Shown here: positions 1 to 35,012 of the stretch, piece by piece
Layout of the letters: each line of letters begins with the position of its first letter
Numbering within the stretch: the first letter of the stretch is position 1
Source: an uncultured Methylococcaceae bacterium
GTDB lineage: Bacteria > Pseudomonadota > Gammaproteobacteria > Methylococcales > Methylococcaceae
Length of the DNA stretch: 35,012 bases
Reading direction: 5' to 3'
Assembly (NCBI GenBank): GCA_903930145.1
Contig: CAIYXP010000034.1
Coordinates: forward strand, 1 to 35,012
Notes under the pieces: generated by a model
Databases searched by the model: none
What the model was told of the DNA's origin: nothing
The model's input: only the letters and a program-made list of their open reading frames with translations
Program-made: the position numbers and the translations under genes

Positions 1-1312
1 ACTCCAAATGGCTGGAGGCGAAACTGGAATAACAAATTGGTTGATAAACATAGGAAAATTGGAAGTTCTGGAATTCATAGAGCCAAATGAAGGAAAAGCC
101 ATCCGTATGTTCCAGTCAGTAAATGACCGTGGTGTACCTCTATCGAAAATGGACATCGCCAAGAGCCTTCTGATTTATAACTCAAATCGTTTTCTCAATG
201 GCAAACTTGATCAATTCATTGCAGACCAATTTGGGGCCGCATTTCGAGATTACAGTCATGTTAAGGGGCTTGCTACTGAAGACGGATACAAAATTCGCCA
301 TATTGATCGAATTGTCTTTCGCGAAGATGATGTTTTCAGGTATCACTATTTTTGTTACAACCCAGACAATTATAATGTTAATGCCGAGTTCGACTATACC
401 GCAAGTTCTGAGACGGTGCTTGAAACATTTCTGAAGCCTGTTCTAAAACAGCTACGAGCCGATAGGCAATTACTTGAGACTTTCATCCGAGAGTACGTCT
501 CTGATCTTGCGTGTTTTTTCTCGGCCTTCAGAAGTTTGATTGAGGAGGTTCGCACAGATAAGGCACTCTACCTGATTTTTGTGGTGGGCGATCTAGCTGC
601 GACGCTATATCCCCTTACGATCCGTTTAGCCATGCGAGGTGACATAAGAACAGCCATAGACTCGGCAAATGGGATGAATTTATTGCGGTTGATCGAAATA
701 GCCGATTTGCGCGTATTCAAGATACGAGGAACCAATCCACAGGCTGATATTCTCAATTTAAGTAGAGAATCTGCAGGAAAACCAATTGAGGAAATTGCAG
801 AGTATTTGCGCTGCTTTGTTAAAAAATTTATGGATGACGGTTTATTCGAGTCACGACTTTCTCAAGAAAATCTCTATCGTAATCCTGGATTAGTTAGAAT
901 ACTCACTGCGGTTGAGGAAAAACATAGTAATCGTCCGCAAAATAATCAACTCAACATTGCAAGTTTGATCGCCTTAGTCAAGTCAGGTCAAACTGTGGAG
1001 CATATTCTTTCACAGGAGCCTTCATTTGGAGTTAAAGCTTACGGTTTTCAAAGTCGTGAACTATATCAAAATTACATTCATCGTCTTGGTAACCTCACGT
1101 TGCTTGAAAGTGTCTTAAATAGTGCTAGTAACAACCAATCTGTCGAAACAAAGATGGGTAGTAAAAAACTTTATCGTGTTTCGAAGTATCAAATGACAAA
1201 ATCGCTTGCGGCAACTGGTGCATCACAAACGCCAGCTTTCTCACGTAATGAAATAGATAGGAGAGGGGCAGACTTGGCAAGTTTCTGTGTCAATGAATGG
1301 CCCTTATGGTAA
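1..1312 (+). CDS. GmrSD-like DUF262/DUF1524 nuclease, 3' part
   Basis: The reading frame is open at the left edge, so the true start lies outside the window; the first in-frame ATG here, at 8, is probably internal. The visible 434 residues hold the tail of a DUF262 domain (the stretch around VNDRGVPLSKMDIAKSLLI) and, near the C-terminus, a DUF1524 HNH-type nuclease motif: VEHILSQ with its His near residue 332, then HRLGNLTLLES, a following Asn, and a K..Y..S tail. In GmrSD-type (type IV) systems DUF262 is a ParB-like NTPase that steers the HNH domain to modified phage DNA. The gene is clearly more AT-rich than the downstream core genes, which suggests transfer. What is seen is the two-domain signature; a modification-dependent defence role is inferred from the family. 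The target is unknown. Confidence 0.8.
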   Translation, partial: LQMAGGETGITNWLINIGKLEVLEFIEPNEGKAIRMFQSVNDRGVPLSKMDIAKSLLIYNSNRFLNGKLDQFIADQFGAAFRDYSHVKGLATEDGYKIRHIDRIVFREDDVFRYHYFCYNPDNYNVNAEFDYTASSETVLETFLKPVLKQLRADRQLLETFIREYVSDLACFFSAFRSLIEEVRTDKALYLIFVVGDLAATLYPLTIRLAMRGDIRTAIDSANGMNLLRLIEIADLRVFKIRGTNPQADILNLSRESAGKPIEEIAEYLRCFVKKFMDDGLFESRLSQENLYRNPGLVRILTAVEEKHSNRPQNNQLNIASLIALVKSGQTVEHILSQEPSFGVKAYGFQSRELYQNYIHRLGNLTLLESVLNSASNNQSVETKMGSKKLYRVSKYQMTKSLAATGASQTPAFSRNEIDRRGADLASFCVNEWPLW

Positions 1313-1437
1313 CAGTGTGGTCAACTTTTAATTTTCAAAGCAAGTAGTTATGCAGAAAGAGCAACGTTTTTTCTGTTGCCCGACATTCAAGCGCACAAAG
1401 CCTAAATAATATATTCTAAAAGTGGATTCTCACCCCA

Positions 1438-1756
1438 ATGAACATCCCCGCCCAAAAACCAAGCTTGATCTCCGACGAGGAATACCTAGAAGGCGAGAAA
1501 TACACCCAAATCCGTCATGAGTATATTAACGGTTTAATCAATGCTATGAGTGGAACTAGTGACAAACATGGATTGATTGCGGGGAATGTCAGTGCTGTCT
1601 TGAACATTCGTCTGCCGGATAGTTGTCAAGTGTTCCAGTCAGACATGAAAGCCCATATCAAAACTCAACTGCTCGACATTAGGAATTGTCCGCCTTGAGT
1701 CGATTGGGTTGGATATTTCAATCGACGAAGTCTATCGCCGTATAACTTGGGTCTAA
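1438..1756 (+). pseudogene. Uma2-family (DUF820) endonuclease, internally deleted
   Basis: Two pieces of one Uma2-like protein lie in different frames. The N-terminal piece (1438-1698) contains SDEEYLEGEKYTQIRHEYING and a SDKHGLIAGNVSAVLNIRL segment, the usual beginning of the family. From about 1682, one frame over, comes GIVRLESIGLDISIDEVYRR and a stop at 1754-1756, the usual end of the family. Full proteins are roughly 180-200 residues, so the middle, including the Asp and (D/E)xK catalytic residues of the PD-(D/E)XK fold, is missing. The parent family is a restriction-endonuclease-like fold of poorly known role. I judge this a dead gene made by an internal deletion near 1680. No strong ribosome-binding site precedes the ATG. 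Confidence 0.75.
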
Positions 1757-1778
1757 CAATTCATATCTCAAAAACATC

Positions 1779-3858
1779 ATGATCTACAACCCCCAACATT
1801 CCCTAGAACTCCTGCGCTTAGGTTCAGGCCGGGGCGATGCCCATTTCCGCGAAGGCCAAGATGAGGCGATCCGCCATATCGTCGAAGGCAAAAGCCGTCT
1901 GTTGGTGGTGCAAAAAACCGGATGGGGTAAGAGCTTTGTCTATTTCATCGCCACCAAGCTATTGCGTGAAACCGGTTTCGGGCCGACTTTGCTGGTTTCG
2001 CCGCTGCTGGCTTTGATGCGCAACCAGATCGCCGCCGCGCAACGGATGGGGGTGCGGGCCAGTACAATCAACTCGGACAATCAGGACGACTGGGAAGCCA
2101 TCGAGTCCAAATTGTTGAGGGACGAAATCGACATCTTGTTGATTTCACCCGAACGCCTGGCGAACGGTCGTTTCCGTACCCAAGTGTTGGCAGGCATTGC
2201 AGCCCGTATTGCGCTGCTAGTGATTGACGAAGCGCATTGCATCTCCGATTGGGGGCATGATTTTCGCCCACATTACCGGCTGTTGGAACGCATCGTCCGC
2301 ACCTTGCCACCGACTCTACGACTATTGGCGACCACAGCCACCGCCAATAACCGGGTGATGGACGATTTGATGGCGGTGCTTGGCCCGAATTTGGAAGTGT
2401 CGCGGGGCGACTTGAACCGCTCCTCGCTGACGTTGCAAACCTTGCGCTTACCCGGGCAAGCAGAGCGCTTGGCTTGGCTGGCAGGGCAGCTTGCCACGCT
2501 ACCGGGACATGGCATCATCTATACCTTGACGGTACGGGATGCGAATTTAGTTGCCGATTGGTTAAAACAGCAGGGACTCAACATCGAAGCGTATACCGGC
2601 GAGACGGGGGAGCGCCGGGAAATGCTTGAACAAGCCTTGCTGGATAATCGGGTCAAGGCACTCGTCGCCACAACGGCTTTGGGGATGGGTTATGATAAAC
2701 CCGATTTGGCTTTTGTGATCCATTACCAGACACCCGGTTCGGTCGTGGCCTATTACCAACAGGTGGGCCGTGCCGGGCGCGCCTTGGACGCTGCCTACGG
2801 CATCTTGCTCAGTGGTCAAGAAGAGACCGAGATTAATGAATATTTCATCAAATACCGCCTTCCCTACACGGCAGGACGTTGCCGAGGTCATTGAAGCCTT
2901 GGAGTCTGCCCCCAATGGCTTGTCGGTTCCCGAACTGATGAGCCGGGTTAACCTTAGAAAAGGGCGCATTGAAAAAACCATCGCTTTGCTGGCCCTTGAG
3001 TCCCCTGCGCCGATAGCCAAACATGAGAGTAAATGGCAGTTGACGGCAGCCCGCTTGAGCGAACACTTCTGGCAGCGGGCGGCCCGGTTGACCGCCTTGC
3101 GACGGGAAGAACAAACGCAGATGCAAAAATATGTGGGTCTGACTGAGGGACACATGGCTTTCTTGATAAGCGCACTCGACGGCGACCCCACATTGGTCAA
3201 GCCGCCGACTTTGCCGTCGTTGCCTAGTCAAATTGATCCTAGGCTGCTACAGGATGCCATAACCTTCTTGCGCCGCACTAGCTTGGATTTTGAACCGCGC
3301 AAGATTTGGCCTGCCGGGGGAATGCCGCAGTATGGTGTAAAAGGCAAAATTGCCGCCGAGCATCAGCCACAAACGGGCAAAGCCTTGTGCGTATGGGGCG
3401 ATGCCGGTTGGGGTGGCTTGGTGCGGCAGGGCAAATTCCATGACGGCCGTTTTGCGGATGAATTAGTTGAGGCTTGCGTCAAGCTATTCCGCGAGTGGAA
3501 CCCCCAGGTTGGGCCAACTTGGGTGACTTGCATTCCTTCATTGCGCCACCCGAACTTGGTGCCCGATTTTGCGGCACGTCTGGCAGCGGCGTTGAATTTG
3601 CCGTTTCATATCGTATTGGCAAAAACCGATCACCGACCCGAACAAAAGACTATGGCAAACAGCATTCAACAAGCCCACAATATCGACGGTTCGCTGGCAA
3701 TTTGTGTAGACAGGCTTCCACGCCGGGGTCCGGTGCTGCTAGTGGATGATATGGTGGATTCGCGCTGGACGTTTACCGTCGCTGCCTGGCTGTTGCGCAC
3801 CCATCGTGGAGGCGAAGTTTGGCCCTTGGCCTTGGCGCAAACCGGACACGATCAATGA
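1779..3858 (+). pseudogene. RecQ-like helicase fused to phosphoribosyltransferase domain, frameshifted
   Basis: Frame one (1779-2894) encodes a RecQ-type superfamily 2 helicase: Q-motif-like FREGQDEAI (residues 23-31), Walker A QKTGWGKS (45-52), DEAHC (150-154), and motif VI QQVGRAGRA (from 327). After EINEYFI the reading frame is lost. The expected continuation NTAFPTRQDVAEVIEALE lies one frame over and runs open to 3858. Removing one A from the AAA at 2850-2852 restores a 692-residue protein. The second half has a winged-helix-like segment (GLSVPELMSRVNLRKGRIEKT) and, near residue 650 of the restored protein, a PRPP-type loop [14 protein letters not shown] like that of ComF/phosphoribosyltransferases. 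The last codon overlaps the next gene's ATG, so the two genes are coupled. The lesion may be a true mutation, a sequencing error or recoding; the intact downstream frame argues that it is recent or artefactual. Confidence 0.8.
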
Positions 3859-4838
3859 CAACCAGCCTTTCCCCGAACACCCAAGCCATTTTGCTGCTGA
3901 CTGCCCCATTGATTGCGGGAAAGTCGGCGAGTTCGCCCGATCTGTTGAAACCCAGCGAATACAAACGGCTGGCTTGCCATCTACGCGAACTGCAACGCCA
4001 ACCGGCAGATTTCCTTTCGCCCGATGCAACGGAATTATTTCGAGACTGTGATAATTTGGTTGACGTAGAGAGGCTACGGCGCTTACTGGATCGTGGTTTT
4101 TTACTCAGCCAAGTGGTTGAGCATTGGCAGACTCGCGCAATATGGGTGGTCAGCCGTGCCGATGCCGATTATCCCCGTCGCTTGAAGGCCCGTCTGCGCG
4201 AAGACGCCCCGGCGGTGATTTATGGTTGCGGCGACCGACGCTTGCTGGACACTGGGGGCTTGGCGGTGGTCGGTTCCCGTCATGTGGATGAGGCGATGAT
4301 TGACTTCACGATGAAGATAGGCCAGCTTTGTGCGAAATCGGGCAGGACGTTGATTTCCGGCGGGGCCAAAGGCATAGACCTAGCGGCCATGCGTGGCACA
4401 TTGGAAGCCGGGGGCAAGGTTAGCGGCATCATGGCGGATAGTTTGGAACGCACCGCCATGAACCGAGAACACCGGAATTTGCTGCTTGACGGTCAATTGG
4501 TGTTGATTTCCCCTTATGACCCTGCTGCCGGTTTCAATGTTGGCAATGCCATGCAACGCAATAAGCTCATCTATGCGCTGGCGGATGCGGCTTTGGTGGT
4601 GGAGTCTGATTTCAACAAAGGCGGAACTTGGGCCGGTGCAGTGGAGCAATTGGACAAATTGCGCTTGGTTCCGGTATTTGTCCGTTCCACTGGCGAGTTG
4701 GGCAAGGGTTTGCCAGCGTTGATGGAAAAAGGCGCACTGGCTTGGCCTAATCCTGTGGATGTTGACGATTTTAATGCCGTGTTCGATGCAAAAGCAACTT
4801 GTTCGGTAAGCGAGCAGTTGGATCTATTTCAAAGCTAA
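3855..4838 (+). CDS. DprA/Smf-like DNA-processing protein
   Basis: I choose the ATG at 3855 because it overlaps the upstream stop (ATGA), giving 327 residues; an earlier in-frame ATG at 3819 would sit inside the previous gene. The protein has a DprA-type Rossmann fold: [14 protein letters not shown], then [20 protein letters not shown], then [18 protein letters not shown] and GGTWAGA. DprA proteins bind single-stranded DNA and load RecA during transformation. This one departs from canonical DprA: the segment after the GG motif reads MNREHRNLL instead of the usual YP..N..L. It belongs to the DprA-like proteins found beside defence helicases rather than the housekeeping copy. Function with the RecQ-phosphoribosyltransferase protein is inferred from coupling. 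The gene itself looks intact. Confidence 0.85.
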
Positions 4839-4942
4839 AAAAAGAGAATACGTCCTCCTCCGAATATATGACTGGCGGATTGGCAATCAGACAGGTAGTG
4901 TTTGAACAAACCGCATTACTATCAACCCAAATCTTTAAAACC

Positions 4943-6565
4943 ATGAACCTACGCATCGCCATTGCTCAAATCAACCTCCTTGTCGGTGACATCGCCGGTA
5001 ACGCCCGCCGTGTCTTGGAAACAGCCGCCCAAGCCAGGGACAGGCTGCAAGCCCATGCCGTGGTGTTCCCGGAACTGACGCTATCGGGCTATCCACCGGA
5101 GGATTTGCTGTATAAATCGCATTTCCTCCAACAAATTGAAGTGACTCTGTTGCAAGTGGCAAGGCAGATAACTGACATCACCGTGATTCTGGGTTTCCCT
5201 GAACTGTCTGACGGCATTCTTTACAACAGCGCGGCGGTGTTGCGCGACGGAGAGGTGCATAAGATTTACCGCAAGCAGGAATTGCCGAATTATGGGGTCT
5301 TCGACGAGAGGCGCTATTTTCATCCAGGAAAAGAACCCTGCGTGTTTGATCTGGAAGGCGTGGCAGTGGGTGTCACCATTTGCGAGGATGTTTGGTTGCC
5401 CGGAGCAGTGGAGCAATCGGCGGCGGCCGGTGCTAAGTTGATGCTAAACCTGAATGCCTCCCCGTTCCAGACGGGTAAAACCAAGCAAAGGGAACAAGCG
5501 GTGCTGGAAAGGGTCGCCGCCAGTTGCATCCCCATGGTATATGTCAATTTGGTGGGTGGTCAGGATGAACTGGTGTTTGACGGGGCTTCCTTTGTCATGG
5601 ATGCCGACGGGGAGGTGGTTTACCGCGCCACTCGTTTCAGGGAAGTGCTGGATGTCGTGGAATTCGACAAGCAAAGCGATGGACTGGTTGCATTGCCGGG
5701 CGAGAAGGAACAATCGGAAGGCGAGGTTGCCTATGTTTACAAGGCACTGGTACTGGGCATACGCGACTATGTGATTAAAAATGGCTTTCAAGGTGCGGTC
5801 CTTGGATTGTCAGGAGGCATAGACTCGGCATTGACCTTGGCTCTGGCGGTTGACGCCTTGGGTGCTGACAAGGTGGAGGCGGTCATGATGCCGTCCCGTT
5901 ACACGGCGGACATGAGCGTGGAGGATGCGCGCTTGGAGGCCGATGCCTTGGGCGTGGAATACCACGTCATTCCTATTGAGCCAGCCTTCCAAGCCTTCAC
6001 CGGTTTGCTGGCAGACACTTTTGCTGGCTTGCCCCGCGACACTACAGAGGAAAATATACAAGCCCGTTGCCGTGGCGTATTACTGATGGCGATTTCCAAT
6101 AAAATGCGCAAAATATTGCTGACAACTGGCAATAAAAGTGAAATGAGCGTGGGTTACGCGACGCTGTACGGTGACATGGCTGGCGGTTTTGCGCCCTTGA
6201 AGGATGTGCCCAAGTTGCTGGTCTACCAGCTTAGTGAATACCGCAATTCAATCAGCCCGGTGATTCCGTTGCGCGTCATTGAACGTCCGCCTTCGGCAGA
6301 ATTGGCCCCGGACCAGAAAGACGAAGATTCGCTGCCTCCTTATTCGGTGCTAGACCCGATTTTGGAGCGGTATGTGGAGTGGGATCAATCGGTGGAAGAA
6401 ATTATCGCAGCGGGCTTTACCGAGGCCGATGTGGTGCGCGTGGCACGGTTGGTGGATATTAACGAGTACAAACGCCGCCAAGCACCTCCGGGTGTGAAAA
6501 TCACCCGCCGAGCCTTTGGGCGAGACCGTCGCTACCCAATCACCTGTGGCTTTGGCCGAAAATGA
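4943..6565 (+). CDS. nadE: Glutamine-dependent NAD+ synthetase
   Basis: This cytoplasmic enzyme makes NAD+ from deamido-NAD+, ATP and glutamine, the last step of NAD biosynthesis. The start at 4943 (MNLRIAIAQINLLVGD) gives 540 residues, the usual length of the two-domain form. The N-terminal nitrilase-type glutaminase domain shows the Glu-Lys-Cys triad at E44 (FPELTLSGYPPEDL), K111 (YRKQELPNYGVFDE) and C147 (VGVTICEDVW). The C-terminal synthetase domain has the ATP-pyrophosphatase P-loop LGLSGGIDSA (about 288-295) and the typical ending ITRRAFGRDRRYPIT. The in-frame extension upstream to 4799 lies over the end of the dprA-like gene and lacks family similarity. No clear Shine-Dalgarno sequence precedes the ATG. 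Confidence 0.95.
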   Translation: MNLRIAIAQINLLVGDIAGNARRVLETAAQARDRLQAHAVVFPELTLSGYPPEDLLYKSHFLQQIEVTLLQVARQITDITVILGFPELSDGILYNSAAVLRDGEVHKIYRKQELPNYGVFDERRYFHPGKEPCVFDLEGVAVGVTICEDVWLPGAVEQSAAAGAKLMLNLNASPFQTGKTKQREQAVLERVAASCIPMVYVNLVGGQDELVFDGASFVMDADGEVVYRATRFREVLDVVEFDKQSDGLVALPGEKEQSEGEVAYVYKALVLGIRDYVIKNGFQGAVLGLSGGIDSALTLALAVDALGADKVEAVMMPSRYTADMSVEDARLEADALGVEYHVIPIEPAFQAFTGLLADTFAGLPRDTTEENIQARCRGVLLMAISNKMRKILLTTGNKSEMSVGYATLYGDMAGGFAPLKDVPKLLVYQLSEYRNSISPVIPLRVIERPPSAELAPDQKDEDSLPPYSVLDPILERYVEWDQSVEEIIAAGFTEADVVRVARLVDINEYKRRQAPPGVKITRRAFGRDRRYPITCGFGRK

Positions 6566-6595
6566 ACAGGCAAACCTACCGACTTGAAGTGGAGA

Positions 6596-6642
6596 AATCC
6601 AGTCGGCACTTTTGACCTCGGCTGACAAGCACCGACTGGATT
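6596..6642. terminator. Inverted repeat between convergent genes
   Basis: AATCCAGTCGG at 6596-6606 is the exact reverse complement of CCGACTGGATT at 6632-6642, an 11-bp stem with a 25-nt loop. It sits between the convergent ends of nadE and the RRM gene, where a two-way terminator is expected. There is no long T-run, so intrinsic termination is only likely. Confidence 0.5.
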
Positions 6643-6651
6643 CGTTGGACT

Positions 6652-6981
6652 TCAGAAACGACCTCTGCCTCCACTGGGTGCGCCGGCTCCACCTCCGCCA
6701 GGTCCGCCACGGCGGGGCCCACCACTGGAAGAGCCCTCAGTGCGGGGGCGTGCTTCGTTGACACGAACACTTCTGCCTTTAAGATCGACCCCGTCTAGCC
6801 CTTTGATGGCAGCTTCGCCCTCAGCCTTGTTGGACATTTCGACAAAACCAAAGCCTTTGGACTGGTTTGTGAATTTGTCAGTGACTACGTTAGCGGTGGA
6901 GACTGCGCCAAACGGCTCGAAAGCCTTGCGGAGATCATCGCTGGTGACCGAATAGGATAAGTTTCCTACGTAAATATTCAT
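6652..6981 (-). CDS. RRM-type glycine-rich RNA-binding protein
   Basis: A single RNA-recognition motif protein of 109 residues. RNP2 is IYVGNL (residues 3-8) and RNP1 is KGFGFVEM (42-49); both carry the aromatic residues that stack on RNA. The last 30 residues are a Gly/Arg/Ser tail. This is the layout of the small bacterial RNA-binding proteins of cyanobacteria and proteobacteria, often cold-induced, that bind transcripts as chaperones. I take the ATG at 6981 over the in-frame TTG at 6984; AGGT lies several bases upstream of the ATG. The gene stands alone, with about 290 bp of upstream noncoding DNA that may hold a long leader. Cold regulation is an inference from the family. Confidence 0.9.
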   Translation of the reverse strand: MNIYVGNLSYSVTSDDLRKAFEPFGAVSTANVVTDKFTNQSKGFGFVEMSNKAEGEAAIKGLDGVDLKGRSVRVNEARPRTEGSSSGGPRRGGPGGGGAGAPSGGRGRF

Positions 6982-6984
6982 CAA

Positions 6985-7275
6985 AAAAACCTGCTTTTTT
7001 ACGATTGCGCCATTTCAAATCATCACATCAGCAGCCTAATCAATGGCGCAACAAAACGAGGTCTGATGACTCCCGCCACAAGTGGACGGCAGATTCCAAG
7101 GTTTTTTCCAAATACGCTGGAAAACTTATCTAAAATTCTAAGGTGTTGGTTCGATATTATTGCAAAGCCAACCAAAGCCAGATCCTTCAGCGCTTGCCGA
7201 AGGGTCAAGCAGTGATTGAACCCTCGGGGAAAGCTCCAAATTTACGTCCATTGTTAATGTGGCATAGATTTTCTG
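6985..7275. other. Intergenic region upstream of the RRM gene
   Basis: About 290 bp between the end of the PfkB gene and the start of the RRM gene, both on the minus strand. I see no convincing gene; the one short open frame here has no family features or ribosome-binding site. It must hold the promoter and leader of the RRM gene. I could not pick out a confident promoter. Confidence 0.4.
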
Positions 7276-8211
7276 TCAACAGTTTTTTTCAAAATTAGTA
7301 GGGAAACGTGCAAGAAAGTCGTTTATTTCGCTTGCAGTGGCAAGTCCGGCCCTCGCACCGGGCTTTTGGCAGCATAACGCCCCGGCTGCGCTGGCGTAGC
7401 GCAATAGCTCTTCCCAAGGCAAATGTGCCGCAAGGCCAGCAGCAAAAGCACCGTGAAACGCATCACCCGCGCCTGTGGAATCGACGGATTGCACGGGAAA
7501 GGCAGGTAATGACCCGCTCACATTGTTTTTTCGCCAAATCAGCCCTTGTTTGCCTAAGGTGATAACCACTGCGGATGCTTGGACCGCCAAGCGGTCTAAC
7601 GCTACATCGAGGTTGTCACCCTGCAACCATTGCTTGGCAAATTTTTCCGATGCCACCAGATATTCCACTTTATGCATCAAACCCCTCGTGCCTTCGTGCA
7701 GGGAGCCAGCATCCAAAACCGTAGGTATGCCATTCTGCTTGGCCCATGCGGCCAAAGGCATTGAAATCAAGGGTTCATGACCGTCAAACAAAACGACTTT
7801 AGGGTTAATGCCGGAAAAGTTGATTTCGTCTTCAGCCAATGGCCGTGTCGCCCCCTTGTAATTCACCAGCGCCCGATCACCATTGGGTTTGACTAATACG
7901 CAAGATAGGGGGGTGGGATTGCTTCCGCGGATGACATAGCGCGTGTCCACTCCTTCACGGGCAAGTTCCAAGACATGGGACTCGCCATAAAGATCGTTTC
8001 CTAAATAACCAGCAAAGGCGGCGGTGAAGCCAAGCCGGGTCACAATGACGGCGGCATTGGCGGCAGGTCCACCGCCACAGGCAAGGAAATCGTCGGCGAA
8101 TATTTTCTCATCGGACACAGGATGGCGGGGGACAGAAAACACCAAGTCATAGGGGGCGTGTCCCACACAAAGCACATCATGGGTCGTTTCGCCAATAAGG
8201 ACATTTGACAT
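7276..8211 (-). CDS. PfkB-family (ribokinase-like) carbohydrate kinase
   Basis: A 311-residue cytoplasmic sugar kinase of the ribokinase/PfkB family, which transfers phosphate from ATP to a sugar or nucleoside hydroxyl. The N-terminal glycine-rich substrate motif CGGGPAANAAV lies at 45-55. The second family signature, DSTGAGDAFHGAFAAGL, starts near 244 and includes the probable catalytic base D250 and the anion-hole GAGD. The substrate cannot be told from sequence; ribokinase, fructokinase and sulfofructose-kinase types are all possible. It starts 16 nt after the bamD stop on the same strand and is probably co-transcribed with it, an arrangement without an obvious functional link. Confidence 0.9.
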   Translation of the reverse strand: MSNVLIGETTHDVLCVGHAPYDLVFSVPRHPVSDEKIFADDFLACGGGPAANAAVIVTRLGFTAAFAGYLGNDLYGESHVLELAREGVDTRYVIRGSNPTPLSCVLVKPNGDRALVNYKGATRPLAEDEINFSGINPKVVLFDGHEPLISMPLAAWAKQNGIPTVLDAGSLHEGTRGLMHKVEYLVASEKFAKQWLQGDNLDVALDRLAVQASAVVITLGKQGLIWRKNNVSGSLPAFPVQSVDSTGAGDAFHGAFAAGLAAHLPWEELLRYASAAGALCCQKPGARAGLATASEINDFLARFPTNFEKNC

Positions 8212-8227
8212 CCTGAAGATTCACCCA

Positions 8228-9121
8228 TTAGCGATCCAAACCTATGAAATCCCATACTTTTTCAGCAGGGGTCAACTGGTATTCATCGGCGATGGTTGTG
8301 GGGTCGGCACCTTCCCCATAGTTCAATGCATAAACCCGGGCGGCATCATTGGCAAGATCGTCCAGTTCCAGTTTTCGATAGGCTTCCTCCATGATTTTCA
8401 ATGCCCTCGGAATGGCTTGGGTGTTGGGATATTTTTCCAATACCCCATTGCTGCGCTTGGCGGCGGCGATATAACCCCCGCGACGCATGTAAAAATCGGC
8501 GACATTGATTTCATACATGGCCAAATTGTTGCGCATGGCGTTAACTCGCCTCTTAGCATCTTGCGAATATTTGCTATTGGGGAATTTGGCAATCAATTCA
8601 TTAAAGTCGCGCATGCCCTCGCGTGCCGACCCAGGGTCGCGTTGCGAGGAGTCGGTGGGCAAGAACCGGTCAACAAATGTGCGCCCCTTGTTATAATTGA
8701 TCAGGCCCCGGAGGTAGTAGGCGTAATCAACTTTTTCATGGGCCGGGTTGAGCTTGATGAAGCGGTCAACGGCAGCCAACGCGGAGTCGGGTTCGTTTTT
8801 CTTATAATAAGCGTAAGCAACTTCCAATTGAGCTTGGGTGGAATACCTGTCGAAGGGGTAGCGGGCTTCCAATTTTTCATATAATTTGACGGCCTTGTCG
8901 TAATTGCCGTCCATCAGTTCACTTTTTGCCTCTTGATAGAATTGCTGGGCGCTCCAATTGGTGTATTCGTCATCGGATGCACTACTGCTCGCTTCACTTG
9001 AGTCAAACAGGCTCATCAAAGTACAAGAAGATAACAATAAGCCCATGCAAAGCATCAAGACGGGCAATAATTTTGGGCGTTTTGTCAATGTGGCGTTTAT
9101 CATGGTGCTGAAAAGTCGCAT
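8228..9121 (-). CDS. bamD: Outer-membrane assembly lipoprotein BamD
   Basis: BamD is the essential lipoprotein of the BAM complex that folds beta-barrel proteins into the outer membrane. The N-terminus has a basic region, a hydrophobic stretch and a lipobox LLSSC with the lipidated Cys at 33. Tetratricopeptide-like helical repeats follow: QFYQEAKSELMDGNYDKAVKLYEKLEARYP, then YAYYKKNEPDSALAAVDRF, with the family-typical HEKVDYAYYLRGLINY and DPGSAREGMRDFNELIAKFP. The length of 297 is slightly above the usual 240-280. The start could also be the internal Met at 9103; neither has a clear Shine-Dalgarno site. It is divergent from rluD, as in many gammaproteobacteria. Confidence 0.95.
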   Translation of the reverse strand: MRLFSTMINATLTKRPKLLPVLMLCMGLLLSSCTLMSLFDSSEASSSASDDEYTNWSAQQFYQEAKSELMDGNYDKAVKLYEKLEARYPFDRYSTQAQLEVAYAYYKKNEPDSALAAVDRFIKLNPAHEKVDYAYYLRGLINYNKGRTFVDRFLPTDSSQRDPGSAREGMRDFNELIAKFPNSKYSQDAKRRVNAMRNNLAMYEINVADFYMRRGGYIAAAKRSNGVLEKYPNTQAIPRALKIMEEAYRKLELDDLANDAARVYALNYGEGADPTTIADEYQLTPAEKVWDFIGLDR

Positions 9122-9249
9122 AATCGTTCATGCGTTAATCGAATAATTGTTGGAGTATACCCTGAAATCTTGCTCGCCAATAGCCAAACCATCCACGATG
9201 GGCGTGTTCCGCCCCGCTGGCCGACCAATCTACCTTATCGAATCATTCT

Positions 9250-10197
9250 GTGCCCGAAACCGAACAGTACACCGCTGAAATCCCACTCGAATTGTCAGGT
9301 CTGCGCTTGGATCAAGCTTTGGCCGAACTGTTTCCTGATTTTTCCAGAAGCAAACTGCAAAGCTGGATCAAAGAAGGCCATGTCTTGCTGGACGGCGAGG
9401 CCCAAAACCCAAAGCGAAAAGTGTTTGGCGGCGAACAGGTGCTATTGCAGGCAGAAATCGAATTGGAAACCGATTGCGAGCCTGAGGACATACCGCTGGA
9501 CATTGTATACGAGGACGAGTCATTGCTGATTGTCAACAAGCCAGCAGGCTTGGTCGTCCATCCTGCGGCTGGGCATCGTGAAGGCACTCTGCAAAATGCG
9601 CTACTCCATCATGCGCCCAGTTTGGCGGGAATCGCCCGCTCTGGCATAGTTCACCGTATCGACAAGGATACCAGTGGCTTGCTGATGGTCGCCAAGACGC
9701 TCAAAGCGCACAAATCTTTGGTGGACCAGTTGCAGGCACGCGATATTGACCGTGAGTACTTGGCCTTGGCGCAGGGATACCTAACTGCGGGGGGAACAGT
9801 GGACGAACCTATCGGACGCCACTCTACGGACCGAAAACGCTTTGCCGTGCGTGAGGACGGCAAGCCATCGGTGACACACTACCGCATTGAGGAACGCCTG
9901 CCGGGACACACGCTCCTGCGGGTCAAGCTGGAGACCGGGCGTACCCACCAGATTCGTGTCCATCTGGCTCATATCCGCCACCCATTGCTTGGCGACCCGG
10001 TTTACGGGGGGAGGTTGAGGCTGTTGCCGGGCGGAAATCAGGCATTGGGGGAAGCTTTGCGTGGCTTCCGTCGGCAAGCTCTTCATGCTGAAAAACTGGG
10101 TCTTGAGCATCCAAGCACGGGGGAATGGTGTGAATGGCGAGTGGACATGCCCGAGGATTTTCAAAGCTTACTTACCTCCCTGAGGCAAGCCGCATGA
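9250..10197 (+). CDS. rluD: 23S rRNA pseudouridine synthase RluD
   Basis: Isomerises uridines of helix 69 in 23S rRNA. The 315-residue protein starts at a GTG. It has an N-terminal S4 RNA-binding domain (LRLDQALAELFPDFSRSKLQSWIKEGHVLLDG, roughly 18-49) and an RluA-type catalytic domain with HRIDKDTSGLL, whose Asp at 138 is the catalytic residue. The ETGRTHQIRVHLAHIRHPLLGDPVYGG block is also typical. It is divergent from bamD, and its stop overlaps the pgeF start by ATGA, the conserved rluD-pgeF pair. In many relatives clpB follows; here a restriction-modification pair follows instead. Confidence 0.95.
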   Translation: MPETEQYTAEIPLELSGLRLDQALAELFPDFSRSKLQSWIKEGHVLLDGEAQNPKRKVFGGEQVLLQAEIELETDCEPEDIPLDIVYEDESLLIVNKPAGLVVHPAAGHREGTLQNALLHHAPSLAGIARSGIVHRIDKDTSGLLMVAKTLKAHKSLVDQLQARDIDREYLALAQGYLTAGGTVDEPIGRHSTDRKRFAVREDGKPSVTHYRIEERLPGHTLLRVKLETGRTHQIRVHLAHIRHPLLGDPVYGGRLRLLPGGNQALGEALRGFRRQALHAEKLGLEHPSTGEWCEWRVDMPEDFQSLLTSLRQAA

Positions 10198-10928
10198 AAG
10201 ACTTCTGCATTGAACCTAACTGGCCTGCGCCACCGGGTATACGCGCCTACAGCACATTGCGTGAGGGAGGGGTCAGCCAAGGTGGGTATGCGAGCCTGAA
10301 CCTAGCAGCCCATGTGGGCGACAACCCCGATCATGTCAGCACCAACCGGCATCGCTTGCGTAAAGGCTTGCAATTGCCCAGAGAGCCTTACTGGTTATCC
10401 CAAATCCATGGAACCAAGGCGGTCAAGGCCAATCGGATAGCCAGCAGCCCCCCCCCAGAAGCCGATGCTTCCTACACTGATGAGCCTGGCGTGGTCTGCG
10501 TGGTGATGACTGCCGACTGCTTGCCGGTATTATTCTGCGACCACGATGGCAAGCGAGTGGCCGCTTCCCATGCAGGATGGCGAGGCTTGGTTGGCGGTGT
10601 GTTGGAATCGACTGTAAATGCACTCGGCAGCAACGATTTGATGGCATGGCTTGGCCCTGCAATCGGGCCAAGCGCTTTTGAAGTCGGCGCAGAGGTTCGC
10701 CTGTCATTTTTGGAAAAACTAGGCGATTGTGGTGACGCTTTTGTGCAAATCGATGAACAGCATTGGTTGGCGGATCTTTACAGCTTGGCCCGCTTGATCT
10801 TGGCCCATGTGGGTGTTGAAGCGGTATATGGCGGTCAGGAGTGTACTTTTTCCAATGCCGATCGTTTCTTTTCCTACCGGCGCGATAGCCAGACCGGTCG
10901 CATGGCTACCCTAATCTGGCGAGAATAA
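10194..10928 (+). CDS. pgeF: Purine nucleoside phosphorylase / multicopper-oxidase-fold protein (YfiH family)
   Basis: A 244-residue member of the YfiH/PgeF (laccase domain, DUF152) family. The start at 10194 overlaps the rluD stop by ATGA. The metal and catalytic residues are visible as H72 (QIHG), C109 (MTADCLPVLF) and H126 (SHAGWRGL). Family members have been assigned purine nucleoside phosphorylase and adenosine deaminase activity, and in Escherichia coli editing of misincorporated serine in peptidoglycan. Which applies here cannot be decided from sequence. The pairing with rluD is conserved. A 19-bp inverted repeat follows within a few bases of the stop. Confidence 0.93.
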   Translation: MKDFCIEPNWPAPPGIRAYSTLREGGVSQGGYASLNLAAHVGDNPDHVSTNRHRLRKGLQLPREPYWLSQIHGTKAVKANRIASSPPPEADASYTDEPGVVCVVMTADCLPVLFCDHDGKRVAASHAGWRGLVGGVLESTVNALGSNDLMAWLGPAIGPSAFEVGAEVRLSFLEKLGDCGDAFVQIDEQHWLADLYSLARLILAHVGVEAVYGGQECTFSNADRFFSYRRDSQTGRMATLIWRE

Positions 10929-10930
10929 GC

Positions 10931-11001
10931 TAGACTTTATCGGAAACCATTTTCAGATACAGCAACTGCGCTTCATCCAGCTTGGTTTCCGATAAAGTCT
11001 A
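10931..11001. repeat. Perfect 19-bp inverted repeat with 33-nt loop
   Basis: The arm at 10931-10949 (TAGACTTTATCGGAAACCA) is repeated exactly as its reverse complement at 10983-11001. It begins two bases after the pgeF stop and ends about 40 bases before the restriction gene. It could terminate rluD-pgeF, but no T-run follows. It could equally be a small palindromic mobile repeat or the scar at the edge of the AT-rich insertion. Confidence 0.85.
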
Positions 11002-11043
11002 CTTGCTAAGCATCTATTAAAATCTTATTCTAAGAATTACTTT

Positions 11044-11946
11044 ATGTCTCAAAACAATATTTCAAAATTCGTTGTTGATAATTTGCGTTTGCTAGAACTG
11101 ACAACGATTGTTAACTTAAACAAACCCTTTTATGATTCTTTTTTACAGTTTTTGCAACAATATGAATATTCTGACGTAGCATCTTTTATTCATGAAGAAG
11201 ATTCCAATAAGGCTCGTAAAGTGATTGAATACTATCTTGCAAATCCGGCGGGTGCTACGTTGTATGATGGGTTAGGAAGACCATATAAAAACGAAAAAGC
11301 TAAATGGTATTTTCTGGCTTGGATATTACGTGATGCACCCGCTCAGAGGTTAGAACCCCTACTACGTTCTATAAATGGTGCGACAATCGAACAAAAAAAG
11401 GTAGAATTGATAAATCATATTCGAGAATTTGTGGGTCCATTGTTCCCTAGTTCTGAGAAATGGACATGGCCTGTTGTATCAGAGATTATGCTTGCTCGGC
11501 TAGAGGGAAGCAGACGATCAATAAAAGGTACTCGCTTTGAATCTCTTGTCCGTGGATTACTAACAGAATTATTTTCAGCTAAAGGATTATCACTCACTGT
11601 TGGCGAGAAACAGATTACCTTGGGTGATGAAACGTATGACGTTCAAGTTATTTCAGCGTCATCTAAAATTCTGATTCCAGTTAAAACACGAGAAACGATG
11701 GGCGGTGGACACGCCAACCTATTTACAAGGGATATTTTTAAATCAATATCTGTGGCACAAGAAAACGGATTTTCATGCATTCCTGTTGTTATTGCTGAAT
11801 CGTGGGGAGGTGACCTTAATTCTCTTAAATGTAAAAATCTAGTATATATTCAAGCAAATCCAAATCAAATTGATGATATTTCAATAAAACTGGCAAATGA
11901 ACTCGAAGCGATGATGCCAGTCTGGAAATTATTTTCGGAGGAATAA
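11044..11946 (+). CDS. Probable type II restriction endonuclease
   Basis: A 300-residue AT-rich gene whose stop shares a base with the start of a DNA methyltransferase (TAATG), which is the main argument for its identity. The C-terminal half looks like a PD-(D/E)XK nuclease core: KGTRFESLVRGLL (with E166), then YDVQ with D199, then KILIPVKTRET with K214. After it comes GGGHANLFTRDI, a conserved-looking block. The usual acidic residue two before the lysine is replaced (PVK), as in some restriction enzymes. The N-terminal 150 residues are helical and unassigned and may be for DNA recognition. The recognition sequence cannot be read from the protein. Identity as the restriction partner is inferred from context plus these motifs. 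Confidence 0.75.
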   Translation: MSQNNISKFVVDNLRLLELTTIVNLNKPFYDSFLQFLQQYEYSDVASFIHEEDSNKARKVIEYYLANPAGATLYDGLGRPYKNEKAKWYFLAWILRDAPAQRLEPLLRSINGATIEQKKVELINHIREFVGPLFPSSEKWTWPVVSEIMLARLEGSRRSIKGTRFESLVRGLLTELFSAKGLSLTVGEKQITLGDETYDVQVISASSKILIPVKTRETMGGGHANLFTRDIFKSISVAQENGFSCIPVVIAESWGGDLNSLKCKNLVYIQANPNQIDDISIKLANELEAMMPVWKLFSEE

Positions 11947-12938
11947 TGACAAATAATATAACTATTAAGTCTCATGAAGTTGTTCATTTTTTAAAAGAAG
12001 ATGAGGGCTTATATACTCTGCGACCAGAGACAAATTCGTTCAAAGATACAATACTCCATGGAGATGCATGTGTTGCTTTAACAGCAATTCCCAGTGAATC
12101 CATTCAGTGCATAGTGACTAGTCCACCATATTATTGCCAACGTGACTACGGTGAATTTGGGCAACTCGGTCAAGAAAAATCACCAGAACAATATATTTTA
12201 AAACTAACAAATATTTTCCGAGAATGCCGCCGTGTGCTTAGTGACAATGGCACATTATGGTTGAATCTCGGTGACAAGTATTCTAATGGTAGGCTTTTAG
12301 GAATGCCATGGCGAGTCGTACTTGCGTTAGTTGCTGATGGTTGGATTCTACGCTCAGACATTATTTGGCATAAACCAAACGCTATGCCATCATCTGTAAA
12401 AAATCGCCCAACAATTGATCATGAGTATATTTTCATGTTCTCTAAGGATTCAGATTATTATTATAATGCAGATGCAATACGTGAACCTCATATAACATTT
12501 TCTGAAAATAGTAAAATGAAAGGGGGGAGAAATCATTTTGGTAAAGCTAATAGTACACCAGAGGAAGGGAAAAATGCCGGAAACCCTAATCTCCATAGAG
12601 GCCGTTGGGATCAGGCATTTCATCCTCTAGGTAGAAACAAACGATCTGTTTGGTCTATTCCACTTTCTAAATTTAGAGGCGTACACTTCGCTGTATTTCC
12701 AGAAAAGTTAGTTGAAACCTGTTTATTGGCTGGTTCGAGTGAAAATAGCCTAATTCTAGACCCTTTTTGCGGTAGTGGAACTACTCTAGTAGTTGCTTCT
12801 CGACTAAACCGCCATTTCCTCGGTATCGATTGCAATATGGACTATTGCAAAATGGCTTTAGATAGGCTTGCACAACACCAAACTGATCTTTTTTCCTCGA
12901 ATCGAAACGTCTCGTTACGAAAAATCGTGGGCCAATAA
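11946..12938 (+). CDS. Type II DNA methyltransferase (beta class, N4-cytosine or N6-adenine)
   Basis: A 330-residue amino-methyltransferase that would protect the host DNA from the upstream nuclease. Catalytic motif IV TSPPYY (58-63) comes first and the AdoMet-binding motif I LDPFCGSGTT (271-280) comes near the C-terminus, the order that defines the beta class. SPPY at motif IV is common in N4-cytosine enzymes but also occurs in N6-adenine enzymes. The central stretch with NLGDKYSNGR, IIWHKPNAMPSS and DHEYIFMFSK is typical of this class. It is coupled to the restriction gene by a one-base overlap. It is strongly AT-rich compared with the flanking genes, consistent with horizontal acquisition. 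Confidence 0.9.
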   Translation: MTNNITIKSHEVVHFLKEDEGLYTLRPETNSFKDTILHGDACVALTAIPSESIQCIVTSPPYYCQRDYGEFGQLGQEKSPEQYILKLTNIFRECRRVLSDNGTLWLNLGDKYSNGRLLGMPWRVVLALVADGWILRSDIIWHKPNAMPSSVKNRPTIDHEYIFMFSKDSDYYYNADAIREPHITFSENSKMKGGRNHFGKANSTPEEGKNAGNPNLHRGRWDQAFHPLGRNKRSVWSIPLSKFRGVHFAVFPEKLVETCLLAGSSENSLILDPFCGSGTTLVVASRLNRHFLGIDCNMDYCKMALDRLAQHQTDLFSSNRNVSLRKIVGQ

Positions 12939-12953
12939 TTTCAATAATCCCTG

Positions 12954-13745
12954 ATGCATTTACTTTTTTGGATCATCCTTTTCACCCTGATTGGCGGAAT
13001 ATTGAGTGTCATCGCAGCATCCTTGTTCCTATTGGTGCCGGACCGCCACTATGCCAGCATTTTGCCACACGGGGTCAGTTTCGCCTTGGGAGCTTTGCTC
13101 AGTGTGGCTTTCTTGGACCTGTTGCCCCATGCGGTCGAAAACGCAGGGGTCGGCAATGTGCAGTCCCTATTCGCCACCGTGCTGGTCGGCATACTCGTAT
13201 TTTTCATGCTGGAAAAACTACTGTTGTGGAGGCATTGCCACGCCAACGACTGTGAAGCCCACAATGATAGCGCGGAACATTATCACCAACCCGCCGGAAC
13301 CCTGATCGTAGTGGGCGATGGCATTCACAATTTTGTGGATGGGGTGCTGATTGCCGCCGCGTTTTTAACTGACCTACATTTAGGCATTGTCACTAGTTTG
13401 GCCGTTGCCGCACATGAAATCCCCCAAGAAATTGGGGATTTCGCCATTTTGCTGCAAAGTGGGTATCCCAAGTCGAAGGCGTTTTATTATAATATTTTGT
13501 CTAGCCTAGGCACTGTGGCGGGTGGAATCTTGGCCTACTTTGGCTTGGAGCGTGTGCATGATTCGCTGCCTTATTTTCTTGCCTTGGCGGCCTCCAGCTT
13601 CATCTATGTGGCAGTCGCCGACCTAATACCCACCTTACACAAAAAAACCCATGCCGAAGCAGTTATTCAGCAGATGGCTCTTATCCTTGCCGGTATTGTA
13701 TTAATTGCGGCAGTCCATCACTACGCCGAGGGTTTTGGGGTTTAG
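12954..13745 (+). CDS. ZIP-family divalent metal transporter
   Basis: A 263-residue inner-membrane protein with about seven or eight hydrophobic helices. The two metal-pathway helices are recognisable: VVGDGIHNFVDGVLIAAAF (helix IV) and AVAAHEIPQEIGDFAIL (helix V), whose His, Asn, Asp and Glu residues bind metal in ZIP proteins. A His/Asp/Glu-rich loop (WRHCHANDCEAHNDSAEHYH) lies before helix IV, as usual for this family. It takes up zinc or another divalent cation; the exact metal is uncertain. It begins 15 bp after the methyltransferase stop but has the base composition of the core genome, so the co-directional spacing is probably incidental. Confidence 0.9.
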   Translation: MHLLFWIILFTLIGGILSVIAASLFLLVPDRHYASILPHGVSFALGALLSVAFLDLLPHAVENAGVGNVQSLFATVLVGILVFFMLEKLLLWRHCHANDCEAHNDSAEHYHQPAGTLIVVGDGIHNFVDGVLIAAAFLTDLHLGIVTSLAVAAHEIPQEIGDFAILLQSGYPKSKAFYYNILSSLGTVAGGILAYFGLERVHDSLPYFLALAASSFIYVAVADLIPTLHKKTHAEAVIQQMALILAGIVLIAAVHHYAEGFGV

Positions 13746-13783
13746 CCATTGCACCATGAACCTAAGGACGTCGCCCAAATTCC

Positions 13784-14629
13784 ATGCTAACCACTTTCGA
13801 CCATAGCCGGGACAGTGCCGGACTCACTTATATCTATCCCGTCATTTCCCGGCGTAGCGGGGGTTTGTCGATTGGCATCAATCTCAACCCCAACAATGCC
13901 TGCAACTGGCGCTGCATATATTGCCAAGTGCCTGACTTGCAGCGTGGCAGTGCGCCAACGACCGATTTGGGCTTGTTGGAAACAGAATTGCGTGGATTTC
14001 TGGATCAGGTGTTGACGGGAGATTTCTACAATCGTTTTTCCGTGCCCTTAGAACAGCAAAGCATCCGTGACATAGCCTTGTCGGGCAACGGCGAACCCAC
14101 CAGTTCCAAGGAGTTCGACCAAGTCATCGGATTGATCGGGTCGGTCGTTGCTGATTATGACTTGCTTGGCAAGATCAAGCTTGTACTAATCACCAACGGT
14201 AGCTTAATCCGTCGTGAACCCGTGCAAAAGGGGCTGGCGCATTGGGCAGAGCTAGGCGGTGAAGTTTGGTTCAAGTTGGATAGCGCAACGGAAACAGGTG
14301 GCCTGCATGTCAACGGCATTCACCATACCCCTGAAACTGTGCTGCATAATTTGGAGTCCGCCGCCAGGCTCTGTCCGACTTGGTTGCAAACCTGCCTTTT
14401 TGCATTTGACGGTCAACCCCCAAGCGATGAAGAGTGCAATGACTACTTGGCTTTGCTTCAACACATCCAACAGCAAGGCATCGATTTGTCAGGAGTTTTG
14501 CTTTATGGCCTGGCACGCCCCTCCCTGCAAGCAGAAGCCCCGCGTCTTTCCCCTCTCTCAGAGGAGTGGATGCAAGCCTTTGCTGCAAAAATTCGGGCTA
14601 CTGGCCTAACCACACGATTGAGCCTTTGA
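13784..14629 (+). CDS. Radical SAM protein
   Basis: A 281-residue radical SAM enzyme. The CxxxCxxC cluster motif is NACNWRCIYCQ with Cys 40, 44 and 47, which bind the 4Fe-4S cluster that cleaves S-adenosylmethionine. The downstream ALSGNGEPTSSKEF is the GGE-like motif that contacts SAM, and LVLITNGSLI is the next strand. There is no SPASM-type extra Cys cluster. The layout resembles single-domain radical SAM proteins annotated near wybutosine or molybdenum cofactor types, but I cannot assign a substrate. It converges with the antitoxin gene, ending 18 bp from its stop. Confidence 0.85.
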   Translation: MLTTFDHSRDSAGLTYIYPVISRRSGGLSIGINLNPNNACNWRCIYCQVPDLQRGSAPTTDLGLLETELRGFLDQVLTGDFYNRFSVPLEQQSIRDIALSGNGEPTSSKEFDQVIGLIGSVVADYDLLGKIKLVLITNGSLIRREPVQKGLAHWAELGGEVWFKLDSATETGGLHVNGIHHTPETVLHNLESAARLCPTWLQTCLFAFDGQPPSDEECNDYLALLQHIQQQGIDLSGVLLYGLARPSLQAEAPRLSPLSEEWMQAFAAKIRATGLTTRLSL

Positions 14630-14647
14630 CATGCAGATAGCTCAACA

Positions 14648-14827
14648 TCAGTTTTTGCCAATTTCCTTGGGATTCAATTCCACTTCATCGGCAAAGCGAT
14701 GGTAAGAGATGATTTTGAGCACCAATTGCCCGTCCTTAGTGACCAGCAATTCTTCGCCGGTTGCCTCCACCTCGCGCAAGAAATCAGACATGCGATCTTT
14801 CAACGCTCTTTCGGAAATGACTTTCAT
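14648..14827 (-). CDS. Phd/YefM-like antitoxin, orphan
   Basis: A 59-residue protein, MKVISERALKDRMSDFLREVEATGEELLVTKDGQLVLKI and so on. The VISERALKDRMSDFLREVEATGEEL.VTKDGQ pattern is that of Phd/YefM antitoxins, which dimerise, bind their own operator and neutralise a RelE- or Doc-type toxin through the C-terminus. I take the ATG at 14827, which has AGGAG about seven bases upstream, over a longer in-frame start at 14866. No toxin gene lies on either side: downstream is the converging radical SAM gene and upstream about 115 bp precede the TauE gene. It is an orphan or acts with a toxin elsewhere. Confidence 0.75.
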   Translation of the reverse strand: MKVISERALKDRMSDFLREVEATGEELLVTKDGQLVLKIISYHRFADEVELNPKEIGKN

Positions 14828-14943
14828 GGTAACTCTCCTATCCACAGGATTGAGAATACGTTGCACTAAAACAACATATCGTTGCTTTTGAGCCTACCCT
14901 AGCAGATTTATTTCATTTTTGCAACAAGTTTGTTGCGTGTCAG

Positions 14944-15705
14944 TCAACGAATCCAATAAGCGCTTGCGACGAGTACACCGATGACCACGACGATCCTGCG
15001 CAATACGATTGGCCTAATGCGCCCCACCGTTTTGCCGCCCAAGACCCCTCCCAACAAAGCCCCTACAGCCATGATAATGGCAATGTCCCAGTTGACCATC
15101 CCCGAAAAGATGAAAAAAATGGCTGCGGCAATATTAATTGCAAAGGCAATTCCTTGCTTCAATGCGTTTAGCCGGATAAGCGAATCATCCAGCACCAAAC
15201 CTAGCACAGCCAATACGACGACACTGACACCGGCCCCAAAATAACCGCCATAAACGGAAGCTAGGAATACCGGCATAACCCCAAAGCTTTCCAACCGGCG
15301 ATTTGAATGCGGATTTTGTGAACTGCGCAGCAACCATGTGCGAATGGTGTCTTGCACGGCGAGTAGACCCGCAGCAAATAAGATAAGATAGGGCACCAAC
15401 TTGCTAAAAATCCGCTCGCCTGTGTGCAATAGCAGAAATCCACCCGCGATGCCGCCTGCGACCCCGGCTAACATGTACAGCCAAAGACGCCGCTGCTGCC
15501 CACGCAAATCATTGCGCTGGGCAAATGTGGCGGCTAAGTAGCCGGGGCATAATGCCACTGTGTTGGTGATATTGGCAACGACAGCAGGAATGCCCATGGA
15601 AATTAGCAGTGGAAACGTGATCAGTGTCCCGCCCCCTGCCACGGCGTTGACCGCGCCGGCTGCAATGGCTGACACCCCAATAAGCAAATATTGAATGTTT
15701 GTCAT
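14944..15705 (-). CDS. TauE/SafE-family membrane permease
   Basis: A 253-residue integral membrane protein with about eight hydrophobic helices and the duplicated fold of the TauE/SafE family. The first repeat shows [18 protein letters not shown] and the second [20 protein letters not shown], both typical. Relatives export sulfite or other organosulfur anions and sulfoacetate. The substrate here is not determined. It is divergent from the sirtuin gene with about 95 bp between them. A second, larger member of the family is at 33620. Confidence 0.9.
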
Positions 15706-15801
15706 GTTTCCTCTGAAATTTAGTATGGCTTAGACGTTTTTTGATGGATAATTCCCACTGGAGAACTGATAATTGGACAATTAGATTCTACATTTCTGAC
15801 T

Positions 15802-16539
15802 ATGCCTAAGCCATTGCATGATTTTTTAAAACAAGCCCAGCGTATCGTCGTTTTCACTGGGGCCGGACTTTCAGCCGAAAGCGGAGTTCCGACTTTTCGC
15901 GATGCTCAAACCAGTCTTTGGACATGGTATTCACTCGAAGATTTAGCAACCCCGGAAGGCTTTGTGAAAAATCCTAGGCTGGTTTGGGAATGGCATGTTT
16001 GGTTGCGAAAACTAATCGACTCGGCTCACCCCAACCCTGCCCATAGGGTTATTGCTTGGATGGAGGAGCTTCTTCCCGAAGTGACTGTGATCACCCAAAA
16101 TGTCGATGGTTTGCATCAGCGGGCTGGCAGTCAAAACATCATCGAATTGCATGGAAACATTCAACGCACCCGCTGCTTTAATGAAGGTTATGTGGTGGGG
16201 GATTGGGAAAAAACTGAGGAAATCCCTCCCAAATGCTCAGTCTGTGGCGGATATTTGAGACCCGATGTGGTCTGGTACAACGAAGCCATTCCCGAAGACG
16301 CGTGGCTGGCTGCAAGTCACTCAGTGAGGCATTGTGAAGTTTTTATCACCATAGGCTCCTCGGGCCTTGTCTACCCGGCGACAGAACTTTGCAATTTGGC
16401 ACTGGCAAGCAATGCAAAAGTGATCCAGATCAACCCCAGGGTGACGCCGTTGGATGCCCACGCCAGTATTAACTTACGGGGAAAAGCAGGGCAGATCATG
16501 CCAAAATGGGTGCTAGAGATATGGGGTGGGCAAATCTAA
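15802..16539 (+). CDS. cobB: Sir2-family NAD-dependent protein deacylase
   Basis: A 245-residue sirtuin that removes acyl groups from lysines using NAD+. GAGLSAESGVPTFRD (20-34) binds NAD; TQNVDGLHQRAGS with N100 and D102 and the catalytic His117 in ELHGN follow. The zinc-site cysteines visible are C125, C145 and C148; the fourth position (C125 + 3) is not Cys, as in Escherichia coli CobB. In the desuccinylase-type sirtuins a Tyr and an Arg lie after the VWE-like segment; here the aligned residues are H65 and L68, so preference for negatively charged acyl groups is doubtful. The gene is followed by an unidentified membrane protein 56 bp downstream. Confidence 0.92.
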   Translation: MPKPLHDFLKQAQRIVVFTGAGLSAESGVPTFRDAQTSLWTWYSLEDLATPEGFVKNPRLVWEWHVWLRKLIDSAHPNPAHRVIAWMEELLPEVTVITQNVDGLHQRAGSQNIIELHGNIQRTRCFNEGYVVGDWEKTEEIPPKCSVCGGYLRPDVVWYNEAIPEDAWLAASHSVRHCEVFITIGSSGLVYPATELCNLALASNAKVIQINPRVTPLDAHASINLRGKAGQIMPKWVLEIWGGQI

Positions 16540-16595
16540 GCAACTTCTGAATTTCCAATCAACCTATCAACGATTATATCCAAAGGTGGCAACAA

Positions 16596-17765
16596 ATGGA
16601 CCTATCAATCCTCAGATACGTAGATATTCTAGTCGGCTTTGCGCTGGTGATGGCATTAGTCAGTTCTTTTGTGACATTGTTGACGCAACTTGTCCATGCT
16701 TTGGAGAAAACGCGCTCCAAACTATTGGAAAACGGCATTGCCTCCTTGCTAAAACGCGCCGATCCATCCTTGATACCTTACGCCGATGAGATTGCGGAAG
16801 CGATTTTGCAGTGGCATCACGTCAGCGGCGATGCTGAAAAATCCCGGGATGTGATTGTGCGGGAACAATTTATCAAGATTATCTTGGAAATTGTTGCCGA
16901 TCCATCTCCCTCCATTCCCGATAGTGGTATTTCCCAAGCGGCAAAAGATGCCCTTGCCAAGCTATTGATTGACCCAACAGGGCAATTGGACAGTGCCGCC
17001 TATGCGGCGAAGCTAATTGAATCGATAGACCGTAACATTTGCGAATTGGAAACCAATAATCAAAGTTTAGCCACGCACGTCATCCATGCGAGGGCAATTG
17101 TTGAAGCCAACGCAGGGAAATTTGTCGATGCCCTGATGACTCGTTTTGACAGTATGAGCGACAGTTTATCGGCACATTTCACTACCCAATCCCATCGTGT
17201 GACTTTTTTGGTGTCTTTGCTGATCGCGCTGGTACTGCCACTCGACACAATCGATTTGCTGCAACGGTTATCATCCGATGACAAATTAAAGAATGTCTTG
17301 GTTACCGAGGCATTGAAACAAACGGATATGCGCCTTCCGACTGTCGCGCCTAGTGCAACCTCGCCCAAACCTGATTCGCAGAAACCCAACGGGCAGACAA
17401 CCCCAGTATCAACCCAGTTATCGGCTAACAGTTACGATGCCTTGGAAAATATTGATTTCGAAGCCATCAATAATGCTTTTCGACAGTTGAATGACCCTCA
17501 ATTGAGTTTGATCTCACGGGGCGGCTGGGACAACATACTCAAATTTGATCAGCCCTCGCTGACCTATTACTTGGAATTTATTCTTGGGTGCTTTTTCACT
17601 GCGCTTCTGCTAAGTATTGGGGCACCGTTTTGGTTTGAGGCATTGAAGAATTTAATTAATCTACGCTCAAATTTGGCCAAAACAGACGATACGGCCCGAG
17701 AGTTTCGCCTCAATGACCAAACCAATGCCCAAGTGAACTCTGGAAAGGATTCGAGTGGTAGCTAA
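16596..17765 (+). CDS. Uncharacterised membrane protein
   Basis: A 389-residue protein of no family I can name. It has a hydrophobic helix near the N-terminus (about 9-35, ILVGFALVMALVSSFVTLL), a long acidic, helical soluble stretch (40-200), a second hydrophobic segment (about 203-217), a Pro/Ser/Thr/Gln-rich linker (about 245-275), and a final helix with FILGCFFTALLLSIGAPFWF, then a basic KNLINLRSN tail. The GAPFWFEALKNLINLR ending resembles a conserved motif of uncharacterised bacterial membrane proteins. The start has AGGTGG six bases upstream. Downstream of the sirtuin and co-directional, it may be co-transcribed. Function unknown. Confidence 0.75.
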   Translation: MDLSILRYVDILVGFALVMALVSSFVTLLTQLVHALEKTRSKLLENGIASLLKRADPSLIPYADEIAEAILQWHHVSGDAEKSRDVIVREQFIKIILEIVADPSPSIPDSGISQAAKDALAKLLIDPTGQLDSAAYAAKLIESIDRNICELETNNQSLATHVIHARAIVEANAGKFVDALMTRFDSMSDSLSAHFTTQSHRVTFLVSLLIALVLPLDTIDLLQRLSSDDKLKNVLVTEALKQTDMRLPTVAPSATSPKPDSQKPNGQTTPVSTQLSANSYDALENIDFEAINNAFRQLNDPQLSLISRGGWDNILKFDQPSLTYYLEFILGCFFTALLLSIGAPFWFEALKNLINLRSNLAKTDDTAREFRLNDQTNAQVNSGKDSSGS

Positions 17766-17918
17766 TCAATTTTGGTTTCGCAACACCGGGTTTGGGTGTG
17801 GCGAATATTTGATTGTCTGCCCTGTCTACACAGAGTTGGATGCTTATATTGAAGGCGATAGTGGAGTGACAAGGCTTGCCTTGACGGGGCAAAACAAGTC
17901 TTGCGCCTCCACTGCCAC

Positions 17919-19085
17919 TCAAACCCCCGCCAGCGCCGAGTCCAAATCTAAAATCAAATCGTCAATATCCTCAATGCCGACGGAAATGCGGACCAAGCCG
18001 TCGCTGATGCCCAGCGCATAGCGGACTTCTTCGGGAACCGAGGAATGGGTCATGATGGCAGGGTGTTCGATCAGACTTTCCACACCGCCTAGGCTTTCCG
18101 CCAAGGTGAACAATTCGCAACGTTGCAAGAAACGTCGGGCTTCTTCCTCGCCGCCTTTCAATGCAGCCGCAATCATGCCGCCATAGCCACTCATTTGCCT
18201 TTGCGCCAAGCTGTATTGCGGATGACTGGGAAGACCTGGGTAGATGACCCGTTCGATTTTGGGATGCCGGTCCAGCCATTGCGCGATGGTGCTTGCATTG
18301 GCGCTATGCCGCTCCATGCGTATCGCCAAGGTTTTCAATCCCCTCAACGCGAGGAAGCTGTCAAACGGGCTGGCAATGGCTCCGACTGCATTTTGCAGGA
18401 AGCGCAATCGCTCGGTCAGTTCCTCGTTGCCGCAGACGACGACCCCACCGATGATGTCGGAATGACCATTCAGGTACTTGGTCGCCGAATGCAGAACTAG
18501 GTCAAAGCCGAATTCGATAGGCCGTTGCGCCCATGGGGTGGCAAAGGTGTTGTCGGCCACGGTGATGATGCCGCGTTCATGGGCGATATCCGCCACCATT
18601 TCCAGATCGACCAGATTCAACAATGGGTTGCTCGGCGTTTCCAACCAAATCATCCGTGTGTTGTCGCGGATCAATGACTCGATGGACTCCCTCGTTTGCA
18701 TGTGCGTGTAGCTGAATTCCAAGCCCGCCGAGCGCTTGCGGACTTGCTCAAACAACCGACGCGAACCGCCATAGAGATCGTCCAAGGCGATGACATGGGA
18801 ATGCGCGTCCAACAGGTCGAGAACGGTGGCTGACGCGCTCAAGCCGGAGGCGAAGGCGAAACCCGCCAAGCCGCCTTCCAAGCTGGCGACGCAATCCTCA
18901 TAGGCAAAGCGGGTCGGGTTTTGGCTGCGCGAATATTCAAACCCCTTATGCACCCCGGGGCTGGATTGAACATAGGTCGAGGTGGCAAAAATAGGCGTGA
19001 TCAATGCCCCTGTTGTAGGGTCGGGAGTTTGTCCAGCGTGAATGGCGCGGGTGGCAAACCTCAAGTTTTTTCGAGTTGATGCCAT
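17919..19085 (-). CDS. Cystathionine gamma-lyase/synthase-type PLP enzyme
   Basis: A 388-residue fold-type I PLP enzyme of the Cys/Met metabolism family. The start at 19085 (MASTRKNLRF) gives the usual length; a longer in-frame start at 19160 would extend into cysK. The PLP lysine is K203 (HSATKYLNGHSD), with the FASGLSA phosphate-binding motif near 78-84. SLGGVESLIEHPAIMTHSSVP matches the region where gamma-lyases carry a Glu (SLAELPAIM) and gamma-synthases of the Escherichia coli type differ; this favours cystathionine gamma-lyase over metB, but sequence alone does not settle it. It follows cysK by seven bases, making a cysK-lyase operon that fits reverse transsulfuration or H2S release from cysteine. 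Confidence 0.9.
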   Translation of the reverse strand: MASTRKNLRFATRAIHAGQTPDPTTGALITPIFATSTYVQSSPGVHKGFEYSRSQNPTRFAYEDCVASLEGGLAGFAFASGLSASATVLDLLDAHSHVIALDDLYGGSRRLFEQVRKRSAGLEFSYTHMQTRESIESLIRDNTRMIWLETPSNPLLNLVDLEMVADIAHERGIITVADNTFATPWAQRPIEFGFDLVLHSATKYLNGHSDIIGGVVVCGNEELTERLRFLQNAVGAIASPFDSFLALRGLKTLAIRMERHSANASTIAQWLDRHPKIERVIYPGLPSHPQYSLAQRQMSGYGGMIAAALKGGEEEARRFLQRCELFTLAESLGGVESLIEHPAIMTHSSVPEEVRYALGISDGLVRISVGIEDIDDLILDLDSALAGV

Positions 19086-19092
19086 GCCGGGA

Positions 19093-20025
19093 TCAATCCG
19101 CCAAACCAGCAAACAGCGCGGTGCTGAGATAGCGCTCGCCGAAAGAAGGAATGATGACAACGATCAACTTGCCTTCATTCTCTGGCCGTTTGCCCACCTC
19201 TATGGCTGCCCATAGCGCGGCCCCGGAAGAAATCCCCACCAACAAACCTTCCTCTTTGGCGGCACGACGGGCAGTGACAAAGGCATCTTCGCTTTCGACG
19301 CAGACAATCTCATCATAGACATTGGTGTTCAAGATGGCTGGCACGAAACCCGCCCCTATGCCCTGTATGGGATGCGGACCCTTCGCGCCTCCTGACAACA
19401 CGGGCGATGCGGCTGGCTCGACGGCATACACCTTGAAACCGGGTTTACGTGCCTTCAGCACTTCACCGACGCCGGTGATGGTTCCTCCCGTACCGATGCC
19501 GGACACAAGTATGTCGACCTTGCCGTCGGTGTCGCGCCAGATTTCCTCGGCAGTGGTATTGCGATGGATTTCCGGGTTGGCAGGATTTTTGAATTGTTGC
19601 GGGATGAAGTAGCGCGGGTCAGAAGCTGCCAATTCCTCGGCACGGCGAATTGCTCCGCCCATGCCTTCCGAACCGGGGGTCAAAATCAATTCCGCCCCAT
19701 AGGCGCGAAGCAGCATGCGCCTTTCCTTGCTCATGGTTTCCGGCATGGTCAAGATCAGCCGATAACCCCGTGCGGCGCAGACCATGGCTAAGGCAATGCC
19801 GGTATTGCCGCTGGTCGGTTCGACGATGATGGTGTCTGGCTTGATCAACCCGGCTTTTTCGGCGGCATCGATCATTGCCGCACCAATGCGGTCTTTGACA
19901 CTATGGGCCGGGTTGTAAAACTCCAGTTTGGCGACAATTTCCGCATTGACATCTTGGGCAAGGCGGTTGATGCGGACTAAGGGTGTATTGCCGATCAGGT
20001 CGGTGACGCTGTTTGCTATAGCCAT
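19093..20025 (-). CDS. cysK: Cysteine synthase (O-acetylserine sulfhydrylase)
   Basis: A 310-residue PLP enzyme making cysteine from O-acetylserine and sulfide. The PLP lysine is K44 ([10 protein letters not shown]), SGNTG (72-76) binds the substrate carboxylate, and [17 protein letters not shown] is the phosphate loop. [20 protein letters not shown] is typical of the CysK rather than CysM branch. It is first in a two-gene operon with the gamma-lyase-like gene. In such pairs the sulfhydrylase-type enzyme can also act as a cystathionine beta-synthase with O-acetylserine, as in mccA-mccB; this is an inference. An ISAs1 remnant lies about 140 bp upstream. Confidence 0.93.
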
Positions 20026-20168
20026 GGGAACTCTCTTTGCTTGGGTATTCTTGGAAAATTAGGTCGGCGGCGGTTTTTCAATCAAGCCTTGGCTTACATT
20101 ATCTCTCAAGCGAATAGAGAACGTTAAGACGAATTTGGAATTTGCAAGTAGAAGTAGGTCGGCACACA

Positions 20169-21200
20169 GGGCAATCGCGCTATCTAGCCCTTGACAATTT
20201 GATAGTGTAAGGTATCGGGTTTTTCCCGATGCTTGCCGATGCTGCCCGACCCGCGCCCCTATTTTGCCGAACTGAACGACCCTCGCCGTGAAACCAAGAA
20301 CAAGCTGCACAAGCTCGGCGACATTTTGATGATTGTGTTGTGTGCCGTGTTGAGCGGCATCGAGGACTGGGTGGGGATGGAGGAGTTTGCCCTGCAAAAG
20401 GAGGGCTGGTTCCGCGGGTTTCTGGAGTTGGAGAACGGCATCCCCTCGCACGACACGATCAGCGACGTGATGGGCCGGATCGAGCGCTACTCTTTTGCCG
20501 ACGCCTTCATGCGCTGGGTCCGCGTGGCCCTGCCGAGCCTGTCGGGGGAGCAGGTCTGCGTGGACGGCAAGACGCTGCGCGGCAGCCGCGAGGGTGACAA
20601 GGCCGTCCATTTGGTCAGCGCCTACGCCGCCAAGGCGCGGCTGGTGTTGGCGCTAGCCAAGCGGTGGCGCACAAGTCGAACGAAATCACCGCGATGCCGG
20701 ACGTGCTGTCGATGCTGGACTTGGAAGGGGCGCTCGTCACGACGGACGCGATGGGTTGCCAAAAGGCCATCGCCCGCATCGAGACCCGCCGCTACAGCCT
20801 CAGCAGCGACATCGGCTGGCTGGAGCAGAGGCCGGAATGGGCGGGGCTGGCGGCCGTAGTCGACCCGCATGGTCGGAGACAAGGCCTCGGTGGAATGCCG
20901 CCACTACCTGTGCCCGTTCACCGGCCTGGAGCGTTTTGCGGAGGCCGTGCGCGGGCATTGGGGTATCGAGAACGGCCAGCATTGGGTATTGGACGTGCAG
21001 TTTGGTGAGGATGCCAACCGGGCAAGGAAGGACCATTCGGCAGAGAACCTCGCCCTGGTCCAGCGCATGACCATGAACGTGATCAAGCATAACGGCCCGT
21101 CAAAAGACAGCCTCCGCCGCCGCAAACTCCGCGCCTCACTCAATGATGGTTACCGGTATGAGTTGATCTTTGGGAAGCCGCCCACATAGCGCGATTGCCC
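20169..21200 (+). mobile_element. Decayed ISAs1-family insertion sequence
   Basis: The ends are a perfect 15-bp terminal inverted repeat, GGGCAATCGCGCTAT at 20169-20183 and its complement at 21186-21200; allowing one mismatch it extends to CAGGGC at 20167. The element is about 1.03 kb, shorter than the usual 1.2-1.3 kb. No target duplication is visible at either possible boundary. A hairpin (ATCGGG-T5-CCCGAT, 20214-20230) lies just before the transposase start. Confidence 0.88.
20233..21189 (+). pseudogene. ISAs1-type transposase, broken by two frameshifts and a deletion
   Basis: Three reading frames together make an ISAs1 transposase. The first (to about 20656) carries the family start (PDPRPYFAELNDPRRETKNK) and [22 protein letters not shown] one-base loss near 20656 shifts to [20 protein letters not shown], with TTDAMGCQ. 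In this second frame a stretch present in relatives, the KGNQ-containing loop, is absent: QKAIA is joined straight to [16 protein letters not shown] second shift near 20868 leads to [12 protein letters not shown] and the catalytic-type [19 protein letters not shown], ending at 21189. The acidic residues of the DDE set sit in different frames, so the gene cannot make an active protein. Confidence 0.88.
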
Positions 21201-21391
21201 AGGATGTCACCTCCTCACCAATCATTTTTGAATTGTTATAAGGTTTTGCACTATTTGCCAAGATAACTTTCCAAAAATTTACTTAAAAATCAGATTTTTT
21301 CCGATATACGCGGCAACGTCATCTTTGAAATAATATCGACACGGAGAAATCCGCCATCAACAACAATAAATTTTTTCAAAGGGGAAAAACA
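21201..21391 (+). promoter_or_regulatory. AT-rich leader of the Rhs gene
   Basis: This stretch between the IS right end and the Rhs start is clearly AT-rich and holds no gene. An AAGGGG Shine-Dalgarno sequence precedes the ATG at 21392 by about eight bases. The promoter must lie here or inside the IS remnant. I could not assign a specific -35/-10 pair. Confidence 0.5.
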
Positions 21392-24300
21392 ATGTCTTCA
21401 TCCAACAACGATACCAACAAACCTGTTGCGAACCCAGTGACGGTTCAAGCTCCAACCACTGCGGGTGCTGCGGTCCATGCTGCCTTGGGCGATTCCGCCC
21501 TCGGAGATGATAATGTCAACCCCTGCCTAGGCACGACCCTCAACTCGTTCACTGACAATGTCAGCGTCAACAACATGACCGGGGAAGTGTCGGTGCAGGT
21601 TCCTTTGGTCAATCGGCCCACCCAGCAAGGCTTGGGTCCCGATTTAGCCTTCAGCCTCGCCTACAACAGCACCAGCCCCGGTGCAACCTCGCAAATTGTC
21701 AGCCCTTATTTGCAATTTCTGTCACCCTATTTCTCGGATAACTCCGACAAAGAATGGGTGGCGGGCAGCCTGGAAATTGACTGGGACCTGGATTTGCCTG
21801 CCATCATTGTCACTGATGTCAGCAGTACCGTTTATACTTTGCGCTTTCAAGGGCAAAGCTATCAGGCCAACACCAATTCCGATGACAGCAGTTCGTCTAA
21901 AACCGATTTTTATTACGCGAAAGATTTGGAAAACGCCAACAAGCTCCAGCTTTCGTATACCTCTGGCAGTAATATCAAAAACGGGGTCACGGTGATCACC
22001 GCGGACGGGACTCGATATAGCATCAATACTAAAACACCCCAAGGCCATTATTTGCTCACTTCCATCACCAAAGCCAATGGCAATTCACTGAGCTTTCACT
22101 ACACCGCACCCGCCTATTCGACGAGTGCCGGTGTGGTCACGCCGGGCAGCCTGACCGTGAAAGACAATCAGGGCACCCAAGTGGTTAGTTTGGTGGCGAC
22201 CTATACAGGGGGCATCGGTTTAGACTACATCCCATGCCTGCATGTCAACTACTCCAACCCCGCCAGCGCCGCCAGTGGCAGTGTCTATGATATTTTTGCG
22301 AAAATGAGCCTGAACCAAGACATGGTTTCATTTTCGTCTTCGGGCAGTGCGCTGACCGCAAGCACGCCTTACCACTATGCCTACACCAGCGTCAGCGTCG
22401 GTTCGACTAAATATTACAAGCTGTCCACCGTCACTTATCCCACTGGAGCCTACACCCAGTTCAATTGGCTGAAAGGTGGGTATGTGGTGAAGTACGGCGT
22501 GGTGCATATCACCGAATCGGATGGAACTATCGATCACACCTTCCAATATTCATTCGCCCCAGTGGACACCCAAGTCTATTATGATTATCTAGGTAATCAG
22601 CTGTGGTCGAACCAGTATTACTACAGCGAAGACCAGGCGAATGGTGTCACCAGTGGCGGCGATAATAACGGGGCGACCTTCCAATGCCCCAATATGCATT
22701 ATTTTGACACCAACGAGATGTCCAAAGGCGTGCAAGCCACCAACAATTGGTTAGACCCGCTATTCCATAGCTCAGAATGGAACTGTAATTGGAATATTAT
22801 AACTGGTAAGCCGTTCTGTCAGAACGGGGGATGCTTTGAGTCGGGCAATGTCTCGCAGTTGATCAATGGGCAAACCTTTTCGGTCTATCAGATCACCACG
22901 TATCCCGACGGCGTTATGACGAAGACGGTCAACACCTACGACGCGCTCCAGCGACTAAAATCCACTCAAGTCATCACGGGCAATGCTTCAGCTTCTGCCT
23001 ATCCAGTTGCCACCACCACTTACCAGTATCCGGTGAATGTCAATCAACTAGGCGAGGGGCCAAACGGCGATTTGACTTACCATAATTATGGCCTGCTGCC
23101 ACCCAATTTCAACAAGCCGACCCAAGTGCAAACCACCAGTTTTTCCTTGTTCAATGGCAATCCGATAACGGGAGGAGATCAAACGACGACGACGACCAAC
23201 CAGTATGACGCGCATGGCAACTTGACCAGTTCAACGGTGTCCAGCGGCGTGACGACGGCTTACACCTATTATCAAGGCACTAAGCCCTGTGGCATCAACC
23301 CGTACATCACCAGCATTTGCACCACACCCAGCTCCCTGCCCAGCGTCGGCATTTTGGGTTCCTTGTCCGCAGCTCAATTTGTCACGCCGGGTTCCAGCCC
23401 TCAAGCCATCACCAGCAACATCAGCAGCACCAGCTACACGACGATGTTCGGCGGCGGGGTCATTTTGCCGCTCACCCAAACCTCCCTATTGAACGGCAGC
23501 ATCAATGGCCCGGTCACGCGCACCCACGCCTATGACAGTCTGGGACGGGTCAGCAGTGTGGTTGAATCCGGGGATTTTGGCACTTGCACGCAAACCATGA
23601 GCTACAGCCTGGATGCCCAGGGCAACCAGACCATCACTACAACGACAAGCTACGGCGGCGGCGCGACCGGCCCGACCCTGCCGACCACGGAAGTGGTTGA
23701 TTTCCTGGGGCGGACGATTTCCTCCACCGACAACCTGGGTCGGACGACGCTGTATCAATACGATAGCTTAGGACGCATCACCCAAGAAACCGATCTGGCC
23801 AATCTGCCGCCGGCCTGGCAACTGGGGACCACCTATGCCTATGAGATAATCACTGGCAATGCCTCCACCACTGGCGGAACCAGGACTACCGTCACCACAC
23901 CGAACGAAGCGCAGGTCATTTATACCTTTGACAGCGTTGGTCGCCAGACCAGCAACCTGATCAGGCCGGTGACCGTGGTGCAGCACCTCGTTCGCAGCTT
24001 TACCTATGCCACTAAAGCGGCGGATGGCGGGCCTTGCGGCAACCAAATGACGGCTTCGACAACCCACATCGCCGACGGCAGCAGCGTGACGGTTGACTAT
24101 TACTACAATGCTCTGGGTGATTTGATCGCCTCCATCCCACCGGCGGGCTCGCCGGGTTTGGCGCAGGCGACGATTAATCTTGTGGCGGGGAATTATGCCT
24201 ACGCGCTGACATTCAACTTCACCTATGCCCCCCAGTCGAACTCCCCGATCACCCCCTACGGCTTGGCCAGCTTGGTGCAGAAGGATGCCATCACTGGGGC

Positions 24301-27300
24301 CACCGCCAACATTTACAACTTCGACAGTCAGGCGCTGCAACTCGGCAATGCGTCTGGCAACACCGTAAACGATGTGCTGAGTGGCATGAATTTTAGTTCC
24401 TATTTGTTAAATGCTGATCTTTCCGTCAACACGGCGGCACTAATGACGGTGGCGAATAGCGCGACGACCACCGCCTACACGTATGACACCTTGTTCAGGC
24501 TGGTGGATGAAACTCTGACCGGCGCAGGTACTGGCAAATCGCTGACCACGACCCGAGGCTATGACAGCAATGGCAGACTGACGCAAATGCAAGACCCGAA
24601 GGACAACTTGTTTACCCTGGCCAACGACGCGATGGGCAATCCGACCCAGTTGTCGGTGGCGACCCCAGGCGGGGGGAACTACTATTTGGCGACCGCCAGT
24701 TACAATGCCGCCGGTCAGAAAACCAGCTACGCTAACACGCCCTCGACCACGGCGAATGTCAACCCGATCACCTACACCTACGATTCGACGACGGGTATGC
24801 CGCTCACCGAAACCGACGCGCTGGGCAACACCATCCATTACCTTTTCTACCCGACTGGCTTGTTAGCGGCGGCCTGGAGCCAGGTGGAAACAGGTTATTA
24901 TTTGTGGACAGCGGTGCAATACGATTCATATGGCTCGGTGCTGTTTCAAAGGAATGGGGCTATCAGTACTCAACCTTCGTTGACCAACCTCAAGCCTTAC
25001 CCGGCGGATGCCATCTATAGCTATACCTACAACGAAGACGGCCAACTCGTCACCAAGACTGTGCAATACTTTGATCAACAGCTCTGTACGACCACCTACG
25101 GTTATGACGATTGTGGCAACATGAACACCTACACCGACCCGTTTGGGCAGACAATCAGCGCAAGCCTGGACCCATACGGCAGGCAATCGGCGATGCAAGC
25201 CACTGTCCAGGGCACGCTGCTGCACCAACTGCAATTTGCCTATGACAGCCTGGGAAGACTTTCCAGCTTAGCTAAAACCAGCCATCAAAGTTGTCAAACG
25301 CCACAAGGCGTTGCTGAATCTTTCCAGATTCAAAGCAACCGCAGCTATAGTTATGACCATTTGTTGCGAACCGTTGGTGTGTCCGATCTAACCGCCACGC
25401 CCAACCTCTCTAACAATGGTCTGACTAACTTTGGACAAAATCTTAAGTACAACCTATGGGGGAATGTCACCGCCAATAACCTGCAATTCCTTGATCAAAA
25501 CGGCAGTGTGCTGGGCGAGCTTGACCAAGGCTACACCTACGATCAGTTTGACCGGCTGACGGGTTATAACGTCAGTCCGTCGGATTCCAGCTTCCTGCCC
25601 GGCGATGCCAAGGGCCATAAGATCGTCGCCCAAACTTTTGCCTATGACGGACTGGATAATACGCAATCCGTCACGACCGCCTATTTGGACGGGACCAGCG
25701 CAAGCGCCCCGGTGACGACCGAAACGGTGAGTTATGGCTATAACGCCAGCCTGCCGTTCCAATTGGAATCGGTGTCGGGGTACGCCGCGATGGCGTATGA
25801 CACCCTGGGCCGGGCCACTACGGATGCCTATGGCAATAGCCTGGTTTACGATGCCGCCGGTTATGTCAGCACGATCACGCAAAGCAATGGCGAGGTGATT
25901 AGCTACAGTTATGGGCCGGATCGCATCCCGTTTAAAGAGACATCCAGCGACGGCACTAGCCTGTATACCTATCTGACCGATAACAGTGTGACGGCACGCG
26001 CAGACAATACTGGCAAAACAGCCATCAAAACCTTGATTGGCTTTGGGGGTCCAACCCAGTTCACCACGCTTGATTTGTTGGGCAACCCGGTCTTGACAAA
26101 ATCCTATCAAGCGGAGTACCCGAACCTTAATGCCCAAGTCCCCACCGTGCAAGAAAGCGTCAGCCTGCAAAACGTTTATTCCCCGACCGGCATCCAGACT
26201 AACTTAAAGGGTGCAAACCCCTCCGCCGGGTATCCGCAAAACCTGCAACCCGCTACCGGCAATGGCTCGCCTTTGTTGGTGGACAACCTAACGGGCGGCG
26301 GTCTGGGGCTTAACAACGAGATCACCGACCCGCTGACCGGCTATCAAATCTTGGGCGGCTACCGGGCATACGACCCTAATCTAGGGCGCTTCAATAAACC
26401 TGACAGCTTTTCACCGGGTATCGCAGGTCTAAACCCCTATGCCTACACCAGCAACCAGTTTGTCGGTTGCTCCGACCCGACCGGCCACTACACCTACACC
26501 TACAAAAGTTACGGCGTGGCCAAGCGGGCGATCAAGAGAAGGGCGGAGGAGCAGGATAGTTTCTGGCAACAAGTGGCTAGTTCCTACAAGTCGGTGCTGG
26601 TCAACCTGATCAAGCATCCGACCAACCCCAGCAGCTATGTGGCCGCCGCCATGCTGGCCCAAAACCCCACCTCCCCCATCTTGGCGGCGGTGGCTTCCCA
26701 ACTGGGGCAAGCCAGCCCGGTGGGGGCGGTCATTGCGGGGGCTTATGCCGGTGTGCAAACAGCGGTGGACGGCGTTTGCACGATGGGCGTGGTCAGCTAC
26801 AATCCGCAAACCGGCCTGGGTAGCCTGAACACCGCAGGGGCGGGCAATATGCTCGGCATGATGAGCCTGGGCTATCTGAACATGTCGCCGAATGGCACGG
26901 TGCAAGTCCATGCCGGTCATAGCTTTTTGACCCATTTGAAAAATGAAGGCAAAGGTGCGGCTGACATGCTGGAAAACATCATCGGCGGCATAGCCGGGGT
27001 CGGCATCGGCCTGTGCTATGACATGCCGGTGGATTTTATGAAGGGCGAATATTATCAGGCCGGCTTCGCCATAGGGATGAACACCGCGTTGTTGGTCTCC
27101 ATGATCGCCGCGCCAGAAGACGCCCCGGCCGAGGCTGGCGCCGCCGATGCCGGGGCAGATGCCGCCTCCGCAGAGGAGGCCGCCGCCGCGACCAAAGCCA
27201 GAACCGCCGCCAAAGAGCTGGAAAATTTGCCGCATAACAAAGCAGAGGCTTTCACCCAGAAATTTATATCATCAGCCGCAGACGATGCCAAACTGACAAA

Positions 27301-27556
27301 GGGTGTGCAAGGCTATGGAAAGGCCGTGGACAGGACGTTTAGCGGAAAGATAGGCTCCAAGGCATGGCGCATGATTAAGGCCAAACGGTTCACCGATTAT
27401 GCGGCGGAATTCCTGGGCGGCAAAATCGGCAGCGGGATCACCAACCTCGGCACCTACTCCAACTTGAATATGACCGACCCGCGCAGCCCTTGGTCCACGG
27501 CGGCTTGGCAGAACCAGCTTTACCGCCAAGGGCCGTACACCCCTGACAAGAACTAG
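21392..27556 (+). CDS. Giant Rhs/YD-repeat protein with unidentified C-terminal region
   Basis: A 2054-residue protein with at least a dozen YD repeats between about residues 520 and 1560 (for example YDSLGRVSSV, YDSLGRITQE, YDSNGRLTQM, YDTLGRATTD). The Rhs-associated core follows near 1645-1700 (DPLTGYQILGGYRAYDPNLGRFNKPD, then NPYAYTSNQF, SDPTGHY with D1695). YD repeats form a closed shell around a C-terminal toxin that is cleaved off at the core. Here the last 350 residues are variable: Gly/Ala-rich hydrophobic segments, an acidic Ala-rich stretch, and a basic final 100 residues. No known toxin motif is recognisable. The N-terminus lacks a signal peptide or PAAR-like segment, so the export route is unclear. 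A good Shine-Dalgarno sequence supports the start. No immunity gene is visible downstream. Confidence 0.92.
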   Translation: MSSSNNDTNKPVANPVTVQAPTTAGAAVHAALGDSALGDDNVNPCLGTTLNSFTDNVSVNNMTGEVSVQVPLVNRPTQQGLGPDLAFSLAYNSTSPGATSQIVSPYLQFLSPYFSDNSDKEWVAGSLEIDWDLDLPAIIVTDVSSTVYTLRFQGQSYQANTNSDDSSSSKTDFYYAKDLENANKLQLSYTSGSNIKNGVTVITADGTRYSINTKTPQGHYLLTSITKANGNSLSFHYTAPAYSTSAGVVTPGSLTVKDNQGTQVVSLVATYTGGIGLDYIPCLHVNYSNPASAASGSVYDIFAKMSLNQDMVSFSSSGSALTASTPYHYAYTSVSVGSTKYYKLSTVTYPTGAYTQFNWLKGGYVVKYGVVHITESDGTIDHTFQYSFAPVDTQVYYDYLGNQLWSNQYYYSEDQANGVTSGGDNNGATFQCPNMHYFDTNEMSKGVQATNNWLDPLFHSSEWNCNWNIITGKPFCQNGGCFESGNVSQLINGQTFSVYQITTYPDGVMTKTVNTYDALQRLKSTQVITGNASASAYPVATTTYQYPVNVNQLGEGPNGDLTYHNYGLLPPNFNKPTQVQTTSFSLFNGNPITGGDQTTTTTNQYDAHGNLTSSTVSSGVTTAYTYYQGTKPCGINPYITSICTTPSSLPSVGILGSLSAAQFVTPGSSPQAITSNISSTSYTTMFGGGVILPLTQTSLLNGSINGPVTRTHAYDSLGRVSSVVESGDFGTCTQTMSYSLDAQGNQTITTTTSYGGGATGPTLPTTEVVDFLGRTISSTDNLGRTTLYQYDSLGRITQETDLANLPPAWQLGTTYAYEIITGNASTTGGTRTTVTTPNEAQVIYTFDSVGRQTSNLIRPVTVVQHLVRSFTYATKAADGGPCGNQMTASTTHIADGSSVTVDYYYNALGDLIASIPPAGSPGLAQATINLVAGNYAYALTFNFTYAPQSNSPITPYGLASLVQKDAITGATANIYNFDSQALQLGNASGNTVNDVLSGMNFSSYLLNADLSVNTAALMTVANSATTTAYTYDTLFRLVDETLTGAGTGKSLTTTRGYDSNGRLTQMQDPKDNLFTLANDAMGNPTQLSVATPGGGNYYLATASYNAAGQKTSYANTPSTTANVNPITYTYDSTTGMPLTETDALGNTIHYLFYPTGLLAAAWSQVETGYYLWTAVQYDSYGSVLFQRNGAISTQPSLTNLKPYPADAIYSYTYNEDGQLVTKTVQYFDQQLCTTTYGYDDCGNMNTYTDPFGQTISASLDPYGRQSAMQATVQGTLLHQLQFAYDSLGRLSSLAKTSHQSCQTPQGVAESFQIQSNRSYSYDHLLRTVGVSDLTATPNLSNNGLTNFGQNLKYNLWGNVTANNLQFLDQNGSVLGELDQGYTYDQFDRLTGYNVSPSDSSFLPGDAKGHKIVAQTFAYDGLDNTQSVTTAYLDGTSASAPVTTETVSYGYNASLPFQLESVSGYAAMAYDTLGRATTDAYGNSLVYDAAGYVSTITQSNGEVISYSYGPDRIPFKETSSDGTSLYTYLTDNSVTARADNTGKTAIKTLIGFGGPTQFTTLDLLGNPVLTKSYQAEYPNLNAQVPTVQESVSLQNVYSPTGIQTNLKGANPSAGYPQNLQPATGNGSPLLVDNLTGGGLGLNNEITDPLTGYQILGGYRAYDPNLGRFNKPDSFSPGIAGLNPYAYTSNQFVGCSDPTGHYTYTYKSYGVAKRAIKRRAEEQDSFWQQVASSYKSVLVNLIKHPTNPSSYVAAAMLAQNPTSPILAAVASQLGQASPVGAVIAGAYAGVQTAVDGVCTMGVVSYNPQTGLGSLNTAGAGNMLGMMSLGYLNMSPNGTVQVHAGHSFLTHLKNEGKGAADMLENIIGGIAGVGIGLCYDMPVDFMKGEYYQAGFAIGMNTALLVSMIAAPEDAPAEAGAADAGADAASAEEAAAATKARTAAKELENLPHNKAEAFTQKFISSAADDAKLTKGVQGYGKAVDRTFSGKIGSKAWRMIKAKRFTDYAAEFLGGKIGSGITNLGTYSNLNMTDPRSPWSTAAWQNQLYRQGPYTPDKN

Positions 27557-28117
27557 GCTGGATGCCGACGGACATTGTTGGCAAGGGCCCATTTCTGGCA
27601 TAAAGTGAAGCCGTCATACCGGCAGGGATGCCGGTATCCAGCAAAATGACAGGCCAAGTGCCGGAAACGGTCGTTGCACGACCTTATTCCGGCCTTCTAT
27701 GAGCAAGACCTTGTCAAGCCCCGGAACCTTCTTTTTTCCCTTTTTTAATTCCCTGCCCGATGGGGCAATGCTTGTATTCTTCGTGTTCTGCTATTTCCTC
27801 CGGGTTGCCATTGGCCGCTTTCCGCCATCACTTGCAGACTTTCAACAACCTCGAACCTCCCATTAGCCATCCGAACCGATCCGGTTGCGTGAAATTGAGT
27901 AGCGCCGTGCGCCTTCACCTTCTATCCGTGCAGAACTTGGGTCCGCACCTGAATCCCGCATACTTTCTCACGGGTGTTGCAACCGATTAGTGACCGCGCC
28001 CCTTCTACAAAAACGACGCTGTTGGCATCAGGCCGGAATCCGGGCAGTGCCGCCCGGCCATTCAAAACTCTGAAACGGGCGCAAAAAAATACGCCAGAAT
28101 CCAGCATCCGTGCGGGT
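27557..28117. other. Noncoding stretch after the Rhs gene
   Basis: About 560 bp in which I see no convincing gene on either strand; the short open frames lack family similarity or a ribosome-binding site. It holds the palindromic repeat at 27616-27637 and, towards its end, a possible promoter-like GGTATAATG at about 28135. Part of it may be decayed remains of the ATPase gene or of the Rhs locus. Confidence 0.5.
27616..27637. repeat. Interspersed-repeat-like hairpin
   Basis: ATACCGGC at 27616-27623 pairs with GCCGGTAT at 27630-27637 around a six-base loop. The wider sequence (GTCATACCGGCAGGGATGCC) resembles the GTCATTCCGGC...GCCGGAATCCAG short palindromic repeats scattered through many proteobacterial genomes. 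It lies about 60 bp after the Rhs stop and may also act as its terminator. Confidence 0.6.
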
Positions 28118-28537
28118 TTAAGGGGGGTTCCCGTGGTATAATGACACCATGAACTTGCCGCTTGGAACCCTCTTGCCGAACCCCTTTTCCGCCCTGCCGG
28201 GCAGGGCGGCGATGGCGACATCAAACGCGGTGAACCGGATGCGGCCTGATTCGCGCAACGTATTGCGCAGTTGCAACAAACCACGGGCGGTTTCGCGGAA
28301 CGGGATTTCTTCGAAATTCAACTGGCCCCACACGGCAAGCTGCGGGCTTTCATCGGCTAAGATTTGCCGCAGCTTCTTGCCCAACGCCGTCTTGCCCTGC
28401 CCACCGATGCCGTAAAAGCCTAGGAGGTGATGCCGGTCGGGGGCAGAACGGGCGGAATTGAACAAGGCAATGGGACGCTCGCGGTTGGTGAACACGCGAT
28501 TGGCAACGGGACGGGCATACTTGGAACGGGGCGGCAT
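28118..28537 (-). pseudogene. Truncated P-loop (STAND-like) ATPase
   Basis: The frame encodes 139 residues. It starts MPPRSKYARPVANRVFTNRERPIALF and has a Walker A motif GFYGIGGQGKT (40-50), the start of an NTPase domain of the NB-ARC/STAND type, plus the following helix LGKKLRQIL and a QLAVWGQLNFEE strand. Such proteins usually continue for several hundred residues with sensor and repeat domains. Here the recognisable sequence ends near TAFDVAIA and changes to ALPGRAEKGFGKRVPSGKF, after which a stop comes; Walker B is absent. The break coincides with a 21-bp GC-rich palindrome (28189-28209). I read it as a gene remnant; no downstream remainder is visible. Confidence 0.6.
28189..28209. repeat. 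21-bp GC-rich palindrome
   Basis: CCGCCCTGCC / GGCAGGGCGG with a single central base is perfectly self-complementary. It sits at the point where the ATPase remnant loses its family similarity, so it may mark the deletion or insertion junction. It could also be a repeat unit of its own. Confidence 0.7.
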
Positions 28538-28693
28538 GGCGATTTTCCCAAGAGGTCAGGGTGTTAAGCCATTTTACCCGACAATTCCAGTTAAAGTGTG
28601 GGTAAGCAATGTTTTGCCACTCCACCATGTGATGATCCGCATTTTGCGGTATGATCTTTATCCCCCATTAGCGAACACTACGGAATTCAACCC

Positions 28694-29464
28694 ATGTGCC
28701 AACTGCTCGGCATGAATTGCAACGTGCCAACCGATATTTGCTTTTCCTTTGAAGGCTTTCACGTGCGCGGCGGCTTGACCGACCACCACCGTGACGGTTG
28801 GGGCATCGCTTTCTTTGAAGGTTCGGGATGCCGGGTGTTTCTGGATTCCAAAGCCACCATCGAGTCGCCAGTGGCCGAACTGGTGAGAAAATATCCAATC
28901 CACTCTAAAAACGTCATTTCTCATATACGCAAGGCCACCCAAGGGCAGATAGCCTTGGAAAATTGCCATCCCTTCCAGCGGGAATTGTGGGGGCGGTATT
29001 GGATTTTTGCCCACAATGGCAATTTGGAAAACTTCCATCCTGAAGCGCTCGAATTTTTCCATCCCGTCGGTCAAACAGACAGCGAATTGGCCTTCTGCCA
29101 TCTGCTGGAACGGATGTGGCGGCAATTTCCGAACGGTTATCCAGGATGTGCAAAACTTTATTGTTTCATCGAAACGGTGGCAACGGAAATTGCCGCTTAT
29201 GGCATGTTTAACTTCCTATTATCCAATGGCGAATGCCTATTTGCTTTTTGTTCCACCAACCTGCATTACTTGGTTCGTAAAGCCCCATTTGGCAATGCCC
29301 ACCTAGTCGACCAAGACCTGACGGTGGATTTTAGCCAATTGGCTGGTTCCAATGACAAGGTGGCGGTGATCGCTTCCTTGCCGTTGACGGATAACGAAGT
29401 CTGGACTCCTCTGGCAACAGGCCAGTTGTTGATGTTCGTGGAAGGCGAACCCGTTTTTTTATAA
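28694..29464 (+). CDS. Class II glutamine amidotransferase (YafJ-like)
   Basis: A 256-residue Ntn-hydrolase: the ORF starts MCQLLGMNCN, so after Met removal Cys2 is the nucleophile. HIRKATQGQ, FAHNGNLENF and the TDSELAF segment are the substrate-binding motifs of the class II glutaminase fold. It lacks a synthase domain, like the YafJ/EgtC group of stand-alone amidotransferases with unknown acceptors. A role in ergothioneine biosynthesis (EgtC) is possible in principle, but no egtB or egtD gene is present here. The next gene, another amidase, starts 49 bp downstream. Confidence 0.9.
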   Translation: MCQLLGMNCNVPTDICFSFEGFHVRGGLTDHHRDGWGIAFFEGSGCRVFLDSKATIESPVAELVRKYPIHSKNVISHIRKATQGQIALENCHPFQRELWGRYWIFAHNGNLENFHPEALEFFHPVGQTDSELAFCHLLERMWRQFPNGYPGCAKLYCFIETVATEIAAYGMFNFLLSNGECLFAFCSTNLHYLVRKAPFGNAHLVDQDLTVDFSQLAGSNDKVAVIASLPLTDNEVWTPLATGQLLMFVEGEPVFL

Positions 29465-29513
29465 CAAGCATCTGCTTGATAACAAGCTATTTTACTTTTT
29501 CAGGAGTAAACCT

Positions 29514-30392
29514 ATGAGCAAACATCTGGTTGCGGCGATTCAATTCGCAGCAGGTACTGACGTGACAATCAATCTTGGCATCGTAAGCGAACTGGTGGCT
29601 AAAGCCGTAGACCGGGGAGCCGGTCTTGTGGTGTTGCCGGAAAACCTCGCCCTGATGGGGCGACAGGAAACGGACAAACTGCATATTGCCGAAACCGAGG
29701 GTAACGGGCCGATTCAAGACTATTTGGCCGATTTGGCGGTTTCCAAGGCGGTTTGGATTGTAGGGGGAACCATACCCCTGCAATCGTCACTAGGCAAGGT
29801 GACGGCCAGTAGCTTGGTGTATGATGATTCCGGTAAACAAGTTGGGCGCTATGACAAAATCCATTTGTTTGATGTGGATGTGCCTGGAAGCAAGGAGCAA
29901 TATCGTGAGTCCGCCACCATTGACGCAGGTGACAAGCCTCTGATTTTAGAAACCCCGTTCGGCAAGCTGGGGGTGACCGTCTGTTATGATTTGCGTTTCC
30001 CAGAGCTTTACCGCCAAATGGTGGATGCGGGAGTGGAGATTTTTGCCGTGCCGGCCGCATTCACCGCCAAGACTGGGGCGGCGCATTGGGAGTTGCTGGT
30101 CAGGGCAAGGGCTGTGGAAAACCTTGCGTATGTGGTCGCATCGGGCCAAGGGGGCTTGCATGAAAACGGACGTGAAACCTACGGCAACAGCATGATTGTT
30201 GACCCATGGGGAACTGTGGTGGCAAGATTGGGCATAGATCCGGGCGTGGCGGTTGCAGAAATCGACTTGGATAGACAGCGCACTTACCGGCAGCTTTTCC
30301 CCGTACTTGCCCACCGCAAGATGGATTCTGTGCGCCATCAGGTGGCAGGCTTGAATATGACCGAGCTAAAACCCCATGGTACTTATATGTAG
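29514..30392 (+). CDS. Nitrilase-family amidase (Nit1-like)
   Basis: A 292-residue carbon-nitrogen hydrolase. The catalytic Glu-Lys-Cys triad is E43 (LPEN), K115 (YDKIHLFD) and C157 (VTVCYDLRFPE). The closest type is the Nit1/YbeM group, which hydrolyses deaminated glutathione, a side product of transaminases; CYDLRFPELYR and the HWELLVRARAVENLAYVVASGQ block support this branch. The start at 29514 has AGGAG about seven bases upstream. It follows the glutamine amidotransferase closely and may share its transcript. Substrate assignment is an inference. Confidence 0.9.
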   Translation: MSKHLVAAIQFAAGTDVTINLGIVSELVAKAVDRGAGLVVLPENLALMGRQETDKLHIAETEGNGPIQDYLADLAVSKAVWIVGGTIPLQSSLGKVTASSLVYDDSGKQVGRYDKIHLFDVDVPGSKEQYRESATIDAGDKPLILETPFGKLGVTVCYDLRFPELYRQMVDAGVEIFAVPAAFTAKTGAAHWELLVRARAVENLAYVVASGQGGLHENGRETYGNSMIVDPWGTVVARLGIDPGVAVAEIDLDRQRTYRQLFPVLAHRKMDSVRHQVAGLNMTELKPHGTYM

Positions 30393-30488
30393 CAGATGTT
30401 ACGCACTGATGCGCAAGTTAATTGATTTTCCAGCATAGCGGGAGCGTCAAAGCTATGTCTCGCTTCGGCTTGAATTTACATCAAGGGC

Positions 30489-30565
30489 AGCCCGAATGGA
30501 GCATGTGGAACCTGGGGTTTCAAGATATTATTTCCCCCAATTCCATATAAGCTTCATCCGGGTTA
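30489..30565. repeat. Inverted pair of REP-like sequence
   Basis: The left half (GCCCGAATGGAGC..GTGGAACCTGGGG from 30489) and the reverse complement of the right half (TAACCCGGATGAAGC..TGGAATTGGGGG, ending at 30565) are near copies of each other. They match the common CCCGGATG-AGC..GGAATCCGGGG short repeat of gammaproteobacteria. Placed head to head they can form a hairpin. The pair lies just past the amidase gene and may stop its transcription. Confidence 0.65.
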
Positions 30566-30578
30566 CATTTGAGCTGAA

Positions 30579-30965
30579 TCACCTTCTGACTTTGACTACC
30601 CTGCGATTACCTTCCAAAGCCACTCGCTCATGTTCCTTTTGGAGTCGGTCGGCTTCCCTTTGTTCATAATCTTTGATGATGGCGGATTGAAACTCAGGCC
30701 ATCGTGCTTTAAAGCTTAGGTAATCTGCCGTAGCCGCTTCACTCTCGGCTGGGCCTAAAGAGCTAATGTAAATCGATGCGTAGATGTAATGGGGGGCCAC
30801 CCATTTGCTGCGTTTGTCAACGAAGGTGGTGCAATCGCTGCATTGGCAGAAAAAGAAATCGGCTACCAACCCTGATTTATTGCTTGGAAGCGTCCGGTCG
30901 AGCACTACCCAACCATGTTCTTTACTGTACCCCCACCATGGGGGTGCATCCAATAATTTTGCCAT
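30579..30965 (-). CDS. Uncharacterised small protein with CxCxxC motif
   Basis: A 128-residue protein I do not recognise. It opens MAKLLDAPPWWGYSKEHGWVVLDRTLP and contains FFFCQCSDC with Cys 40, 42 and 45, a possible metal- or disulfide-binding site. The C-terminal half is charged and probably helical (KDYEQREADRLQKEHERVALEG). GGGAG lies about six bases upstream of the ATG. No signal peptide or membrane helix is present. It lies between the amidase and the sigma-54 regulator and, with the 24-codon frame upstream, may form a small minus-strand unit. Confidence 0.7.
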   Translation of the reverse strand: MAKLLDAPPWWGYSKEHGWVVLDRTLPSNKSGLVADFFFCQCSDCTTFVDKRSKWVAPHYIYASIYISSLGPAESEAATADYLSFKARWPEFQSAIIKDYEQREADRLQKEHERVALEGNRRVVKVRR

Positions 30966-31039
30966 GTCTCTCCCTCAAGATTTGGCATAGCCACTCGTCA
31001 ACGGAGGTTGGCGTGGATACGCCTGTAAGATAAGAATAT

Positions 31040-31114
31040 TTATTTTGCTGGTTTGCGCTTGGTCTTGCCCTTGCTTTCTTTTCGAGGGCTGTTGCCTTTC
31101 ATGCAGGGTTTCAT
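31040..31114 (-). CDS. Possible 24-residue basic peptide
   Basis: A short frame encodes MKPCMKGNSPRKESKGKTKR plus four residues (KPAK) before TAA. It is very rich in Lys/Arg and has two nearby candidate starts. GAGGA lies about eight bases upstream of the first ATG, better than chance for so short a frame. It precedes the 128-residue gene on the same strand by about 75 bp. It could be a small basic protein or a leader; nothing in it identifies a function. Confidence 0.4.
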   Translation of the reverse strand: MKPCMKGNSPRKESKGKTKRKPAK

Positions 31115-31300
31115 TGTTGCTTTCCTCGGTGTGTCACAGCGTTTTGCTTGCCTCCATGATGCGCTTTATTTCGTTAAATAGATAGCGAATTTTGGCTGGA
31201 TTGACAGGTTTTATGAACTGGCAGTGTCAAAAGAGGCACAAGAGTGCTTGATGGCACTGCTAGATTTGTACAGGTGTTTTTTTGCTCCGAAGGATATGCA

Positions 31301-32686
31301 TCAAATGTTGTACTTCTTGCGTTTGCGCCAAAGGGTGACTCGACTCATTCCAAGCTTCTCGGCGGCCTCGTCCACCTTGCCATTGGCCGTGTTCAGTGCT
31401 TCTCTGATTCGGTTCGCTTCATCCAGCGTGCTTATGCGAACACCGGTTGGGTTTGGTGAAACACCCAGAAAGTTCGGGCTTGCAGATAAATGAGGTTCAG
31501 CAGGAGTTTCGCGAAATTCGGGCGGCAGGTCATCCACAGTCAATTCAGTTCCCCGACCGACGGCAAATGCATATTCCACCACGTTATGCAATTCCCTCAC
31601 ATTGCCGGGCCAATGGTAATCCAGCAATCGCCGCATTGCTTCCGGTTCTATGCGCTCAATTCGCCTAGGGCCATGAGCATTATGGCGCTCGATGTAATGC
31701 CATAACAAATAACTAATATCCTGTCGGCGTTTTCGCAGTGGCGGTAGAAATATAGGCACTACCCTTAGCCGATACATCAAATCTTCCCGAAATGTCCCTG
31801 CTTTGACTTCTTCCCGCAATGAGCGATGCGTTGCCGTGATGATCCGCACATCCACAGTCAGATTGCGGTCACTACCCACAGGGATGAAGGTTCTTTCCTG
31901 CAATACGCGAAGCAGCTTGGATTGCAGTTCAAGCGGCAACTCGGCCACTTCGTCCAAGAAAAGCGTTCCGCCATCGGCCCGCTGAAACAAACCTGAACGA
32001 TCTTTAACCGCGCCAGTGAAAGCGCCTCTGACATGGCCGAACAACTCGCTTTCCAACAAACTGGGCGTCAGGGCTGCGCAGTTGACGGCAAGAAAGGGTT
32101 TTTCACGGCGATGGCTTTCTTTATGCAGTGCATGGGCGACCAATTCCTTGCCAGTGCCAGACTCCCCTCGAATCAAGACCGTTGTTTCGGTTTCCGCAAC
32201 ATTGCGAATGATCTTCAGGGCCTCTTTCATGGCCGGATCGCGGGTGAAGATTCCATGAAAGCTCTCGGCATCTTGCTGAACTGGGCCGACAGAGGGTTTC
32301 GGCAACTCCGGCCTCAGCACCTCAAAGGCACCGACAAAGTTTCCGCTCGTATCAAAAAACGCCCTAGCCGTGCGGAACATGTAGATGTCACCGCCGCCTT
32401 CGAGTATAAGCTTAATAGATTGGTCCTTGATGACCCCCTGCTCGGCCAAACCGCAAGGATCGTTCCCCTGCTCGCAATGGATGGCTTCAGTGCAAGGCTT
32501 TCCCATCACCTGTTCGCTGGTCAAGCCTAGGAGTCGCTCCGCACCTTTGCTCCAGAACAAGATTTTCGTGTCGGCATCAACGGCAAACACAGCATCGGAA
32601 TCCAGTAATTCAGTGAGAACCTGTATCGCCATGTCAGGGCCAATTTGTCCAAGCCAACGGTTGAAGAAGGGTGAGGATTGACTCAT
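31301..32686 (-). CDS. Sigma-54-dependent regulator, FisR-like
   Basis: A 461-residue enhancer-binding protein. An N-terminal PAS-like domain (about 20-125) carries three clustered cysteines, C65, C71 and C78. The AAA+ domain has Walker A GESGTGKE (174-181), the sigma-54 contact GAFTGA (221-226) and Walker B TLFLDE (241-246). A Fis-type helix-turn-helix ends the protein ([19 protein letters not shown]). FisR of Cupriavidus senses sulfane sulfur with cysteines in its N-terminal domain and activates persulfide dioxygenase and sulfide:quinone oxidoreductase genes. The divergent position to just such genes and the cysteine cluster support that identity; this is an inference from context. It would act on the promoter at 32835. 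Confidence 0.88.
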
Positions 32687-32704
32687 GGATGTTTCAAGTT
32701 AATA

Positions 32705-32760
32705 GTTTCACAATGTTTCAACATCGTATCATGGTTTCTTAAGCTTGACACTGTGAAACA
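32705..32760. promoter_or_regulatory. Possible activator binding sites
   Basis: GTTTCACA at 32705-32712 is matched by TGTGAAAC at 32752-32759, and between them lies ATGTTTCAACAT (32713-32724), itself partly palindromic. The cluster is 75-150 bp upstream of the predicted sigma-54 promoter, the usual place for an enhancer-binding protein site. It is also just upstream of the regulator's own start, so autoregulation is possible. Confidence 0.5.
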
Positions 32761-32834
32761 TCGCAAGCCTTGGATTTCTCTTTCTCACCCTATAGATAAC
32801 AATCAGATACAGAAAAGTTAGGTTGCAAAAATCT

Positions 32835-32851
32835 TTGGCATGGTAAATGTT
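32835..32851 (+). promoter_or_regulatory. Sigma-54 (-24/-12) promoter
   Basis: TTGGCATGGTAAATGTT matches the YTGGCACGRNNNTTGCW consensus except at three positions; the -24 GG (32837-32838) and -12 G (32849) have the required spacing. It reads towards the persulfide dioxygenase, whose start is 54 bp further on. A sigma-54 activator gene lies directly upstream and divergent. Confidence 0.7.
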
Positions 32852-32905
32852 AAAGTAAAGATAATCGCAGCTTATTTAACAGGCTGAAACTTTAGGAGGC
32901 AATCC

Positions 32906-33610
32906 ATGTTATTCAGGCAATTTTTTGAACCCGACACGTTTACTTACACCTATTTGCTCGGTTGCGAGCGTACAAGGCGCGCCTTTTTGGTTGATCCCGT
33001 CGCTTCCGAGGTCGAAGCGTACATTCGGCTGCTGAGTGAAGCCAATTTGAAGTTAATTTACACCTTGGAAACCCATGTCCATGCTGACCATATTACCGGC
33101 TCCGGCTTGCTTCGGGAAAAGTTGGGCAGCAAGAGCGTGGTACACCGGGATGCTGGTGCAATGTGTGCCGATCTCTTGGTCACCGACGGCATTTTATTGC
33201 AGGTTGGGGATTTGGAAATCGAAGTCAGAGCCACACCAGGTCATACCGCCGGATGTGTCAGCTATGTCGTAGGTGACCGAGTGTTTACCGGTGATTCGTT
33301 ATTGATAGGCGGTTGTGGGCGCACTGATTTCCAGCAGGGCGATGCCGGACTGTTATACGACAGCATTCATCACAAATTGTTTTCACTGCCAGCCGATACC
33401 TTGGTTTTCCCCGGGCATGACTATCAAGGTCATCGAGTGTCGACCATTGCCCAAGAGATGGAAACCAATGAGCGTCTTGGGGCTAATAAATCAAGGGATG
33501 AATTCCTAACCATCATGAAAAACCTGAAACTGGCTTACCCCAAATATATTGACCAAGCCCTGCCGGCCAATCAAGCCTGTGGGCGGCCAACCCTGGAAGT
33601 CCAAGGCTAA
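32906..33610 (+). CDS. Persulfide dioxygenase (ETHE1-like)
   Basis: A 234-residue metallo-beta-lactamase-fold enzyme that oxidises glutathione persulfide to sulfite. HVHADH (H57, H59, D61, H62), TPGHTAG (H113), TGDSLLIGGCGRTD (D130) and FPGHDYQGH (H171) give the iron-binding set; the GGCGRTDFQQGD segment distinguishes ETHE1/persulfide dioxygenases from glyoxalase II. AGGAGG lies about seven bases before the ATG. It is the first gene of the cluster with a TauE/SafE permease, a DUF2892 protein and a flavoprotein, downstream of the sigma-54 promoter. Sulfane-sulfur induction is inferred. Confidence 0.92.
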   Translation: MLFRQFFEPDTFTYTYLLGCERTRRAFLVDPVASEVEAYIRLLSEANLKLIYTLETHVHADHITGSGLLREKLGSKSVVHRDAGAMCADLLVTDGILLQVGDLEIEVRATPGHTAGCVSYVVGDRVFTGDSLLIGGCGRTDFQQGDAGLLYDSIHHKLFSLPADTLVFPGHDYQGHRVSTIAQEMETNERLGANKSRDEFLTIMKNLKLAYPKYIDQALPANQACGRPTLEVQG

Positions 33611-33619
33611 GCCAGTCCG

Positions 33620-34561
33620 ATGACACTTGCGATTGGTCTTTCTTTGCTGATAGGGCTATTGCTGGGATTGCTCGGTGGGGGCGGCTCGATACTCACCGTG
33701 CCCATGCTGGTATATGTCCTGAAAGTTGACCCTAAGTCAGCCGTGGTCGTTTCTCTGGTGGTCGTTGGCCTATCCAGCATGATTGCCATCATCCCTCACG
33801 CACGCAGGAAATACGTTTGCTGGAAAAGTGGATTCATTTTTGGCCTTTCCGGGATGCTGGGTGCGTATGCTGGCGGAAGGCTGGCTGCCTTTTTCTCGGG
33901 CGAGGTGCTGATGGTCTTGTTTGGCATGGTGACGTTTGTCACAGGTATTGCCATGCTTACAGTGCGTCAGAGCGAAACCACTGCCCTTTCCTCGGGTGTT
34001 CCAGTAATGGCTTGCCCCCTGAAGACAGCCTATCTGAGGTTGCTGTTCGACGGTTTTTTTGTCGGCCTTTTAACGGGCTTGGTTGGCGTGGGGGGCGGGT
34101 TTTTGATCGTGCCGGCATTGACCATGCTGGTAGGCTTGCCCATGCAGGCGGCGATTGGGACCTCTTTGCTAGTCATTGCAATGAATGCCATGGCTGGATT
34201 GGGGGGTTACGCCAACCATGTATCGATTCATCTTCATTTGACCGCCGTGGTGACAGGCGGTGCTGTCACCGGGGCCATGCTCGGTGGGGTTCTGTCAAAA
34301 CGAATCAGCGCCAAGGTATTACGTAGGCTATTCGGGTTGTTTGTGATCGGGGTGGCTGTCTATGTCATGTACCAGTCAATCACTGAGGCCATTATAACCA
34401 GCCTGACCATTATGCTATCCAAGCATGTCGAGTTTCTGCTAGGCATTGCCACTCTTTCCGTGTGTTTATTGCTGTTTCGCATGGGTCAATGGATTCACCG
34501 CCATGATGTTAGCGTTTCCGTATACCACGGCAAACAGGAACACAAGCCGAAATCACCCTAA
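33620..34561 (+). CDS. TauE/SafE-family permease, probable sulfite exporter
   Basis: A 313-residue membrane protein with two related halves: GLLLGLLGGGGSILTVPMLVY near the N-terminus and GLLTGLVGVGGGFLIVPALTM in the second half, the signature repeat of the family. About eight to nine hydrophobic helices are visible, plus a His-rich charged tail (WIHRHDVSVSVYHGKQEHK). Relatives beside persulfide dioxygenases are thought to export sulfite, the product of the preceding enzyme. It starts nine bases after the dioxygenase stop, so it is almost certainly co-transcribed. Confidence 0.9.
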   Translation: MTLAIGLSLLIGLLLGLLGGGGSILTVPMLVYVLKVDPKSAVVVSLVVVGLSSMIAIIPHARRKYVCWKSGFIFGLSGMLGAYAGGRLAAFFSGEVLMVLFGMVTFVTGIAMLTVRQSETTALSSGVPVMACPLKTAYLRLLFDGFFVGLLTGLVGVGGGFLIVPALTMLVGLPMQAAIGTSLLVIAMNAMAGLGGYANHVSIHLHLTAVVTGGAVTGAMLGGVLSKRISAKVLRRLFGLFVIGVAVYVMYQSITEAIITSLTIMLSKHVEFLLGIATLSVCLLLFRMGQWIHRHDVSVSVYHGKQEHKPKSP

Positions 34562-34636
34562 ATCATTGAAGCCTGATTAATGGGAAAGGTGTTCAAATTT
34601 TTATTATTTGTTTTAAATTTAGAGGATAATCAAACA

Positions 34637-34843
34637 GTGACTACTCAACGAATTGTCAGAATTGTCGCCGGAACCTTCGTATTGATTTCATTGGCACTCG
34701 GTGTCCAGGGAAGCCCATTGTTTCATAGCGCCAATTGGCTTTGGTTTACGGCTTTTGTCGGTGTTAATTTGCTGCAAAGTGGGTTTACCCAGTTTTGTCT
34801 AATGGAGATTTTTTTGAAAAAGGCAGGGATTAAAGAAGCCTGA
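34637..34843 (+). CDS. DUF2892 (YgaP-like) membrane protein
   Basis: A 68-residue protein from the GTG at 34637, TTQRIVRIVAGTFVLISLALG then SANWLWFTAFVGVNLLQSGFTQFCLME. Two hydrophobic helices and the RIVRIVAG opening are those of DUF2892, also found fused to rhodanese domains in YgaP. The GTG start has AGAGGA about ten bases upstream; the ATG at 34580 would add 19 residues with no family match and no ribosome-binding site. DUF2892 proteins are common in sulfide-oxidation and rhodanese clusters, but their role is unknown. Confidence 0.8.
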   Translation: MTTQRIVRIVAGTFVLISLALGVQGSPLFHSANWLWFTAFVGVNLLQSGFTQFCLMEIFLKKAGIKEA

Positions 34844-34953
34844 AAAACTTAAGCACTGAAGTTTGTAAGCATTTCAACTAGGGGATGCTAAGAAAGAAAA
34901 AAACCAGTTCCACACAATAAAAATTATTCATCAACACGCAACGGAGAAGAATC

Positions 34954-35012
34954 ATGGCTAAAATCGTCCTCATCGGTGCCGGCATTGGCGGCATCCCCAT
35001 GGCCCTTGAAAT
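34954..35012 (+). CDS. Sulfide:quinone-oxidoreductase-like flavoprotein, 5' end
   Basis: The window ends 59 bp into this gene. MAKIVLIGAGIGGIPMALE shows a dinucleotide-binding GxGxxG motif at the very N-terminus (GAGIGG), as in the FAD-dependent disulfide oxidoreductases and sulfide:quinone oxidoreductase. GGAGA lies about eight bases before the ATG. Position directly after the persulfide dioxygenase, TauE/SafE and DUF2892 genes makes sulfide:quinone oxidoreductase the likely identity, but with this little sequence it is an inference from context. Confidence 0.6.
   Translation, partial: MAKIVLIGAGIGGIPMALE

What the first reader, a model, noticed from the sequence alone, without database searches (positions are those of the whole stretch)
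1779..4838. RecQ-phosphoribosyltransferase fusion coupled to a DprA-like gene: a competence-like defence module?
Seen: a RecQ-type helicase domain, then a winged-helix-like segment, then a ComF-like PRPP loop ([14 protein letters not shown]), and an ATGA-coupled DprA-like protein. Natural transformation uses a ComFA helicase, the ComFC phosphoribosyltransferase-fold protein and DprA. Here the same three kinds of activity occur in two coupled genes beside GmrSD-like and Uma2-like remnants, so a role in handling invading single-stranded DNA is a reasonable inference. I cannot match this pair to a named system with confidence.
Basis: partly seen in the sequence, partly recalled or inferred. Interest (0 to 1): 0.75.

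Follow-up and report, generated by a model that had tools for sequence, protein, structure and literature searches.

The report
Known bacterial toxin–antitoxin pair, PsyrTA
The two genes are a copy of PsyrTA (also called RqlHI), a bacterial self-poison-and-guard pair already catalogued as phage defence; in this methane-eating bacterium's assembly the poison gene is broken by one extra base, so the find is ordinary.

Summary
The helicase part (1779-2894), the winged-helix/phosphoribosyltransferase part (2836-3858) and the ATGA-coupled DprA-like gene (3855-4838) match PADLOC PsyrT (E 8e-173 and 2e-93, together spanning the 689-position model) and PsyrA (E 3e-125). This is PsyrTA = RqlHI, a toxin-antitoxin pair published in 2013-2015; the ComFA/ComFC/DprA comparison was already made in 2015. 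The host is Candidatus Methylumidiphilus (Methylococcales). Five of six other genus genomes carry psyrT uninterrupted, with psyrA next to it. In the window psyrT is broken by a single-base insertion at 2850-2852. Both halves still show strong purifying selection (dN/dS 0.07 and 0.10), so the break is recent or an assembly error. In 77 of 77 loci with enough downstream sequence, from many phyla, psyrA follows psyrT. Neighbours are restriction and other defence genes (236 PADLOC models hit, against 4 around recQ); no competence family appeared among the listed neighbours. The genome has canonical DprA, ComEC and a ComF-like protein elsewhere. The competence reading is not supported; the defence reading is, but is not new, and direct evidence that PsyrTA blocks phages is thin.

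The parts
1779..2894 (+). psyrT (rqlH), helicase half: RecQ-like DEAD helicase, 371 aa until the frameshift stop
   Evidence: PADLOC PsyrT PDLC03928 positions 5-362 of 689, E 7.9e-173; 56% identical to an E. coli plasmid PsyrT/RqlH
2836..3858 (+). psyrT, second half in another frame: winged helix plus phosphoribosyltransferase domain; the ATG at 2836 is window-specific
   Evidence: PADLOC PsyrT positions 357-687 of 689, E 2.4e-93; invariant D304, D305, D308, S309, W311, T312; DNA alignment
2850..2852 (+). site of the single-base insertion (AAA, relatives have AA) that breaks psyrT
   Evidence: alignment with five genus relatives; only indel not a multiple of three in about 12.1 kb aligned to G001
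3855..4838 (+). psyrA (rqlI), DprA/SLOG-fold antitoxin, 327 aa, ATGA-coupled to psyrT; intact; lacks the C-terminal winged helix of many PsyrA
   Evidence: PADLOC PsyrA PDLC03927 E 2.9e-125; 43% identical to E. coli PsyrA; alignment A2
8..1312 (+). neighbour: GmrSD-like (type IV restriction) gene, 5' part cut by the contig end
   Evidence: PF07510 E 1e-15, PF03235
1438..1698 (+). neighbour: truncated Uma2-family fragment; a 190-aa Uma2 lies at the same place in G003
   Evidence: PF05685; blastn
4943..6565 (+). flanking core gene nadE-like (NAD synthetase), border of the variable defence site in G000, G001 and G005
   Evidence: sequence; synteny with G001 and G005

Best explanation
This is PsyrTA/RqlHI, a two-gene toxin-antitoxin module used in, or at least kept with, anti-phage defence. 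Most likely working of an intact copy: PsyrT uses its helicase on DNA, and its phosphoribosyltransferase domain is the harmful part (inferred to act on the nucleotide pool or on DNA via PRPP); PsyrA, a DprA-like protein, binds PsyrT and holds or reverses the damage until infection or DNA damage upsets the balance, giving growth arrest or death of the infected cell. Shown by others for RqlHI: toxicity needs the PRTase domain, helicase and RqlI restrain it, and the two proteins bind. Inferred: the trigger and the chemistry. In this genome psyrT is interrupted by one inserted base at the helicase/winged-helix border, leaving psyrA intact: most likely a recently inactivated toxin with its antitoxin left behind.
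For: PADLOC PsyrT/PsyrA matches over full length; 56/38/43% identity to the E. coli pair; psyrA directly downstream in 77/77 loci with at least 0.6 kb of downstream sequence; psyrT uninterrupted in five of six other genus genomes, with psyrA beside it (whole in four, cut by the contig end in G006); defence neighbours in the genus: D12 methylase (G001), two C5 methylases plus HNH nuclease (G002), Uma2 (G003), D12 methylase plus GmrSD_N (G005); 71 neighbours in 36 loci hit 236 PADLOC models against 4 for 74 recQ neighbours; hsdM-hsdS-psyrT-psyrA-hsdR on an E. coli plasmid; toxin biology from PMC4670107; ShosTA mechanism as reviewed in PMC12593503.
Against: In the one native-host and K-12 test I could read, PsyrTA gave no detectable phage protection and slowed growth (PMC12409345). 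The E. coli relatives have a Gly in the PRPP loop, while this clade has Arg there, so the chemistry may differ. dN/dS gives no sign of relaxed constraint after the break, which fits a very recent event or an assembly error equally.
Confidence: 0.85

Rival explanations
1. The frameshift is a sequencing or assembly error and the organism carries a working PsyrTA.
For: Single-base change in a short A run; both halves conserved at dN/dS 0.069 and 0.095, like pairs of intact genes.
Against: No other indel breaking a reading frame in about 12.1 kb aligned to G001, so the contig is otherwise clean; a run of three A is short for such an error. Broken psyrT also occurs elsewhere (G063, G131, and at least seven of 82 loci).
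Confidence: 0.3
2. The split is tolerated or used: helicase and winged-helix/PRTase are made as two polypeptides, the second from ATG 2836.
For: A window-specific substitution makes ATG 2836 in the right frame just before the insertion; both halves remain constrained.
Against: One genome only; no convincing ribosome-binding site in the sequence; [quoted passage not shown] coli (PMC4670107). No other locus shows a clean split there (L103 breaks near it but is broken twice).
Confidence: 0.08
3. Competence-like DNA-uptake module that handles incoming single-stranded DNA.
For: Same kinds of parts as ComFA, ComFC and DprA; the similarity was discussed in PMC4670107 and PMC5512222.
Against: Separate canonical DprA, ComEC and ComF-like genes in the genome; neighbours are defence genes, and no competence family among those listed; no transformation detected with the E. 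coli isolates that carry the pair (PMC4670107).
Confidence: 0.03
4. A DNA-maintenance helicase pair rather than defence.
For: RqlH is a working helicase in M. smegmatis, and RqlHI out of balance causes SOS and mutation (PMC4670107); in this genus PsyrT is the only close RecQ-family match in most genomes.
Against: Patchy distribution (about 2% of sampled class genomes), defence-island neighbours, and loss of the whole pair had no detectable fitness cost in PMC4670107.
Confidence: 0.1

Closest known systems
PsyrTA (Pseudomonas syringae; Sberro et al. 2013; PADLOC PDLC03928/PDLC03927)
   Same: Same two families in the same order, full-length profile matches
   Different: Toxin gene interrupted by one base here; antitoxin shorter at the C-terminus
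RqlHI of extraintestinal E. coli (PMC4670107)
   Same: RecQ-like helicase with C-terminal PRTase followed by a DprA-like partner; helicase motif I lysine, DEAH aspartate and PRPP-loop aspartates conserved
   Different: The E. coli plasmid form has DSGWT in the PRPP loop, this clade DSRWT; two well-supported branches in the tree
ShosTA
   Same: PRTase toxin plus DprA-like antitoxin; PsyrA matches the ShosA model and the solved ShosA chain 9vzo
   Different: The second half matches ShosT only weakly (E 0.001), and ShosT (a 237-position model) has no room for the helicase
ComFA/ComFC/DprA natural transformation genes
   Same: Same broad kinds of domain
   Different: Different helicase family; DprA, ComEC and a ComF-like protein are separate genes in this genome; different neighbours

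Membership tests
PsyrTA / RqlHI | Toxin gene with RecQ-like helicase plus C-terminal PRTase matching the PsyrT profile | tested here: met
   Two matches cover positions 5-687 of 689, but in two frames
PsyrTA / RqlHI | Uninterrupted toxin gene (needed for a working system, not for family membership) | tested here: not met
   One-base insertion at 2850-2852; uninterrupted psyrT in five of six other genus genomes
PsyrTA / RqlHI | DprA-like partner directly downstream, overlapping or close | tested here: met
   ATGA overlap 3855-3858; PsyrA E 2.9e-125
PsyrTA / RqlHI | Conserved helicase and PRPP-loop residues | tested here: met
   TGWGKS, DEAHCISDW and DDxxDSxWT conserved
PsyrTA / RqlHI | Toxin harms the cell and the partner relieves it | not testable with these tools
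   Shown for E. coli RqlHI in PMC4670107
Anti-phage defence system | Located among defence genes | tested here: met
Anti-phage defence system | Reduces phage plating | not testable with these tools
   No protection in the one test read (PMC12409345)
Natural-competence locus | Neighbouring, or the genome's only, DNA-uptake genes | tested here: not met
   DprA, ComEC, ComF-like elsewhere; none in the listed neighbour families

The most novel reading that the evidence does not exclude
In Candidatus Methylumidiphilus PsyrTA may have replaced the housekeeping RecQ helicase: six of seven genus genomes have PsyrTA and no canonical RecQ, the seventh has RecQ and no PsyrTA, and genus g19 shows the same split (4 against 5, one with neither). 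A defence toxin would then double as a repair helicase.
Probability: 0.06. Interest if true: 0.5.

Novelty: new member of a known kind. Interest (0 to 1): 0.15.

Why it matters
Mostly as a correction: a pair that looked unnamed is a catalogued toxin-antitoxin system, and the competence comparison is already in print. It adds a methanotroph genus with a variable defence site beside nadE, and an example of a toxin gene broken while its antitoxin stays whole.

Tried and rejected
Competence locus: rejected on genome content and neighbours. General exclusion between PsyrT and RecQ: tested over 370 genomes of the class and rejected, since seven of eight other PsyrT carriers also have a second RecQ-like match; the pattern is confined to two genera. 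Phage carriage: only two IMG/VR contigs and one weak partial phage record. Structure of the second half: modest model (pLDDT 68), weak matches to PurF and HPRT folds. The first dN/dS run for the second half used the wrong frame and was redone. The founding PsyrTA paper and the M. smegmatis RqlH paper are not in the library.

Full report
What is there. The window begins in a GmrSD-like gene and a truncated Uma2 fragment, followed by three overlapping reading frames and then a nadE-like gene. The first frame (1779-2894) is a RecQ-like helicase; the second (open from 2770, first ATG after that at 2836, stop 3858) is a winged helix plus a phosphoribosyltransferase-type domain with [13 protein letters not shown]; the third (3855-4838) is DprA-like and overlaps the second by ATGA.

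What it is. PADLOC names all three: PsyrT for the first two (E 7.9e-173, positions 5-362; E 2.4e-93, positions 357-687 of 689) and PsyrA for the third (E 2.9e-125). An annotated E. coli plasmid pair is 56% (helicase half), 38% (second half) and 43% (PsyrA) identical. PsyrTA is the same system as RqlHI: PMC4670107 calls PsyrT an RqlH ortholog and PsyrA the RqlI ortholog. That paper showed that RqlH harms E. coli without RqlI, that the harm needs the phosphoribosyltransferase domain, that this domain alone is not enough, and that the two proteins bind. The same paper and PMC5512222 already compared the pair with ComFA, ComFC and DprA.

The broken toxin gene. Same-genus relatives have psyrT uninterrupted (G001, G002, G003, G005, G006); psyrA beside it is whole in four and cut by the contig end in G006. 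Aligned to five of them, the window's only indel in the psyrT gene is one extra A at 2850-2852. Over about 12.1 kb aligned to G001, the other indels are all of three bases. Reading each half in its own frame, dN/dS against G001 is 0.069 and 0.095, in the range of intact pairs (0.049 and 0.144 for G001 against G002). The break is therefore recent or an error; I favour a real, recent inactivation, without being able to see reads. Interrupted psyrT is not rare: G063, G131 and at least seven of 82 loci.

Recurrence. Scans of genome and viral contigs gave 82 loci from many phyla, including Pseudomonadota, Cyanobacteriota, Acidobacteriota, Planctomycetota, Chloroflexota and Actinomycetota. PsyrA follows PsyrT on the same strand in all 77 loci with at least 0.6 kb of sequence after it; the other five end within 150 bases. 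The host genus is Candidatus Methylumidiphilus: contig G006:C130 has the length and match of QJPH01000574.1.

Surroundings. In the genus the flanks differ between species and are mostly restriction-type genes, with nadE on one side in G000, G001 and G005: a variable defence site. Across 36 other loci, 71 neighbouring proteins hit 236 PADLOC models; 74 neighbours of canonical recQ genes hit 4. Many PADLOC models describe the same methylases, so these counts are of models, not of independent systems, and the control genomes come from one order. No competence family is among the 25 listed Pfam families (77 matched in all). In E. coli the pair can sit inside a type I restriction operon, hsdM-hsdS-psyrT-psyrA-hsdR, and the same order occurs in L129 and L130.

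How it probably works. By analogy with RqlHI and with ShosTA, whose toxin is reported to disturb purine metabolism and whose DprA-like antitoxin binds DNA (PMC12593503), the phosphoribosyltransferase is the harmful part and PsyrA the guard. Trigger and chemistry are inferred. Two cautions: in one study PsyrTA gave no detectable phage protection (PMC12409345), and this clade has Arg where the E. coli form has Gly in the PRPP loop.

Verdict. A known system in a new host, with its toxin gene broken in this assembly. Low interest; the RecQ pattern in two genera is the one loose end.

Noticed in passing
G000-G006 and genus g19: PsyrTA and canonical RecQ do not co-occur in either genus (6 against 1; 4 against 5, one neither), though they do in other families.
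   Followed up: partly
L168:1700-11779; L129:1623-11594; L130:1527-11615: psyrTA is embedded between hsdS and hsdR of a type I restriction operon, recalling how prrC sits in such operons.
   Followed up: partly
L067:4020-4922, L069:4020-4922, L146:4020-4922: A WYL-domain regulator (identified in L067; the other two are 94-98% identical) lies directly upstream of psyrT on the same strand.
   Followed up: no
window 3855-4838; alignment A2: PsyrA of this genus lacks the C-terminal winged helix present in most other PsyrA.
   Followed up: no
74 loci with a readable motif: The PRPP-loop glycine is replaced by Arg or Lys in 52 of 74 PsyrT; the tree has two main branches, one mostly Gly and one mostly Arg.
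   Followed up: partly
window 21392-27556: A 2054-aa protein with RHS repeats.
   Followed up: no
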